Assembly (NCBI GenBank): GCA_026705345.1
Contig: JAPPAV010000026.1
Span: 25,500-89,499 of the forward strand
DNA from: Gammaproteobacteria bacterium
GTDB lineage: Bacteria; Pseudomonadota; Gammaproteobacteria; Pseudomonadales; Azotimanducaceae
Length of the DNA stretch: 64,000 nt
Reading direction: 5' to 3'
The notes under the pieces are model-generated. The model was not told the origin of the DNA and ran no database searches. It saw only the letters and a list, made by a program, of their open reading frames with translations. The first letter of the stretch is position 1; every line of letters begins with the position of its first letter. This document shows positions 1 through 64,000 of the stretch, in pieces. Position numbers and translations under genes: made by a program.

Positions 1-2080
1 CGTAGGCAGGGACACCGACCCGACGCAGCTCCGCCGCCGCCCCGAAGGCGTCGCGTGCACGGCACCAGTCACCAAGTTCGACCCCGTTAAGCATCGTTCC
101 GAGTGCTTCACGCTCGTCCGGCGTTTCGACACCGACGGCAACGTAGCGTTGCTCGCCCGCGCACGCAAAGACGCCGTGCGGATCGAGGCCGGGCGAGGCC
201 TGACCCAAACGCTGCGCGACACGACCGTTGGCGGCGTAGTCGAGGATCAACGGTTCGAGGAACCGGATGCCGCACTCTATCTGCGCAAGATCGATATATT
301 GGCCGAGTCCCGTACGACGTCGATCCATGAGCGCCGCAACCAGCACGCTGATGCCGAAACGCGGTGAAATGAAGTCCGTGTACGCGCCCCAGGGACCCGA
401 TGGTTGCCGGTCCGGCCAACCGACCAGGTCGAACAACCCCGCTATGCACGCGCCCTGTCCGCCGAAACCGGAATATCCGCGTTCGCGACCGGTCTGGCCA
501 CGCATCGACGTGGACAGCATGACGAGGTCGTCGCGGTTCGCACAGAGCGTCTGCCAATCGAGGCCGAACCGGGCCATCGTTCCCGGCGAATAGCTCTCCA
601 GGACCACATCCGCCCAGTCGGCCATCCGACGAGCCAGTTTCGGTCCTTCCGGGTTCTTGAGGTCGATGGTCATGCCAAGCTTCGAGGTGTTGAAATTGGC
701 CATGAACTGCGCTCGATCCTGACCCGGTTCGTCGTCCTTGAACGGCGGCGCCGTACGCAACAGGTCGACCCGGTTTGCCGACTCGATGCGCACCACGGTG
801 GCGCCGTGGTCGGCCAGCGCCTTGCCGATCATGGGTCCGACGCCTACCCAGCTGAAATCGGCCACCTTCAGCCCGGCAAACGGCGCGGTACGGGTTCCCG
901 CCCCCTGCCTACGTGGACGCGGGGAAGGCGGACTCGAGGACCCCAAGGCCGGTGCTTTGCGGTTCAACGACAACGGCGTTCTAGACAGCCGGGCAAAGGG
1001 GCCGGCATGGACCTGTACGGGGACGCGGCTGGTCAACTCGTGCCGATTCGTTGTGCTCGTCAGCCAAAAGTCGCGATCAGCCAGTTGCGGATCGCGCAGG
1101 AGGTCGGGAATCGTGTGGATCGCGGCCAAGGTGAGACCGTGTCGGGCCGAGAAAAGCTGGACTTCCTGCAGGGTCTTCGTAGTAAGCAGTTCTTCGATCA
1201 AGTCGGCCGCCGTCTGGGCTGCTTCGAGGTCCAGTTCACCGGCACGAAGCAAAGAGAGCCACGAACTGAGGTCCATTCCACGGACGTTGTCCGGGACGTC
1301 CATCCCCGAAGACTCCACCCAGCGCAGCAGCGCGTCGAAGGTGCGTTCACCGATGTGGCGCATCTGAAAGCGAACTTGGACCAATCCGTCACGACACTGG
1401 ACATTGCCTGGCAACTTCAGTCGCTGCCGGGCCGCCGACGGCGGTGACTGGCCCCGGAACTCGCTGGTTCCGGGCGGATTGCGGCCCGTATTCGGCGGAT
1501 AGCCCGTGGCGTTCATCAGCGTCCAGACGACGCATGCCTGGGCAGAGACGTCCAGGTGCTGGCCGAGCCCCGACTGCTCGCGTTCGTAGAGGGCGACGAC
1601 GATGTCGGCCGCGGCTTGCACACCGGCGTGGAACGCGGCTTGCGGCATCGCGCCCATCGGGACGGGCGGACGGTCGGGGTCGCCCTGCAGCCCCACCAGC
1701 CCGCCCGCCGCTTCGACGGTCACTTCCGCGGCTGGTGCGCCGGCGAGCGGTCCCGTCGTGCCGAAGGGGGTGACGGACACGTGGATGAGCCCGGGAAAGT
1801 CCCCAGCGAGATCTCGGCAACGCCCGGATTCGATGAATACGTCCGCGTCAGCCAGGAAGGGCGTTGCGTCGTCGGCGACAACACTCTTCTTGCCCGCGCC
1901 GACGCACGCCCAATACAGCGACTCGTCGCCATCGAACGGTCCCATGCGGCGCGACTCGCATCCCTCCGCCGGCTCGATCTTGAAGACCTCGGCACCAAGT
2001 TCGGCGAGTACCTTTCCGGCGAGTTCACCCCAGCGCGTGGTGGCGTCGATGACGCGGATGCGATCGAGTGGCGGTTTCAC
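1..2080 (-). CDS. Two-domain CaiB/BaiF family III CoA-transferase, C-terminus off the window
   Basis: The reading frame stays open from a GTG at 2080 to the left edge, giving about 693 residues. It holds two successive CoA-transferase family III modules. The first covers about residues 1-380 and contains the family stretch SGLGQHLDVS. The second starts near residue 395 with GLKVADFSWVGVGP and contains TGLGQYIDLAQ. Such enzymes move CoA between carboxylic acids in the cytoplasm. The first module has GAMPQAAFHAG where active members have an Asp. The second has YTDFISPRFG, which keeps an Asp, so probably only the second half is catalytic. The GTG start overlaps the upstream stop by 4 bases (GTGA). 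The substrate cannot be told from sequence. Confidence 0.88.
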   Translation of the reverse strand, partial: MKPPLDRIRVIDATTRWGELAGKVLAELGAEVFKIEPAEGCESRRMGPFDGDESLYWACVGAGKKSVVADDATPFLADADVFIESGRCRDLAGDFPGLIHVSVTPFGTTGPLAGAPAAEVTVEAAGGLVGLQGDPDRPPVPMGAMPQAAFHAGVQAAADIVVALYEREQSGLGQHLDVSAQACVVWTLMNATGYPPNTGRNPPGTSEFRGQSPPSAARQRLKLPGNVQCRDGLVQVRFQMRHIGERTFDALLRWVESSGMDVPDNVRGMDLSSWLSLLRAGELDLEAAQTAADLIEELLTTKTLQEVQLFSARHGLTLAAIHTIPDLLRDPQLADRDFWLTSTTNRHELTSRVPVQVHAGPFARLSRTPLSLNRKAPALGSSSPPSPRPRRQGAGTRTAPFAGLKVADFSWVGVGPMIGKALADHGATVVRIESANRVDLLRTAPPFKDDEPGQDRAQFMANFNTSKLGMTIDLKNPEGPKLARRMADWADVVLESYSPGTMARFGLDWQTLCANRDDLVMLSTSMRGQTGRERGYSGFGGQGACIAGLFDLVGWPDRQPSGPWGAYTDFISPRFGISVLVAALMDRRRTGLGQYIDLAQIECGIRFLEPLILDYAANGRVAQRLGQASPGLDPHGVFACAGEQRYVAVGVETPDEREALGTMLNGVELGDWCRARDAFGAAAELRRVGVPAY

Positions 2081-3300
2081 GAAAGCCTTGGCGTAGTGCC
2101 GATGACACCGTCGCGTTCCAGGTCGTCCATCTCGGCCTCGCTCAAGCCAAGCAGATCACCCAGCAACTCCCGGTTGTGCTCGCCCAGGGTCGGTGCCGGG
2201 CGGTCGATGTCGAAGGGTTCCTCGCCGACGCGGTACGGCGCGGCCGGATGCGGCAGCACGCCGACGTGGTCCCGCTCCATCAGCTTCCAGAATCCACGCC
2301 CGGCGAGATGTGGGTCGGTCGCAAGTTCCAAGCCGCTCGCCACGTAGCCGGCCCGCACGCCGACAGCCTGGAGTTCCAGCATCAGCACTTCGGCCACCTG
2401 GCCTTCGGTGAAGCTCGCAATCGCGGCATCAAGCTCATCGACCCAGCTCAAGCGGTCCGCCACGTCGCCGAACCCGTCAATACCCGAGAACGCCGAGAAC
2501 GCATCCCACTCGGTTTCCGACTGCACGGCGATGGCGATCCACTCGTCTTCGCCGACGCACCGGTAGACGCCGTGGGGCGCATGACGCGAGGAGCGGTTGC
2601 CGCGCCGCGGCGGCGGCGCGCCCGTGACGGACTGGGTCAGAATCCCCTGCACGCCGAGCGGGAACAGGCACTCGGATTGGGACAGGTCGAGGTGTTGGCC
2701 TTCGCCGGTACGCTGCCGTTCGTAGAGCGCAGTGAGCAACGCGGCGGCACCGTTCAAGCCACCTACGGAGTCGCCGAGCGCAACGTGCACCATCGTCGGC
2801 GGATAGTCGGACTCGCCGGACAGATGCGGCAGTCCCGACGCCTGTTCCACGGTGGAACCGTAGGCCCGGTAGCTGGACCACGGACCATCCGTGCCGAACG
2901 CCGGCATCGAAATCATGACCAAGGCCGGATTGATACCCGACAGCACGGGGTAGTCGAGGCCGAGTTTCGGCAGCACGCCTGCCGAGTAGTTCTCGACAAC
3001 AACGTCGGAGACAGCCACCAAGCGCTTCAGCAGGTCGGTACCCACGGGTGTCGACAGATCGAGGGTCACCTCGCGTTTGTTGCGGTTGACCATGTTGAAC
3101 GCCGGGTTCTTCTCTGCGCCGTGGCTGTCGATCCACCCCTGGGTCGCTTCCCAGCCTCGCCACCAGTCGAAGCGCACGCAGCCCTCAACCTTGACGACGT
3201 CGGCACCCATGTCCGCCAAATGGCGCGCCGCGAGCGGTCCCGCCCAGCCCATGGACAGGTCCACGACCCGCAAGCCCGCGAGAATCCCCGGCCGGCTCAC
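2077..3300 (-). CDS. CaiB/BaiF family III CoA-transferase
   Basis: This 407-residue protein is a full-length single-module family III CoA-transferase. It begins RPGILAGLRVVDLSMGWAGP and has the conserved TGEGQHLDLSQSE region near the middle. The catalytic Asp position appears intact (ALGDSVGGLNG). The GTG start at 3300 overlaps the stop of the preceding gene by 4 bases, and its own stop overlaps the next GTG in the same way. The three genes are therefore probably translated as a coupled unit. A longer frame reaching to 4356 exists, but its first half is out of frame with the upstream enzyme and is not real. The acyl substrate is unknown. Confidence 0.9.
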   Translation of the reverse strand: MSRPGILAGLRVVDLSMGWAGPLAARHLADMGADVVKVEGCVRFDWWRGWEATQGWIDSHGAEKNPAFNMVNRNKREVTLDLSTPVGTDLLKRLVAVSDVVVENYSAGVLPKLGLDYPVLSGINPALVMISMPAFGTDGPWSSYRAYGSTVEQASGLPHLSGESDYPPTMVHVALGDSVGGLNGAAALLTALYERQRTGEGQHLDLSQSECLFPLGVQGILTQSVTGAPPPRRGNRSSRHAPHGVYRCVGEDEWIAIAVQSETEWDAFSAFSGIDGFGDVADRLSWVDELDAAIASFTEGQVAEVLMLELQAVGVRAGYVASGLELATDPHLAGRGFWKLMERDHVGVLPHPAAPYRVGEEPFDIDRPAPTLGEHNRELLGDLLGLSEAEMDDLERDGVIGTTPRLS

Positions 3301-4424
3301 TCGCCGTACTCGCCGTTGGACTCGCCAAGCCGGGCCACCGTGCCGCCCGCGGTAGACGGTGTACGGAACAACCGGAAGGGCGTCGCGGGCACCTGGAAAC
3401 CGGTCCCGTTGCACGAGATTTCCGTGAACGCGCCCCGGTGGACGTACTGGTCCACCGAGAACAGTTCCTCCATGGTCGGTACCGGCGCGAGCGGGACACG
3501 CAGCGACTGGCCCCGGATGACCAGTTCGGCGGCGGAACGTTTTCGCACCCGCTGCCGGATGATCGGTTCCAGCGTGTCGTAGTCCATCAGCCGACCGATC
3601 GCGGTCTGGTAGTCGGGTTCGTCCGCATACTGATCCATCGCGAGCAGCGAGCAGAAGTTCTTCCACTGCCTCGGCGTCAAGGCCGTCACGCCAAGCCAGC
3701 CATCCGCACAGGCGTAGACGCCCAGCGGATAGGTCGGGGCGAAACGGTTCACGCCAAGGCGCTTGCCCCGCCGCCCGCTGCGGTAGCCCCCGACACCGCC
3801 CACCTCGGTAAAGCAGAGGTTGGCCTCGTGAATGCTCGTGTCGAGCCGCACCGGCCCCGTGGCATTGCCCATGGCGCGGGCGATCACCTGTCCCATGGTG
3901 CCGATATACGCCGCCAGGCCGCCGACGATTTCCGCCCCGCAACCCGTTGGAACCCAGGGCGGTCCTTGTTCGGGACCCACGTTCCGCACCATGCCGCCCA
4001 GCGACCAGCAGACGGCGCCGTTGCCCTTGAAGTCGGCGTAGGGGCCGTGGCGACCGAACCAGGTGATCGTGGAGACCACGACCTCGGGTGCTGCCCCCGT
4101 GAAGGCGGCACAGTCGAAATGACCGTCGTCGAGGACCACGGCGCTGCCCTGCGCCAAGCGCACCAGTCGCTCCGGTTCGGCCCCGACGTCCAAGGCGACG
4201 CTCGCCTTGTTGGTGCTGAGGTAGGCGTGCAAGGCGCTCGATTCCGGCGCGTCGGACCCGGGAATGAACGGGGGCTCCCGGCGGGTTTCGAAGCCGCCGT
4301 CCGGCGGCTCCACGTTGATCACTTCGGCGCCGTGATCCGCAAACAGCTTGCCGCAATAGCCGCTGGCGATCGTGCCGGCCACGTCCAGAACCTTGAGGCC
4401 GGCCAACGCCCCTTCAGTCGTCAC
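3297..4424 (-). CDS. CaiB/BaiF family III CoA-transferase, probably lacking the catalytic Asp
   Basis: This 375-residue protein starts at a GTG (4424) and opens with LAGLKVLDVAGTIASGYCG, the usual N-terminal Rossmann-like start of CaiB proteins. HGAEVINVEPPDGG follows, the CoA-binding region. Where active members have an Asp before the GGL helix, this protein reads CGAEIVGGLAAYIG, so the acceptor residue seems to be absent or replaced by Glu. It is the first gene of the three-gene coupled run and may act as a regulatory or structural partner of the intact copy downstream. The family call is firm; lack of activity is inferred from motif comparison by eye. Confidence 0.87.
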   Translation of the reverse strand: MTTEGALAGLKVLDVAGTIASGYCGKLFADHGAEVINVEPPDGGFETRREPPFIPGSDAPESSALHAYLSTNKASVALDVGAEPERLVRLAQGSAVVLDDGHFDCAAFTGAAPEVVVSTITWFGRHGPYADFKGNGAVCWSLGGMVRNVGPEQGPPWVPTGCGAEIVGGLAAYIGTMGQVIARAMGNATGPVRLDTSIHEANLCFTEVGGVGGYRSGRRGKRLGVNRFAPTYPLGVYACADGWLGVTALTPRQWKNFCSLLAMDQYADEPDYQTAIGRLMDYDTLEPIIRQRVRKRSAAELVIRGQSLRVPLAPVPTMEELFSVDQYVHRGAFTEISCNGTGFQVPATPFRLFRTPSTAGGTVARLGESNGEYGE

Positions 4425-4515
4425 TTCGGTTAGTCACCCCCTCGCGCCGGTGAAAAAATAACCTAAACACGGCGACGATTCATGCCCGTTGCGTCACGCG
4501 CGCGGCCGCGCGAGC

Positions 4516-4590
4516 CGTAGGGGACGGGCCCCCGTCCCGCCGACCTCCCGCCTCATCCAGGACGGGCGACGAGAAGCGTCGCCCCTACGG
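4516..4590. repeat. Palindromic repeat element, copy 1
   Basis: It begins CCGTAGGGGACGGG and ends GTCGCCCCTACGG, so the outer ends are inverted repeats. The left half is an imperfect GGGACGGG/CCCGTCCC-type hairpin with a short loop. The right half is a GGGCGACG/CGTCGCCC-type hairpin. It lies between divergent genes. Confidence 0.8.
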
Positions 4591-4611
4591 CCTATGCACA
4601 ACGCTGGAGTC

Positions 4612-4739
4612 GTCCGTAGGGGACGGGCTTGTCCCGTCCCGGCGCGCCCTTCGGGCGCGATCGAGAGTGCTGCCGCATTCTCGTACCACAACCCCGACGA
4701 TGCGGGTTCGGCGGGCGACCACAAGCGTCGTCCCCACGG
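4612..4739. repeat. Palindromic repeat element, copy 2, with an inner third hairpin
   Basis: The left end GTCCGTAGGGGACGGG is followed by a perfect 8-bp-stem hairpin (GGGACGGG, loop CTTGT, CCCGTCCC). A second palindrome CGCGCCC-TTC-GGGCGCG lies at 4643-4659. The right end is a degraded GGCGACC-type hairpin at 4713-4739 (TCCCCACGG instead of CCCCTACGG). Confidence 0.75.
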
Positions 4740-4799
4740 CGTCATGCAACGCTGGCTATCGACATCGTTTAGGAACCACAATATCTGTGGGGAACGAGC

Positions 4800-6311
4800 A
4801 TGGCCACAGCCGAAGAACGCCACGTACCGCGGTACCACTTCGTGGCGCCGGAGGGTTCCTGCGCGCCCTTCGATCCCAACGGGGCGTTGTTCTGGCGCGG
4901 GCGCTATCACCTCTTCTACATCTTCCAGGATCCCGGCCTTCCACGCCGTGGCCACTGCTGGGGCCACGCATCGAGCACGGATCTCGTGCATTGGCGGTTC
5001 CATCCGCCCGCACTCGCGCCTGGTCCGGACATTCCCGAGGAAGGCATCTTTTCAGGTTGCGCGCTGGTCACGCGGGAGGGCATCCCGGCTCTCGTCTACT
5101 ACGGCATCAACGCGGGCATCTGTATCGCCTTCGCAGAAGACGACCACCTCGTCCGGTGGCGACGCCACCCCGCCAATCCGGTCATCGCCGAGCCCAAACG
5201 GGGCGACCCCGCCTTCGACGTGTACCGGGTCTTCGACCCCCATGCCTGGCTAGACGGCGATGTCTACCACATGATCCTGGGCGGGCTCGTCAAACCCCAC
5301 AACGTGCGCGACACCGCCTACCTGTTCACGTCCAGCGACCTTGAAAACTGGGACTACCAACGACCGTTCTACAACCCGAATCCCAACTGGACCGATGGGA
5401 ACGAGGATTGTGCCTGCCCCGACTTCTTCAAACTGGGCGACCGCCATGTATTGATGTGCATCAGCCACCCGCGCGGCACGCGCTACTATCTCGGCCGCTA
5501 CCACGCCGGGACGTTTATCCCCGACAGCCACCATCGGCTAACCTATCCCGGCGGGGCGAGCTTCGCGCCGGAGTCCCTACTCGATGGCATGGGAAGGAGG
5601 GTGTTCTGGGCCTGGGCCATTGCCCAGCGCCGACCGGGAACCGACCAGTTCGCTACCATGACCCTTCCCAGCGTGCTCACCGCCACGGACTCCGGGGGTC
5701 TCATGATCGAACCGGCGCGCGAGGTCGAACTGCTGCGCCGCAACGCCCGGGAGACGGCTGCCTTGACGCTCGACGACGAGCGACTCTTCCCCGCGCTGGC
5801 TGGCGATTGCCTGGAACTTCGATTGGCCATCCAGCCACGCGGCGCACGGCGGGCGGGCTTGAGTGTCCGTGCCGCCCCGAACCGCGTCGAGGAAACCCGA
5901 ATCGTCTACGACGCCGCGGCACGCACGCTTTCGATCGACTCCACCCGGTCCAGCCGGGATCCCGCCGTATTCCGCTCGTTTCCCATGGCCACCAGGGCCG
6001 AGAAGCGCGACCACCCGGTCCAGACGGCGCCCTGCCCCCTCGACGAGGACGGCATGCTTCGGCTGACCGTCTTCCTGGACGCATCGATCATCGAGGTCTA
6101 CGCCAACGATCGGTGCAAGTTGACCGGGCGGATCTACCCGACGCTAGCAGGCAGCCGCCAAACACGACTGTTCGCGGAAGGCGGGCATGCTGCATTCTCG
6201 CCCGTGCAAGCGTGGGACATGGCGCCCCTCGTCTATTCGACGCACGACTCGCACGTAGACGGTGCGCCGTTGCCGGCGCGGGCGGTTGCCGATGTCGATG
6301 GTCTAGAGTGA
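4800..6311 (+). CDS. Glycoside hydrolase family 32-like protein
   Basis: This 503-residue protein has the GH32 five-bladed propeller signature. Near the N-terminus FDPNGALFWRGRYHLFY matches the NDPNG nucleophile block (Asp25). WGHASSTDLVHW matches the WGHA..S.DLVHW block. A C-terminal beta-sandwich includes FLDASIIEVYAND, typical of GH32. No signal peptide is seen, so it is probably cytoplasmic. GH32 enzymes cleave fructosyl bonds in sucrose or fructans. Two catalytic motifs are unusual: RDP reads FDP (145-147) and ECP reads ACP (205-207), although E202 lies just before it. It may belong to a divergent subfamily with another substrate. ATG at 4800 follows GGGGAACG. Confidence 0.85.
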   Translation: MATAEERHVPRYHFVAPEGSCAPFDPNGALFWRGRYHLFYIFQDPGLPRRGHCWGHASSTDLVHWRFHPPALAPGPDIPEEGIFSGCALVTREGIPALVYYGINAGICIAFAEDDHLVRWRRHPANPVIAEPKRGDPAFDVYRVFDPHAWLDGDVYHMILGGLVKPHNVRDTAYLFTSSDLENWDYQRPFYNPNPNWTDGNEDCACPDFFKLGDRHVLMCISHPRGTRYYLGRYHAGTFIPDSHHRLTYPGGASFAPESLLDGMGRRVFWAWAIAQRRPGTDQFATMTLPSVLTATDSGGLMIEPAREVELLRRNARETAALTLDDERLFPALAGDCLELRLAIQPRGARRAGLSVRAAPNRVEETRIVYDAAARTLSIDSTRSSRDPAVFRSFPMATRAEKRDHPVQTAPCPLDEDGMLRLTVFLDASIIEVYANDRCKLTGRIYPTLAGSRQTRLFAEGGHAAFSPVQAWDMAPLVYSTHDSHVDGAPLPARAVADVDGLE

Positions 6312-6343
6312 CTGACCGTGCATTCGAAGAACGAGGCCACGCC

Positions 6344-7750
6344 ATGACGACGCCCTATCCCGATCATCCCCAACTCCGGGGCAACTATGCACCGATCCGG
6401 ATGGAGTGCGACATCGACGACGTGATCGTCCGCGGTGAACTGCCCAAAGACCTCGACATCACCTACTACCGCAACGGCCCGGATCCGCAGTTCCCGCCTC
6501 GCCACGACCACCACTGGTTCGCTGGTGACGGCATGCTGCACAGGTTCCACGTCGGCAACGGTCGGGTTCGCTACCGAAACCGCTGGGTGCGCACCGGCAA
6601 ATGGGAGGTGGAACGGCGCGAGGGGCGCAGCCTCGTCAATCCGTTCAACCCGATGCAGAACGACCGCGCCGCGCGGAAAATGGTGGACGACGGGCTGGCC
6701 AACACCAACATCGTCTGGCACGGCGGCAAGCTGCTGGCCCTCGAGGAAGCCCACGCACCGTTCGAGATCGATCCCGACACACTGGACTCCGTCGGCGCTT
6801 GGCGTTTCGATGACCGCTTGGCTGGACCGATGACGGCACATCCCAAGATGGATCCGAAGACCGGCGAGATGCTCTTCTTCGGCTACATGGCGTCGGGGAT
6901 GTTCAGCAAGGACGTGAGCTACCAGACGGTTGATGCATCCGGGACGCTCACGCGTTCCGAGCGTTTCAAGGCACCTTTCGCCAGCATGATGCACGACTTC
7001 ATCGTCACCGACGAGCATGTCGTGTTTCCCGTATTCCCGGTCACCGCCAGCCGAACCCGGGCGATTCGCGGCAAGCCCGTGTTCGCCTGGGAACCGGACA
7101 AGGGAACCCACCTTGCCGTGATGCGCCGCGATGGCTCGGTCGCCGACATCCGCTGGTTCGAAACCGACCCCTGCTTCGTATTCCATCCCATGAACGCCTA
7201 CACGGATGGGAATCGCATCGTCGCCCACGTGATGCAGTTCGACGAGATCCCGCTGTTCCCCAACGTCGACGGCACGCCGACGGCTTCTGCCCAAGCCCGC
7301 CTGACGGAGTGGGTCATCGATCTCGCCGACAATTCAAACGGCGTGCAGCACCGCGCTCTCGACGACACGACCGGCGAGTTCCCGCGCTTGGACGAACGTT
7401 TCGCCGGCACGACCTACCGCCACGGCTACTACGCGGCGGCGTCCAATGGCAGCAGCGACCTGACCCTCAACAGCATCGTGCGCCACGACTTCGGAAGCGG
7501 CCGTCATGCCCGCTACGTGCTTCCAGACGGCGATACCACCGGCGAGCCGGTGTTCGTCCCGAGATCGAGGAACGCCGCCGAGGGGGACGGCTACCTGTTA
7601 AGCGTCGTCCACCGCGGGCGCGAGAATCGCAGCGACCTCGCGTTCTTCCATGCCGAGAACCTCGCCGATGGACCCATCGCGTGCGCCGAGTTGCCGCACC
7701 GTGTTCCCTACGGTTTTCACGGGAACTGGAAATACAACGACGTGTCCTGA
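6344..7750 (+). CDS. Carotenoid oxygenase (RPE65/CCD family)
   Basis: This 468-residue protein belongs to the non-haem iron carotenoid or stilbene cleavage oxygenases, which split a conjugated double bond with O2. Four histidines sit in the expected contexts for iron ligands: AHPK (H166), MMHDF (H217), FHPMNAY (H281) and GFHGNW near the C-terminus (H459). The N-terminal stretch YYRNGPDPQF and WFAGDGMLH are also family hallmarks. No signal peptide is visible. It starts 32 bases after the GH32-like gene on the same strand and is probably co-transcribed. The in-frame sequence upstream of 6344 is the GH32 gene read in another frame. The substrate (apocarotenoid, lignostilbene or other) is unknown. 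Confidence 0.93.
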   Translation: MTTPYPDHPQLRGNYAPIRMECDIDDVIVRGELPKDLDITYYRNGPDPQFPPRHDHHWFAGDGMLHRFHVGNGRVRYRNRWVRTGKWEVERREGRSLVNPFNPMQNDRAARKMVDDGLANTNIVWHGGKLLALEEAHAPFEIDPDTLDSVGAWRFDDRLAGPMTAHPKMDPKTGEMLFFGYMASGMFSKDVSYQTVDASGTLTRSERFKAPFASMMHDFIVTDEHVVFPVFPVTASRTRAIRGKPVFAWEPDKGTHLAVMRRDGSVADIRWFETDPCFVFHPMNAYTDGNRIVAHVMQFDEIPLFPNVDGTPTASAQARLTEWVIDLADNSNGVQHRALDDTTGEFPRLDERFAGTTYRHGYYAAASNGSSDLTLNSIVRHDFGSGRHARYVLPDGDTTGEPVFVPRSRNAAEGDGYLLSVVHRGRENRSDLAFFHAENLADGPIACAELPHRVPYGFHGNWKYNDVS

Positions 7751-7782
7751 CGCGTTTTCGCCCGCCGCCGCAACGGTCCGCC

Positions 7783-8397
7783 CTACGGAAAATACGCGCT
7801 CGGAAGGATTTCCTCGAAGGTTAGGCGAAGGCCCGCGACGGCCGTGGCCTCCAGTTCCTCGCTCCATCCCAACGTGCGCGAAGCGCGATAGCCTTCCGCG
7901 GTCGCGTCGGTATACACGGTGATGGTTCGTGCACGCACGTCGACGAGCCACGCTTCGGGCACGCCCGCCGCCGCATAACGCGGCATCTTTTGCTCGCGAT
8001 CGTACTTGAGCGACGAATCCGCCACTTCGATCGCGATGAGAATCTGCTCCGGCTGCGGATGGTGGCGCAGATAGAGCCGCGAGTCGCGACTCACCACGGC
8101 CAGGTCCGGTTCGGGCTGGGTGTACCGGGTTAGCTGGACGGATGACTGAACCCGCAAGCGCACCGCCGGGTCAAGCAGACCGGGAAGAACATTGGCCAGT
8201 TCGTTGACGATCCCCGCGTGCTCGGATCCCATTGGCGGCATTTCGACAAGCTCTCCATCGATGAGTTCGACGCGGTCGTCGGCCGAGAGGATTCCCACTT
8301 CGCACATCTTGGCGAAGTCATCCACCGTGAGGCGGCGGCGTTGCGGTTTCTTGACCATCGACGTCTTCGATGAAGCCAGTCCGGGAACCCCGATCAT
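7783..8397 (-). CDS. Uma2 family (DUF820) putative endonuclease
   Basis: The protein shows the Uma2 pattern: LTVDDFAKMCEVGIL, then DRVELIDGELVEMPPMG, EPDLAVVS, and IAIEVADSSLKYDREQK. The Asp in EPDL, the Glu in AIEVADSS and the following Lys fit a PD-(D/E)xK nuclease fold. Uma2 proteins are common in cyanobacteria and other bacteria; their biological role is not established. I take ATG at 8397 because AAAGAAGG lies about 10 bases upstream. Starts at 8457 (longer) or 8358 (shorter, 191 residues) are possible. The gene converges on the carotenoid oxygenase. Confidence 0.83.
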   Translation of the reverse strand: MIGVPGLASSKTSMVKKPQRRRLTVDDFAKMCEVGILSADDRVELIDGELVEMPPMGSEHAGIVNELANVLPGLLDPAVRLRVQSSVQLTRYTQPEPDLAVVSRDSRLYLRHHPQPEQILIAIEVADSSLKYDREQKMPRYAAAGVPEAWLVDVRARTITVYTDATAEGYRASRTLGWSEELEATAVAGLRLTFEEILPSAYFP

Positions 8398-8531
8398 AGC
8401 AAACGCGCCTTCTTTCGCTCGGCAGTGGCCGACAACCAGGGGTTCCACTTTAGGCATTCAAACGCGACGGGTATGCAGTCCAACAACCCCAATTCGCGTG
8501 CGAAATCTCTCAACCGCCGTCGCGGACTCAG

Positions 8532-9125
8532 TCAGAAACCGCCTCCCCGGTCCAGATAGGCTCGCTCTTCGGAGGTGTCTACCCGCCCGAGGATCGAGTT
8601 GCGATGCGGGAACCGACCAAAACGCGCAATGACGTCCCGGTGGGCGTGGGCATAGGGCACGAAGTCCGCGGCGAACTCGCCCCATTCCTCGGGCGCTTGT
8701 GCCGCGAGCGTTTCGAAGAGGACCACGGAGCGCTCCTGATCCTCTGGGTCCTCGCTGTGCTCGAAGGGATGGTAGAGAAACGCCCGTCCGGGGCAGGCGA
8801 GTCTTCGATCGAAACCACGCTCTACAGCGTTTCCCGCAACGGCCAGTGCGACCGGGTCGCCCGCGAAGGCATCCGCCGTTCCTCGATAGGCGTTGCGAGG
8901 AAACTGATCGAGCAGGATCACCAGCGCTAGGGCGCCATGGGGTGTTTCCGCCCAATCCGCAAACGAGCCCCGTTGCGCTTGTTCGATCGCCGCGCCGAAC
9001 CGGTCCCGGATCTCGGTATCGAAGCCGTCATCGGTGCGGTACCAGCGCTTCGACGCCACGGTTACCGACTCGAGATCGTCGGGTGCGGCACCCAACCAGA
9101 ACTCGACGACCTGCATCGGCGTCAT
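8532..9125 (-). CDS. DUF924 family protein
   Basis: This 197-residue protein starts MTPMQVVEFWLG and carries DQFPRNAYRGTADAFA, the best-known DUF924 stretch, then LYHPFEHSED. DUF924 proteins are all-helical TPR-like proteins of unknown function. The ATG at 9125 has GGAGAG six bases upstream. It is transcribed away from the amidohydrolase at 9191, with 65 bases between the two starts. Confidence 0.88.
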   Translation of the reverse strand: MTPMQVVEFWLGAAPDDLESVTVASKRWYRTDDGFDTEIRDRFGAAIEQAQRGSFADWAETPHGALALVILLDQFPRNAYRGTADAFAGDPVALAVAGNAVERGFDRRLACPGRAFLYHPFEHSEDPEDQERSVVLFETLAAQAPEEWGEFAADFVPYAHAHRDVIARFGRFPHRNSILGRVDTSEERAYLDRGGGF

Positions 9126-9190
9126 CCGCGCTCTCCTACCGTGACAACCATTGCGATACAGTAGTCGATCACCCGAAGGGAGACACCGTT

Positions 9191-10441
9191 TTGGCACCTG
9201 CCACGTCCGATCAAACCGTCGCCGAGACCGACGAGAACAACGCCTGGCGGCTCTCGACGCCCGGCATCGAAGGCTGGAGCCGCACCGCCCGGCCGGACGA
9301 CCCCAACAAGTACTTCATGGTGTCCACGGACGGCCACGTGCAGGAACCCGCCGATCTCTGGCGCACCCGGATCGACAAGCGATTCCGCGATCGTCTGCCC
9401 GGTGTCGCCGTCGATGCGCGGGGCCGGAAGTACCAGAAGACCGAGGGCTTCCGCCCTGTCCGCATCCGCAACATCGTCTTCGACGGGGAAGACCGGTTGC
9501 GCAACGGCGCCGGGGAGACGCCGGAACAGCGCCTCGCCGACCTGGCCGCGGACGGCGTCGATGCGGAGGTGCTCTTCCCGAACAAGGGACTCACCATCTG
9601 GGCAACCCCGGATGCCGAGTTCAGTCAAGCCATGTGCCGCGTGTGGAACGACTGGGCCTGGGAAGTGTTCGGTCCACACAACGACCGGCTATCGCCGATG
9701 GGCTGCATCGCCGCCGCCGATTTAGGCGGGGCGGTGGAAGAGATCCAGCGCGTCGCGGCACTCGGATTCCGCGGTTTGGCGTTGCCCTGCAAACCGGTCT
9801 GGGGACCCCCGGACCACGAGCAGGCGAACTACAACCTGCCCGAGTTCGATCCGCTATGGGCCTGCATCACCGAGGTCGACCTACCCGTCACGTTCCACGT
9901 TTCGACGGGACGCGATCCGCGCACATCCCGGGGCAACGGTGGGGCCGTGGTCAACTACGCGGTCCATTCGCTGGCACCGACCATGGAACCCATCGCCAAT
10001 CTATGTGCTTCCGGCGTTCTCGAGCGATACCCCGACCTGCGCTTCGGCAGCGTCGAGGCGGGTATCGGGTGGGTGCCGTGGACGATCTGGGCGCTCGACG
10101 AGGCTTACCGGAAACACCACATGTTCGTCCGTCCGAAGCTCAAGCGGCTGCCGAGCGACTATTTCCGTCAGTGTGGATTCGCCACCTTCCAGGAGGACAA
10201 ACCCGGACTGGATCTGGCCCGGGAGCACAACCTCGTCGACAACTTCCTCTGGGCCAACGACTATCCGCACCACGAGGGCACCTGGCCCCATTCGGCCGAG
10301 GCGATCGAGCGAACGATGGGGCAACTCAGCGACGCCGAACGGGCGAAGATCCTCGGACTGAACGCCGCCCGGGTGTTCCGCTTCCCGATACCCGAGCGCT
10401 ATCGCAGGCAGGAGGATGTCAGGGCGTTCCTGAACGACTAG
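9191..10441 (+). CDS. Amidohydrolase 2 family metal-dependent hydrolase (paralogue 1)
   Basis: This 416-residue protein resembles the ACMSD/amidohydrolase-2 TIM-barrel enzymes, which hydrolyse or decarboxylate cyclic and aromatic acids using a metal ion. STDGHVQEP near residue 45 takes the place of the DxH metal motif. TFHVSTG provides a mid-barrel His, and WANDYPHHEGTWP near the C-terminus carries the conserved metal Asp region. I chose TTG at 9191 because AAGGGAGA lies 7-8 bases upstream and no ATG fits before the metal motif. Related paralogues lie at 22308 and 45998. The substrate is unknown. Confidence 0.85.
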   Translation: MAPATSDQTVAETDENNAWRLSTPGIEGWSRTARPDDPNKYFMVSTDGHVQEPADLWRTRIDKRFRDRLPGVAVDARGRKYQKTEGFRPVRIRNIVFDGEDRLRNGAGETPEQRLADLAADGVDAEVLFPNKGLTIWATPDAEFSQAMCRVWNDWAWEVFGPHNDRLSPMGCIAAADLGGAVEEIQRVAALGFRGLALPCKPVWGPPDHEQANYNLPEFDPLWACITEVDLPVTFHVSTGRDPRTSRGNGGAVVNYAVHSLAPTMEPIANLCASGVLERYPDLRFGSVEAGIGWVPWTIWALDEAYRKHHMFVRPKLKRLPSDYFRQCGFATFQEDKPGLDLAREHNLVDNFLWANDYPHHEGTWPHSAEAIERTMGQLSDAERAKILGLNAARVFRFPIPERYRRQEDVRAFLND

Positions 10442-10529
10442 CGCACAAGCCCGTTAAGCGTTCGTTCAGCATCCACGTGAGAATATTCGGTGCGAACATT
10501 CGCCCTGCCCTGCATAACAAGGAGACCCG

Positions 10530-10907
10530 ATGACCCCGTTGCGAATCCGCTTCTCGTTGACCTGCGCCGCCGTCGCCACCGCATTGGCCCTAAGCGGATG
10601 CGTGTTCGTGGTCGAGTCCGACTCCCACTACCGCTACGGCAGACTCCATGGCAGCGCGTCCCTGGACGCGATCCAGCCGGGCGTCACGACCCGGGCGTGG
10701 GTCGTCGAAAACCTCGGCCAGCCGAGCAGTACCTACCTGAACGAGGTGGGCAACGAAGTCCTGAGCTACGTGACCGTGCGGGAGCAGGACACCGAGGTGG
10801 CGTTCTTGTTCCTGTTCAACATCGACGTGTCCGAGGAGGAAGTCAAGACGCTGCACGTCGAGATCGAGGAAGATTGGGTCAAGTCGTTCTGGCTTGAACG
10901 TCCGTAG
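10530..10907 (+). CDS. BamE-like (SmpA/OmlA fold) outer-membrane lipoprotein
   Basis: This 125-residue protein has a type II signal peptide with lipobox LSGC (Cys24), so it should be lipidated and moved to the outer membrane. The mature part contains LDAIQPGVTTRAWVVENLG, the typical opening of the small alpha/beta fold of BamE-like lipoproteins, then a strand-rich C-terminus. It is too divergent to call BamE itself. AAGGAG precedes the ATG. The last codons CGT CCG TAG lie inside a palindromic repeat, so the element provides the stop. Confidence 0.8.
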   Translation: MTPLRIRFSLTCAAVATALALSGCVFVVESDSHYRYGRLHGSASLDAIQPGVTTRAWVVENLGQPSSTYLNEVGNEVLSYVTVREQDTEVAFLFLFNIDVSEEEVKTLHVEIEEDWVKSFWLERP

Positions 10908-10983
10908 GGGACGGGCTTGTCCCGTCCCGCCAGTGACACGCCTCAAGGCGATGCGGGCGACCACAAGGGTCGCCCCTACGGAC
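10900..10983. repeat. Palindromic repeat element, copy 3 (best-preserved)
   Basis: The element begins GTCCGTAGGGG and ends CCCCTACGGAC, an 11-base perfect terminal inverted repeat. Inside are two perfect hairpins: GGGACGGG-CTTGT-CCCGTCCC on the left and GGCGACC-ACAAG-GGTCGCC on the right, separated by about 28 bases. Its left end contains the TAG stop (10905-10907) of the lipoprotein gene. Confidence 0.9.
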
Positions 10984-10997
10984 CTGGCCAGGACCGT

Positions 10998-11023
10998 CGT
11001 AGGGGACGGGCTTGTCCCGTCCC
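10998..11023. repeat. Palindromic repeat, left hairpin only (copy 4)
   Basis: A solo CGTAGGGG plus the GGGACGGG-CTTGT-CCCGTCCC hairpin lies 15 bases after copy 3 in the same orientation. The right-hand hairpin is absent. Confidence 0.85.
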
Positions 11024-11039
11024 GTTGCCCATGTTGGTC

Positions 11040-11068
11040 TTGGCGGAGCCGGTGCGACCGTTTAGGAT
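11040..11068 (+). promoter_or_regulatory. Candidate sigma-70-like promoter for cydAB
   Basis: TTGGCG (11040-11045) and TAGGAT (11063-11068) are separated by 17 bases, about 100 bases before cydA. It is the only convincing pair I saw between the repeats and the gene. This is inference from consensus only. Confidence 0.4.
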
Positions 11069-11168
11069 CGGCCGAGTGAGGTGCATCTCTTTCCCTTGAG
11101 TCCCGCTTGTACGACTGCCACGCCCACCAGGGAAGTGACGTTGGCCGCCCGTCAGTGATTGAGTCCCC

Positions 11169-12572
11169 ATGATCGAGACCTTGGATGCCGTGACGCTCGC
11201 GCGCGTGCAGTTCGGCTTCACGATCATGTTTCACATCATCTTCCCGGCATTGTCCATCGGGTTAGCCAGTTACCTGTTGGTCCTGGAGACGCTTTGGCTG
11301 CGTTCGGGCAAGGCGGTCTATCTCAACCTGTTCAGATTCTGGATGAAGATCTTCGCCGTCGCCTTCGGGATGGGCGTGGTGTCGGGAATCGCCATGTCGT
11401 ACCAGTTCGGCACCAACTGGTCTGTCTTTTCCGACAGGGCCGGCCCCGTCATCGGTCCGCTCATGGCCTACGAAGTGCTGACGGCCTTCTTCATGGAGGC
11501 GGGCTTCCTCGGCGTGATGCTCTTCGGCATGGGGCGTGTTTCGAAGTCCCTGCACGTGGTCGCCACCGGCATCGTGGCCGCGGGCACACTGGTATCGGCC
11601 TTTTGGATCCTCGCGGTGAATTCCTGGATGCACACCCCGGCCGGTTTTTCGATCAACGAGGTGGGCCAGTTCGTTCCGGAAGACTGGCTCGCCATCTTGT
11701 TCAACCCGTCGTTTCCCTTTCGCCTCGTACACATGGTCCTCGCCGCCTATCTGACCACCGCCCTCGTTGTCGGTGCGGTTGGCGCCTTTCACCTGTTGCG
11801 GGAGCAAACAAACGCCGAAGCCCGCAAGATGTTCTCAATGGCCATGTGGATGGTCGCAATCGTGGCCCCGCTGCAAGTCGTGGCCGGCGACCTGCACGGG
11901 CTCAACACGCTGGAGCATCAACCCGTCAAGGTGATGGCCATGGAGGGGCACTACGAATCCTATCCTCACGGGGCGCCGCTATTCCTTTTCGGAGTACCCA
12001 ACGACGCGGACCAGCGCCTCGAGAATGCCATCGGTATTCCGGGAATGGCCTCCTTGATCCTGCATCATGATTTGGACCATCCCGTCACAGGGCTAGACAG
12101 CGTGCCCGATGAGGATCAGCCACCGGTAGCCCCTGTGTTCTACTCGTTCCGCATCATGGTGGGGATCGGCTTGCTGATGGTGCTAATGGGTTTGTCCGGC
12201 CTCGTCCAGCGGCTGCGGCGAAGACTGTTCGAGAACCGGGCATTGCTTCGAGCCGCGGTCGCGATGGGCCCGGCGGGGTTTGTCGCCCTCGTCGCAGGCT
12301 GGGTTACCACGGAGGTGGGGCGGCAGCCGTACACCGTCTATGGGCTGTTGTTGACCGGCGACTCGGCCTCGCCCATCGACGCACCCGCCGTCGCGGCTTC
12401 GTTGACCGCGTTCGTCGTCGTCTATTTCATCGTGTTCGGATTCGGCATTTGGTACCTGCTCCGAATGATGCGTCGCGGCCCCGTGGAGGCCGAAACGCGT
12501 CCAAGTGGACGACAGCACACAGGCCCGCATTCGTCACCCATGACGCAACCACTCGGCGACGGCCATGATTGA
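11169..12572 (+). CDS. cydA: Cytochrome bd ubiquinol oxidase subunit I (CioA type)
   Basis: This 467-residue membrane protein carries the haem ligands expected of CydA: His22 (FTIMFHIIFP), a second His near residue 187 (LVHMVLAAY) and the GRQPYTVYG motif late in the chain. With CydB it forms a quinol oxidase in the inner membrane that reduces O2 to water. The short Q-loop and this sequence type are usual for the cyanide-insensitive CIO branch. Its stop overlaps cydB by 8 bases. The C-terminal tail after the last helix is polar and not conserved. Confidence 0.95.
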   Translation: MIETLDAVTLARVQFGFTIMFHIIFPALSIGLASYLLVLETLWLRSGKAVYLNLFRFWMKIFAVAFGMGVVSGIAMSYQFGTNWSVFSDRAGPVIGPLMAYEVLTAFFMEAGFLGVMLFGMGRVSKSLHVVATGIVAAGTLVSAFWILAVNSWMHTPAGFSINEVGQFVPEDWLAILFNPSFPFRLVHMVLAAYLTTALVVGAVGAFHLLREQTNAEARKMFSMAMWMVAIVAPLQVVAGDLHGLNTLEHQPVKVMAMEGHYESYPHGAPLFLFGVPNDADQRLENAIGIPGMASLILHHDLDHPVTGLDSVPDEDQPPVAPVFYSFRIMVGIGLLMVLMGLSGLVQRLRRRLFENRALLRAAVAMGPAGFVALVAGWVTTEVGRQPYTVYGLLLTGDSASPIDAPAVAASLTAFVVVYFIVFGFGIWYLLRMMRRGPVEAETRPSGRQHTGPHSSPMTQPLGDGHD

Positions 12573-13566
12573 TCTCCCGACCGTCTGGGCTCTTATCCTG
12601 GCCTTTGCCGTCTTCACCTACGTCGTACTAGACGGATTCGACCTGGGCATCGGCATCGTCTTCCCCCTGCTCGGTACCGACGACAACCGAGCCAGGGCGA
12701 TGAACAGCGTCGCACCCGTCTGGGACGGCAACGAGACCTGGTTGATTCTCGGCGGCGGGGGATTGTTCGCCGCCTTCCCCCTCGCCTACGCCGTTCTGAT
12801 GCCGGCGTTGTACGCCCCCATGATCGCGATGATCCTGGCGCTGGTATTCCGGGGCGTCGCTTTCGAGTACCGGTGGCGTGACCCGGCGCACAGAACATTC
12901 TGGGATCGTGGTTTCCACCTGGGTTCGCTCGCCGCGACCTGCGCCCAGGGAATCGTGCTCGGTACGATCGTCCAAGGCATCGAGGTGGAGGGCAGATCCT
13001 ATTCAGGCGGTTGGTGGGATTGGTTGAGTCCCTTTTCGGTCATGTGCGGGCTCGCACTAACCGCTGGCTATGGTCTGCTGGGTACGACCTGGCTCGTCCT
13101 CAAGTCAACAGGCGATCTGCGCGAGCGTGCCTATGATCTGGCCCGTATCGCGGGGGTCGCGACGCTCGGGTTCATCGGCGTTGTCAGCCTCTGGATGCCT
13201 TTCCTGTCACCGGAAATCGCGGCACGCTGGTTCACCTTCCCGCAGATTGTCTTTGTCCTGCCGGTCCCTACCCTCACGGCCGGCCTCGCGGCCTTGCTGG
13301 CGTGGGGTCTGATCGCAAAACGGGACGCAATACCGTTTCCCGCTTCGATCGGGCTCTTCGGCTTGTGCTTCGCCGGGCTCGGTATCGGTCTCTACCCCTA
13401 CATCGTGCCCCGCGCGATCAGCATCCAGAAAGCCGCAGCACCTGACGCCAGCCTTCAGTTCATGCTGATCGGCGCGGTGATCCTCCTGCCGATGATCCTG
13501 ACCTACACCGGGTATTCCTACTGGGTCTTTCGGGGCAAGGTCGACCCGGACGCCGGCTATCACTGA
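12565..13566 (+). CDS. cydB: Cytochrome bd ubiquinol oxidase subunit II (CioB type)
   Basis: This 333-residue protein of about eight or nine membrane helices starts at ATG 12565 inside the end of cydA. TYVVLDGFDLGIGI and WDGNETWLILGGG near the N-terminus are diagnostic for CydB. It pairs with CydA and helps bind the quinol-oxidising haem core. Its TGA shares a base with the ATG of the following 48-residue gene, so the three are translationally coupled. Confidence 0.95.
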   Translation: MIDLPTVWALILAFAVFTYVVLDGFDLGIGIVFPLLGTDDNRARAMNSVAPVWDGNETWLILGGGGLFAAFPLAYAVLMPALYAPMIAMILALVFRGVAFEYRWRDPAHRTFWDRGFHLGSLAATCAQGIVLGTIVQGIEVEGRSYSGGWWDWLSPFSVMCGLALTAGYGLLGTTWLVLKSTGDLRERAYDLARIAGVATLGFIGVVSLWMPFLSPEIAARWFTFPQIVFVLPVPTLTAGLAALLAWGLIAKRDAIPFPASIGLFGLCFAGLGIGLYPYIVPRAISIQKAAAPDASLQFMLIGAVILLPMILTYTGYSYWVFRGKVDPDAGYH

Positions 13567-13712
13567 TGTTCAAGCGTGTCGGTAAAGAGCTCGACCACAT
13601 CGACAAGACCGGACCGAAGGAGATCGTCTGGTTCATCGTGCTTTGGATTCTCGGCGTGGCTGGCGTCGGTGTCCTGGCCGTGGTGATCAGGCTCGTTCTT
13701 GGCGCGTGGTGA
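13566..13712 (+). CDS. Small DUF2474-like subunit of the bd oxidase
   Basis: This 48-residue protein starts at ATG 13566, overlapping the cydB stop (TGATG). A charged N-terminus is followed by one membrane helix, WFIVLWILGVAGVGVLAVV, then RLVLGAW. Tiny single-helix proteins of the DUF2474 type commonly follow cioAB genes, as CydX follows cydAB in enterobacteria, and help stabilise the oxidase. Position, size and the W...LW..GV...G..A..IR pattern support the call. Confidence 0.8.
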   Translation: MFKRVGKELDHIDKTGPKEIVWFIVLWILGVAGVGVLAVVIRLVLGAW

Positions 13713-13736
13713 GGCCGTGTAGCGCCCGAGTGCCGC

Positions 13737-13806
13737 GTCGTCTGCGGGACGGGACAACGCCGCCACGGCTCGTGCCTCGCCGTCTGGCCCCAGCCCCCAC
13801 CAACGC
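13737..13806. repeat. Partial repeat element with 55-base insert (copy 5, minus orientation)
   Basis: Read on the minus strand, this contains a GGTGGGGGCTGGGGCCAG-type block, then GACGGCGAGGCACGAGC and GGCGGCGTTGTCCCGTCCC. The same block occurs at 45234-45290 with a few mismatches. Only the right arm of the GGGACGGG hairpin remains here. Confidence 0.8.
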
Positions 13807-13834
13807 CAGACTCGCCAATTGCAGTCCCCGACCG

Positions 13835-14197
13835 CTAGACGTCTTCGATAACGCGGTACCACTCCCAGCGCAAGCCGTCGGGTTCCCGGGCCCAGACCTT
13901 GTTCTGGCGGGCGTGGCAGCACGTGGTGTCGTTCTCGTTGAAGTGCTGGATGCCGCCCGCGCTGACGCGCTGCCTAGCCTCGCCGACGTCGACATCATCG
14001 AACACCTCGACGCCGAGATGGTTCAAGCGTTCCGGCGCATCCGGCTCTTCGAACAGCACGAGCTTCAAGGGCGGCTCGTCGATCGCGAAGTTGGCGTAAC
14101 CCGGCCTCACCTTCGTGGGCGCGACGCCGAACATCTTCGAATAGAAGTCCACAGCCGAGTCGAGGTCATCGACGTTGAGCGCGAGTTGCAAGCGCAT
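13835..14197 (-). CDS. ArsI/CadI-like VOC metalloprotein
   Basis: This 120-residue VOC-fold protein begins MRLQLALNVDDLDSAVDFYS, like the ArsI/CadI group. The vicinal cysteine pair TTCC (residues 91-94), the metal His in RLNHLGVEV and the Glu in WEWYR match that family. Members cleave C-As bonds in organoarsenicals or answer to cadmium. No ars operon is nearby, so the native role is uncertain. Its ATG shares one base with the stop of the upstream DUF4920 gene, so the two are coupled. Confidence 0.8.
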   Translation of the reverse strand: MRLQLALNVDDLDSAVDFYSKMFGVAPTKVRPGYANFAIDEPPLKLVLFEEPDAPERLNHLGVEVFDDVDVGEARQRVSAGGIQHFNENDTTCCHARQNKVWAREPDGLRWEWYRVIEDV

Positions 14198-14679
14198 CAC
14201 GACGCTCCGGCAGCAGGAGGTTCCCAAAGTTCCACGCCTCGGGCCACGAAGCTGATCTGATCCGCCGTCCCGTCCGGCTGCTTTTGCACGGTCGCGCCTT
14301 CGCCGACGAGGTGGTCGACGTCGCGCTTCGACAACCGCTCCCGAACGAACTCGCCTTCGAGGCGGGCCGTCCAACCCATCGAGTCCTTCGGCACGAAGAA
14401 GCCGTAGTTCTCGAACGTCACCCGCACACCGCGGCTCTCGCCCGATGGCATCAACTCCAACCAGCATCCTTTCACCTGGCAGACCTTGTCGACCTTGCCC
14501 TCGACGACCACGGATTGACCGATGTGTGCCTCGGGAGAGGCGATGGCGCTTTTGAGATCAACGATCGGGGAGTCGCCAATCGCCGCGCCACGGCGAACGA
14601 TGTCGTCCGCAAGCGTCGGAAGGCCAATGGCAGTCAAGAGAACCGGGGCAAGCAAACCGGGCCAACGAATAAGACTCAT
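14197..14679 (-). CDS. Periplasmic DUF4920 family protein
   Basis: This protein of about 160 residues starts with a signal peptide (MSLIRWPGLLAPVLLTAIG, cleaved near TLADD). The mature part has GQSVVVEGKVDKVCQVKGCW, an OB-fold-like region with two cysteines in the CxxxGCW context that marks DUF4920. Function is unknown; metal or redox roles have been suggested from the Cys pair. I prefer ATG 14679 to the upstream TTG at 14697. Confidence 0.78.
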   Translation of the reverse strand: MSLIRWPGLLAPVLLTAIGLPTLADDIVRRGAAIGDSPIVDLKSAIASPEAHIGQSVVVEGKVDKVCQVKGCWLELMPSGESRGVRVTFENYGFFVPKDSMGWTARLEGEFVRERLSKRDVDHLVGEGATVQKQPDGTADQISFVARGVELWEPPAAGAS

Positions 14680-14762
14680 AGCAGTCACCAAAGCCAAAGT
14701 GCTGGCCTGAACATATAGCCGTCCGCTTCAGCCATCAAGCATCGGCCAAGCGCCGCCCGCGT

Positions 14763-15509
14763 TCACTTCTTGTCCGACAACTCGAACGTCACCGGTACCA
14801 TGACGACAATCTCGGTCTCGGACATCCCGTTGGGAAACGGTGGCAGCGGCTGGGCACGCGCCAACATCGACAACGCGGCTTCATCGAACTCCGGAAAAGG
14901 GGCGGACCGCGCTATCCGGGCATCCAATACACCACCTGATCGGTCCACGACCAAACGCAACCTCGCCGTACCTTCCCGCCCCTGGCGCCGCGCCGAAATC
15001 GGGTAGCTCTTGTAACGGTTCAGATGCGCGGCCAATACCCCGGCGTAGAATCGTCGCAGTCCCACGTTCCCGCCCGCCGATTGGGAAGACGCGCCGGCCG
15101 CTTGGCCCCGTTGGCGCGACGTGCTCGGCGGTGGCGACGGTTGCGGACGGGCGGCTGGAATCTCCACCGACGCGACCGGCGGCACATCGCTCGCTGGTGC
15201 ACTCGCTTCGATGATCGGTGTCGGCGCCGGCGGCAACTCGGGCTCGGGCACCGGCTCACTCACCGGCGGTGGTTCCGGTTCGGGTGTCGGTTCGGGTTCC
15301 GGCGGTGGCTCGGGCTCTTCAGGTTCGGGTTCCACTTCCGGCGCAGGATCCGCGGCGTCGCCTAGGTCGCCGAGAAGCCCCAGCCCGATCTCAACGCCCT
15401 GCTCACCCGGTCCGCGAGCACCTTCCAGCGGCGGCCAGGCGACGAGCAAAGCGCCATGCAGGAGCAACGACGCGCCGAACGCCACCAGCCATTGACGAGC
15501 GTTCTGCAT
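14763..15509 (-). CDS. tonB: TonB energy-transducing protein
   Basis: This 248-residue protein has one N-terminal membrane helix (WLVAFGASLLLHGALLVAW). A long Pro/Glu spacer follows with repeated PEPE and PPPEPEP units (about residues 65-110), which spans the periplasm. The C-terminal domain has YPISARRQGREGTARLRLVVD, the TonB box-binding fold. It passes proton-motive energy from ExbB/ExbD to outer-membrane receptors. The ATG shares one base with the exbD stop. It is the last gene of the receptor-exbB-exbD-exbD-tonB run. Confidence 0.92.
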   Translation of the reverse strand: MQNARQWLVAFGASLLLHGALLVAWPPLEGARGPGEQGVEIGLGLLGDLGDAADPAPEVEPEPEEPEPPPEPEPTPEPEPPPVSEPVPEPELPPAPTPIIEASAPASDVPPVASVEIPAARPQPSPPPSTSRQRGQAAGASSQSAGGNVGLRRFYAGVLAAHLNRYKSYPISARRQGREGTARLRLVVDRSGGVLDARIARSAPFPEFDEAALSMLARAQPLPPFPNGMSETEIVVMVPVTFELSDKK

Positions 15510-15916
15510 CAGCTGGGGTTCGGCGTCGTGGCGAGCGCCGCGCGCGAAGCACCCGCGCGAAGGAGTTCCTCCAGGATGGCCTCGAGTCTCGTGACTTCGA
15601 GGTCGGCATCGGCCTTGACGAGAATGTCGCGCCCGTCCGGGTTGCTGGCCGTCAAGGCAGACACCAGTTCCTCGAGCGGAACGGCTTCGCCTTCGAGGTA
15701 GACGGTCCCGTCCGTGACCACGACCAACTCCAACCGCCCCACCGCAGGCACGGTCTCGCTGATCGACACCGGCGGCGCGACCCGTACCGCGTCCGAACGC
15801 TGGATCTGTCCCGCGATCATGAAGAACGCGAGCAGCAGGAACACCACGTTGATTAGCGGGACCAGGCCATGGTCGCCCCGGGGACGATCCGGGTTCGAAT
15901 GCGCACCGATGATCAC
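15509..15916 (-). CDS. exbD: ExbD/TolR family protein (second copy)
   Basis: This 135-residue protein has a single N-terminal helix, LVPLINVVFLLLAFFMIAG. An Asn stands where most ExbD proteins have the proton-carrying Asp (LIDVVFLL in the upstream copy). A periplasmic alpha/beta domain follows. The missing Asp suggests this copy is a structural partner of the other ExbD in a mixed dimer. It overlaps the upstream exbD by 4 bases (ATGA) and tonB by one base. Confidence 0.88.
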   Translation of the reverse strand: MIIGAHSNPDRPRGDHGLVPLINVVFLLLAFFMIAGQIQRSDAVRVAPPVSISETVPAVGRLELVVVTDGTVYLEGEAVPLEELVSALTASNPDGRDILVKADADLEVTRLEAILEELLRAGASRAALATTPNPS

Positions 15917-16311
15917 GATTCGGTCTTCGCCAGCGAGACCTGGGCCGCGCCGGCACGCCGCAACCGGTCCACGACATCGACTAGCGTCTGTGTACGCATT
16001 CCCGGGAATCCACGCACCGCGAAGACCGCCTCAGGCCTTTCGCCGACGAACGCCGCCAACGCCGACGCGTCGTCAGTGAGGTAGCGATTCCCCTCGATCT
16101 GGATGGCCCGTCCCTCCTCGACGACTTGCACAATGAGTAACTCCGTGGGTACCACGGGTTCTCCGGGCACCGGGAATGACACGTCGATCTGCCGCCAGGG
16201 AACGAATCCTGTGGTCAGCATGAAGAACAGCAGCAGGATGAAAACCACGTCGATGAGGGGTGCCAACCGTACACCCCGGCGCCGTCGGCGAAACATCGCC
16301 AGAAACCGCAC
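15913..16311 (-). CDS. exbD: ExbD/TolR family protein (first copy)
   Basis: The helix LAPLIDVVFILLLFFMLTTG keeps the proton-translocating Asp. It is followed by a periplasmic domain of about 95 residues. With ExbB it forms the inner-membrane motor for TonB. I start it at GTG 16311, directly after the exbB stop. A TTG at 16338 would overlap exbB by 26 bases, and an ATG at 16293 is also possible. Confidence 0.88.
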   Translation of the reverse strand: MRFLAMFRRRRRGVRLAPLIDVVFILLLFFMLTTGFVPWRQIDVSFPVPGEPVVPTELLIVQVVEEGRAIQIEGNRYLTDDASALAAFVGERPEAVFAVRGFPGMRTQTLVDVVDRLRRAGAAQVSLAKTES

Positions 16312-16312
16312 G

Positions 16313-16939
16313 TCAGCCGTCTTTCCCGTGCCGATCAAACTCGAGGAAGACCTGGGTTACGGCGTCGTTCATCCGCATCGCCACACGCTCGACCTTGCGT
16401 TCCATCCAGTTGTGGACGGCGATCACCGGAATCGCAACGCCGAGACCAACGGCCGTCGTGAGCAGAGCCTGCCAGATGCCGCTCGACAGCGTCGACGGAT
16501 CCACCTGTGCGCCCGCGACCTCCATTTGCTGGAAGGCGACGATCATGCCGAGCACGGTACCGAGGAGTCCGAGCAGCGGACTCAGGGTCCCGATGCCGTC
16601 GAGTGCCGGCAGGTGCGCACGCAGACGATTCAGATGCACGGTCGCGAGGCGGTCCACCTCCTGCCGGACCATGTCGTCGTCGATCCCGTTCATGAGTTCG
16701 TCCATGGACAGCGCCACGACGACGGAGACCGGATGTTCGGAGTCTAGGGAACGACGCGCCTCGTCCCAGTCGGCGGCGCGCCACCGGTGCAACGCGGTGT
16801 CGACATCCGGACAAGTCTCCGGCCGTTCTCGACCGAACTGCCAGACCTTGAGCATGACGATGGCCAACGCCGCGACCGAAACGGCCAGCAGCACCCACAG
16901 CACCGGGCCACCGGCAGCAAGGAAATCCGTACTAGGCAA
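16313..16939 (-). CDS. exbB: ExbB/MotA/TolQ family proton-channel protein
   Basis: This 208-residue protein has three membrane helices. The first is near residues 8-30. The second and third contain LDGIGTLSPLLGLLGTVLGMI and a TTAVGLGVAIPVIAVHNW region, the standard ExbB motifs. It forms the pentameric channel around the ExbD pair. A TTG start at 16939 follows GAGAGACC. It lies 55 bases after the receptor gene. Confidence 0.9.
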   Translation of the reverse strand: MPSTDFLAAGGPVLWVLLAVSVAALAIVMLKVWQFGRERPETCPDVDTALHRWRAADWDEARRSLDSEHPVSVVVALSMDELMNGIDDDMVRQEVDRLATVHLNRLRAHLPALDGIGTLSPLLGLLGTVLGMIVAFQQMEVAGAQVDPSTLSSGIWQALLTTAVGLGVAIPVIAVHNWMERKVERVAMRMNDAVTQVFLEFDRHGKDG

Positions 16940-16994
16940 GTGTCGGTCTCTCAGACGCCGACGCGCGGGCGGTCAAGCCTGTCGTACGATCACC

Positions 16995-19538
16995 TCAGAT
17001 GTCCAGCCCCAACTCGACCCAGAACAGTCGGCCCGACGTGAACCGGCGACGATCCGACAACCGCAAGGAGTTGGTGTCCACGACATCGTCCAGGAGGTTC
17101 TTGATCTCCAGGCGCACGAAGCCGCGGCTGTCGGCGATCAGGTCCGGGCGCCACTCGACCCGCGCGTCGAACGTCCAGTGACTGTCGAAGTCGAAGTCTT
17201 CGTAGATGTTGTAGCTACCCTCGCAATAGTCGATGTCGTCGTCGTCGCAATCGGCACCCGAATCGCGGGCTATGGTGCCGCCCCGGCGAAGTTTCGCGAA
17301 GTTGGACCACGTAAGGTTCCATCGGGCGAAGCTCGTCACCGTGTAGAAGCTCGTCGAGAACGGGACGTTGTAGTCCCACGGCGGTAGGTCGGCCTCACGT
17401 ATCAGGTCGCCGTTGTAGTAGATCAGGTCCGGGTCAATCTCCTCGTCGTAGGTGTCGGTGCCCTGGCGGGTAGCGTCCTTGTAGCCCAGGGAAACCGCGA
17501 AGGTGGTCTCCGTGGGGCCGAGGCGTAGCGATTCCGCGCTCGACAATCGGAGCCCCACGCTTTGCGTCGAACTGCGTCCCTCGTTGACGTAGGTGTAGTT
17601 GAATTCACGACACCGGGCATCATCCGGATCGAGGCAAAAGCGCGCCCGGTTGACACCGTCGCGGCTCTCGCGATTGACGAACTGCAACCCCACCGACGCC
17701 TTGCCGAGAGCCTGGGTCAAGCCCAGCATCCACTCGTCGGAATAGGGGGTGGACAGGTCCAAGTCGCCGGACCGGTCGACATAGACGAACTCGCGACGGA
17801 CGCTGCCGTTGGAGTTGAACTGGGTTCGTTCCCTCCAAGCGCTGATCGCATCGTTCAGTTTGTAGCGGAAGAAGCTGCGCCCGTAGTAACGGTTCAAACC
17901 CCCGACCACGACGGTACGATCATCGCCGAACACGTCGCGCTCCACCGAAAAGCGCGGGGAAAGATCGACATTGCCGAGGTAGTCGTTCCAGTCCACACGC
18001 ATCCCGAGGTTCAGCTGCCACTGGCCGATCGCCATCCGGTCCTCGGCATACAGGGCTGCCGATCCGTAGGTCAGTTCGACCGAGGCGGCAGTGAAGATCT
18101 GAAGGTCACGGAGGTACTCGTCCTCCGGGCCGCTAACGCCGTCGCCGTTCTGGTCCTGGCATCCCTCCCGGCCTTGGTCGCGCACGCACCAGTAGAGTTC
18201 GGCGACCACTTCCTCGGGACGCTCGTAGTAGCTGTCGGTGCGCTGCAGTTCGCCGCCCAGAACGATCCGGTGTTCAACCCCGCCAACCGTGCGCGGCGCA
18301 AACGTGAGTTTGGGCTTGACCGTCATCCGCGTTTGCGACTGTTCGGTGTCGCCGTAGGACCCTTCGAACTGCGCATCGGTCGCGCTTCCTTCTGCCGACT
18401 CGTGGTAGACGTACCGATTGTCTTCGCTATCGATGATGTCCCGCAGGCGGTCTAAGCCGATGGTGACCTCGAGCCGGCCCAGGGCCACAGCGGTTTCGAT
18501 GTCGATTGTGAGGCCGTTGCCATCGTGGGACTTATCGAAACGACCGTCGTAGGTGGTCGAGGTCAGCCCGTCGTGCCGGCGCCTGGCGTGGCGGAACGAA
18601 ACCCCGACGGCGGTCGCCCCGAGGTTGCCATCCACCTTGCCGACTATGTTGTCTATGACGTCGTCGTAGTCGAGGTACTGGGTCTCTCGGCGAGCGAAGT
18701 GATAGAACTTGTCGTAGCGTTGGGCGAACGTCGAGTGACGGCGTGAAACCGACAGGGAAAGTCCGAGGTCGCCAATGCCTCGTTGCACCCCCAGAACGAG
18801 CGAACTCCTGCGGTAGTCAGGGGTGTAGGCGGCCGTCCGATAGTCGTTGATGCCCACATCGTCTTCGGTGACGTGGAACTCCTCCCACTCGTCCCGGCGG
18901 AGGCTGTAGGCGATGGAGACCGTGTCTTCGCCGTCGTAGTCCTTGAGCTCGGCAGCAACCACGCCACCGGTGAAGCCGCCGTATTCCGCAGGCACGTTGC
19001 TGTCGTAGACCTCCACCGACTCGACAAGTCCCGTGTCGATGTAGTAACCCTGCGGCGAACTACCGCCCTGGATCTGCCACGGGCCCGGGGCATCCCAAAC
19101 GTCTTCGACGTCGGCCGGGTTCAGGTCGTTGGCCGTGTCGATGCCGTCGATCAGGAACGCGTTCTGGTAGAAAGGCTGACCGTGGATGGAAATCTCGGCG
19201 GGCCGTTGCACGGCCGTGCTGCCCGACAACTCGGCGTCGCGGGAGAAGTCCACCGCCGGATTGACGCGGAGCAGGTCCGCCAAGTTGGCTTCGCCACCGG
19301 GCATGCGCGATATCGATTCGGAATCGAAGCGGACGTGTCCGGGTTGGACTTCGATCTCCGCCGCTTCCACGAGAACCGGTACCTCGATCGCTTCCTCCTC
19401 GATCGCCGAATCCGCCTGCTCGTCGTCGACCTCGGTCGTGTCCGCGTCGGCAGCGCCGACGGACGCTGCGATCAGCAGCCCGAGAAGGGATAGTGCTGCA
19501 GTACAAAGCGCAGTTGCGCGTGTGTGCCGTGGATCCAT
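16995..19538 (-). CDS. TonB-dependent outer-membrane receptor
   Basis: This 847-residue protein has a signal peptide (LCTAALSLLGLLIAASVGAADA), a plug domain and a 22-strand barrel ending FWVELGLDI. The plug has INGQP-like ISIHGQPFYQNAFLIDGID and EVYDSNVPAEYGGFTGGV. A Cys-containing, Asp-rich loop reading DCDDDDIDYCEG lies near the C-terminus. The ligand is unknown. ATG 19538 is chosen because GGGAGAGG lies just upstream and a signal peptide follows. It leads an operon with its own energising genes, which suggests a dedicated uptake system. Confidence 0.92.
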   Translation of the reverse strand: MDPRHTRATALCTAALSLLGLLIAASVGAADADTTEVDDEQADSAIEEEAIEVPVLVEAAEIEVQPGHVRFDSESISRMPGGEANLADLLRVNPAVDFSRDAELSGSTAVQRPAEISIHGQPFYQNAFLIDGIDTANDLNPADVEDVWDAPGPWQIQGGSSPQGYYIDTGLVESVEVYDSNVPAEYGGFTGGVVAAELKDYDGEDTVSIAYSLRRDEWEEFHVTEDDVGINDYRTAAYTPDYRRSSLVLGVQRGIGDLGLSLSVSRRHSTFAQRYDKFYHFARRETQYLDYDDVIDNIVGKVDGNLGATAVGVSFRHARRRHDGLTSTTYDGRFDKSHDGNGLTIDIETAVALGRLEVTIGLDRLRDIIDSEDNRYVYHESAEGSATDAQFEGSYGDTEQSQTRMTVKPKLTFAPRTVGGVEHRIVLGGELQRTDSYYERPEEVVAELYWCVRDQGREGCQDQNGDGVSGPEDEYLRDLQIFTAASVELTYGSAALYAEDRMAIGQWQLNLGMRVDWNDYLGNVDLSPRFSVERDVFGDDRTVVVGGLNRYYGRSFFRYKLNDAISAWRERTQFNSNGSVRREFVYVDRSGDLDLSTPYSDEWMLGLTQALGKASVGLQFVNRESRDGVNRARFCLDPDDARCREFNYTYVNEGRSSTQSVGLRLSSAESLRLGPTETTFAVSLGYKDATRQGTDTYDEEIDPDLIYYNGDLIREADLPPWDYNVPFSTSFYTVTSFARWNLTWSNFAKLRRGGTIARDSGADCDDDDIDYCEGSYNIYEDFDFDSHWTFDARVEWRPDLIADSRGFVRLEIKNLLDDVVDTNSLRLSDRRRFTSGRLFWVELGLDI

Positions 19539-19875
19539 GGAGCCTCTCCCATTCCAATGGTGAAGGAACGCTCCCACGAGCCCACGCTGAACGTCCTTGT
19601 TCTCCGTACTCCGGGTAGCCGTTCGCCCGGCGAAGTTCCCCAAGAGTCGACCGACTAGGACTTCGGGAAGGAATCTCGTTCTTGTTGTGCGCAGTGTCCT
19701 CCCATGGGAAGCCGAAGTCAAATGTTAATGGTTTGCATTTGCCTTTAAGGCGCGAATTGCACGCGATGCGGAGCGCAGAGCCCATATCGACCATGGCCTG
19801 AGTCTGGCACGGTTCGGAGGCCACCCGCTGGACGCAGTCACGTAAGATGGTCCGCTTGCACCGGCAAAGCGATCG
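19539..19875. other. Divergent intergenic region, receptor / MFS exporter
   Basis: The 337 bases carry no gene I can support. The AT-rich part near 19719-19752 contains CAAATG and CATTTG arms with an 11-base spacer, which might be an operator or part of the receptor promoter. No clear Fur-like site was seen. Confidence 0.45.
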
Positions 19876-21216
19876 ATGGACGTCTTGCGACAGCCCACAA
19901 CGACCGATTCCTCGACCGAAACTCCGATCCGCCCGAGGGGTTTGGGGGGCCGCGCCGGCATGTTCCAGGCATTGCGTCTCCCCGACTTCCGGCTTCTTTG
20001 GATCGCCAACCTCGTGGTCTCGTTCGCGATGCAGATGCAGATGGTGGCCCGGGGTTGGCTGATCTACGACATCACCAGTTCGCCCCTGGCCCTCACCTGG
20101 GTCATGCTGTCGTTCATGCTGCCGTCCTTCGTGTTCTCGCTCTGGGGCGGCGTGATCGCGGACCGGGTGCGCAAGAAGCCGATCATGATCGTCGGCCAGG
20201 TCGTAAACGCCGCCGCGACGGTGGCATTCGCCATGATCGTCTATCGGGGCGATGTCACCTTCTGGCACTTCATCTACTTCGGTCTCTTCAACGGCGCAAT
20301 CATGTCGCTGTCGATGCCGGCCCGGGCCGCCGTCGTTCCCGAGATCGTGCCGGAGCGCATCCTGGTCAACGCCATGGCTCTGCAAAGCGCCACGTACTCG
20401 GCGGCGCGGGTGGCAGGGCCCGCCATGGCCGGCTGGCTGATTGCCTGGTTCGCGGGCAGCGATGCCAACGACTCGACGCACACATCCGCAGCCGCCGTCG
20501 GAATCGTGCTTTTCATCATTGCCGCCATGTACCTGGTCTCGGTGGTTGCGACGGCCCTGCTCCGCTACCAGGGCGATCCGACGCCCCGGCCCGACGCCAA
20601 GATACTCGACGACATTGCGGAAGGGTTCCGCTACATGAGCCGGGAACGGATCGTGCTCGGGCTCCTCGTCATGGGCATCGTGCCGATGATGTTCGGATTC
20701 GCGCCGTCCTCCCTCGCGCCCGTGTTCAACAAGGAGATCCTCGACGGCGACCCCGAGACGCTCGGCTACCTGATGACGGCGATGGGCGTCGGTTCGCTGG
20801 CCGGTTCGCTACTGCTTGCCCGGCTCGGCGACATCGGCCGCAAGGGCAAGGTCATGTTCGCATGCTGCTACGTCTGGGCGTTGGGCCTTGCCGGGTTCGC
20901 GCTGTCGCCCACCCTCGCCATCGCGGTGGCCTTCGGGATCTTCATCGGCATCTTCGGCTCGCTCGTCGGGTCGTTGAACATGAGCGTGGTCACGCTGGCC
21001 ATCGCGCCGGAGGTCCGCGGTCGCGTCATGTCGATCATGATGATGAGCTTCGGCATCATGCCGATCGGTATGATTCCCATTGCCGCGGCGGCCGAGTTCA
21101 TGGGCATCGCCCCTGCCCTGGTGGGAAGCGCGATCCTTCTGGCCGGGTCGATGGCGGCTCTGGGGTGGTGGTTCCCGGAGCTGCGCCGGATCGACAAGGG
21201 TCACGGCGGTGCGTAG
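19876..21216 (+). CDS. MFS transporter (EntS/MFS_3-like exporter)
   Basis: This 446-residue protein has about twelve membrane helices. LPDFRLLWIANLVVSFAMQM and GGVIADRVRKKPIMIVGQ are typical of the MFS_3 group that includes the enterobactin exporter EntS and macrolide exporters. It should sit in the inner membrane and export a small molecule by proton antiport. The stop TAG (21214-21216) is provided by a palindromic repeat (GGT GCG TAG). A later internal start is possible, such as the Met near residue 29. Confidence 0.88.
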   Translation: MDVLRQPTTTDSSTETPIRPRGLGGRAGMFQALRLPDFRLLWIANLVVSFAMQMQMVARGWLIYDITSSPLALTWVMLSFMLPSFVFSLWGGVIADRVRKKPIMIVGQVVNAAATVAFAMIVYRGDVTFWHFIYFGLFNGAIMSLSMPARAAVVPEIVPERILVNAMALQSATYSAARVAGPAMAGWLIAWFAGSDANDSTHTSAAAVGIVLFIIAAMYLVSVVATALLRYQGDPTPRPDAKILDDIAEGFRYMSRERIVLGLLVMGIVPMMFGFAPSSLAPVFNKEILDGDPETLGYLMTAMGVGSLAGSLLLARLGDIGRKGKVMFACCYVWALGLAGFALSPTLAIAVAFGIFIGIFGSLVGSLNMSVVTLAIAPEVRGRVMSIMMMSFGIMPIGMIPIAAAAEFMGIAPALVGSAILLAGSMAALGWWFPELRRIDKGHGGA

Positions 21217-21303
21217 GGGACGGGCTTGTCCCGACCCGCGACCTTGCGGCAGACCGACGCGGGCGACCGCGCGCCCTTCGGGCGCGTTAGGGTCGCCCCT
21301 ACG
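21212..21303. repeat. Palindromic repeat element, copy 6
   Basis: CGTAGGGGACGGGCTTGTCCC opens the element, with a mutated right arm of the first hairpin. The last 43 bases (21261-21303) form a nested palindrome: outer GGGCGACC/GGTCGCCC arms around CGCGCCC-TTC-GGGCGCG. These 43 bases are the exact inverted copy of 22255-22297. Confidence 0.88.
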
Positions 21304-21332
21304 AGCCTATCAACAGGAGGGTATTTGGCCAG

Positions 21333-21830
21333 ATGAGCAACGACGCAATCACCTACGTGACCGACGAGATGCGGGCGGCCCAAGGCCAATGGGGCGGTAC
21401 TCGCACGGCACCGCCCATCACGGAGACCGACATCCGGCGCTGGGCGATGGCGACCTACTACCCGCAGCAGCCGCCCCGGATCTACTGGGACACGGACTAC
21501 GCGGCGACGACGCACTGGAGCGGCATCGTCGCGCCCCCGGACTTCAACCCGTTCGCGTGGCCCGTGGAACGACCGCGCGGCGGTTCGCCCGGGCTCTCCG
21601 GCCGTCGACCCGACGGCAAGCCGCTCACCGGCATGAACGGCGGCCAAACAGACACGTACGGGATCCCGATGCGCGCGGGCGACATCGTCAGCGCCCGGAG
21701 TCGACTACTCGATTGGTGGGAGCGCGAGGGACGCCTAGGGCATACTCTGTACGTGCGCACGGAGATCGAGTGGCGCAACCAGGACGACGAACTCGTCCGG
21801 AGGCGGCTGTCGATTTCGATCCGTTACTAG
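21333..21830 (+). CDS. FAS1-like/MaoC N-terminal hot-dog dehydratase subunit
   Basis: This 165-residue protein matches the FAS1-like dehydratase domain, the N-terminal hot-dog half of MaoC-type hydratases. It shows PPITETDIRRWAMATYYPQ near the N-terminus, then IVAPPDFNPFAW. It would pair with the next gene, ten bases downstream, to form a two-chain enoyl-CoA hydratase or dehydratase. AGGAGGG precedes the ATG by about 11 bases. Confidence 0.82.
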   Translation: MSNDAITYVTDEMRAAQGQWGGTRTAPPITETDIRRWAMATYYPQQPPRIYWDTDYAATTHWSGIVAPPDFNPFAWPVERPRGGSPGLSGRRPDGKPLTGMNGGQTDTYGIPMRAGDIVSARSRLLDWWEREGRLGHTLYVRTEIEWRNQDDELVRRRLSISIRY

Positions 21831-21839
21831 GGAGCATCA

Positions 21840-22259
21840 ATGTCTATCGATTTCGACAACGTTCAAGTCGGGGACAAGCTTCCCGATTGGTCCCGGCGAA
21901 CGGGATTCGCGGAGTGGAACCGCTACGCGGCCGTCAACGAGGAGTTCGTGCCATTCCACATGGACGACGAGGCTGGCCGACGCGCCGGCAACGAACAAGG
22001 CGCGTTCGGCATGGGCAACCTGCGCTATGCCTACATCGTCAACGCGCTGCACGACTGGATCGGCGATGACGGCATCGTGCGCGAGGTCGGATGCCAGTAC
22101 CGGGCCATCAATCAGAAGAACGACGTGCTGACGGTCGTCGGCGAAGTCACCGAGAAGACGATTGCGGACGGCGAGAACCGCATCCGCCTCGACATCAACG
22201 TCCTCAACCAGGACGGCGGCGCGACTTGCCCGGGACACGCCGTCGTGGTGCTGCCGTAG
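21840..22259 (+). CDS. MaoC-like hot-dog hydratase subunit
   Basis: This 139-residue protein carries YAAVNEEFVPFHMDDEAGRRAG, a MaoC-type hydratase motif with the catalytic Asn/Asp and His positions. It hydrates or dehydrates an acyl-CoA thioester, probably with the preceding subunit. GGGAGC lies six bases before the ATG. The stop (CTG CCG TAG) comes from the palindromic repeat that follows. Confidence 0.85.
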   Translation: MSIDFDNVQVGDKLPDWSRRTGFAEWNRYAAVNEEFVPFHMDDEAGRRAGNEQGAFGMGNLRYAYIVNALHDWIGDDGIVREVGCQYRAINQKNDVLTVVGEVTEKTIADGENRIRLDINVLNQDGGATCPGHAVVVLP

Positions 22260-22297
22260 GGGCGACCCTAACGCGCCCGAAGGGCGCGCGGTCGCCC
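22255..22297. repeat. Palindromic repeat element, copy 7 (43-base nested hairpin)
   Basis: It is the exact reverse complement of 21261-21303. It supplies the TAG stop of the MaoC gene at 22257-22259 and ends ten bases before the ATG of the next amidohydrolase, so that gene has almost no leader of its own. Confidence 0.9.
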
Positions 22298-22307
22298 GTG
22301 AACTGCC

Positions 22308-23495
22308 ATGAGCTACGCGTCAACCGCAGCGCCGTCGGTGCCGGCCATACTTGACGCCGACAGCCACCTGATGGAGTTGCCCGACTTCCTGTCGCGGCAC
22401 GTCGAACGTTCGATGCGCGACCGCATTCCAACGCTGGACGAGATTCGCTTGGCGGACGTTGGCGAGCGGATGCGATCCTACCGAGATGCCCGGGAACATG
22501 CGCCGGAGACCGTCGCCGAGCTTGTGTCCCTGGGTGACCGATTAACCCGAGGGCCCAAGTGGCACGACGCCCTCGGCGCCTTCAACGGCCGCGAACGCGG
22601 CGTGGCTCTGGATCTCCTTGGTTTCGAACGTCAAGTGGTGTTCTCGTCGTTCAGCGCCACCAAGATATTCCTGCATCCGGACCCGGTCATAAGCCGGGCC
22701 ACCGCAGCCGCCCACAATCGCGCCATGGCCGAGTTCTGCGACGGCGACTCCCGCCTGATCGGCATCGCCATCGCGCCGTTGGACGAGCCGGACTCCGCCC
22801 TCGCGCTGATCGACGAGGCGCTTCAACTGAACCTCGGCGCGGTGTGGATTCCATCCCGCGCACCCGGCGGCCGTTCGCCTGGCCATCCGCTTCACGATCC
22901 GATCTGGCGAAAACTCGAGGAGGCGGGCACGCCGTTCATCCTCCACGTTGGCAGTTCATCGCTTAGCGTTCCGGACGAATGGATGAACGACGGCCAACCG
23001 GACCGCCGAAGCGCCCGCGGCGGCGTCGAAGTGATCGGCTCCAAGGACCTCACGGTGATCTTCCACTCCGCCCAGCGGTTCGTCTCGGTGCTCGTACTGG
23101 ATGGCGTACTCGAGAAATTCCCCAAGCTCATGGGCGGCGTCATCGAACTCGGGGCCGGCTGGGTGCCGGACACGATCCGTCGTCTAGACCACGCGGTGGA
23201 CATCTGGGCACGCGCCGAGCCGCACCTCGGCGAGTTCCGGCGCAAGCCCTCGGAACAGTTCCGGGAGCAACTGCGTTTCACCCCCTACCCTTTTGAAGAC
23301 GTGGGAGCGCTGATCCGAGAGTCGATGCCCGAGTTGTACCTGTTCTCGTCCGACTATCCCCACGCCGAAGGCGGGCGGGATCCCATCGGACGTTTCAACC
23401 GGGCGCTTGCCGGTATCGACAAGGCCGATCAGGCGCGTTTCTTCGCGGGCAACTTCCGGAACCTGTTCGGGTCCGGTAGCGGCGTCTCGGCTTGA
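22308..23495 (+). CDS. Amidohydrolase 2 family metal-dependent hydrolase (paralogue 2)
   Basis: This 395-residue enzyme has ILDADSHLMELPDFL at the N-terminus (the DxH-like metal site). FILHVGSS provides a barrel His and YLFSSDYPHAEGGRDP near the C-terminus the metal Asp. It belongs to the same superfamily as the protein at 9191 and is likely to act on an aromatic or cyclic acid derivative. No good ribosome-binding site is seen because a repeat fills the leader. The position inside a hydratase/acyl-CoA synthetase run suggests degradation of a ring or ester substrate. Confidence 0.87.
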   Translation: MSYASTAAPSVPAILDADSHLMELPDFLSRHVERSMRDRIPTLDEIRLADVGERMRSYRDAREHAPETVAELVSLGDRLTRGPKWHDALGAFNGRERGVALDLLGFERQVVFSSFSATKIFLHPDPVISRATAAAHNRAMAEFCDGDSRLIGIAIAPLDEPDSALALIDEALQLNLGAVWIPSRAPGGRSPGHPLHDPIWRKLEEAGTPFILHVGSSSLSVPDEWMNDGQPDRRSARGGVEVIGSKDLTVIFHSAQRFVSVLVLDGVLEKFPKLMGGVIELGAGWVPDTIRRLDHAVDIWARAEPHLGEFRRKPSEQFREQLRFTPYPFEDVGALIRESMPELYLFSSDYPHAEGGRDPIGRFNRALAGIDKADQARFFAGNFRNLFGSGSGVSA

Positions 23496-23512
23496 AGGCC
23501 GTCCGGTCCGTC

Positions 23513-24319
23513 ATGCAGATCCTCCTTACCGTCGTCGGCGCCTATATCGGCGTCTGCGCACTGCTATGGGCGTTCCAGGAAAAGCTGATCTTCCATCCGA
23601 AACCGGTTTGGGACCGGCCCCCGAACCCGCCCGCCGAGCCCATCGACATAGCCCGGCCGGATGCCCTCTTGCGCGGTTGGGTGGTCAATGCCGAGTCGGA
23701 CGGACCGCTCATCGTCTACTTCGGCGGCAACGCAGAGGAGGTGTCACGGAACGTTCCGAATTGGGCGGCGCGCAAGGCGACGACGATCCTGGTCAACTAC
23801 CGTGGCTTCGGCGACAGCACGGGCAAGCCCGGGGAAACCGCGCTGCGACGCGACGCGATCGCTGCGACGGATTGGGCGCGCACGCAGTATCCCGACCGGC
23901 CGCTCGTGCTCTTCGGCCAAAGCCTCGGCTCAGGCATCGCCATCCTGACCGCGTCGACGGTCAAACCCGATGCCCTGATCCTCATCAGTCCCTACCGGAG
24001 CGTCGAGAACATTGCCAAGCGTACGGTACCGTTCGTTCCCGTCCGGACCCTGCTTAGGCACCGATTCGATGCCGAGGGTGCCGTCGCCGACCTGCCGCGC
24101 ACGTTGGTCATCGCATCGGAACGCGACGAGGTGATCGGCTTCAAGGAGAACAAGGCGATGATCGACGCCATCACCGACGTTACCGAGGGGGTCGTCGAAC
24201 AGACGTTCCCCCTCCGCCACAACCAGTTCTTCAACCACCCGCCGGTCTGGCAAGCGGTGGACGAATTCCTAAAGACAATTCAGGACAGAGAAGACGATGG
24301 CCAGCCACCCGTTCCTTGA
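23513..24319 (+). CDS. Membrane-anchored alpha/beta hydrolase
   Basis: This protein of about 268 residues has an N-terminal hydrophobic helix (ILLTVVGAYIGVCALLWAF) and then an alpha/beta hydrolase domain. The nucleophile elbow is GQSLGSG, with SERDEVI and RHNQFFN supplying the acid and His. It resembles the BEM46/YqkD-type hydrolases. TTG at 23492 is an alternative start that overlaps the amidohydrolase stop. Its 3' end overlaps the following VOC gene by 23 bases. Confidence 0.83.
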   Translation: MQILLTVVGAYIGVCALLWAFQEKLIFHPKPVWDRPPNPPAEPIDIARPDALLRGWVVNAESDGPLIVYFGGNAEEVSRNVPNWAARKATTILVNYRGFGDSTGKPGETALRRDAIAATDWARTQYPDRPLVLFGQSLGSGIAILTASTVKPDALILISPYRSVENIAKRTVPFVPVRTLLRHRFDAEGAVADLPRTLVIASERDEVIGFKENKAMIDAITDVTEGVVEQTFPLRHNQFFNHPPVWQAVDEFLKTIQDREDDGQPPVP

Positions 24320-24686
24320 TCTCGTGCCCATGCTGATGTGCGAGGACGTGCAGGCGTCCATCCGCTTCTATACGGACGTACTCGGTTTCGAGGTCAAGGG
24401 TCGCATGGACGACGTCGGCGCCACCGGCTTCGCAAGCCTAAGGAACGGCAAGGCGGCCGTCATGCTGGCTAGTCCCACGTACGTCCCCCAGGGAAAGAAG
24501 GTCGACGGGTGCTTTCCGCAGTCGAACTACTATTTCTACGTCGCCGACGCCGAGGGGCTGCGCCGGTCGATCGTCGACAAGGGATGGGAGGCAACCGAGT
24601 GCGTGGACCGGTTCTACGACATCAAGGAGTTCGAACTCGTCGATCCCGACGGCCACGTGCTAGTCTTCGGCCAGGACATCCAGTAG
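24297..24686 (+). CDS. VOC family (glyoxalase/bleomycin-resistance fold) protein
   Basis: This 129-residue protein has the VOC pattern: LVPMLMCEDVQASIRFYTDVLGF at the start and FELVDPDGHVLVFGQ at the end. Such proteins bind a metal or a small ligand. It starts inside the end of the alpha/beta hydrolase gene and is followed after about 72 bases by the acyl-CoA synthetase. The reaction is unknown. Confidence 0.85.
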   Translation: MASHPFLDLVPMLMCEDVQASIRFYTDVLGFEVKGRMDDVGATGFASLRNGKAAVMLASPTYVPQGKKVDGCFPQSNYYFYVADAEGLRRSIVDKGWEATECVDRFYDIKEFELVDPDGHVLVFGQDIQ

Positions 24687-24758
24687 TCGACATTGCCGGT
24701 CAGCCAAGACGCGTCGAGTTTCGTAAACTTGGCGTGGAACAACGCGACTAGGAACCCC

Positions 24759-26399
24759 GTGACCTTCAATCTCGCTACCGTCAACGAAGCCGTCGCAGAA
24801 GCGGTGGCGGATCGCGAAGCCATCGTCTTCAGAAACCGGCGCATCACCTACCGGCAACTGACCGAGCGCACGCGGCGTTTCGCCAATTTCCTCATCGGTC
24901 ACGGGTTCGGGACGCATACCGAGCGCGAGGCACTGGCGGACTGGGAGTCCGGGCAGGACCACCTCGGAATCTACCTCTACAACGGCAACGAATACCTCGA
25001 AGCCATGGTCGGCGCGTTCAAGGCACGCGTCGCGCCGTTCAACGTCAACTACCGCTACGTCGACGAGGAGCTTCTCTATCTGCTGAACGACGCGCGTACC
25101 AAGGCGCTGGTCTTCCACAGTTCGCTGTCTGAACACGTCGCGGCCATTCGCGACCAGGTACCGACCCTGGAGGTGTTGATCCAGGTCAACGACGAACCCC
25201 GGCCGTTGTTGGAAGGTGCGGTCGAGTTCGAATCGGCCTTGGCGGGTTCGAGTCCCGACAAACCCGACCGCGACTGGAATCCCGAGGATCTCTACATCCT
25301 CTACACCGGCGGGACCACGGGGATGCCGAAGGGCGTGTTGTGGACGCAAAGCGATATATTGGTCGCGAGCCTGGGGGCGCGTCGCACCAACGGCGAGGTG
25401 ATCGACAATCTGGAGGGTTTCGTCGCCCGGGCGCAGGCCAGCCACCGCAAGACGTTGCCGGCACCGCCGTTCATGCATGGGGCCGGCCACTGGAGTTCGT
25501 TCCAGGCCTTCCACACCGGTGGCACCGTCGTGATCCAGGACGAGGTCAAGCGTTTCGACGCCGCCGACGTCGTCCGGTCCATCGAACGCGAGGGTGTCAA
25601 TATCCTCATGCTGGTCGGCGATGCCTTCGGCCGTCCCCTGGTGGACGCGCTTCGCGAGTCGGGCGCGACGTGTCCGACATTGCGCAACGTCATCACCGGC
25701 GGGGCGATCATGACCGCGAAGCTAAAATCGGAACTGATCGACATCCTGCCCCACGTCAACATCATCGACACCGCCGGATCCTCGGAGACCGGTGGTCAGG
25801 CTTCCCACACCAGCAACGCGAAGGTCGGTGCCGCAACCGGCAAGTTCAAGCTGTCGCCCCACAACGCCGTGCTGAACGAGGACATGACGCGCATTCTGGA
25901 ACCCGGTCACGACGGCCTCGGCTGGTGGGCACGAGCCGGCAACATCCCGCTGGGGTACTTAGGGGACGAAGACAAGACGCGCCGGACGTTCCCAGTCGTC
26001 GACGGCGTGCGGTACTCGGTGCCGGGCGACAAGGTGCGCCTGCTCGACGACAACACGTTGGAACTGCACGGCCGGGAATCGGTTACCATCAATTCAGGCG
26101 GGGAGAAAATCTTCGCCGAGGAGGTCGAACACGCCATAAAGCACCATCCGGACGTCTACGACGCCGTGGTGTCGGGGCGACCGTCACAACGGTGGGGCAA
26201 CGAGGTGGTGGCCATCGTCCAGACCAAGGGCGGCCTCAAAGTGACCGAGGAGAGCCTGTTGACCGAATGCGCCAAGCACATCGCGCGCTACAAGCTACCG
26301 AAGGCGTTCGTCTTCATCGACGAAATACTCCGCAGTCCCAACGGCAAGGCAGACTACCGCTGGGCGAAGGAACAGGTGGCACCCGCCCCGGGAGACTGA
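24759..26399 (+). CDS. Acyl-CoA synthetase (AMP-binding family)
   Basis: This 546-residue enzyme activates a carboxylic acid to its CoA thioester with ATP. The P-loop YTGGTTGMPKG, the TAGSSETGG block, GRESVTINSGGEKIF and the C-terminal catalytic Lys in SPNGKADYRW are all present. I take GTG at 24759 because AGGA lies upstream and the protein then begins VTFNLATVNEAVAEAV, the usual start for this subfamily; a TTG at 24693 would add 22 residues. The substrate is not clear. Confidence 0.9.
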   Translation: MTFNLATVNEAVAEAVADREAIVFRNRRITYRQLTERTRRFANFLIGHGFGTHTEREALADWESGQDHLGIYLYNGNEYLEAMVGAFKARVAPFNVNYRYVDEELLYLLNDARTKALVFHSSLSEHVAAIRDQVPTLEVLIQVNDEPRPLLEGAVEFESALAGSSPDKPDRDWNPEDLYILYTGGTTGMPKGVLWTQSDILVASLGARRTNGEVIDNLEGFVARAQASHRKTLPAPPFMHGAGHWSSFQAFHTGGTVVIQDEVKRFDAADVVRSIEREGVNILMLVGDAFGRPLVDALRESGATCPTLRNVITGGAIMTAKLKSELIDILPHVNIIDTAGSSETGGQASHTSNAKVGAATGKFKLSPHNAVLNEDMTRILEPGHDGLGWWARAGNIPLGYLGDEDKTRRTFPVVDGVRYSVPGDKVRLLDDNTLELHGRESVTINSGGEKIFAEEVEHAIKHHPDVYDAVVSGRPSQRWGNEVVAIVQTKGGLKVTEESLLTECAKHIARYKLPKAFVFIDEILRSPNGKADYRWAKEQVAPAPGD

Positions 26400-26406
26400 C
26401 CGACCC

Positions 26407-26916
26407 ATGCGTCGCTTGTCGATTGTCCTGCTGATGCTCTCGGGCGCCCTCGCCGCCCCAGGAGCCGACTCCGAACCCACCGATACGGGAGATCAACCGG
26501 TGGCCAAGGAGCCAGATGTGGAGGAGATTCTCGACAACCCGCTTGCCGACGATGACTACCGGGAAGAGAAATCCTGTCTGCGGCAGCGGCAGATCGACAG
26601 CGTCGAGATCATCGACGAGAACTTCGTCGTCTTCCGGGGCCGACTGCGCAACAAGGTGTGGCTGAACAAATTCGCCCAGCCGTGCATCGGCTTGAGGCGC
26701 GACATGCTCATCGCAACAGGCAGCCGTACCGGGTCGATCTGCCGGTTCGATACCATCGACGCCCGACCCCGTGGCGCCAGTCCCTTCGGAACCGCGGTGC
26801 GATGCCACCTCGGCAGCTTCGAAGGCATCGATGAAGTGCAGGTCGAGGCAATGAAAAGAGGCGTGGATGAACGCGCCAAGGCCACTCGCACACCGGGCAA
26901 GTCCGACGACAACTGA
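26407..26916 (+). CDS. Secreted DUF6491-like protein
   Basis: This 169-residue protein has a signal peptide (RLSIVLLMLSGALAAPGAD). The mature part has CLRQRQIDSVEIIDENFVVF then two cysteines in PCIGL and SICRF, resembling DUF6491 proteins found next to hydrolases in gammaproteobacteria. Four cysteines suggest two disulphides in the periplasm. Function unknown. It follows the acyl-CoA synthetase by seven bases and is likely in the same transcript. Confidence 0.7.
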   Translation: MRRLSIVLLMLSGALAAPGADSEPTDTGDQPVAKEPDVEEILDNPLADDDYREEKSCLRQRQIDSVEIIDENFVVFRGRLRNKVWLNKFAQPCIGLRRDMLIATGSRTGSICRFDTIDARPRGASPFGTAVRCHLGSFEGIDEVQVEAMKRGVDERAKATRTPGKSDDN

Positions 26917-26943
26917 CCGCGCACCCGGCAAGGCGCGTGGGCA

Positions 26944-28773
26944 TCACCGATACGCAGCCGCCTGGATCCCGTAGAGTTCCGCATACTGACCGCCCTCGGC
27001 GACGAGTTCCTCGTGGCTTCCCACCTCGACCACCCGAGCGCCGTCCATGACCACGATGAGATCCGCCATCCGCACCGTGCTGAAACGGTGCGAGACGAGC
27101 AACGTGATCCGTCCATCGCCTGAGGGGTCACCTCCCTCCGCCCCGCGCTTCCCCTTGGCCGCATTGGCGTAACGCTCGAAAAGGGCGTGTTCGGTTTCCG
27201 CGTCGAGCGCCGCCGTGGGCTCGTCGAGCACCAGCAGCAGCGGTCCGTCGCGCATGAAGCCCCGGGCCAGCGAGAGCTTCTGCCATTGACCGAAACTCAC
27301 CTCGACGCCGTTCGGCCATGTCGGGCCCAGTTGCGTATCTAGGCCGTTGGGAAGTGTTTCCACTACGTCTTCGGCACCCGCACGCTCCACCGCCTTCGCC
27401 ACGGCTTCCACTTTTTCCAAGCGCGGCTCGTCACCGAGTCCAACCGTTCGCTGCGCCCGGAATTCGAAACGAAAGAAATCCTGGAATGTGCCGGCGAGAC
27501 GATTCCGCCATTCCGCCGCCGGCATGCGGGCGAGCTCCGCCCCGTCGACCAGAACGCGCCCGGCCGTGGGCTCGTACATCTTCGCAAGCAGCTTCACGAG
27601 GGTGGTCTTGCCGGCTCCGTTCTCGCCGACCAAGGCGACCACGGCCCCGGCGGGCAATTCGAGATCGATCTCCTTCAAGACGAGCTTGTCGGTCCCCGGG
27701 TAGGCGAAGGAGACCTGCTCCAACGAAATACCTCGGCGGATGGCGTCCGGAACCGGGCTGTCGGCGTGCTCCGCCTTGGCGGCGGCATAGTCTTCGAGCC
27801 AGGCCAAGCGTTTCGAGCCGTCCATCCAGATACCGCGAAGGAAACCCACTTCGCCCACGGTGGCGCTGATGTAGGCCGACAGCCGCGACCCGGCGGCCAG
27901 AACCAGCAAGACCTCCCCCGGCGTGGCTTCGACCACGGTTGCCACGAAGACCACCGCGCCGACATAGCCCGCGCCGAACACCCCCCAGCCCACGGTATGC
28001 CAAGCGGCACTTGTCCATCGCGCCGTTGCCACCCGGGCGTACCACCGCTCCCAAGCCGCCCGGCGATCGCGAACAAGCCGCTTCCCGATGCCCGAAACCC
28101 GGACCTCCTTGCCCGGCGGGGCCGTGGTCGCGACATCGAAGAGGTGCTTCGCCAGCCGTTGTGCCTGGGCACCGGCTTCCTCCGCCGCCCGCTCCACGGC
28201 CGGACGCCACGAGGATGTGGCCACGGTCGGCAACGCGAACAACGCCAACACCGCGAGAAGCGGGTGTATCGACACCAGGAGGGCAATGGTCACGACGAGC
28301 CGGAGGATCCATCCGCAGGTCGTGAACAGCGACATGTACATGTGGTCCAGCACGAACACCTGGTCCCGGAGGATGGACAACCGGTCAAGGTAGTCGGGAC
28401 GTTCGTGATGTTCGACGGTGACGACGCTGGCTTGGAGCTCCGCGACATGGGATTCCAGCGCGATGGTCACCCGGTCCCGAAACCGGCGCTGGGTCCGGTC
28501 GCTGATCACCCGCAGCACCCACGTCAACGTCGCCGACACGGCCAAACCCCCGGCGGCAACGCCCACGAGCATCGGCACGCCTCCCAACAGACCGTCGGCG
28601 AGGAATTTCAGCCACAGCGCCATAAGTGCATCGGGCAGCGCAGCAATCAGCGACAGCGCGAAAGCGATCGCGAGCAGCGCTGGCTCCGCCGCGAAACCCC
28701 GCTTCACCGCACGCCACATGGACGGCAACGCGGCAGGCAACTCGTCGAGGTTTCGGTGTCTACTCGAGGACAT
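26944..28773 (-). CDS. ABC exporter half with degenerate signature motif
   Basis: This 609-residue protein has an N-terminal six-helix membrane domain and a C-terminal nucleotide-binding domain. Walker A is GENGAGKTT, Walker B is LLLVLDEPTAALD, and the H-loop is SHRFSTV. The signature motif reads VSFGQWQKLSLARG instead of LSGGQ, which marks a partly inactive ATP site in heterodimeric exporters. ATG 28773 overlaps the stop of the other half by 14 bases. The transported substrate is unknown. Confidence 0.88.
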   Translation of the reverse strand: MSSSRHRNLDELPAALPSMWRAVKRGFAAEPALLAIAFALSLIAALPDALMALWLKFLADGLLGGVPMLVGVAAGGLAVSATLTWVLRVISDRTQRRFRDRVTIALESHVAELQASVVTVEHHERPDYLDRLSILRDQVFVLDHMYMSLFTTCGWILRLVVTIALLVSIHPLLAVLALFALPTVATSSWRPAVERAAEEAGAQAQRLAKHLFDVATTAPPGKEVRVSGIGKRLVRDRRAAWERWYARVATARWTSAAWHTVGWGVFGAGYVGAVVFVATVVEATPGEVLLVLAAGSRLSAYISATVGEVGFLRGIWMDGSKRLAWLEDYAAAKAEHADSPVPDAIRRGISLEQVSFAYPGTDKLVLKEIDLELPAGAVVALVGENGAGKTTLVKLLAKMYEPTAGRVLVDGAELARMPAAEWRNRLAGTFQDFFRFEFRAQRTVGLGDEPRLEKVEAVAKAVERAGAEDVVETLPNGLDTQLGPTWPNGVEVSFGQWQKLSLARGFMRDGPLLLVLDEPTAALDAETEHALFERYANAAKGKRGAEGGDPSGDGRITLLVSHRFSTVRMADLIVVMDGARVVEVGSHEELVAEGGQYAELYGIQAAAYR

Positions 28774-30565
28774 CGAGTTCCACCTCGTCGGGCTCGCCAA
28801 GTCCCTGCTCGAAACGCTGCGCCTGGAGGTCGAACATCGTCCGGTAGCGACCACTCAAAGCCATCAGTTCGTCGTGGGAGCCGAGCTCGACGACCCGGCC
28901 GCCCTCGAGCACGCAGATCCGGTCGGCGTGTCGTACCGTGGAGAAGCGATGCGAGATCAGGATCGTGGTGACATCTCGGATTTCCTCGAGAATGCGGTCG
29001 AAGATCTCCGCCTCGCCGCGCACATCGAGTTGTGCGGTGGGTTCGTCAAGGAGTACCACGCCGGCTCCTAGCCTGACCGCCGCGAGCGCACGTGCCAGGG
29101 CGATACGCTGCCACTGGCCGCCCGAGAGATCCGTGCCGCCGTCGTATCCCCGGGCGAGAGTCGTGTCGAGTTCAGCAAGGCCGGCGGCGCCGGCGCGGTC
29201 GAGAGCCGCCTCGACGAGGTCGTCGGGGCCGCCCCCGGGTACGACGTTGTCCCTCAAGGGAAGTTCGAACCGAACGAAGTCCTGGAACACCGCGGCAATG
29301 CGCTCCCGCCAGGATTCGATGTCGAGCTCCCGGATGTCCACGCCGTCCACCTCGATGCTGCCACCGGACGGCTCGTAGAGGCGGCATAGGAGCTTGGCCA
29401 ACGTCGTCTTGCCGGCACCGTTTAAGCCCACGATGGCGAGCGACGAACCCGCCGGAATGGTGAGGTCGAAGCCGTTGAGGACGATCTCGCCGGGGGTCGT
29501 CGGGTAGGCGAATACGACATCGCGGAAACAGATTTTCCGGGCGGGCATCTTGTCCGCGGGACTCGATCCACCAGCGAGCGCTCCCTTGGGTGCCATGGCA
29601 CCACGCAATCTGAACACCGCCGCAGCCGGCGCTGCCACGTCGAGCGCCCATGACAGCCCGCCAAACGCGATCATGCTGGTCGCGATCGCTGCGCTCGCGA
29701 ACATGACCATGCGATCCAGCGCCAGGTTGCCCGCGTTGACATCCATCGCCATGGCCGCAAACACGGCTACGTTCGCAACGGTGACCAGCACCAGGCTCGT
29801 CGCCAAGGGGCGTTCGCGCAGCTTCGTTGCCTCCCAGCGCAGGTCATGCAGCTTGCGGCGGTGACGGCGAAAACGATCGACGGTCCATCCCGATAGCCCG
29901 AACAGCCGAAGTTCCTTGGACGATGGCGCATCGACGGCCAGCCTATAGGCGTAGTCGGCGTGGCGTTGCGCATCGCGAACGACTTCGGTGTTGCGGTCCT
30001 TCCACACCCCGCTCTCGCGCAACAGCCAGTGGGTCGCGAGCCATGCGCCCCCCAGGACGAGGGGCGCCCACCACGCATACGCCGCAAGCACCGCTGCAGA
30101 GGCGAGACCCGCGAGCAGTTCCACCAGTCCCGAGGCGATGAAGTCCATGGAAATAGACAGCGGCGGACTGCTGATGCCGAGGTCGAAGTCTCGAGCCATG
30201 GTGAGGTCGTTGATCAGTTCCGGATCCTCGAGATGTGCCATCCCCGGCGGTTCGACGCACGACTTCGTCAACTCGTCGTACAACCAAGCCGCCGTTCGGC
30301 TTCCCAGGTTGGCACTCAACGCCACGTGCAACGGTGAGAGAACCTGCACAAGGACAAAAACCGCGCCGACCAACGCCAGCGAGCCGACCATGTCGGTCTC
30401 GGCTTGCACCGCGCCGATCAGAAGACCCATGGCGATGGCGAACAGGGCCGGGAGAATGCCTCGTGCAATTAGGATCAACCACCACAGAGCCGACAACAAC
30501 GGATCGGCCCGGCTGAGAACGCGGATGAGCTGCCACTCGTCGCGGGCGCGGAGACGTTCGAGCAT
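28760..30565 (-). CDS. ABC exporter half with consensus signature motif
   Basis: This 601-residue partner has the same layout. Walker A is GLNGAGKTT, signature LSGGQWQRIALARA, Walker B VVLLDEPTAQLD and H-loop SHRFSTV. It forms the catalytically normal half of a heterodimer with the downstream gene. ATG 30565 is preferred to the TTG two codons earlier. The pair is transcribed toward 26944 and diverges from the luciferase-like gene at 30697. Confidence 0.88.
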   Translation of the reverse strand: MLERLRARDEWQLIRVLSRADPLLSALWWLILIARGILPALFAIAMGLLIGAVQAETDMVGSLALVGAVFVLVQVLSPLHVALSANLGSRTAAWLYDELTKSCVEPPGMAHLEDPELINDLTMARDFDLGISSPPLSISMDFIASGLVELLAGLASAAVLAAYAWWAPLVLGGAWLATHWLLRESGVWKDRNTEVVRDAQRHADYAYRLAVDAPSSKELRLFGLSGWTVDRFRRHRRKLHDLRWEATKLRERPLATSLVLVTVANVAVFAAMAMDVNAGNLALDRMVMFASAAIATSMIAFGGLSWALDVAAPAAAVFRLRGAMAPKGALAGGSSPADKMPARKICFRDVVFAYPTTPGEIVLNGFDLTIPAGSSLAIVGLNGAGKTTLAKLLCRLYEPSGGSIEVDGVDIRELDIESWRERIAAVFQDFVRFELPLRDNVVPGGGPDDLVEAALDRAGAAGLAELDTTLARGYDGGTDLSGGQWQRIALARALAAVRLGAGVVLLDEPTAQLDVRGEAEIFDRILEEIRDVTTILISHRFSTVRHADRICVLEGGRVVELGSHDELMALSGRYRTMFDLQAQRFEQGLGEPDEVELDVLE

Positions 30566-30610
30566 CGACAAACCGTTACCGATCGTCGGGCGCGCGTCAA
30601 GCAGCGTTGC

Positions 30611-30640
30611 TTGGGCGTTCTTGGGCGTTCTTGGGCGTTG
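30611..30640. repeat. Tandem repeat of a 10-base unit (three copies)
   Basis: TTGGGCGTTC, TTGGGCGTTC and TTGGGCGTTG lie head to tail between the divergent ABC and luciferase-like genes, with a partial unit before them. Confidence 0.9.
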
Positions 30641-30696
30641 TGACCAGGTCGCGAACTACGCGATCATTCGCCGCTTGATCACCACCCGAGTCATTC

Positions 30697-31557
30697 ATGA
30701 AGCTAGGCGTTGTATTCCCCCAAACCGAGATCGGCACCGATCCCGCCGTGGTCGCGGAGTTCGCCACAACGGCCGAAGCCCTCGGCTACGACCATCTCAT
30801 CGTCTACGACCACATCCTGGGAGCCAGCACCGCCACCCGCCCAGACTGGCGGGGCCCGTATACCTCCGAGAGCTTGTTTCACGAACCGTTCGTGCTGTTC
30901 GGCTACCTCGCCGGGTTGACGACGACGCTGGAACTCGTCACCGCAGTCATTATTCTCCCGCAACGCCAGACCGCACTCGTGGCCAAGCAGGCGGCCTGCG
31001 TCGACGTGCTGTCGAAGGGGCGCCTCCGACTCGGTATCGGCACCGGCTGGAACGCCGTCGAGTACGAAGCCCTCGGGGAGAATTTCCACGACAGGGGTGT
31101 CCGTTCGGAAGAACAGATCGATCTGATGCGCCGCCTTTGGGCGGACGATGTCATCAGCTACGACGGCAGGTGGCACAAGGTGACGGAGGCGGGACTGAAC
31201 CCGTTGCCCACCTCCCGGCGCATACCGGTGTGGCTCGGCGGCATGGCGCCACAGGTGATCGACCGCGTGGGTCGGATCGCCGATGGCTGGTTCCCGTTCT
31301 TCAATCCGAATCTGGCCGAGCAAATCGCGGCCGTTCGGTCCGCTGCCGAGGGTGCCGGGCGCGATCCGAGCGACGTTGGGATCGAGTGCATGACGGCGCT
31401 TTCCGATGCACAAGGCGCAGAAAGACTGCGCCATCTTGCCGACCTCGGCGTGACGCACACCGCCGTCGTGACGATGAATGCCGGCAACGACACGCCGCAG
31501 GCGCACATCGAGGCCATCAAGAGACACTGGGACGTCATGTCCCCATTCGCGGACTGA
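30697..31557 (+). CDS. LLM-class (F420-dependent luciferase-like) oxidoreductase
   Basis: This 286-residue TIM-barrel protein opens MKLGVVFPQTEIGTDP and has YDHLIVYDHILG, QRQTALVAKQAACVDVLS and RLRLGIGTGWNAVEYEALG, typical of the TIGR03619-like F420-dependent group. It would oxidise or reduce a small substrate with a deazaflavin or flavin. Eight of the next twenty bases after its stop lead to the RBS of the epoxide hydrolase, so they are probably one transcript. Confidence 0.87.
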   Translation: MKLGVVFPQTEIGTDPAVVAEFATTAEALGYDHLIVYDHILGASTATRPDWRGPYTSESLFHEPFVLFGYLAGLTTTLELVTAVIILPQRQTALVAKQAACVDVLSKGRLRLGIGTGWNAVEYEALGENFHDRGVRSEEQIDLMRRLWADDVISYDGRWHKVTEAGLNPLPTSRRIPVWLGGMAPQVIDRVGRIADGWFPFFNPNLAEQIAAVRSAAEGAGRDPSDVGIECMTALSDAQGAERLRHLADLGVTHTAVVTMNAGNDTPQAHIEAIKRHWDVMSPFAD

Positions 31558-31576
31558 GCGACGACTGGAGGACGAC

Positions 31577-32740
31577 ATGAGCAGCATCACGGAATACAAG
31601 ATCGACATACCGGACGCGGATCTGGACGACCTCCGGAAGCGGCTGGCACGCACACGCTGGCCGGATCCGGAAACCACGGACACGGGCGAGTCGCTCGATT
31701 GGAACCAAGGCGTCCCGCTCGCCTACGCCAAGGAACTCGCCCACTACTGGCTGAACGGCTACGACTGGCGAGCGCGGGAGGCCTACTACAACCGCTTCCC
31801 CCAATACGTCACCGGGATCGACGGCCTTAGTGTTCACTTCATCCACCGACAGAGTCCCCACCCGGACGCACAACCGCTGCTGATTACCCACGGCTGGCCC
31901 GGGTCGGTCGTCGAATTCCACAAGGTGATCGACCCGCTCGCCGATCCGACCGGCCACGGCGGCAACGCCGAGGACGCCTTTCACGTCATCTGTCCGTCAC
32001 TTCCGGGCTACGGCTTCTCCGGCAGGCCCACGACAACGGGCTGGGGCGTCGGCAAGATCGCCGAAGCCTGGGACGAGCTGATGGGCCGGCTCGGCTACGA
32101 ACGCTACTTCGCCCAAGGCGGGGATTGGGGTGCTGCCGTCACCACAGGCATCGCCATGCAGAACCACGGACGTTGCGCGGGCATCCATCTCAACATGCCG
32201 AGTGCCGGCCCGACACCCCAGGCCCGGGAGAATCCGACGCCCCGGGACCAAGCTGCGCTCGACGGCGGGCGGTACTACCAGGAGTGGGGCGCTGGCTATT
32301 CAAAGCAGCAAAGCACGCGTCCGCAGACGCTGGGCTACGGACTGGTCGACTCGCCCATGGGACAGGCCACCTGGGTGATCGAGAAGTTCCTCGAGTGGAC
32401 CGACTGCGACGGCCATCCGGAGAACGCCGTCAGTCGCGAGGAACTCATCGACAACGTCATGTTCTATTGGCTGACGGCGACCGGGGCGTCTTCGGCGCGG
32501 CTCTACTGGGAGAGCTTCAACCGGGCATTCAGCGACGGTGGCGACAACACGGTCAAGCTGCCCACCGGATGCAGCATTTTTCCGAAGGAGATCGTCCCCA
32601 CGCCCCGAAGCTGGGCAGAACGGCGCTACCCGAACATCGTCTACTGGAACGAGTTGGACAAAGGCGGGCACTTCGCCGCCTTCGAGCAGCCAGACGTGTT
32701 CGTCCAGGAGTTGCGCGGGTGTTTCCGGGCCATGCGCTGA
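31577..32740 (+). CDS. Epoxide hydrolase (EHN-type alpha/beta hydrolase)
   Basis: This 387-residue protein has the EHN N-terminal domain (ITEYKIDIPDADLDDLRKRL). The alpha/beta hydrolase core has oxyanion THGWPGSVVEF, nucleophile GGDWGAAV (Asp) and catalytic GGHFAAFEQP (His). It should open an epoxide to a diol in the cytoplasm. GGAGG lies nine bases before the ATG at 31577, which settles the start. Confidence 0.93.
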   Translation: MSSITEYKIDIPDADLDDLRKRLARTRWPDPETTDTGESLDWNQGVPLAYAKELAHYWLNGYDWRAREAYYNRFPQYVTGIDGLSVHFIHRQSPHPDAQPLLITHGWPGSVVEFHKVIDPLADPTGHGGNAEDAFHVICPSLPGYGFSGRPTTTGWGVGKIAEAWDELMGRLGYERYFAQGGDWGAAVTTGIAMQNHGRCAGIHLNMPSAGPTPQARENPTPRDQAALDGGRYYQEWGAGYSKQQSTRPQTLGYGLVDSPMGQATWVIEKFLEWTDCDGHPENAVSREELIDNVMFYWLTATGASSARLYWESFNRAFSDGGDNTVKLPTGCSIFPKEIVPTPRSWAERRYPNIVYWNELDKGGHFAAFEQPDVFVQELRGCFRAMR

Positions 32741-32805
32741 GGCCGCCCGGACCAGGGTCGCCGACATACGGTAGGCTACGCCTGCCCCCTGAAGAGAGAT
32801 AGACG

Positions 32806-33882
32806 ATGCCGCAGAGGAAACTGCGTTACGGGTTCATTGGTGCCGGTGGCATTGCCGGTGCGCACATGCGCGACCTGGCACGGCGCGACGATGTGGACAT
32901 GGTCGCCATGGCGGACATTTCCGAAACCAGCATGGGCCGTCATCGCGACCAGTTCGGGATCGACGGAATGTACGCAGACTGGACCGAGATGCTCGATGCA
33001 GAGGAACTGGACGCGGTGTCGATCTGCACCCCGAACAAGCTGCACGAGGCCCCGACGATCGATGCCCTGAACGCAGGCTGTCACGTTCTTTGCGAAAAAC
33101 CCCTTGCCCATTCCGCCGAGGCCGGGGAACGAATGGTCGCCGCCGCCCGGGAGACGGGGCGAAAGCTATGCATCGCGTTCCAGTACCGCTACAACCCGCG
33201 GACGCAATTCCTTCGCCGGGCGTACGACGATGGCGAGTTCGGCAATATCCTCTTCGCACGGATCAAAGCGCTGCGGCGCCGCGGCATACCCAACTGGGGC
33301 GTGTTCGGCCGCAAGGACCTCCAAGGCGGCGGGCCGCTCATCGACATCGGCGTGCATGTCCTGGAAATGACCCACTACGCGATGGGATCGCCCGACCCCG
33401 TCAGCGCCACCGCTGACATGTTCACGTACATCGGCGACAAGCCATCGGATCGCGTGGAGTCCGCCTGGAAGGGCTGGGACCACAAGTTCTACACCGTTGA
33501 GGACCTTGCCGTCGGACGCATCCGCTTCGCCAATGGCGCCGTGGCCCACATCGAAGCCGCTTTCGCTGCGCACATCGAGAAGGACGACTGGAACTTCGAA
33601 CTGATGGGCGACGAAGGTGGCGCAAGCTGGAATCCCCCGCGAATCTTCACCGACGAGCACGGCCACATGGTGGACAAGTCCCCGGGGTGGCTCGCCAACG
33701 CCGCCTTCGACAACATGTTCACGCGCAAGATGAACAACTTCGTCGACCACTGCCTGTACGACAAGCCGACGCTCGCACCCGGCGAGGACGGGCTGGCCGT
33801 CCAACGGATGCTCGATGGGCTCTACCGATCCGCGGAGAACGGCGGTAGGGAAGTCGAAATCCGCGCGGCGGATCGTGCCTAG
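32806..33882 (+). CDS. Gfo/Idh/MocA family oxidoreductase
   Basis: This 358-residue NAD(P)-dependent enzyme has the Rossmann motif GFIGAGGIAGAHM and the EKPLA block (about residue 100). A C-terminal substrate domain has GGGPLIDIGVHVLEM with the conserved Asp/His pair. Family members oxidise sugar or cyclitol hydroxyls. A terminal GAAGAGAGA precedes the ATG. Its stop faces the end of the S9 peptidase gene 31 bases away. Confidence 0.92.
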   Translation: MPQRKLRYGFIGAGGIAGAHMRDLARRDDVDMVAMADISETSMGRHRDQFGIDGMYADWTEMLDAEELDAVSICTPNKLHEAPTIDALNAGCHVLCEKPLAHSAEAGERMVAAARETGRKLCIAFQYRYNPRTQFLRRAYDDGEFGNILFARIKALRRRGIPNWGVFGRKDLQGGGPLIDIGVHVLEMTHYAMGSPDPVSATADMFTYIGDKPSDRVESAWKGWDHKFYTVEDLAVGRIRFANGAVAHIEAAFAAHIEKDDWNFELMGDEGGASWNPPRIFTDEHGHMVDKSPGWLANAAFDNMFTRKMNNFVDHCLYDKPTLAPGEDGLAVQRMLDGLYRSAENGGREVEIRAADRA

Positions 33883-33913
33883 CTGCGCCCGGCCGAAACC
33901 CGGCGCCCTGGAG

Positions 33914-35920
33914 TCACGCCTTCAAGCCCCCCGGACCGCAGTCGTTCGCTAGGTAGTCGATCATCTTCCCGAAGAAGGTCTCCTGATGGTGGTAGAACAA
34001 CGTGTTGTAGAAGTGGTCCGCCCCTTCGAGCTCTAGGTACTCATAGGGCTTCTCGTGCTCGTCCAGAAGTTTCAGGTACTTGTGCGCATGGTCTACTGGC
34101 ACCCGTTGATCCACGTCGCCGTGGACGATGAGCATGGGTACGTTCACCTTCTCCACCTCGTCCAACGGCGAGACCGCCTTGTCCCAATAGTCGATCCACT
34201 GTTCCGACGGCGCTCCCCGCATGCGCCAGCGGATGTAGTTGACCTGCATCGTCGGATCGGAGACGGCCGCGCCGGCGATGACGCACTGGTAGACCTGGGG
34301 CGTGCGCGACGCCGCCACGAGCGCCGCGTAGCCGCCGTATGACCACCCGAACATCGCCACCCGGTCCTTTTCGGCCAGCCCCTGCTCGATCAGGTGCAGG
34401 GCGCCGTCGTCCTTGTCGTCCTGCATGGCACGGCCACCTTGGCTGACGCCCGCGAACGCGGCCTGGTTGAATTCCATTCCGTAGTTGAAGGATCCTCGGT
34501 ATTGCGGCTGCAAGACCATGTAGCCGTTGTTGGCAAGCATCTGCGCCCACTTGTCGTAGGAGACCGTCTCCGTCACGAAAGGTCCCCCGTGGGGCAGGAC
34601 GACGAGCGGGAACGGGGGCTCCCCGTTCGGCACGGTGACCCAAGCGGGAATCTTCATGCCATCCCGGGCTTCGTAGGTGATGAATTCCACGTCCGCCAGC
34701 TTGTCGCTCTCGAACATGGGTTGCTGGCCGCCGACGATGTCGAAACGACCATCCTTGACCAGGTAGTAGGATCCGGGATCCCGGGGCCCGGTGTTGGCGA
34801 CCACCATCGTGTTGCCGTCGCGCGAGCGGCTTGAGATCCGGACGTTGTAGGCATTCGGAACGATCCCCCGCAGTTGCTCGCGGGTGGCACCCTCCAACTC
34901 GTCGAACCACTCGTAGTGGAACCTGCCCTTGTTGTACGCCACGCCGACAATCCGATCAGGATGCTCCCAGCCGTTCGAGTGGCCCACGACACCGGCAATG
35001 TCGACGTCCGAGCGCCGGTAGACAGCCTCGTACTCGCCGCTGTCCACGTCGTAGGTCCACAACCCCGAGGTGTTGTTGCCCCGGTTGGCGATGACGAACA
35101 GCTTGTTGGGGTCGTCTACGTCATACCCGGCCACCCCGAAATCCTCGAAGCTGTCCTCGCTGTGTCGCAGGACGTCGCGCCAGCCCTTCTCGCCGCGCTT
35201 GCGGTGGTACCAGACGTACTCGTCGCTGCCTTCGTCGAAACCACGGCCGAGCCACGGATTGCCGTCGCTGTCGAACGAAATCTGCCCCAAGGAGATCTTG
35301 CCGCGGATCAGCAGCTTCTTGGTGCCCCGGCGGAGATCGAGTTCCCAATAGGAAAGGGGCCTGAAGGCGGGCCTCAGCTTCGCACCCGGCCCATCGCCGC
35401 CGCCTTCTGCCAAGGCCAGGATCACCTTGTTCGGTTTGTCCGGCAGCACCCCGACGATTTGCGCCCGTTCGGCAGAGAACGAACGCAGTTTCCTTCGCTC
35501 GACATCGAGCATGCCCCACTTGTATTCGTAGACGCCCTGGTTGAAGCCCTCGATCTGCTTGCGCACCTGCTGGCGAAGCCGGAACAGGATGTCCCGGTCG
35601 CTGACCCAGGAGAAGAACTCGATCTCCATGGGATCCGCGTCCATCCGGAACGGCGCCTTGTCGAGGTCTGCGGCGTCGTAGACTTCGACGATCGGGTCGC
35701 CGTCCTTCGACAGGATCTTCATCAACGCGAGGTGCTTGCCGTCGGGCGAAACGCTCACGTTGCTGATGACCGCCCGCATGGCGAAATAGTCTAGGGGATA
35801 GGGCGCGCTAGTCGGTGCCGCCCGGGTCTCTTCGGCAGCGCCTAGCAACTCATCTGCCCTGCCGAACATACAGAACGCAACCAAAAACGCTGCTAGTGAA
35901 ACTCTGGTCAATCTCTCCAC
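33914..35920 (-). CDS. Secreted S9 family (prolyl oligopeptidase-like) peptidase
   Basis: This 668-residue protein has a signal peptide (RLTRVSLAAFLVAFCMFGRA), a beta-propeller region and a C-terminal S9 hydrolase domain. The catalytic serine is in GWSYGGYA. VHGDVDQRVP and GADHFYN supply the Asp and His. It should cleave small peptides in the periplasm. GTG 35920 is chosen because CGGAG lies eight bases upstream; the in-frame GTG at 35956 lies inside the terminator of the preceding receptor gene. Its location just after a TonB receptor suggests peptide use. Confidence 0.9.
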   Translation of the reverse strand: MERLTRVSLAAFLVAFCMFGRADELLGAAEETRAAPTSAPYPLDYFAMRAVISNVSVSPDGKHLALMKILSKDGDPIVEVYDAADLDKAPFRMDADPMEIEFFSWVSDRDILFRLRQQVRKQIEGFNQGVYEYKWGMLDVERRKLRSFSAERAQIVGVLPDKPNKVILALAEGGGDGPGAKLRPAFRPLSYWELDLRRGTKKLLIRGKISLGQISFDSDGNPWLGRGFDEGSDEYVWYHRKRGEKGWRDVLRHSEDSFEDFGVAGYDVDDPNKLFVIANRGNNTSGLWTYDVDSGEYEAVYRRSDVDIAGVVGHSNGWEHPDRIVGVAYNKGRFHYEWFDELEGATREQLRGIVPNAYNVRISSRSRDGNTMVVANTGPRDPGSYYLVKDGRFDIVGGQQPMFESDKLADVEFITYEARDGMKIPAWVTVPNGEPPFPLVVLPHGGPFVTETVSYDKWAQMLANNGYMVLQPQYRGSFNYGMEFNQAAFAGVSQGGRAMQDDKDDGALHLIEQGLAEKDRVAMFGWSYGGYAALVAASRTPQVYQCVIAGAAVSDPTMQVNYIRWRMRGAPSEQWIDYWDKAVSPLDEVEKVNVPMLIVHGDVDQRVPVDHAHKYLKLLDEHEKPYEYLELEGADHFYNTLFYHHQETFFGKMIDYLANDCGPGGLKA

Positions 35921-35940
35921 GACTCTACTCCGTGTTCGCA

Positions 35941-35979
35941 AACAAAAGGCGGGCACAGGATCCTACCCAAGTGCCCGCC
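35941..35979 (-). terminator. Rho-independent terminator after the receptor at 36016
   Basis: Read on the minus strand, GGCGGGCAC and GTGCCCGCC form a 9-base perfect stem around a 14-base loop, followed at once by TTTTGTTT. It sits about 35 bases after the receptor stop. Confidence 0.88.
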
Positions 35980-36015
35980 AGGACTGTCCTTATATTTTCT
36001 TAAGGACCGCTCAGA

Positions 36016-39000
36016 TCATCCGCCTTGGAACAACCGAATGCTGGCGCTCAGGAACAGCGTCCTGCCATCCAGGTCGTAGCCTGCGCCGATCGGGGCGTTC
36101 TTGATCGCCGACGGACCTTCCGTCTCGTCCACCAAGGGCGGCGCTTCGTCGAACAGGTTCCGGGCACCGAAGCCCACGGCCCAAGTGTCGCCGCGGTACC
36201 AGGTCGACAGCGAGTGGATCAGGTAGCTCGGCGCATCGCCCTGGTCGCGACACAGCAGGTCATCCGGGGGACCCAGGCAGGTGTCGCTGGTGAAACCCGT
36301 GCCGCCGTTGTCGTATATGTCGCTGAAGGCATCGACGAAACGTCGATCCTGCCGGCCTGCGGACACATACCGCATACCCCAGGAGAGACGCCACCGGTCG
36401 TAGTCGAGACGAACGGTGGCCTGCCCCCGGTACTCCGGGAAGTACCATTCGCGCTGGAACTGGTTGAAGTCCGGAACACCGTCGTCGTCGACGAACAGGG
36501 TGGTTCTTTCCATCACCCGGTGGGCATTGACGTCAACGCCCAGTTCGAAGGGCCGGTCGAACGCCGTGAACGTGGTGTCGAAGGCGACGTTGAAATCAAC
36601 GCCGCGCGCGGTCTCGTTGTCGCGGTTGATGAAACCGCGATCGAGATACGTGATGAACGGCCCCGTGCCGTCGCTTTCCAACCCGCCTCGGGTGATCCGA
36701 CTGCAGAACGGGCTGTTACCCGTCTCCGAGTAGTAGCAGTTGTTGACGATGTAGCCGGCGGACGGCTCGATAACGGTGTTGTCGATTTCGATCTGGTAGT
36801 AGCTGGCGCCGATGGTCAGGTCGAACGCGTTGGTGAACGGCTGTTCCCAGGCGAATCCGGCGGTGATGGACTCCGACGTTTCCTCCTTGAGATCCAGCGC
36901 GCCGCCGGCCGCCACCTCGACCGAATACGCGTTGAAGCCGTTGTTGTGCGCGGTCGTCGGATCGATGCCGTTGGCCCGGCAGTTGTCCAGCACGTGCGGC
37001 TCGCGCTCGTCCAGCTCCGGCTCGTACTCGTCGGTGATGTCGTTGATGGCCGCCTCGGGAAGCAGGCAGGGATCGAACACCGTGAGGAACCCCGTCTGGT
37101 CCTGCAGGAACAGTTCGCGCAGGTTCGGCGCCCGGAACGACGTCCCGCCGGTGGCGCGGATCATCAGGGAGTCGATGGGCCGGTAGGCAATCTTGGCCGA
37201 GCCGGTCCATGCGCTACCGCCGTACTGGTCCTTGGTCCACCGCGCCGATACGTTCAACGTAAGCTCCGACGCGGCCAGCTGTCCCGCCAGGATCGGCAAT
37301 TCGACCTCGCCGAAGGCTTCCTGGATGTTCTTCGAGCCAACCGCGCCGCCGTCGGCGAAGAAACCCCAGAACAAGCCGTCGCGGGCAACGTGATCGGGTA
37401 TCGACGTGATCTCGTCTTCGCGGTACTCCAAGCCGAATCCGGCGGAGACCGCACCGGCAGGCAGTTCGAAGAGCGAACCCGTCATGTAGTACGTAACGAC
37501 CGTTTGCTGGTACTCCGTGGCGAAGTCGCGGTTGTCGAATATGTAGTCGCGTTCGGCGTCGGTCGCGAAATCGCCGACGAGGGAGTCGTACAGCGACCGG
37601 GCGAACATGTTGACCGGCACGCAGCCCGGTGCCGTGTCGAAGGCCATCTCCGTTTCCGTGCTGTTCTCGCAGGGGATATCGTTCTCGGAGTAGGCTCCCA
37701 ACGAGAGCAGCAGGCGGTCCTCGCGAATCCCCGGCCTGCGGACCGTCCCGTCCGAACGGGAATGGACGTACGCGAACTCGAAGGACCAATCCGACAACTG
37801 CCCGAAGTTCAACATCGGCAGGTCGCCGGTGACGCCCGCCACGTAGCGGAACTGCTCCAGGTTGCGGGTGTAGTCCGAGCGGTCGCCGCGGATGGTAACG
37901 ATGGGCGTCGTAGGCTGCGGACCAATGGGGCCGACAGTCAATCCGAACGCGTTGTACAAGACCGGCGCGCAAATCGGGTTCGGAATCCCGAACGAGGCGC
38001 ATAGACCTGCCCAACGGACATTGAACTTCTCCATGAAGTTCGGGTTGAGCAGCAATTCGTCGGACGCCAACCCGCAGTCGATGCCCTGGCCTTCGGGATT
38101 GCAGATGTTGAAGGGGTTGCGTGCAGGAACCTCCTGGAAAATCTGCCCCTCGTCGCCGAAAGCGATGATCTCGTTCTCGACATAGCCCAGTTCGAAGAAC
38201 GGCGTTAGGTTCATCTCCCCATCGAAGGTGTACTCGCCGAACACCATGTAGTTCTGGGACTCGAACGTCGGGTAGAGCTCGGCATAGTCGCGGCGACCGT
38301 TCAGACTGTGATCGCGGTAGTTCACGTCCGGCTCGCCGTCGCCGTCGTTGTCGATGGGAAATCCCCAGGACTCCGACTCCGAGAAGCTGGGCCAGCCCCC
38401 GTTGCTTCTCCCGGCGGTGTAGTACACGGATCCCCTGAACGGGACAACAATCCGCGAGGACAACGGAAATATGCTGCCGCAGCCTTCCATGTCCATGCCG
38501 TATACGATCGGGTAGTACAGCGGTTCGGTTCGGGTGCGGCCACCCTCGTCGATCTCGATATTGCGCGAACAACCCGCGGTCCAGGGACGATCCGCCAGGG
38601 TCACGGGATCGCTGCTGTTGTACTCGGCACCCACGCCGATGAAGCCGCGATCGAAGTTCTTGCCCCAGGTCACCGCGAGGACATCCTGATCACCGCCAGC
38701 GTGGGCAGGCCGACTGGGGAAGGTCTCGACCTCCAGTCCGTCGAAGTCCTTGCGCAGGATGACGTTCGCCACGCCGGCGATCGCGTCCGAGCCGTAGATC
38801 GAGGACGCGCCGTCGAGGAGGAGGTCGTATTGCTGGACCAGCGAACCGGGAATCAACCCGAGGTCGGGCGAGGTGGGCGCGCCCTCCACGCCGGCGGGGC
38901 CCATCCGGCGGCCGTTGACCAACAGCAAGGTCCGGTTCGAGCCAAGACCCCGCAGGTTCGCCGTTTGCGTGCCGGGTCCGTCATCGAGCACGAAACCGGA

Positions 39001-39372
39001 GAACGTCACGTCGATCTGCGCGCCCGCGGAAACCGTGGACTTCTGAACGATTTCCTCGGCGTCGATGACACCCGCCTCCCGCGAGACTTCACCGGTGATG
39101 ATCTGTAGCGGCGCGACGCTGGTGTAGGTGTCGCGCTTCAGTCGAGAGCCGGTGACGATGACCTCTTCAACGGCACCGCTAGCATCCTCCACGACCGTAG
39201 GTTGATCCTCCTCCTCTTCGTCCTCGTCCTCTTGTGCCCACGAGGTCGGTGCGACCACGAGGCACGAGACCGCCGCCAAGGCAGCAAGAATAAGTGGGGC
39301 GGAAGCGTCCGAATTCGCGCGCCCCCAAGCGCACCGAACCGGGATCAAAAGCAGGGACAGGAAAATTCGCAT
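36016..39372 (-). CDS. TonB-dependent outer-membrane receptor (large)
   Basis: This 1118-residue receptor has a long signal region ending near SWAQ. An acidic stretch EDEDEEEEDQPT and the plug start EEVIVTGSRLKRDTY follow. A plug domain with TANLRGLGSNRTLLLVNGRRM and GASSIYGSDAIAGVANVIL, then a large barrel ending SASIRLFQGG complete the protein. Six or more cysteines lie in extracellular-type loops. Proteins like this import large ligands such as oligosaccharides or peptides. ATG 39372 has AGGTAC upstream; an upstream ATG at 39459 is in frame but gives no signal peptide. Confidence 0.92.
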   Translation of the reverse strand: MRIFLSLLLIPVRCAWGRANSDASAPLILAALAAVSCLVVAPTSWAQEDEDEEEEDQPTVVEDASGAVEEVIVTGSRLKRDTYTSVAPLQIITGEVSREAGVIDAEEIVQKSTVSAGAQIDVTFSGFVLDDGPGTQTANLRGLGSNRTLLLVNGRRMGPAGVEGAPTSPDLGLIPGSLVQQYDLLLDGASSIYGSDAIAGVANVILRKDFDGLEVETFPSRPAHAGGDQDVLAVTWGKNFDRGFIGVGAEYNSSDPVTLADRPWTAGCSRNIEIDEGGRTRTEPLYYPIVYGMDMEGCGSIFPLSSRIVVPFRGSVYYTAGRSNGGWPSFSESESWGFPIDNDGDGEPDVNYRDHSLNGRRDYAELYPTFESQNYMVFGEYTFDGEMNLTPFFELGYVENEIIAFGDEGQIFQEVPARNPFNICNPEGQGIDCGLASDELLLNPNFMEKFNVRWAGLCASFGIPNPICAPVLYNAFGLTVGPIGPQPTTPIVTIRGDRSDYTRNLEQFRYVAGVTGDLPMLNFGQLSDWSFEFAYVHSRSDGTVRRPGIREDRLLLSLGAYSENDIPCENSTETEMAFDTAPGCVPVNMFARSLYDSLVGDFATDAERDYIFDNRDFATEYQQTVVTYYMTGSLFELPAGAVSAGFGLEYREDEITSIPDHVARDGLFWGFFADGGAVGSKNIQEAFGEVELPILAGQLAASELTLNVSARWTKDQYGGSAWTGSAKIAYRPIDSLMIRATGGTSFRAPNLRELFLQDQTGFLTVFDPCLLPEAAINDITDEYEPELDEREPHVLDNCRANGIDPTTAHNNGFNAYSVEVAAGGALDLKEETSESITAGFAWEQPFTNAFDLTIGASYYQIEIDNTVIEPSAGYIVNNCYYSETGNSPFCSRITRGGLESDGTGPFITYLDRGFINRDNETARGVDFNVAFDTTFTAFDRPFELGVDVNAHRVMERTTLFVDDDGVPDFNQFQREWYFPEYRGQATVRLDYDRWRLSWGMRYVSAGRQDRRFVDAFSDIYDNGGTGFTSDTCLGPPDDLLCRDQGDAPSYLIHSLSTWYRGDTWAVGFGARNLFDEAPPLVDETEGPSAIKNAPIGAGYDLDGRTLFLSASIRLFQGG

Positions 39373-39560
39373 AGTTGTACCTGTCTGTCTAGAAATGGTG
39401 GCCGGATGGTACAACAAACCCCGTAAGGATTCCGCAACATCCGGTGTCATTTGGTTCACAATCTCGGGGGGCTCAACCCCGCGTCAGGCAACGGGTTTTT
39501 GCACTCCTCAGCCCCTCGCACGGAACAAGCCCACAACCCGCTGAATCACACGACCAACTC

Positions 39561-39661
39561 CGTGGGGGCGACCCTATGGTCGCCCGTCGCGATTCCGCGT
39601 CGTGGCCTCGCTAAACACGATCGCAGGGCGCGCCGGGACGGGACAAGCCCGTCCCCTACGG
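39561..39661. repeat. Palindromic repeat element, copy 8
   Basis: The minus-strand reading begins GTCCGTAGGGGACGGG with the GGGACGGG-CTTGT-CCCGTCCC hairpin. It ends in a GGCGACC-CTATG-GGTCGCC-type hairpin at 39561-39590. It supplies the TAG stop (39658-39656) of the aminomutase gene. Confidence 0.85.
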
Positions 39662-41113
39662 ACCGACAGCCGACTCGATGGTGCGTTCGCTCATCGATTC
39701 GAAGTCGTCCTCGAAGAAGAAGCGCTCCTCCCCGAAGGCCGGCTTCAACTGGTCGAGCCAGGTCGCCTTGGGGTCGAAGGCCGCGAAGAACGGCACGCCG
39801 ACCCAGTCGGGGTTGCGTCCCTGCAGGAACCGCAGCACGAAGACCTTCTCGCCCTGGACGTCCTGAACGCCGACGATCTCTACCTTGCCCGGTGCCGCGC
39901 TCATGCTGGGGCCTCGCGCCGTTCGGGCCAGACCCGACACCTTCCGGATGGCCTCCGAGTAAATCCGCTGCGCCCGGGCGAGCGGTACCTCGAAGTAGCG
40001 CTTCGCGCCGGTGTCGCGTTCCACGAACATGTAGTAGGGAACGATGCCTAGCCGCACCTCGTCCTCCCACATCCGCCGCCACACCGCCGGGTCGTCGTTG
40101 ATGTGTTTGAGCAGGGGCGCCTGGGCGCGGACAACCGCGCCGGTGTCGCGCAACCGTCGAATCGCCTTCTGCACGACGTCGGTGGACAGTTCCCGCCAGT
40201 GGTTGAGATGCGCCATGATCGCCATGTGCCGCCCGGACGCCACCACCCGTTCGAGAAGACGCAACAGCTCGTCGGCGTCTGGGTCCGTCACGAACCGGTG
40301 CGGCCAGAAAGTCAGCGACTTCGTCCCGATGCGGATGTTCCGGACATGGCTCATCTCGGGTGATTCGAGGATCGGCTCGATATACCGCGCCAACACCGAT
40401 GCCTTCATGACCATGGGATCTCCGCCCGTCATCAGCAGATCCGTCACCTCCGGGTGGGTGGAGAGATGACGGTGCAGTCCGGTCATCTGCTTGGCGTAGA
40501 TCTTCATGTCCTTGCCAACGAACTGCGCCCACCGGAAGCAGAAGGTGCAGTACGCATGGCAGGTCTGGGCACGGCTGGGGAAAAAGAGGACCGTTTCGCG
40601 ATACTTGTGCTGGATGCCTTCGAGGGTCCCGTTCTGATCGTCCTCCGGGATGTTGAGCTCCCGCTGGCCGGCCGGATGGGGATTGAGCCCTTCGCGGATC
40701 GACGCAACGAGCGGCGCGATCTGTTCGTCGGTCGCCCCTCGTTTGAGAAGATCCGCAATCCGATCGAAGTCGCCGGGATCGAGCATGCCGCGCTGCGGGA
40801 ACGTCATCTGGTAGATCGGGTCGTCCGGTACCCGCGACCAGTCGATCAGGTCGATCACGTAGTTGTTGGTCCGGAACGGCAGCACCTGGCTGACGACCCG
40901 CATTGCGAATCGTTCGTCCGCGGGCCGACCGGCCAACTGTGGTATGCGGTCCAGGCGCCGCTCCGAAATGGCCCTGTACCGAGGCGTAGAGCCCTGTCCG
41001 TTGACACGCGCCGCCTGCCGACGGCCATTCGCCATGGGGCCATGTCGCGACGACCCGCCGGCATCACCGACGACTCGGCTCTGATCCACTACGTGGACGT
41101 CGATGGCGTCCAT
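39656..41113 (-). CDS. KamA family radical SAM protein (lysine 2,3-aminomutase-like)
   Basis: This 485-residue enzyme has the radical SAM cluster motif CHAYCTFC, the KamA stretch LLMTGGDPMVM, and RIGTKSLTFWPHRFV. Family members shift an amino group by PLP and a 5'-deoxyadenosyl radical, usually on lysine or glutamate. Its length and C-terminal extension are longer than the classic clostridial enzyme. ATG 41113 has GGGGGAG three bases upstream; an ATG at 41134 is less well placed. The stop (GGT CCG TAG) is donated by a repeat. Confidence 0.9.
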   Translation of the reverse strand: MDAIDVHVVDQSRVVGDAGGSSRHGPMANGRRQAARVNGQGSTPRYRAISERRLDRIPQLAGRPADERFAMRVVSQVLPFRTNNYVIDLIDWSRVPDDPIYQMTFPQRGMLDPGDFDRIADLLKRGATDEQIAPLVASIREGLNPHPAGQRELNIPEDDQNGTLEGIQHKYRETVLFFPSRAQTCHAYCTFCFRWAQFVGKDMKIYAKQMTGLHRHLSTHPEVTDLLMTGGDPMVMKASVLARYIEPILESPEMSHVRNIRIGTKSLTFWPHRFVTDPDADELLRLLERVVASGRHMAIMAHLNHWRELSTDVVQKAIRRLRDTGAVVRAQAPLLKHINDDPAVWRRMWEDEVRLGIVPYYMFVERDTGAKRYFEVPLARAQRIYSEAIRKVSGLARTARGPSMSAAPGKVEIVGVQDVQGEKVFVLRFLQGRNPDWVGVPFFAAFDPKATWLDQLKPAFGEERFFFEDDFESMSERTIESAVGP

Positions 41114-41299
41114 AGACTCCCCCAGTTTGTTCATCCGCTAGGCGCCCAACGTCGCGCCGACAACGCGAGAACCTCCCCAAGCAGTCCCACGGAGCATAAC
41201 AGACGATCCGTCACCGGACCGCGATCACCAGAGGCAAAGAGGTGTCGAACCCGGCAGTGCCGCTCGGCACCGCCGGAACGCGTCGATGAGAAGCGGGAT

Positions 41300-41375
41300 T
41301 GGCTCCGCCTGCTGGGCTCGAACCAGCGACCCGCTGATTAACAGTCAGCTGCTCTACCAACTGAGCTAAGGCGGA
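41300..41375 (-). tRNA. tRNA-Asn (GTT)
   Basis: Read on the minus strand, a 76-nt cloverleaf starts TCCGCCTTAGCTCAG and has D-loop GTTGGTAGAG. The anticodon loop CTGTTAA carries anticodon GTT, and the T-loop is GGTTCGAGCC. The acceptor stem TCCGCCT/AGGCGGA is followed by discriminator G and an encoded CCA. Confidence 0.97.
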
Positions 41376-41403
41376 AAGGTCCCCGTGCCTCGAGGAGCGC
41401 GCT

Positions 41404-41431
41404 AGTGTACCTGCTTGCGGACGCACGGCAA
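41404..41431 (-). promoter_or_regulatory. Candidate sigma-70 promoter for tRNA-Asn
   Basis: On the minus strand TTGCCG (41431-41426) and TACACT (41409-41404) are 16 bases apart, ending about 29 bases before the tRNA 5' end. Confidence 0.5.
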
Positions 41432-41482
41432 GCGCAAATAGGCTGTCGGTAACGACTCCGACGCTCCGGTCCGGCCCGAGCG

Positions 41483-41821
41483 CTATCGTGCCTGCCCAGC
41501 CGACTGGGCCAGTGCCATCATGGCCTGCCGGTCGGTCTCGCTGTCCTTGCGAATACGTTCTGCGATGTCCAGCATGGCCTGTCGATCATTGGCGGCGTCC
41601 CGACGGTCGTTGGCAGCATCGGTGCGGAACCCTTCGGCCAAGGCGAACATCGCCTGCCGGTCGGCGGCACTTTCGGCGCGCATCGCGCGCAGTTCCTCGC
41701 GCATGTGATCCTCGGCGCGTTGTATGGCCGCGGTGAGCTCGCGCCGCAATGCGTCGATCTTGTCCGTTACGCCAGCGGCTTCCAGCGTGGCGGCTCGTGC
41801 CGCCTTGGTGATGAAGGGCAT
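41483..41821 (-). CDS. Small alpha-helical protein with DRQAM repeats
   Basis: This 112-residue protein is predicted to be almost wholly helical and charged. Three copies of a DRQAM unit (DRQAMFALAE, DRQAMLDIAE, DRQAMMALAQ) occur about every 27 residues in the C-terminal half. I recognise no enzyme family. GGGGAA lies about six bases before ATG 41821, which fixes the start against a TTG at 41836. It resembles the coiled-coil protein at 47223 only in general style. Confidence 0.62.
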   Translation of the reverse strand: MPFITKAARAATLEAAGVTDKIDALRRELTAAIQRAEDHMREELRAMRAESAADRQAMFALAEGFRTDAANDRRDAANDRQAMLDIAERIRKDSETDRQAMMALAQSAGQAR

Positions 41822-42155
41822 TACTGCGTTCCCCAATGTCCGCTGCGTTCCGTAGAAGAACGCCGACGACCGTTCGCGACCGCCATTTCTTGATCGCGTG
41901 GCCCTACTCTACACACTCGCCACAGGGATGTATGTGGGAAATCTCCCATTGTTGGATGTCTCAAACGCCACGCTGCCTACGTGCACGATGGCGGCCGCCG
42001 TAGTGCCCCAAAGCCAAGGCCGGCCGCGTCCGAAGGACGCGCGCCTTCGCCATTTGCTATGCGCGCTAACGCGCCGTAGGGGACGGGCTTGTCCCGTCCC
42101 GCCAGCCGAGGAGCGCGTAGGACGCGGGCGACCACAAGGGTCGCCCCTACGGGTA
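41822..42155. other. Intergenic region with hairpins and a repeat element
   Basis: The 334 bases hold the presumed promoter of the helical protein (minus) at the left, a CGCGTCC-GAA-GGACGCG hairpin at 42025-42041 and the repeat element at 42074-42151. I see no gene. Confidence 0.55.
42074..42151. repeat. Palindromic repeat element, copy 9
   Basis: CCGTAGGGGACGGG with the GGGACGGG-CTTGT-CCCGTCCC hairpin on the left and GGCGACC-ACAAG-GGTCGCC then CCCTACGG on the right. It ends five bases past the stop of the deacylase gene. Confidence 0.88.
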
Positions 42156-43853
42156 CTAGCGCGACGCCCGCAGCAGTCTGCCCGGTGTCGCGCCGGTGGG
42201 TTCGTTGTCCCGGAGCAGCACTTCGCCGTTCACGACCGTGGCAAGGATGCCCTGTGCCGTCTGCTTGAAGCGCTTGGCTCCCGCAGGCAGGTCGTGGACG
42301 ACTTCCGGCATGTTCGGCGCGATCGTGTCGGGATCGAACACCGTGACGTCGGCCGCCATCCCGAGGCGCAGCATGCCGCGGTCGTGGAGCCCCCAACGGT
42401 GCGCCGGCTCTGCGGTCACCTGCCGCACGGCCTCCTCCAAGGTGAGCGCCTGTCGCTCGCGAACCCACTGGCTGAACACGTTGGTCTGCAGCGAGCTGTC
42501 CATGATCTGCGAAACGTGCGCGCCGGAATCGGAGAAGGTCACCACGGAATGGGGGTGCTTCATCATCGCGAGCACGTCCTCGTCGTTCTCGTTGTTGAGC
42601 GGCATCCGGAACAGCGTCTTCAGATCTTCCTCGACGGCGAGATCGATCAGCAGTTCGGCGCACCGGACACCCCGTTCCCGGGCGAGTTGGGCAACGCTCG
42701 CATCGTGCCCGTCGGTGCCGCGCATCACGAAGAGCCGTTCCCAGTCCGGCGGATTCACGGTCATGCCCCGGGCCTTGTGCCGCTCGCTCGGGCGGCTCGC
42801 CACCTCGACCAGCTTAGCCTTCAAGGCCGGATCCTTGAGCTGCGCCCTCTGCTCGGCCAGGGGCAACCGACGAATGTCCCGCCACGCATCCCAGGAGTCG
42901 AAGGGCAGGTGGGATTCGAAGGTGTAGATGACGCAGATCGAGCGGGAGTGAACCTGGGCGAACATGCGGCCACCGGCCTCGGCGACGTCGTCAAGCAGAT
43001 CGAAGTAGCTGCGCCAGACTTCCGGCACCTGGCGGTTGGCGAACATGCCCCAGGTCACGGGCACCCCTGACTCCAGGGCCAACGCCTTAAGGCGTTGCTG
43101 GTAGTCGTGCATCCGCGACGGATCCCGACCGGTGGCCTCGGCGGCGATCTCGAACATCCCGAGACCGGTACGCCCCATGGCGTTGACCAGGCGGCGCACT
43201 TCCTCCCAAGACGCCACGCGGCTTGCCACGGGCTTGTGGTCGGAGGTCTGGTGGTTCGGGGAACGGGAGGTCGTGAAACCCACCGCGCCGGCGCGCACCG
43301 CTTCCTGGACGATGCCCGCCATGCGCTCGATGTCGTCCTCGGTCGCCTGCTCCTCGAAGGCGCGCGGTCCCATGACGTAGGTACGCAGCGCCGAGTGGCC
43401 GATGTAGCCCGCATAGTTGATGCCCTTCGGCAGGGCATCGACCACATCAAGGTATTCCGGGTAGGTCTCCCAGCGCCACTCGATGCCGGCCAGCATGGCT
43501 TCCCGGGCAATGTCCTCGGCGCGCTCGAGGTTGCGGAATACCAGATCCGCCTCGCTCTCCCGACACGGCGCCAGCGTGAAGCCGCAGTTGCCCATCACCA
43601 CGCTCGTGACGCCGTGGTAGCACGAACAGGATCCGAGGTGATCCCAGAACACCTGGGCATCCATGTGCGTATGGCCGTCGACGAATCCGGGCGCGACGAC
43701 ATGGCCTTGTGCGTCGATCCGGTTCGCGGCCCTGCCCGGATTCCTCCCGATGAAGGCGATTCGTCCGTCGGCGATACCCAGGTCGGCGCGGTAGCCGGGC
43801 GATCCCGACCCGTCGACGACGGTTCCGTTTTCGATCACCAGGTCGTATGTCAT
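42156..43853 (-). CDS. N-acyl-D-amino-acid deacylase family protein
   Basis: This 565-residue amidohydrolase has the N-terminal beta-sandwich start MTYDLVIENGTVVDGSG, the metal site PGFVDGHTHMD, and SVVMGNCGFTLAP, the stretch that marks D-aminoacylases and related hydrolases. A second beta part at the C-terminus ends ATVVNGEVLLRDNE. Family members remove acyl groups from D-amino acids or act on cyclic amides in the cytoplasm. The ATG at 43853 follows AAGGGGGACG. Confidence 0.9.
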   Translation of the reverse strand: MTYDLVIENGTVVDGSGSPGYRADLGIADGRIAFIGRNPGRAANRIDAQGHVVAPGFVDGHTHMDAQVFWDHLGSCSCYHGVTSVVMGNCGFTLAPCRESEADLVFRNLERAEDIAREAMLAGIEWRWETYPEYLDVVDALPKGINYAGYIGHSALRTYVMGPRAFEEQATEDDIERMAGIVQEAVRAGAVGFTTSRSPNHQTSDHKPVASRVASWEEVRRLVNAMGRTGLGMFEIAAEATGRDPSRMHDYQQRLKALALESGVPVTWGMFANRQVPEVWRSYFDLLDDVAEAGGRMFAQVHSRSICVIYTFESHLPFDSWDAWRDIRRLPLAEQRAQLKDPALKAKLVEVASRPSERHKARGMTVNPPDWERLFVMRGTDGHDASVAQLARERGVRCAELLIDLAVEEDLKTLFRMPLNNENDEDVLAMMKHPHSVVTFSDSGAHVSQIMDSSLQTNVFSQWVRERQALTLEEAVRQVTAEPAHRWGLHDRGMLRLGMAADVTVFDPDTIAPNMPEVVHDLPAGAKRFKQTAQGILATVVNGEVLLRDNEPTGATPGRLLRASR

Positions 43854-43914
43854 GCGTCCGTCCCCCTTAACGGAATACCATACACCAACCCTCGGTCGGA
43901 CAGCCTGAGAAGAC

Positions 43915-45216
43915 GTGCAACGAGACTACCCCGACATCGCCCTCCACGTGCCGACGCTGCTCCTGCCCCGGCCGGGAATCCCACTCCCCGCCTGGTCGGT
44001 GATCGCCTGTGACCAGTACACCTCCCAAGGCGAGTACTGGGAAGAGACGCGACGCCTGGTGGGCGAGACGCCATCGACACTCGACCTCGTGCTCCCGGAG
44101 GCACATCTGCAACGGGGCGACCGGGAGGAGACGATCGGTCGCATCAACCGCCGAATGGCCCGGTTCCTAGCCGACGGCACGCTGATCGAACACCCGCCGG
44201 CGTTCATGCTGGTCGAACGCGATGTCGGTCGAGGCTCGCCGCGTCAAGGCCTGCTGGTCGCGCTGGACCTCGAACGCTTCGACTTCTCCGACGGCGCCCG
44301 CGAATTGATTCGCAGCACGGAGGGGACCGATCCCGCCCGGTTGCCGGCCAGAATGGCCGTTCGGCGCCACGCGCCTCTCGAGGCTCCCCATATCCTGGTT
44401 CTGATCGACGATCCGGATGGAACGGTCATCGAGCCGCTATCCCGTTGCCAACTGCCCCAGGCCTACGATTTCGAGCTGATGCAGGGGGGAGGCCGGGTCC
44501 GCGGCCGCTGGGTCCGCGACGAGAGGCTGATCGGTACCACTGCGTCCCGTCTCCGTGCGCTGGTGCGCGGCGACCCACCGATGCTCTACGCCATGGGCGA
44601 CGGCAACCATTCGTTTGCCGCCGCGCGCGCCATCTGGGAGGAGTCGAAGGAGCGGGAACCCGCGGGGACCGACCATCCGGGGCGTTTCGCGCTGGTCGAA
44701 CTGGTCAACATTCACGACCCGGCACTGTGCTTCGAGCCGATTCATCGGCTGGTGGACTCGGTCGACCCCGAGGAGTTATTGGTGGCGATGATCAAGGACT
44801 TCCGAGATCAAGGCGTCCGGCATTGGACCTACCCCGACGAGGGAACCTGGCGGCAGGGTTGCGCGGTAGAACGCGCGTCAAACCCCCATCGTCTCCCCTA
44901 CCGGACGGCGACCACCTTCGGCGTGTTGGAGATCGATGCGCCGGCTCTCAAGCTCGAGACCGCCACCCTGCACGCCTTCCTGGACCGGTACCTCGAGGAA
45001 AACGGGGCGGCGAGGATCGACTACATCCACGGCGAAGCGGCGCTTGCCGATCTATGCCGGACCGAGGGACGAATCGGGTTCATATTGCCCGCCATGGACA
45101 AGCACGATCTGTTCGCAAGCGTGGTCGAAGAAGGCGCAACGCCACGCAAGACCTTCTCGCTGGGAGAAGCCCACGAGAAACGCTTCTACTTGGAGTGCCG
45201 ACGGATCCGTCCGTAG
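43915..45216 (+). CDS. DUF1015 family protein
   Basis: This 433-residue protein matches DUF1015: IACDQYTSQGEYW near residue 30, and MGDGNHSFAAARAIWEE in the middle, the most conserved block. These proteins occur in clostridia and many other bacteria; a nucleotide or phosphate ligand has been suggested but the reaction is unknown. The GTG start at 43915 lies 61 bases from the divergent deacylase ATG. The stop CGT CCG TAG comes from a repeat. Confidence 0.85.
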   Translation: MQRDYPDIALHVPTLLLPRPGIPLPAWSVIACDQYTSQGEYWEETRRLVGETPSTLDLVLPEAHLQRGDREETIGRINRRMARFLADGTLIEHPPAFMLVERDVGRGSPRQGLLVALDLERFDFSDGARELIRSTEGTDPARLPARMAVRRHAPLEAPHILVLIDDPDGTVIEPLSRCQLPQAYDFELMQGGGRVRGRWVRDERLIGTTASRLRALVRGDPPMLYAMGDGNHSFAAARAIWEESKEREPAGTDHPGRFALVELVNIHDPALCFEPIHRLVDSVDPEELLVAMIKDFRDQGVRHWTYPDEGTWRQGCAVERASNPHRLPYRTATTFGVLEIDAPALKLETATLHAFLDRYLEENGAARIDYIHGEAALADLCRTEGRIGFILPAMDKHDLFASVVEEGATPRKTFSLGEAHEKRFYLECRRIRP

Positions 45217-45341
45217 GGGACGGGCCCGGGACGGTGGGGGCTGGGGCCAGACGGCGAGGCACGAGCAGTCTGGCGGCGTTGTCCCGTCCCCGCGGCAACG
45301 TCAATGTCCCGGCGCGGGCGGGGACAAGCCCCGCCCCTACG
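45209..45341. repeat. Palindromic repeat element, copy 10, left hairpin split by an insert
   Basis: GTCCGTAGGGGACGGGC opens the element, but the loop of the first hairpin is filled by about 55 bases (45226-45280) before GTCCCGTCCCC. The insert is the same block seen at 13737-13806. The right-hand hairpin is GGGCGGGG-ACAAG-CCCCGCCC then CTACGG. The TAG at 45214-45216 ends the DUF1015 gene. Confidence 0.85.
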
Positions 45342-45392
45342 GCCATGTGCAATGTTGGTGGATGATCCGAAGGGGCGGTGGGGCCGGCGGAG

Positions 45393-45923
45393 TCAGCGCC
45401 GCCGGTACACCCGTACCGAACGCACGTCCTGCCCGCCCGTCTCGATATCGACCGTCACGCGCAGGAGCGTACCGTTGCGTTCGAGCGCGAACGTCTCTCT
45501 GCCCTTGATACCGCCGCGAACGGATCGAATAACCAGATCGCCTTCGTCCCAGCCGGCGTGCACTCTCCAAAGATGCCGTTCTCGTTCTCCCCAGCTGACA
45601 TCCCGGTAAAGGGTCCCGTCGTAGCGGATGCCCATGGATACGTCGTCCTGCTCGACTTCGAGTCGCGTGGCCGTCAACACCGGGAAGTCCTGCACGGCGA
45701 AGGTGGCCGATGCCGCCGCATCCGACTGCCGACCCCTTACCACGTCGCGATCCTCTCGCCGGCGAATGGCCTCGAGGTCGGGCGGTGCATCGCTGGCCTC
45801 GCGGTCAAGCACCCAGTCGCCGGTCAGATCGAACCCCCGGGGCACGATGGGGTCCAGCGTGTTGCAAGCCGGCACGAGAAGCACAACACCGAACGCCAGC
45901 GAACGCCGCGGACAATAGGGCAT
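45393..45923 (-). CDS. Putative lipoprotein
   Basis: This 176-residue protein has a signal with lipobox LVPAC (Cys20) and a mature beta-rich region beginning FDLTGDWVLDREASDAP. That opening is reminiscent of small lipocalin-like lipoproteins that start with G.W.L. I do not recognise a named family. It is transcribed toward 45393 and diverges from the amidohydrolase at 45998. Confidence 0.65.
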   Translation of the reverse strand: MPYCPRRSLAFGVVLLVPACNTLDPIVPRGFDLTGDWVLDREASDAPPDLEAIRRREDRDVVRGRQSDAAASATFAVQDFPVLTATRLEVEQDDVSMGIRYDGTLYRDVSWGERERHLWRVHAGWDEGDLVIRSVRGGIKGRETFALERNGTLLRVTVDIETGGQDVRSVRVYRRR

Positions 45924-45997
45924 CAGTGACCCCTTGAGAAAATTGAAGCAAAATCGTAACCCGCACGCGCTTCCACAAAAAGCTCCCGAGGAACCCC

Positions 45998-47146
45998 ATG
46001 CGCTACGAAGTCATTTCCGCCGATTGCCACGTGGACTTGCCGTGGCTGCCGGAGAACCTGTTCACCGACGAGGCACCCGCAGAGCTCACGGACCGCATGC
46101 CGTATGTCGAGGAAACCGACGGCGACCGCTTCTGGGTAAGCCGGAAAGGGGCCCGGTTCGGGCTCCAGAACGGCATGGGATCGGCGGGGCGGCGCTACGT
46201 GCCCGGGCAGATCCACCGCTCCGACCGGATGGCCGAACAGGGCCTGTACCGCGACGGCGAAGCGGGAATCCGCCGCCTGACCGAGCCGAACCTGCGCATC
46301 CGCGACCAAGACCTGGACGGTGTCCAAGCCGAGGTGCTGTACGGCATTCTCGGTGCCGCGATGCGTCTGGACGACAACGATGCCGCCGACGAAATGATGC
46401 GGATCTACAACGCCTGGCTCGCCGACTTCTGCGCGACCCACCCGGATCGGTTCGCCGGCCTCGCCAACATCCCCAGCCACGACGTCGATGCCGCCGTCCG
46501 GGAAGTCGACCGCGTCGCCCGACGCGGCGTGCTGCGCGGCATAGAAGTGGCGAATACCCACGACATGGCGCCGCTCTTCGATGCCTGCTGGGAACCGCTC
46601 TGGGCCGCCGCCGAGGACGCCGGGCTGCCGGTCCACTACCACACCATCGGCCCGCGCATGGACTACGACTTCGAGTCGATGTCCGCGCTGGGCAGGCGCC
46701 AGGCGTTCGCGGTGCACATCACCAGCTTCCAGCTCGCCATGGCGAAGATCATCATGGAGATCATCTACGGCGGCGTACTCGAAGCCCATCCCGGGCTGAA
46801 AGTCGTCATCGGCGAGAGCGGGATCGGCTGGATTCCCTACATCCTCGAACACATGGACCTCGAGTGGGAGGACCAGTTCAAGGATCTGACACTGGCTATG
46901 AAGCCGTCGGAATATTGGCGACGGCAGTGCTACGCCACCTACCAGAGCGATCCGATCGGCATCCGCCTGCTCGACATTCTCGGCGAGGACAACGTTATGT
47001 GGGGCAGCGACTTCCCCCACCCCGACGGGGTCTGGCCAGACTCGCAGGAGTTCATCGCTCGGGAACTCGACGGCGTGTCGAGCGAGACCCGAAGGAAAAT
47101 CGTCTGCGACAACGCGGCAAGGCTCTACGGCTTCGAAAGCCAGTAA
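45998..47146 (+). CDS. Amidohydrolase 2 family metal-dependent hydrolase (paralogue 3)
   Basis: This 382-residue protein begins MRYEVISADCHVDLPWLPE, with an SADCHV metal site. It has VHYHTIGPRMDY and WGSDFPHPDGVWP, the late metal motif. It is closest in style to the proteins at 9191 and 22308 but clearly diverged. It probably hydrolyses or decarboxylates an organic acid. The leader holds AAAAAGCTCCCGAGGA, with GAGGA nine bases before the ATG. Confidence 0.88.
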   Translation: MRYEVISADCHVDLPWLPENLFTDEAPAELTDRMPYVEETDGDRFWVSRKGARFGLQNGMGSAGRRYVPGQIHRSDRMAEQGLYRDGEAGIRRLTEPNLRIRDQDLDGVQAEVLYGILGAAMRLDDNDAADEMMRIYNAWLADFCATHPDRFAGLANIPSHDVDAAVREVDRVARRGVLRGIEVANTHDMAPLFDACWEPLWAAAEDAGLPVHYHTIGPRMDYDFESMSALGRRQAFAVHITSFQLAMAKIIMEIIYGGVLEAHPGLKVVIGESGIGWIPYILEHMDLEWEDQFKDLTLAMKPSEYWRRQCYATYQSDPIGIRLLDILGEDNVMWGSDFPHPDGVWPDSQEFIARELDGVSSETRRKIVCDNAARLYGFESQ

Positions 47147-47222
47147 GTAGTTTCACCTATCCGGTAAGTTGGCGTAGGCTTGGGGCATTCCAAGGACAAG
47201 CTACCCAACAAGGAGAAGTTAG

Positions 47223-47639
47223 ATGGGTACCGAAGTCATCGCCTTGGGCGCTTCCTTTCTCGCTTCCGTCTTCGCGTTCGGCGTGTTCATGTGGCGCGTG
47301 GTCGTGAAGATGTTCGAGCAGTTCGGCACCAGGATCGATCAGCAATTCGCCAATCTCGACGGCAAATTCAGCGACCGTTTCGAGACACTCGACCGCAAGA
47401 TCGACGACAGGTTCCAGACGCTCGATCGCAAGATCGACGATCGTTTCGTGACCCTCGACCGCCGGATCGACGAGAAGATCCAACCGATCGAAGCGAAGGT
47501 CGACAAGCTTGACAGGAAGGTCGACGAGTTGGCCAAGGACCATCAGTCCTTGGCGCGCCAACTCGCCGAGTTCCGGGGCGAGGTGCGCGGACGTCTTGGG
47601 GAACTGACGCTGCCCGGTCCGCAGCAGGAGCCGGTATAG
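47223..47639 (+). CDS. Membrane-anchored protein with 11-residue coiled-coil repeats
   Basis: This 138-residue protein has one N-terminal membrane helix (about residues 5-27). A run of five 11-residue units follows at residues 41-95: QFANLDGKFSD, RFETLDRKIDD, RFQTLDRKIDD, RFVTLDRRIDE, KIQPIEAKVDK. Eleven-residue repeats form long coiled coils, so the protein is probably an inner-membrane anchored rod reaching into the cytoplasm or periplasm. AAGGAG precedes the ATG. The DNA shows matching 33-base repeats. No enzymatic domain is seen. Confidence 0.75.
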   Translation: MGTEVIALGASFLASVFAFGVFMWRVVVKMFEQFGTRIDQQFANLDGKFSDRFETLDRKIDDRFQTLDRKIDDRFVTLDRRIDEKIQPIEAKVDKLDRKVDELAKDHQSLARQLAEFRGEVRGRLGELTLPGPQQEPV

Positions 47640-47657
47640 GACCGCGCGGGGACGAGG

Positions 47658-50642
47658 TCAGTCCGGGAGACTGAGCAACTCCGCGTTGCCGCCCGTCGCG
47701 GTCGTGTTCCAGGTCACCGTGCGCTCGACGGCGAACCGCGCTAGGTAGTTCGGACCCCCGGCTTTGGGTCCAGTCCCGGACAGTCCTTCGCCGCCGAACG
47801 GCTGGACCCCGACCGTCGCCCCGACCATGTCGCGATTGACATAGGTATTGCCGACCTTGACCGTGGCCATCACGTCCGCCGCGCACCGATGAATGCGCGA
47901 GTGGATGCCAAGCGTCAGACCGTAGCCCGCGTTCTGGATATCGGCCAGCGCACGATCGAGGCGCGGGGCCGCGAAGCGTGCGACGTGCAGGATCGGACCG
48001 AATCGCTCCGTGTCAAGCTCCGCGATGGAGCCGACCTCGATCAGCGTGGGACCGATATAGCATCCCTCGAGTCCCGGAGGGACTTCGCACTGGTAGACGA
48101 TCTTGTCCCGCATCGCATCGACATGGGCCTCGAGCCTATCCAACGCCGCCCGGTCAATCACGGGCCCGACATCCGTCGCCGGATCCGCCGGAACGCCGAT
48201 CACGAGCGCGCGCATCGCACCGACGATCATCGCGATCAGCTGTTCGGCGATGTCCTGCTGGACGTAGAGCACGCGCAGCGACGAGCAGCGCTGTCCGGCC
48301 GACCGGAATGCCGACGCGACGACATCGTCCGTGACCTGTTCCGGCAGTGCCGTCGAGTCCACGACCATCGCGTTCTGGCCACCGGTCTCGGCAATGAGCG
48401 GAACCAAGGGGCCGTCCTTGTCGGCGAGCGAGCGCTGGATCGCCTTGGCGGTCGCGGTCGAGCCGGTGAAGGCGACACCGGCGAGGTAGTCGTTGGCGAC
48501 AACGGCCGCGCCGGTATCCACGCCTCCGCAGACCAATCGGACGGCGTTCTCCGGGACGCCGGCCTCATGCATCAGTTCCACGGCCGCGGCAGCGATCCGC
48601 GGCGTCTGGGGCGCCGGCTTGGCGACGACGGTATTGCCCGCCGCGAGGGCCGCAACGACCTGGCCCGCGAAAATAGCCAGCGGGAAGTTCCAAGGCGAGA
48701 TGCAGGCGAACACGCCGCGACCATGCATTTCCAGGGTATTCGACTCGCCGGTCGGTCCCCGCAAGACCTGTCCATGTGCGAACAATCGTTCGCATTCCAC
48801 GCCGTAGTAGCGGCAAAAGTCGGCGGCTTCGCGAACCTCCGCGACGGCATCGACCAGCGTCTTGCCCGCCTCCTCGGCCATCAGCGCGACAAAGCGGGGG
48901 CGGTTCGCTTCGATCAGGTCCGCGAGCCGGCCGAGACATTCGCGGCGTGAGGCGGCCGGCGTTGTTTCCCAAGCCGGAAACGCTGCGGCGGCACGCCGGA
49001 ATTCTCGGTCGACATCGGCTTTCGGCACGTCGTCCAGAACGTCGCAGGATGTTGCCGCGACGAGGAGTTCATCCACGCGGCTGCGCTGTCCCAAGTCCAA
49101 TCCGGTGGAGTTCCGACGGTCCCCATAGAGATCGGGAGGCAACGAGATCCGGGGATGTGGCGACCCGCCGTAGTCCGCAACGACCTCGAGGGGGTCGCGC
49201 ACCAGTTCGTCCACGTCGATGTTGTCGTCCAGGAACCGATTGACGAACGACGAGTTCGCGCCGTTCTCGAGAAGCCGCCGCACCAGGTAGGCAAGCAGGT
49301 CCTTGTGCGCGCCGACCGGTGCATAGACACGTACCGGCGGCAGATCGTCGAAACACCGTCGCGCCTCGTCGTAAAGCAGTTCGCCCATACCGTGCAGACG
49401 CTGGAATTCGTAGGGTCCACAAGCGCTTCGAGCGAGTTCCAGCACCGCCGCCAGGGTGTGCGCGTTGTGCGTGGCGAACTGCGGATAGATGTGGCGGCAA
49501 CCGAAGAGGCGCGCCGCACAAGCCAGGTACGCGAGATCCGTGGATGCCTTGCGGGTGTAGACCGGGTAGGAGCTTAAGCCCTCGACCTGGGCCCGTTTGA
49601 TCTCGGTATCCCAGTACGCGCCTTTGACCAGGCGCACCATCACCGGCCTACCCAGCGAGTCCAGCCAATCGATTACCGCCGGCGCCCGTTTCGAGTACGC
49701 CTGCACGGCGAGACCGAGCCCCTCCCATCCATCGAGCTCCGGCGCCCGGGCAAGGCGTTCGAGCAGCACGAGGGACAATTCGAGGCGCTCGGCCTCCTCG
49801 GCGTCGACGGTCAAGTGGATGTTGCGCTCTGCGGCTTCCCGGGCCAGGTCGAGCAACGTTGGCCCGAGTTCCTCGACAACCCGTTGGCGCTGCAGCGGCT
49901 CGTAGCGTGGGTGAAGCGCCGAAAGCTTGATGGAAACCCCGGATGCGTCCATGGGAGTCCCTCCCGGAGAGGCGTCTCCCACGGCGCGAATTGCGCGCCG
50001 GTAGGATTCCGTGTAACGGGCCGCATCCTCGTAGGTCCGCGCGCCTTCGCCGAGCATGTCGAAGGACGACAGTGCCACGCCGTTCGCGCGTTCTCTCGAC
50101 AGGGCCTCCTCGATGGTGCGCCCCTGGACGAACTCGCCGCCAACGATCCGCACTGCCCGCGACATGGCGGCCCGGGCCACGGATTCGCCGACGCGACCTG
50201 CCAACCGGTTGATCCATCCACCGACGTCGGCTGTGACGTCGTCGCCGAGACCGATGACATTGCCGGTCAGCATCAGCGCCCACGTTGACGCGTTCAAGAA
50301 CACGGAGTCGGAATGCCCAACGTGCTCCGCCCAGTTCGCCGTGCCGATCTTCTCGGCGATGAGCGCTTCGGCGGTGTCGTCGTCCGGTATTCGGAGCAGC
50401 GCCTCGCTGATGCACAAGAGGGCGATCCCCTCTTCGTTCGACAACCCGTATTCTTGGAGGAACAGGTCGAGCAGCGACCGCTCGTCGGCCCGCCGCCGAC
50501 AGCCTTCAACCAATCGCCGGGCCGTCTCGAGGACCCGTTTCCGTTCGGCGTAGGTGAACGGCACCTCTTCGAGCCGCGTGCGCACGGCATCGCGTTCGCC
50601 CTGCTCGCCGGCACTCACGATTGCGTCCCATTCCCTCGTCAT
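47658..50642 (-). CDS. putA: Bifunctional proline dehydrogenase / P5C dehydrogenase, no DNA-binding domain
   Basis: This 994-residue enzyme oxidises proline to glutamate in two steps. The FAD-binding proline dehydrogenase part includes YPQFATHNAHTLA and FQRLHGMGELLYDEAR. The aldehyde dehydrogenase part has ETGGQNAMVVD and the catalytic Cys in SAGQRCSSLRVLY. The N-terminus goes straight into the helical arm, so the ribbon-helix-helix repressor domain of E. coli PutA is missing. ATG 50642 sits just after the stop of the upstream flavoprotein gene; ATG 50669 would overlap it. Confidence 0.93.
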   Translation of the reverse strand: MTREWDAIVSAGEQGERDAVRTRLEEVPFTYAERKRVLETARRLVEGCRRRADERSLLDLFLQEYGLSNEEGIALLCISEALLRIPDDDTAEALIAEKIGTANWAEHVGHSDSVFLNASTWALMLTGNVIGLGDDVTADVGGWINRLAGRVGESVARAAMSRAVRIVGGEFVQGRTIEEALSRERANGVALSSFDMLGEGARTYEDAARYTESYRRAIRAVGDASPGGTPMDASGVSIKLSALHPRYEPLQRQRVVEELGPTLLDLAREAAERNIHLTVDAEEAERLELSLVLLERLARAPELDGWEGLGLAVQAYSKRAPAVIDWLDSLGRPVMVRLVKGAYWDTEIKRAQVEGLSSYPVYTRKASTDLAYLACAARLFGCRHIYPQFATHNAHTLAAVLELARSACGPYEFQRLHGMGELLYDEARRCFDDLPPVRVYAPVGAHKDLLAYLVRRLLENGANSSFVNRFLDDNIDVDELVRDPLEVVADYGGSPHPRISLPPDLYGDRRNSTGLDLGQRSRVDELLVAATSCDVLDDVPKADVDREFRRAAAAFPAWETTPAASRRECLGRLADLIEANRPRFVALMAEEAGKTLVDAVAEVREAADFCRYYGVECERLFAHGQVLRGPTGESNTLEMHGRGVFACISPWNFPLAIFAGQVVAALAAGNTVVAKPAPQTPRIAAAAVELMHEAGVPENAVRLVCGGVDTGAAVVANDYLAGVAFTGSTATAKAIQRSLADKDGPLVPLIAETGGQNAMVVDSTALPEQVTDDVVASAFRSAGQRCSSLRVLYVQQDIAEQLIAMIVGAMRALVIGVPADPATDVGPVIDRAALDRLEAHVDAMRDKIVYQCEVPPGLEGCYIGPTLIEVGSIAELDTERFGPILHVARFAAPRLDRALADIQNAGYGLTLGIHSRIHRCAADVMATVKVGNTYVNRDMVGATVGVQPFGGEGLSGTGPKAGGPNYLARFAVERTVTWNTTATGGNAELLSLPD

Positions 50643-50643
50643 G

Positions 50644-52125
50644 TCAACCGGTCCCGGCACCGCTGGCATTGTGGCCTGCCGTTCGACCGAACACCGCTCC
50701 GGCGGTCAACCCGGTGCCGCCCGGATAGTTGAAGTAGTAGAGTCCGCCCACCAGTTCGCCAGCCGCGAACAAACCCGGAATCGGCGAGCCGTCCTCGGCC
50801 AGCACCCGGGCTTCGGCATCAACCGCAAGACCGCCGAAGGTGAACGTAATGCCGCAGCTGACGCCGTAGGCTTCAAAGGGCGGCGTGTCCAAACGGTTCG
50901 CCCAGTTCGATTTCCCCACCGCGAGGCCGACGGTGCCGCGACCGTCCTTCACCGTGGGATCGAAAGGCGTCTCGGTATCGACTGCGGCATTGAACCGGGC
51001 GATCTCCGCCACCAACGCCTGGGCGTTCATTGTCTCGGTCGACGCGATCCTCTCTGCCAATGCCTCCACGCTATCGGCCGCGGCCTTGGTCACCTTGCCG
51101 ATGCGGTACTCGTCGCGCAGCAGGTGGGCGACCTTGGCATCGAAGATCTGCCAAGCACATTGACCCGGCTGGTTCAGTATCTCGCGTCCATAGCGTGCGT
51201 AGGTGTAGTTGCGGAAGTCGGCGCCCTCGTCCACGAACCGGCGCCCTTCCCGGTTCACGACGATTCCGAACGGGTAGGAGTGCTTCTGGAAGTTGTCTCC
51301 CACGTCCAGGTCGCCGAATTCCGGTGCGTTCATATCCCATGCGACCGCGTGGCAACCGGAAAAGTTGCCTCTCGTCGCTGCCCCGACGCCGACAGCCATT
51401 CGTATGCCGTCGCCGGTGTTGAATCGCGTACCCCGGACCTTGGCGAGATCCCAGCCGGGGCCGAGGTACCGCGCCCGCCAAGCGGGGTTGGACTCGAAGC
51501 CGCCACAGGCGAGCACCACGGCATCGGCGTCCAGGCGGGGTGCTTCGGAGGCACTCCCCAGGCGAACTTCGAAGCCCTCCGGTGTTCCTTCGAGTCCGCT
51601 CGCGCGGGCACCGTAGCGAATCTCGACCCCCGATTCCCGGGCGATGTCCGTCAACGAGTCGATCAGTCCGGGCCCGCCGCCCCAGGCTTCGACGGTCACG
51701 CCGCCCCAGAAACGGACCCTCCCGTCCATTTCGAACGACTGCCGCCCGTAGAGCGGCAGGAAACGCACGCCCTTGTCGCGCATCCAGCAGAGCACCTCGA
51801 AACTCGAATCGATGAGGCGTTCGGCGAGTTCGGGGTCGGCGCGGTAGTCGGTCACTCGGCCTAGGTCGTCGTAGAACCGTTCCCTGGGATAGGTGCCGAA
51901 ATCCGCACGCCGGACTTCGGCCTCGGTCAGTTCCGGCATCAGGCGGCGTAGATCGTCCACCCCGGCGTAGACGGTACGCATCGCGCCGGCGGTGAAGCGG
52001 GAATTGCCGCCCCGCAAGGCGTGCGGCGCCCGTTCCAGCACGGTAACGTCCGCCCCCCGCTCCCTGGCGGCTATTGCGGCGACCAACGCGGCGTTGCCTC
52101 CGCCAATCACGACGACATGGGGCAC
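50644..52125 (-). CDS. tcuA: FAD-dependent tricarballylate dehydrogenase-like flavoprotein
   Basis: This 493-residue flavoprotein has a Rossmann start PHVVVIGGGNAALVAAIAA, then RGGNSRFTAGAMRT and the C-terminal FAD block GLFAAGELVGGLYYFNYPGG. It belongs to the fumarate reductase/succinate dehydrogenase flavoprotein family, closest in pattern to TcuA, which oxidises tricarballylate. No tcuB partner lies in the window, so the substrate may differ. The GTG at 52125 has AGGAG seven bases upstream. It is the first gene before putA, with a one-base gap. Confidence 0.8.
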   Translation of the reverse strand: MPHVVVIGGGNAALVAAIAARERGADVTVLERAPHALRGGNSRFTAGAMRTVYAGVDDLRRLMPELTEAEVRRADFGTYPRERFYDDLGRVTDYRADPELAERLIDSSFEVLCWMRDKGVRFLPLYGRQSFEMDGRVRFWGGVTVEAWGGGPGLIDSLTDIARESGVEIRYGARASGLEGTPEGFEVRLGSASEAPRLDADAVVLACGGFESNPAWRARYLGPGWDLAKVRGTRFNTGDGIRMAVGVGAATRGNFSGCHAVAWDMNAPEFGDLDVGDNFQKHSYPFGIVVNREGRRFVDEGADFRNYTYARYGREILNQPGQCAWQIFDAKVAHLLRDEYRIGKVTKAAADSVEALAERIASTETMNAQALVAEIARFNAAVDTETPFDPTVKDGRGTVGLAVGKSNWANRLDTPPFEAYGVSCGITFTFGGLAVDAEARVLAEDGSPIPGLFAAGELVGGLYYFNYPGGTGLTAGAVFGRTAGHNASGAGTG

Positions 52126-52226
52126 GCATGTTCTCCTGAGTCTCGGGGACGCAACTATGCGAACCCCGGAGAGTCCCCGCAAGCCGCTACACTTGGATTT
52201 CCGGCACGACGAAAGGAGACAGATCG

Positions 52227-52601
52227 ATGCGCACCGATACGATGCTATTCGCCAAGGACGTCGTCGCAACGTCCCGCTGGTACCAGGATTTCCTCGGCAT
52301 GCAGTCCGGACATGGCGGATCGGAGTTCGAGATGCTGATGGACGGCGACACGGTACTCCTCGAACTCCATGAGATCGACGCGGATCACGACCATGGGGTG
52401 GCCACCGCCGAACCGCTCGGCCACGGCGTCATTGTCTTCGTTCACGTCGAGGATCCGGGCGCAGCGCTGAATCGCGCCCGGGAGTTGGGGATCGACGTCG
52501 TCAGCGACCTTCAGTACAACCAACAGGCCCGCATGACCGAGTTCACCGTCCGCGACCCCAACGGCTACGCGATCTGCGTGTGCAAGTCCGACTGGGGTTG
52601 A
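52227..52601 (+). CDS. VOC family protein
   Basis: This 124-residue glyoxalase-fold protein has TMLFAKDVVATSRWYQDFLG and the closing FTVRDPNGYAICVCKSDWG. Two His-Asp pairs in HEIDADHDHG may bind metal. AAAGGAGAC lies seven bases before the ATG. It is transcribed away from the flavoprotein gene and faces lpxC. The substrate is unknown. Confidence 0.85.
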   Translation: MRTDTMLFAKDVVATSRWYQDFLGMQSGHGGSEFEMLMDGDTVLLELHEIDADHDHGVATAEPLGHGVIVFVHVEDPGAALNRARELGIDVVSDLQYNQQARMTEFTVRDPNGYAICVCKSDWG

Positions 52602-52655
52602 TCCCCCGCGCCACGCCAACAGCGTTCGGTTGCAATGCTCCTGTCCGCGCTTGTT

Positions 52656-53543
52656 TCAGGCGAGGCTGATAGGCGGCCTGCAACCGTTCTCGAAGGTGAC
52701 CGAACGATAGCTACGCTTATCGGCCAGCAGTTGCCTCACCAAGCCGTTGTTGGACGCGTGGCCGGATTGGTAGCCGGAAAACGCCCCGATGATTGGATGG
52801 CCAGCAATGTAGAGGTCGCCGATCGCATCGAGGATCTTGTGCTTGACGAACTCGTCCTCGCAGCGAAGACCCTCGTCGTTGAGCACCCCGTCGTCGTCGA
52901 CGACCACCGCATTGTCCAGGCTGCCGCCACGGACCAGGTCCATGGCGCGCAGCCGTTCGATGTCCGATAGGAAACCGAACGTGCGGGCCGGACTGATGTC
53001 GCGAATGAACGCCCGCGAAGAGAAGTCCACGGACGCATGCTGGCAGATTCCCTCGAAGTAGGGATGATCGTAGTTCATCGTGTACTCGAGCCTGAACCCG
53101 TCGTGCGGCGATAGAGTGGTGGTCGCGCATCCATCCGTCCAACTCACCTCCCGCGTGACCTCCAGGAAGCGCTTAGGTGCGGGTTGCTCCTCGATGCCCG
53201 CCGCCCGGATGAGCCGAACGAATGGTGCGGCGTTGCCGTCCATGATCGGCAGCTCCGAGCCGTTCACATCGACTTCGGCATTGTCGATGCCCAAACCGGC
53301 GAAGGTCGCCATCAGGTGTTCGATCGTGGAAATCCGGACATCGTCGTCGCCGAGGGTCGTCGCAAGTTGGGTGTCGACGACGTTTTGAGCTTTCGCCTCG
53401 ACGCTGCAGCCCAAATCGCAACGCCGAAACACAATGCCCGCGTCCGGGTGCATCGGGCGGATCGTCAGGTCGACCTCCTGACCGGTGTGGAGCCCCACTC
53501 CCTTCGCGCGCACCGCCCTTGCTAGCGTTTTTTGTTTTGTCAA
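52656..53543 (-). CDS. lpxC: UDP-3-O-acyl-N-acetylglucosamine deacetylase
   Basis: This 295-residue zinc enzyme commits the cell to lipid A synthesis. Zinc ligands are in STIEHLMA, and in FVKHKILDAIGD (His and Asp); SGYQSGHASNN is another hallmark. A TTG at 53543 is used, with AGG six bases upstream. In many gammaproteobacteria lpxC directly follows ftsZ; here it is about 2 kb away, past two regulator genes. Confidence 0.93.
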   Translation of the reverse strand: MTKQKTLARAVRAKGVGLHTGQEVDLTIRPMHPDAGIVFRRCDLGCSVEAKAQNVVDTQLATTLGDDDVRISTIEHLMATFAGLGIDNAEVDVNGSELPIMDGNAAPFVRLIRAAGIEEQPAPKRFLEVTREVSWTDGCATTTLSPHDGFRLEYTMNYDHPYFEGICQHASVDFSSRAFIRDISPARTFGFLSDIERLRAMDLVRGGSLDNAVVVDDDGVLNDEGLRCEDEFVKHKILDAIGDLYIAGHPIIGAFSGYQSGHASNNGLVRQLLADKRSYRSVTFENGCRPPISLA

Positions 53544-53863
53544 CTGACGCCTGCCGTGCAGATGTACTACGTCCCCGGCGTCCCCGAACGCCCCAACGCC
53601 GAGCTAGGTGGTGCAGTTCGATGCCTTGGCGGCATTCCGTCGTCGTTCGTCCCCACGACGGCATCGTCCAAACCCCGCGCACCGACCAACGAGCCGGCGA
53701 CCGAATAGTAGCAATCGGTTCGAACCGCCACTGCCGAACTTTTGTAACAGTTTGTATCGATTAGATTTTTGGGGAGTCGAGGTGCGAACAGAACTGATCA
53801 TCCAATCACCCCCGGACTCCAGCGCAGACGTCGCGGAGGCCGAATCAACCCGGCAGACAAGCT
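53544..53863. other. Intergenic region upstream of lpxC
   Basis: The 320 bases hold no gene I trust. The right part (about 53740-53780) is AT-rich and may be the lpxC promoter area, but no clean -35/-10 pair is visible on the minus strand. Short open frames at 53608-53874 (plus) and 53604-53801 (minus) have no family features. Confidence 0.5.
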
Positions 53864-54742
53864 CTAGCGTCTGATCAACCCCAATTCTTTGGCCACCTTC
53901 AGTGCCTCCGTTCGGCGTCTCACGGACAACTTCCGGTAGGCATTCTTCAGATGGTACTTGACGGTGTGCTCCGTCACGTCGAGTCCGTACGCTATTTCTC
54001 TGTTGGATGCACCCTTGTCGACTTCAACCAACACCTGCAGCTCCCGGCGGCTTAGGGGGACAGGATCGACACGAACTGTTTGTTCCAGCGCGTCCGGCAG
54101 GGGCTGATGAATGGCCACCCCGGCTCGGTTGGCACCGTCCATCCTAGACCCCTCGCCGTTCATTACTATGCGCTCCAGCGCCGCCGCGAAGGCTTGGATC
54201 AAACCCGATTTGTCCTTTCCTGACGGTTCGTCATCCCTTCCGGCCGCAAACGCCACAGCGGCGGGCACTATCAAACTCGCGAGTCGCCCGTTTGGCAATT
54301 GCAGGAGTTCGGGAGCCGCGCTCTCCGCGTCAAGCCGCCGCTGCCAAAACTCGGCGAGTCGTCTATTCAGCGACGCCAAGACCTGAACAACGGCGGGGTG
54401 CTTTGGTCCCGAGTTCGCGGCGCAAATCAACGCCGCCAAGTTGCCCCGACTGAGAGTCCGAACCGAGTGCCGAAGGGTTTCCGACAGCGTCGCACGCTGG
54501 GATTCCAAATGAGCGCCTAGGGCGTCTAGCAGTCGATCCGCCGCAAGTTCGAATACAACGACGTAGAGCTGCATCTTGTTGCCGAAGTGCCGGAACACCG
54601 TCTTGCACTCCACGTTGGCGCACATTGCGATGTCCTGGACCGACGTGGCCTCCAATCCCCGACGCGCAAACTGATCCAATGCCGCGTCGAGAATCTGTTG
54701 CTTCGTTTGCAGCTGTCCCTGGTTGTTTGCCACGAGAGTCAC
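53864..54742 (-). CDS. TetR-LuxR fused transcription regulator
   Basis: This 292-residue protein has an N-terminal TetR helix-turn-helix (about residues 12-58: LDQFARRGLEATSVQDIAM, then VFRHFGNKMQLY). A TetR-like ligand domain follows, and then a C-terminal LuxR/GerE helix-turn-helix (about 228-290: LSRRELQVLVEVDKGASNRE, and HTVKYHLKNAYRKL). Two DNA-binding domains of different classes in one chain is unusual. It lies between lpxC and ftsZ and diverges from a GntR gene. The GTG start at 54742 has alternatives nearby. The ligand and targets are unknown. Confidence 0.85.
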   Translation of the reverse strand: MTLVANNQGQLQTKQQILDAALDQFARRGLEATSVQDIAMCANVECKTVFRHFGNKMQLYVVVFELAADRLLDALGAHLESQRATLSETLRHSVRTLSRGNLAALICAANSGPKHPAVVQVLASLNRRLAEFWQRRLDAESAAPELLQLPNGRLASLIVPAAVAFAAGRDDEPSGKDKSGLIQAFAAALERIVMNGEGSRMDGANRAGVAIHQPLPDALEQTVRVDPVPLSRRELQVLVEVDKGASNREIAYGLDVTEHTVKYHLKNAYRKLSVRRRTEALKVAKELGLIRR

Positions 54743-54961
54743 AACGCACGAAGTCGCCCGACGGTTCCGAGCGCACGTTCCGCGATTGGATCGGGCCGGT
54801 CAATCGAATATCGCCTCAAGTTGTGTCGTCATTTTCGGCGGGAGACCCAAGTGTCGTGTCCCACCAGTTCCTGCTACTTCAGTTCGGGGCAAGGGGTTGG
54901 GGCAAGGGCCGGAGCCACGAGGCAACGGCGTTCGTTGCGCTAGCCCCCCTGCAATCGTTGA

Positions 54962-54981
54962 TGTATTACTATGCGAATACA
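54962..54981. promoter_or_regulatory. Palindromic operator candidate upstream of the GntR gene
   Basis: TGTATT and AATACA are perfect 6-base inverted arms separated by eight bases, ending nine bases before the GntR ATG. Such a site fits autoregulation by a dimeric regulator. It overlaps the presumed promoter of the gene. Confidence 0.45.
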
Positions 54982-54990
54982 CTTGTGTCC

Positions 54991-55356
54991 ATGTACTCAC
55001 TCAACGCCGTCTCCGGCACGCCGATCTACCGACAGATCGCGGATCAGACCTGCCAGCTCGTCGCCAGCGGCCAACTGAGGCCGGACGAACATCTTCCGTC
55101 TGTCCGCGTCCTAGCGGGACAACTCGGCATTAACCCGATGACCGTTTCCAAGGCGTATTCCCTTCTCGAGCGGAACGGCATCGTCGCCCGCCGACGCGGT
55201 CTCGGCATGGTCGTCGTCGAGACCTCGATCACACCCGCCGAAACGATTCGCCCGCAAACCGTTGCTCTCGTCGAGGCCGCGCGGCGGCTCCAGCTAACCC
55301 GCAAGGAGGTCGCGGCAGCCATAGACCAAGCCTGGACAACAGACGAGGAAGGGTGA
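54991..55356 (+). CDS. Short GntR (YtrA-like) transcription regulator
   Basis: This 121-residue protein has the GntR winged helix (PIYRQIADQTCQLVASGQLR, LPSVRVLAGQLGINPMTVSK) and only a short tail, as in the YtrA subfamily. YtrA-type regulators usually sit next to ABC transporter genes; none is next to this one. ATG 54991 is chosen; GTG 54985 is possible. The gene ends 186 bases before the ftsZ stop, so the two converge. Confidence 0.83.
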   Translation: MYSLNAVSGTPIYRQIADQTCQLVASGQLRPDEHLPSVRVLAGQLGINPMTVSKAYSLLERNGIVARRRGLGMVVVETSITPAETIRPQTVALVEAARRLQLTRKEVAAAIDQAWTTDEEG

Positions 55357-55542
55357 CCGATACCCCTCACCAGCGTTGTCGTTAGCTACCGCCGAATCGA
55401 CCGATCCTCCTAGACATCAGTCTCGTGGCTGCCTAGTTCGATCACAGGCCTCGTCTGCCGCCGATGGCGCGGAAGGGCGCACGTGTGGGCCACGCCAGCT
55501 CATCGGCATCAGCTCAGCGTTCTGATACTGCCTTCCGGAGCG

Positions 55543-56700
55543 CTAGTCCGCCTGTCGACGCAGGAACGCCGGGATGTCGAGGTAGTCGGGATCCGATGGC
55601 GCCGTCCTCGTCGGCGCCTCATCGTTGGTGGGGTTGTTGCGCATTACGGTGGGACGATCCAGGTCCCGGTAGTTGGTCACGCCGATCGGATTGCGCACGG
55701 AAGTCGATGTGTCCGCGGATTCCGACTTGGCGCTGCCGAGGCCGGTCGCCACGACCGTGATCCGCATCTCCTCGCCGAGCGTCTCGTCGCTCACGGTGCC
55801 AATCACGACGGTTGCTCCTTTCGAGGCCAGGTCGCGGACCGAATTCCCGATGTCCTGGAACTCGCGGATGCCGACGCTCGGGGCTGTCGTGATGTTCACC
55901 ACGACGCCTCTCGCGCCGCGCAGGTCGACGTCCTCCAAGAGCGGGCTGTTGACAGCCTCTTCGATGGCGTCGCGAGCGCGATTGTCACCGGATGCCTGAC
56001 CGGTACCCATGATCGCCATGCCTCGCTCCGACATGACCGTACGGACGTCCGCGAAGTCGACGTTGATGCGGCCCGGCCTGATGATGATGTCCGAGATTCC
56101 TCTGACGGCGCCCAGCAGGACGTCGTCCACCGCCGCGAATGCCTGGTCCATCGTGGCATCGTCGTCGAATACCGATGGCAGTCGGTCGTTGGATATGGCG
56201 ATCACGGAGTCGACATGCTGTGTCAGCTCCACGATGCCCTGTTCCGCGACCTTCGTGCGGTTTTCGAACTCGAACGGTTTGGTCACCACCGCCACGGCCA
56301 ACGCGCCGATCTCCTTGGCGACCTCGGCCACGACCGGTGCCGCGCCGGTTCCGGTACCGCCGCCCATGCCCGCGGTGATGAACACCATGTCGGCCCCGGC
56401 CAGCACGTCGTGAATTCTGTCGCGATCCTCGATGGCCGATTGGCGTCCCACTTCCGGGCTTGTTCCTGCTCCGAGACCCTTGGTGATTTCGGCACCCAAC
56501 TGAAGCGTCGTCGGCCCCTGAAGGGTGCCGAGCGCCTGCGAGTCCGTATTGGCGGCGACGAAGTCGACGCCCTTCACACCGCTCGCGATCATGTGCTTCA
56601 CGGCGTTGCCGCCCCCGCCACCCACGCCGATCACCTTGATCACTGCGCTGCGCGTCGGACTGTCGACCAGCTCGAATGGCATATCCGTCGTCGTAGTCAT
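55543..56700 (-). CDS. ftsZ: Cell division protein FtsZ
   Basis: This 385-residue tubulin-like GTPase builds the division ring. It has the N-terminal GGGGGNAVKHM, tubulin signature GMGGGTGTGAAPVVAE and the C-terminal tail LDIPAFLRRQ that binds FtsA. ATG 56700 follows AGGA; an in-frame GTG lies two codons upstream. It is separated from ftsA by 133 bases. Confidence 0.97.
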   Translation of the reverse strand: MTTTTDMPFELVDSPTRSAVIKVIGVGGGGGNAVKHMIASGVKGVDFVAANTDSQALGTLQGPTTLQLGAEITKGLGAGTSPEVGRQSAIEDRDRIHDVLAGADMVFITAGMGGGTGTGAAPVVAEVAKEIGALAVAVVTKPFEFENRTKVAEQGIVELTQHVDSVIAISNDRLPSVFDDDATMDQAFAAVDDVLLGAVRGISDIIIRPGRINVDFADVRTVMSERGMAIMGTGQASGDNRARDAIEEAVNSPLLEDVDLRGARGVVVNITTAPSVGIREFQDIGNSVRDLASKGATVVIGTVSDETLGEEMRITVVATGLGSAKSESADTSTSVRNPIGVTNYRDLDRPTVMRNNPTNDEAPTRTAPSDPDYLDIPAFLRRQAD

Positions 56701-56833
56701 TTCCACATCCTTGTCAAATGATTTTCAAACCCGAGTGTCATCGCTGCGGACTTCCCCGCGGCAAGAGGCCGCACCCGGGTCAAGTTTTCGATGCCGTGTT
56801 GTCACCATCACTCGTCCCAGCCGGGTGCCTCCG

Positions 56834-58057
56834 CTAGAGGTCATTGAACCACGACCTCAATCGCGCGAATGCGCCGCTCTTGTTCGTCTTGCGACCACGG
56901 CGGCCACTCTCCTTTTCCTGCTCCATTCCATACATCAGCAAACCGACGCCCGTCGAGTAGATCGGGTTGCTGACAATGTCTGCGATGCCGGCGATCCGCT
57001 TCGGCGCCGCGACGTCCACCGGCATGTGAAACACCTCTTCGGCCAGTTCCACGACGCCTTCCATCTTCGACGAGCCGCCCGTCAAAACCACGCCCGAGGC
57101 GACCATCTCCGTGTTGCCGCTACGGTTGAGTTCCCCCTGAACGAGGGTGAACAGTTCCTCGTAGCGGGGCTCCACCACCTCGGCGAGCGCTTGACGGGAC
57201 AGTTCCCGCGGTGGCCGGCCCCCGGCGCCGGGAACCTGTATGGTCTCCTCCGCCCGGGCGAGTTGGGCCAGCGCGCAGGCGTACTTGATCTTGATCTCCT
57301 CGGCGTGCTGCGTCGGCGTCCTGAGCGCCATCGCGATGTCGTTGGTCACCTGATCGCCGGCGATGGGAATGACCGCCGTGTGGCATATCGCCCCGTTCGT
57401 GAACACCGCAATGTCGGTCGTGCCGCCACCTATGTCCACGAGGCAGACGCCGAGGTCCCGCTCGTCGTCGGTAAGCACGGACATGCTCGAAGCCAATTGT
57501 TCGAGAATGATGTCGTTGACCAGGAGTCCGCAGCGTTCGATGCACTTCTCGATGTTCTGCGCGGCATTTACCGCGCAGGTGATGAGATGCACCTTTGCCT
57601 CCAAGCGCACGCCCGACATCCCTAGCGGTTCCTTGACGCCCTCCTGGTCGTCGACCAGGAACTGCTGGCGGAGCGTGTGCAGCACCTTCTGATCCGCGGG
57701 AATCGCGACCGCCTGCGCCGCGTCGAGCACGCGGTCCACGTCCTGCTCGTACACCTCGCGATCGCGTATCGCGACGATGCCGTGCGAGTTGATGCCACGG
57801 ATATGGCTGCCGGCGATTCCCGCGTAGACCGAGTCGATCTCGCAACCCGCCATCAGTTCCGCCTCCTCGACGGCTCGCTTGATGGCTTCAACCGTGGACT
57901 CGATATTGACGACGACACCTTTTCTGAGTCCCCGCGAATGATGGGAACCGATGCCGATCACTTCGAGATCGCCGGATGCCGATACCTCGCCAACGATCGC
58001 CGCCACCTTGCTGGTGCCGATGTCCAGTCCGACGACCCGGTGCGAATCGCTGCCCAT
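56834..58057 (-). CDS. ftsA: Cell division protein FtsA
   Basis: This 407-residue actin-like protein tethers FtsZ to the membrane. It shows GLDIGTSKVAAIVGE, CLVDIGGGTTDIAVF and a C-terminal amphipathic tail FARLRSWFND. The ATG at 58057 lies four bases after the ftsQ stop. A longer open frame reaching to 58414 is the ftsQ gene in another frame. Confidence 0.96.
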   Translation of the reverse strand: MGSDSHRVVGLDIGTSKVAAIVGEVSASGDLEVIGIGSHHSRGLRKGVVVNIESTVEAIKRAVEEAELMAGCEIDSVYAGIAGSHIRGINSHGIVAIRDREVYEQDVDRVLDAAQAVAIPADQKVLHTLRQQFLVDDQEGVKEPLGMSGVRLEAKVHLITCAVNAAQNIEKCIERCGLLVNDIILEQLASSMSVLTDDERDLGVCLVDIGGGTTDIAVFTNGAICHTAVIPIAGDQVTNDIAMALRTPTQHAEEIKIKYACALAQLARAEETIQVPGAGGRPPRELSRQALAEVVEPRYEELFTLVQGELNRSGNTEMVASGVVLTGGSSKMEGVVELAEEVFHMPVDVAAPKRIAGIADIVSNPIYSTGVGLLMYGMEQEKESGRRGRKTNKSGAFARLRSWFNDL

Positions 58058-58061
58058 CGTC

Positions 58062-58751
58062 CTAACTTCCCGAGTCCCAACGCACCGCGACACCGGTGTG
58101 ATAGCGGGCATCGACGCGAACGACGCGTTCCGACGCCTGGGCGAGTTCCCTGCCATATACCACGAGAAACCGATCGAACCGCTCCCGCAATGCGACCGAT
58201 CCGAGGACGACCTCCATCCCGTCGGCGAACGCCACCCGCCAGTTGCCGACGCCGTCCTCGTCCAATCGGACGATGGAAAGGCCCGCGGCTCGTGCCGGCG
58301 CATTGAGCAGATTGTAGATTCGCATCGTCTCCGAGCCGTCGGACAAGGAGCCCGACAGGATCGGCAGGTCCGAGTCCGGACCGTCGCCGGAGTCCGGCGG
58401 CACGGGAACGACATCGCCGCCCGTCGTCAGATATGCGTCGTCGCCCCAACCCGCGGCCAGCGTGTCCCTGACGACCGCGACATGCAGCGTATCCGGCCAA
58501 CGGCGCCGCACCAGCACCTGGCGCACCCATCCAATAGACTCGATGGCCGCCGCCACATCCTGCGCACCATGCACGCCCGGCCGGGACAAAACCGTGGCCA
58601 CGACCTCTTGCACCTGCCGGCTCTCCGGCACGGTGAGTTGCCCTTCGAGCCGCACAAGCCCGACATCGACCGTCGCCACCGCCTCGGCGAACCGGAGTCC
58701 CCCGAAACCAGCAGCGGCGACAACCGCGAGCCACACCAGTGATCTGACCAC
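58062..58751 (-). CDS. ftsQ: Cell division protein FtsQ
   Basis: This 229-residue protein has one membrane helix near the N-terminus, then a POTRA-like domain (VGLVRLEGQLTVPESRQVQ) and a beta domain ending RVDARYHTGVAVRW. It links FtsB/FtsL to the division ring. GTG 58751 is the start. No ddl gene lies between it and murC; only 90 bases separate them. Confidence 0.88.
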   Translation of the reverse strand: MVRSLVWLAVVAAAGFGGLRFAEAVATVDVGLVRLEGQLTVPESRQVQEVVATVLSRPGVHGAQDVAAAIESIGWVRQVLVRRRWPDTLHVAVVRDTLAAGWGDDAYLTTGGDVVPVPPDSGDGPDSDLPILSGSLSDGSETMRIYNLLNAPARAAGLSIVRLDEDGVGNWRVAFADGMEVVLGSVALRERFDRFLVVYGRELAQASERVVRVDARYHTGVAVRWDSGS

Positions 58752-58841
58752 CTAATCCGCCCCACTGCGGCAAAAGGCGCTCACTCGAGCTAGCCGTTGA
58801 TGCCGTCCTATCATCATCACTCGTCGAACCCCGTACCGCCG

Positions 58842-60251
58842 CTAGCCGTTCCTCAATGCCTCGGCGACCCAAGCAATGTCGCCGGCGCCCTGTACGACCA
58901 CGACGTCGCCGTCGGCCGCTACCGTCCCCAAGTGCCCCAACGCCGACTCGGGCGTCGGGACGAACGTCGGACGATGCCCGTCGGCCAATCGAATGTCACC
59001 CGCCAAGGCGGCACCGTCGGCACCGGCGATGGGAAGTTCGCCGGCCGGGTAGACCTCGGCGATGAGCAATTCGTCGCAGTCGGACAGAACATCGACGAAC
59101 TCCTCGTAGAGATCGCGCGTCCGACTATATCGATGCGGCTGGTAGACCATCACCGTGCGCCGGCCGGGCCAAATGCGGCGTACCGTGCGAACCACGTGTT
59201 CGATTTCCGTGGGGTGATGTCCGTAGTCGTCGACCAGCATCAGCGTCTTCCCCGCGAATCGGCACGCGCAGGTTGCGAACCGCCGGCTCACACCGCGGAA
59301 CCCGTCGAGTCCCGCGACAATGCCGTCATCGGCAATGCCTTCCTCGGTCGCCACGGCAACCGCCGCCAGCGCATTCTGGACGTTGTGGCATCCGGGCAGC
59401 GGCAGGGATATGCGGAGCGATTCCCGATCCGGGCGCAACGCCGTGAACGTCCATGGCCCATCACCGCCGTCGACTTCCACGGCGCGATAGTCGACGCCTT
59501 CGTTCAGACCGTAGCTGCGCGATGGTCGGCCGATTCGACCAAGCATGCCAGCGGCGAACCGATCGTCCCCGCACACCACCGCGACGCCGTAGAACGGCAG
59601 GCGCTGCGCAAACTCGACGAACGTATCGAGCAAACGTTCGAAGTCTTGATCGTAGGCATCCAGATGATCGCGGTCGATGTTGGTGATGACCGACACGATC
59701 GGTGCGAGGTGGAGGAACGACGCGTCGGACTCGTCGGCTTCGGCAATCAGGTGCGTCCCCGTTCCCAACCGGGCGTGGCCGCCGTGGTCTGCCAACGGCG
59801 CCCCGATAACGTAGGTCGGATCCAGGCCGCCCGCCTGGAAAACGCTCGCGATCAGACTAGCCGTGGTGGTCTTGCCGTGGGTTCCCGCGACGGCGATTCC
59901 CTGGCGTCGACGCATCAACTCGCCGAGCATCTCGGCGCGCGCCACCACCGGAATCCGTAGCCGATGCGCTGCCGTGACTTCCACGTTGTCGATGTTCACC
60001 GCGCTCGATACGACGACCACGTCCGCGCCAGCGACCGCCTCCGCATCATGACCATGACGAACGTTGGCACCTCGTGCCGCCAGCCGCGCGGTCGCCCCTG
60101 ACCGCTGCAGGTCGGATCCGGTAACCGCGTAGCCGTGATCGATCAGCAACTCGGCGACGCCGCACATTCCGGCGCCGCCTATGCCGACGAAGTGCGCTCG
60201 CCTGACGCCGCGCATCCCGAATACGCCGGTAGCCGGTTCAGGCGAGGGCAT
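58842..60251 (-). CDS. murC: UDP-N-acetylmuramate--L-alanine ligase
   Basis: This 469-residue enzyme adds L-alanine to UDP-MurNAc. HFVGIGGAGMCGVAELL, the P-loop AGTHGKTTT, DESDASFLHL and DYGHHPTEI are all present. ATG 60251 has AGGAG nine bases upstream and overlaps the ftsW stop by 14 bases. The murG gene that usually stands between ftsW and murC is absent here. Confidence 0.96.
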   Translation of the reverse strand: MPSPEPATGVFGMRGVRRAHFVGIGGAGMCGVAELLIDHGYAVTGSDLQRSGATARLAARGANVRHGHDAEAVAGADVVVVSSAVNIDNVEVTAAHRLRIPVVARAEMLGELMRRRQGIAVAGTHGKTTTASLIASVFQAGGLDPTYVIGAPLADHGGHARLGTGTHLIAEADESDASFLHLAPIVSVITNIDRDHLDAYDQDFERLLDTFVEFAQRLPFYGVAVVCGDDRFAAGMLGRIGRPSRSYGLNEGVDYRAVEVDGGDGPWTFTALRPDRESLRISLPLPGCHNVQNALAAVAVATEEGIADDGIVAGLDGFRGVSRRFATCACRFAGKTLMLVDDYGHHPTEIEHVVRTVRRIWPGRRTVMVYQPHRYSRTRDLYEEFVDVLSDCDELLIAEVYPAGELPIAGADGAALAGDIRLADGHRPTFVPTPESALGHLGTVAADGDVVVVQGAGDIAWVAEALRNG

Positions 60252-61482
60252 CGGCTCGACTCCTGGTACGCGGCGAAGAGTTGTCACTCGAGTCGAACGT
60301 CGATGCCGACGCCGATGCCGAATAGTTGCCATCACTCGTCGCCGTGGACTCCGCCGCCAACTCCGGAGCGGGTTCGCGGCGCGGTTTGACCACCGGACGA
60401 CGGCGTTCGTAGTTCACGCGCAACGCCAGCGCGACAAGCCCCGAACAAACCAGCAGACTGTTGCCGCCGAAGCTGACGAAGGGCAACGTCAGACCCTTCG
60501 TCGGCAGCACGCCGGTATTCACCCCGACGTTGAATACCGTTTGCATCCCGAGTAGCAGGGCGGCGCCATACGCGACCATGCCGGCAAAGACCCGGCGTTC
60601 GGCCACCGCATCCCGCCCAATCCGACAGATCCGCACGGTCAACGCCACGAGCAGCGCAAGTACCGCCACCGCGCCGACCATGCCGAGTTCCTCGGCGATC
60701 ACGGCATAGATGAAATCGTTGTGGGGAAAGGGCAGATAGAGCAGTTTCTGCACGCCCTCGCCGATGCCCAGCCCGAAGAATCCGCCGCTGCCGAACGCAA
60801 TCAGCGCCTGGGTGAGTTGGTAGCCGGTGCCGTAAGGGGTCGCCCAGGGATCGGTAAACGTCATCAGCCGCTCCACCCGATAGGGTTCGACGACGGCCAC
60901 CGCCGCCATGGCCACGCCACCAAGGACGGCCAACAGCAGGAAGTCGCGCAACCTGGCGCCACCGATGAACAGGATGCCGCCCGTCAACAGCGCTAGCAGC
61001 ACAACGCTGCCGAAGTCGGGCTGGTAGAGAATCAGCACCAGGACGACCACGACCAGGGCGACGGGCTTGAGCAGGAGTTGCCAATGCGTCGACAAGGCGT
61101 CGCCCGCCCGCGCGACGCAGCCGGCGAGATACACCACCACCAGAAACTTCGCCGCCTCCGCAGGCTGGAAGCGGATGAGGCCCAGCTCCACCCAACGCCG
61201 ACTGCCGTTGATCTCCTGGGACACCCCGGGCACCAGGACCAACGCGCACAGTACGACCGCGAGTACCAGGCAGGGCACGTGCATGACTTCCCAGACCCGA
61301 AGCGGCACGCAGGCGAGGCTAGCCAAGACGACCAGCGACCCCAGTACGTAGACGCCGTGCCTCGCCAGGTAGTAGCCCGAACCTTCCGGCTGCGACGCCG
61401 TGGCGGACGAGACCATGACAATTCCCACAACGACCAGCACCAGCCAAGCCGTCACGAGCGAGAGGTCTACTCGCGCGATCAC
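60238..61482 (-). CDS. ftsW: SEDS glycosyltransferase FtsW
   Basis: This 414-residue protein has about ten membrane helices. FQPAEAAKFLVVVYLA, the catalytic-Asp region PHNDFIYAVIAEELG and LPFVSFGGNSL are typical of the SEDS polymerases that make septal peptidoglycan. A GTG at 61482 overlaps the murD stop (GTGA). The C-terminal tail (about residues 350-414) is polar and Ser-rich. murC starts before its stop. Confidence 0.94.
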   Translation of the reverse strand: MIARVDLSLVTAWLVLVVVGIVMVSSATASQPEGSGYYLARHGVYVLGSLVVLASLACVPLRVWEVMHVPCLVLAVVLCALVLVPGVSQEINGSRRWVELGLIRFQPAEAAKFLVVVYLAGCVARAGDALSTHWQLLLKPVALVVVVLVLILYQPDFGSVVLLALLTGGILFIGGARLRDFLLLAVLGGVAMAAVAVVEPYRVERLMTFTDPWATPYGTGYQLTQALIAFGSGGFFGLGIGEGVQKLLYLPFPHNDFIYAVIAEELGMVGAVAVLALLVALTVRICRIGRDAVAERRVFAGMVAYGAALLLGMQTVFNVGVNTGVLPTKGLTLPFVSFGGNSLLVCSGLVALALRVNYERRRPVVKPRREPAPELAAESTATSDGNYSASASASTFDSSDNSSPRTRSRADALA

Positions 61483-62807
61483 GACGGCGAGACCTCCGTC
61501 GACGCCGGGCATTGCCCGTGCTCCAGCCGCTGGACTTGGGCGGCGAAGTCTTCGCCGCGTTCGCTGAAGTCGGCGTACATGTCGAAGCTGGCGCAGGCCG
61601 GCGAGAGCAGCACCGTATCCCCTGAACCCGCGGCGTCGTGCGCCGCCGCGACCGCTTCGCTCATGTCGTCAACGCGCACAGCGGGTACGACATTGCCCAA
61701 CGCCGCATCGATCTTGTCGGCGTCCCGCCCAATCAACACCAACCGGGATACATGACGGCGCACCGGGTCACGAAGCGCGTCGAAGGACGCACCCTTCGCA
61801 TCCCCGCCCGCAATCAAGACGAGGTTCTTCTCGCCGGTGCCGAGGCCGTCGAGAGCCGCCAGGCAGGCGCCCACGTTGGTCGCCTTAGAGTCGTCCACGT
61901 ACGACACGCCGTCGACCTCCGCCACGAGATACGAACGGTGAGGCAGGCCGCGGAATCCGACCAGGGCACCGATATCGATCTCGACTTCCGCCAGATGGAC
62001 AATAGCCGCCGCGGCCAACGCATTGAATTGATTGTGGCGTCCATTCAGAGCGAGGGCCTCGGCTTTCACCCGACGCCCGCCGATCACCAATTCCTCGTCC
62101 TCGATGCACCAACCCGGATCACCGTTCAACGCGATGGCGGGGACGGGGTCGTCCGGCCGGGTTCGGGGGTCGTCGGCGTTGTAGACGGCCCGTTGCACGC
62201 CACGGAAGATCCGGCGTTTGGCCTTCGCGTAGCTCGCGAGGTCCGGGTACCGGTCGAGGTGGTCGGCACTGACATTGAGCACGGCGCCAACCGCGAGTCG
62301 CGGCCGATCGAGCCGCTCCAACTGGAAGCTCGACAACTCGAGAACGTAGCCGTCCATGTCCTCACCGAGAAGATCGAGAGCCGGGGTTCCGAGGTTGCCG
62401 CCAACGCCGACATTCCGGCCCCCTGCAGCGAACAGCTTGCCGACCAGCGTCGCCACCGTGCTCTTGCCGTTCGTGCCGGTGACACCGACGACCGGGCGGT
62501 GCGCTGCCGAGAGGAACAACTCGATATCGCTCGTCACGGGAACATTCGCCGCTTTCGCCGACACGACCGCTTCATGATCCATGGCGACGCCGGGACTGAC
62601 GACGACGCGACTCGCTTCGCCGAGCGCATCGGGCCAACTCGCCGCATCGACGATGTCGACATCGGGATAGTCGCTCCGCACGGCGTCCAGGAACGGCGGC
62701 GTCTCACGGGTGTCGAACGCCAACAGGCGTTCGCGACCCGCAAGGTGCCGGATGCACGAGTATCCCGTCGCGCCCAGGCCAAGGATGATGGTGGCGGACT
62801 CGGTCAT
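61479..62807 (-). CDS. murD: UDP-N-acetylmuramoylalanine--D-glutamate ligase
   Basis: This 442-residue ligase adds D-glutamate. It has an N-terminal Rossmann-like domain ([15 protein letters not shown]), P-loop [10 protein letters not shown], and [15 protein letters not shown], then [18 protein letters not shown]. The ATG at 62807 overlaps the mraY stop by four bases. Confidence 0.96.
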
Positions 62808-63886
62808 CGCAGCTTCAACGTCGACAGACCGATTAGGACCAGGACCAGCGTGATGATCCACATTCGGACCGTCACCCGCGGTTCGGGCCAGCCGAGGAGT
62901 TCGAAGTGGTGATGAATGGGCGCCATCCGGAAGATGCGTTTGCCGGTGAGCCGAAAGGAGATCACCTGGACGATCACCGAAACCGCTTCGACGACGAACA
63001 ACCCGCCCATGATGAGCAACACGATTTCGTGGCGAACGACAACGGCCACGACGCCGAGCATGGCACCGAGCGCAAGCGCCCCCAGATCCCCCATGATCAC
63101 CTGCGCCGGATACGTGTTGAACCAGAGGAACCCCAGCCCGGCACCGATCAGGGCACCGCACAACACGGCGAGCTCACCGGCACCGGGAATGTAGGGAATC
63201 TGCAGATAGTCGGCGAACAGGCTGTTGCCCGCCAGGTAGGCAACGAGTCCCAGCGCCGAGGCCACCATCACCGTCGGCAGGGTGGCCAGCCCGTCCAGGC
63301 CGTCGGTAAGGTTCACCGCGTTGCTCATGAAGACGATCATGAGGTAGGTCAGAACGACGAAGCCCAATCCCAGGGGAATCACCGCCTCCTTGAAGAACGG
63401 CACGATCAACGCGGTTTCCGCCGGCGTCTCGGCGGTCGTATAGAGCACCACCGCGGCGATGAACCCGAACACCGATTGCCACAGGTACTTTCTTCCCGGC
63501 GACAGACCCCGCGAGCTCTTTTCGGTGATCTTGAGATAGTCGTCGAGCCAGCCGATACCGCCGAAGCACACGAGGACACCCAGCACGATCCACACGTACC
63601 GGTTCGCCAGGTCGCACCACAGCAGCGTCGCCGCGACAATCGACACCAGAATCAGCGCACCACCCATGGTGGGCGTACCGGCCTTCTCGAGGTGGGTCTC
63701 GGGCCCAACATCCCGGACGACCTGTCCGATCTGGTGGTGGGACAGCTTCCTGATCATCGTCGGGCCGACGAGCAGCGAGATCAGGAGCGCGGTCATCGTG
63801 CTGACCACGGTTCGGAACGTCAGGTACTGGAACACACCGAACCCGCTGACATAGTCAGCGAGATACTCGGTGAACCATAGCATCAT
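62804..63886 (-). CDS. mraY: Phospho-N-acetylmuramoyl-pentapeptide transferase
   Basis: This 360-residue inner-membrane enzyme makes lipid I from UDP-MurNAc-pentapeptide and undecaprenyl phosphate. [31 protein letters not shown], and the late [11 protein letters not shown] block are the active-site motifs. ATG 63886 has GGGGAG seven bases upstream and overlaps the stop of the preceding frame (ATGA). The length is exactly the family norm. Confidence 0.97.
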
Positions 63887-64000
63887 GTCGGGTCTCCCCT
63901 GTACGCAGAAGCCGAGGGGCTGCGCCAGCGAACGCAACGACCGGAACCACCCGCGGGTGCCGCCAACCGCTGGTGAAGCAGTTCGGCGACAATTCCCGCA
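63883..64000 (-). CDS. murF: Probable C-terminal end of MurF, rest off the window
   Basis: On the minus strand a frame enters from the right edge and ends at TGA 63885-63883, overlapping the mraY start by four bases. The 38 residues begin [13 protein letters not shown], which fits a MurF C-terminus, followed by an unusual Gly/Ser/Arg tail. The dcw order and the coupling strongly suggest murF, but this short piece has no motif that proves it. Confidence 0.5.

Follow-up and report, generated by a model that had tools for sequence, protein, structure and literature searches.

A rare TetR-LuxR fusion regulator encoded between ftsZ and lpxC, possibly an orphan of bacteriocin-like peptide modules

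To our knowledge, the DNA-binding domains of a bacterial one-component regulator are nearly always of a single kind. The protein considered here shares a TetR_N helix-turn-helix and the TetR fold with the one-component repressors of the TetR/AcrR family, of which FasR, DesT, QacR and MtrR were matched, but adds about 90 C-terminal residues with a second, GerE-type helix-turn-helix. With the large STAND/MalT-like LuxR proteins it has in common a GerE domain above the cut-off, the closest non-fusion GerE among the genomes searched being the end of a 913-aa MalT-like protein of genome G028 (67.7% identity over 65 residues); unlike GerE/LuxR regulators it possesses no receiver, autoinducer-binding, STAND or TPR domain and has a TetR half instead. 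In PimR and other SARP-LAL regulators a DNA-binding domain is likewise joined to a LuxR-family scaffold, but PimR, according to that work, is without a LuxR helix-turn-helix and hence not a chain with two such motifs (PMC5930380). For 991 actinobacterial LuxR proteins, TetR is not among the domains named in the figure legend (PMC3466318), and a search of the literature accessible without subscription found neither a paper on a natural TetR-LuxR fusion nor a match to the phrase 'TetR-LuxR'.

The divergent neighbour of the fusion gene encodes a short GntR-family regulator, for which PmtR provides the closest comparison. In Staphylococcus aureus, PmtR is reported to be a repressor of the GntR type that controls the exporter of phenol-soluble modulins and is released by the exported peptide itself (PMC5080381). 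Similarly, a short GntR adjoins a peptide-export ABC ATPase in the modules related to this locus, PmtR is among the NCBIfam matches of the GntR studied here, and PmtA is the best match of the ATPase from one such module (contig C106 of the same genome). Both are nevertheless far below the equivalog cut-offs, with 49.2 bits against 200 for the GntR and a cut-off of 350 bits for the ATPase; it is by analogy only that this GntR may sense a peptide as PmtR does.

Within the window, the whole stretch of 64,000 nucleotides that was analysed, the fusion gene and the divergent gntR make up an insert of about 1.77 kb between ftsZ and lpxC (Table 1). The fusion is a single open frame from its first GTG. 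That TetR and LuxR helix-turn-helix motifs lie in one chain, as the sequence-only reading had stated, is real, with TetR_N scoring 47.6 bits against a Pfam cut-off of 24 and GerE 65.1 bits against 23.5; a frameshift or assembly artefact joining two genes is ruled out because 15 other database proteins have both domains and a full-length relative is encoded at a different locus of another genome of the genus, G003. In the structural model, for which an alignment of nine rows was used (mean pLDDT 70.5, pTM 0.56), a TetR-type helical body is followed by an unstructured linker, with pLDDT below 50 at residues 194-224 of the 289-aa chain, and by a four-helix C-terminal domain whose placement relative to the TetR body is of low confidence. 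Model residues 3-194 match TetR-family crystal structures and show the all-helical ligand/dimer fold. Among the Pfam matches, examined up to an E-value of 1, there is neither the autoinducer-binding domain of quorum-sensing LuxR proteins nor a Response_reg match indicating a NarL/FixJ-type receiver, and the scores against NCBIfam TetR equivalogs all stay below the respective cut-offs.

Table 1. Features of the insert between ftsZ and lpxC, with positions in the window.
Feature	Position	Strand	Basis
Whole insert, ftsZ to conserved lpxC-upstream sequence	53774..55542		Relative to G003
TetR-GerE fusion gene	53864..54742	-	292 codons; 289 from database start at 54733
GerE/LuxR helix-turn-helix	53891..54058	-	Residues 229-284; Pfam PF00196, 4.4e-18
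Low-confidence linker	54062..54157	-	About residues 196-227
TetR-type ligand/dimer domain	54158..54562	-	About residues 61-195; TetR crystal-structure matches
TetR_N helix-turn-helix	54563..54694	-	Residues 17-60; Pfam PF00440, 1.5e-12
38-bp imperfect dyad upstream of fusion gene	54799..54836	+	Also at promoters of double-glycine peptide genes in related modules
Palindrome TGTATTACTATGCGAATACA, predicted GntR operator	54962..54981	+	Consensus match, whole-genome search
GntR-family regulator, short, divergent, 121 aa	54991..55356	+	Pfam GntR, 53.8 bits, cut-off 27

When the fusion was compared with about 5.8 billion proteins, 13 matched, nine of them with two domains, and a profile search gave 40, 14 of them with two domains; at most about 8000 word-sharing candidates were scored, and these counts are lower bounds. 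Together both searches identify at least 16 two-domain fusions, the window's own included, which carry both helix-turn-helix motifs in a single chain of about 277-301 aa, as the window's protein does, the others being 45-85% identical to it. The profile search missed two proteins (P0005 and P0006) present in the first search; it also returned two apparently N-terminally shortened fusions (P0021 and P0022), one protein consisting of the TetR part only (P0023, 198 aa, 47% identical) and 23 further matches which start at 5e-13 and mainly match one domain. At the genome level the rarity assumed by the sequence-only reading holds, as the full-length fusion occurs in two of 16 genus genomes, the window's and G003, in the same two among 206 family genomes, and in the window's genome only among 390 genomes of the order and 369 of the class, three others of the class set matching the GerE end alone. 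Judged by these matches, the small fusion family is limited to the window's genus among the genomes searched. In a scan of genome contigs, the sole matches were to portions of the TetR half, at three Paenibacillus-type loci, and none of 16 plasmid records with partial matches covers 80% of the protein.

Mean pairwise identity over the 16 fusions is 63% for the TetR helix-turn-helix, 48% for the ligand domain, 25% for the linker and 67% for GerE; within the family, conservation is highest in the two DNA-binding domains. The resemblance to the G028 protein suggests, without proving it, that the GerE part may derive from a large MalT-like LuxR protein. In a 25-row tree built from the TetR parts, four changes of the fusion label are needed; upon removal of P0039, P0046, G004C93 and the partial P0021 two changes suffice and one fusion clade is not rejected (p-AU 0.445), while the TetR-only P0023 falls among the fusions without firm placement. 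The tree is compatible with one or several origins of the fusion. A family that keeps both motifs would offer a natural case for how two DNA readers in one chain divide the work, and would bear on whether a repressor family can gain activation through domain capture.

The genomic context of gntR relatives points to a connection with peptide export. Twenty-one relatives of the window's gntR are found in nine of 16 genus genomes, and the recurring module consists of gntR, an ABC ATPase, HlyD, a C39-peptidase exporter and a double-glycine (class IIb bacteriocin-like) peptide, with a TetR gene in two instances. Eight of the 14 gntR loci examined in context, the window included, carry a C39-peptidase exporter sharing 66% identity or more with the one on contig C106 of the window's genome, G000 (this query counted); it is missing from the window, G002:C99 (a 3.8-kb contig), G011:C107, G013, G007 and G000:C88. 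At G000:C106 and G003:C68, one side of the module holds gntR, ABC ATPase, HlyD-type adaptor and C39 exporter; the other holds a double-glycine peptide and, after it, a TetR gene divergent from gntR, and these two TetR proteins are 38-39% identical to the TetR part of the fusion. Double-glycine peptides were matched seven times in five of 16 genus genomes. In the survey of gntR loci, a 'GG' frame in L072 was a spurious regular-expression match and is not counted. Two of three peptides tested pass the TIGR03949 cut-off of 21.5 bits (class IIb bacteriocin, lactobin/cerein family), G009:C93 with 25.1 and G003:C68 with 27.4 bits; the peptide remnant of G003:C240 gives no match. The full-length G003 fusion begins 37 bases downstream of this remnant, with a copy of the 38-bp element likewise upstream of it; no gntR is adjacent.

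The insert is similar to a portion of a double-glycine peptide export module. We regard the fusion, with a probability of roughly 0.5, as an orphan ligand-responsive regulator of bacteriocin-like peptide modules rather than of lpxC or ftsZ. Together with gntR, the fusion gene would have been left behind when this site lost peptide and exporter.

The 38-bp element is found, at three or fewer mismatches, at six sites in four of 16 genus genomes (control, 0), twice in the window's genome, namely before the fusion gene and before the peptide gene on C73. Three of the six sites are beside a matched peptide gene and one, in G002, beside a leaderless peptide-like frame; the window and G004:C10:15141 have no adjacent peptide. 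The copy at G000:C106 is too diverged for this search. As the element also occurs in modules without a detected TetR (G004:C10, G009:C93), it need not be the operator of the TetR-GerE protein. A search of inverted repeats for a TetR operator common to the TetR-bearing modules gave candidates that overlap the 38-bp element and occur in TetR-less modules too, so that none is put forward. Palindromes that could be TetR sites but cannot be told apart from the element are CGATTG-N-CAATCG in the window (54800-55000, minus strand, upstream of the fusion) and CGTTGAC-N10-GTCAACG on C106. On C73 (L091 9398-10063) a double-glycine peptide gene, the element and a broken gntR lie together, followed by an ABC ATPase frame, and a second copy on G004:C10 (L073 12142-12179), without a matched peptide gene, adjoins a small frame with a hydrophobic stretch.

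The palindrome upstream of gntR is common to 11 close gntR copies, about ten bases before the gene. Its consensus TGTATTANTATACTAATACA occurs, at three or fewer mismatches, at three places in the 5.07-Mb genome (reversed control, 0), before the gntR copies on C47, C69 (the window) and C106; since this pattern and the 38-bp pattern were derived from the same promoters in which they were later found again, the genome searches show rarity, not function. A fourth gntR copy, on C88 (51% identity), has no palindrome at this threshold.

As an orphan regulator of peptide modules, the fusion is predicted to dimerise through its TetR part and to bind an operator located at its own promoter and at those of related peptide genes, from which it would be released once its pocket takes up a ligand, which may be the exported amphipathic peptide or some other membrane-active molecule. 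Activation of transcription is the usual action of LuxR-type domains, and the GerE domains, on their flexible linker, are predicted to bind at a further site, from which transcription would probably be activated. One fusion protein could thereby repress and activate, or join two sites. The divergent GntR would act on the palindrome TGTATTA-N6-TAATACA to repress its own promoter; as this palindrome also precedes two other gntR copies in the genome, GntR may cross-regulate their exporter clusters. The common promoter elements indicate the modules on C47, C73 and C106 as candidate targets in trans, and the link to peptide modules points to concrete promoters. More tentatively, and doubtful as a complete scheme, the fusion might be a one-chain, two-operator switch, i.e. 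a TetR repressor with an activating helix-turn-helix borrowed from a large LuxR protein, in which the ligand turns repression into activation or bridging elsewhere and scattered peptide modules are coordinated in trans from an orphan locus.

It is rather unlikely that the insert is what remains of a bacteriocin-like module in decay, with a fusion protein of little or no present function. Peptide and exporter genes are indeed absent from the window's insert, the G003 fusion has an apparently broken peptide-like gene next to it, and the gntR accompanying the C73 peptide is broken too. At the same ftsZ-lpxC site of G002:C99, furthermore, a gntR of 90% identity is retained, the TetR part is gone with the leaderless peptide-like frame in its place, and the GerE end alone is kept at 87.5% identity; the fusion gene is therefore dispensable there. 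Against decay, the fusion is intact in 16 database proteins, in which both helix-turn-helix motifs are more conserved than the rest, and in G002 dN is 0.080 versus a dS of 0.371 even for the orphan GerE piece and 0.049 versus 0.449 for gntR. The GerE end in G002 (L035 1683-1928) is an 81-codon frame with GerE only, which could be a stand-alone helix-turn-helix protein.

Fusion and GntR might also constitute a self-contained divergent switch that targets only each other's promoters or other loci and not peptide export, as their divergent arrangement around a common upstream region of about 250 bp, with both promoter elements inside, and the lack of an adjacent exporter would allow. This is unlikely, as the GntR palindrome is also present at two exporter-linked gntR copies of the same genome and the G003 fusion adjoins a peptide remnant. 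Sigma-70-type promoters and terminators were not found within 53500-55600.

Window-type lpxC is encoded by 13 of 16 genus genomes, in eight of which ftsZ and lpxC are immediate neighbours, with the end of ftsZ 154-529 bases before lpxC; two, the window's genome and G002, have the insert, and in G009, G001 and G012 no ftsZ lies inside the 1.5 kb examined upstream of lpxC. Another, divergent gene is located upstream of lpxC in G009 (L105 2762-3886) and G001 (L106 1-1195), and the ftsZ-lpxC gap therefore appears to take up genes. The lpxC-upstream sequence (to about 53773), which lies outside the insert, is recognisable in four of six insert-free genomes compared, being conserved in G003, G004 and G006 and present in pieces in G011, and undetected in G007 and G008, the most distant of the six; the region holding the lpxC promoter is thus likely older than the insert and outside of it. 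That the fusion makes lipid A synthesis or cell division respond to a small molecule via lpxC or ftsZ, as had been proposed from its position, is highly improbable and was rejected as the leading reading, for apart from the location between both genes, its sole support in the window, and a G003 relative a few kilobases from the cell-shape gene mreB, with gat genes intervening, it is confronted with the eight genomes without the insert, the upstream sequence kept in four of them, the unlike genes in two others and the placement of the G003 fusion beside gatB. The lpxC/ftsZ neighbourhood is accordingly a poor guide to the role of the fusion.

The window's genome encodes two lpxC homologues of about 50% identity, at 52656-53543 of the window and at G000:C19:6773-7588. 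Both types are present in 13 of 16 genus genomes, and G014, G010 and G005 have only the other, non-window type.
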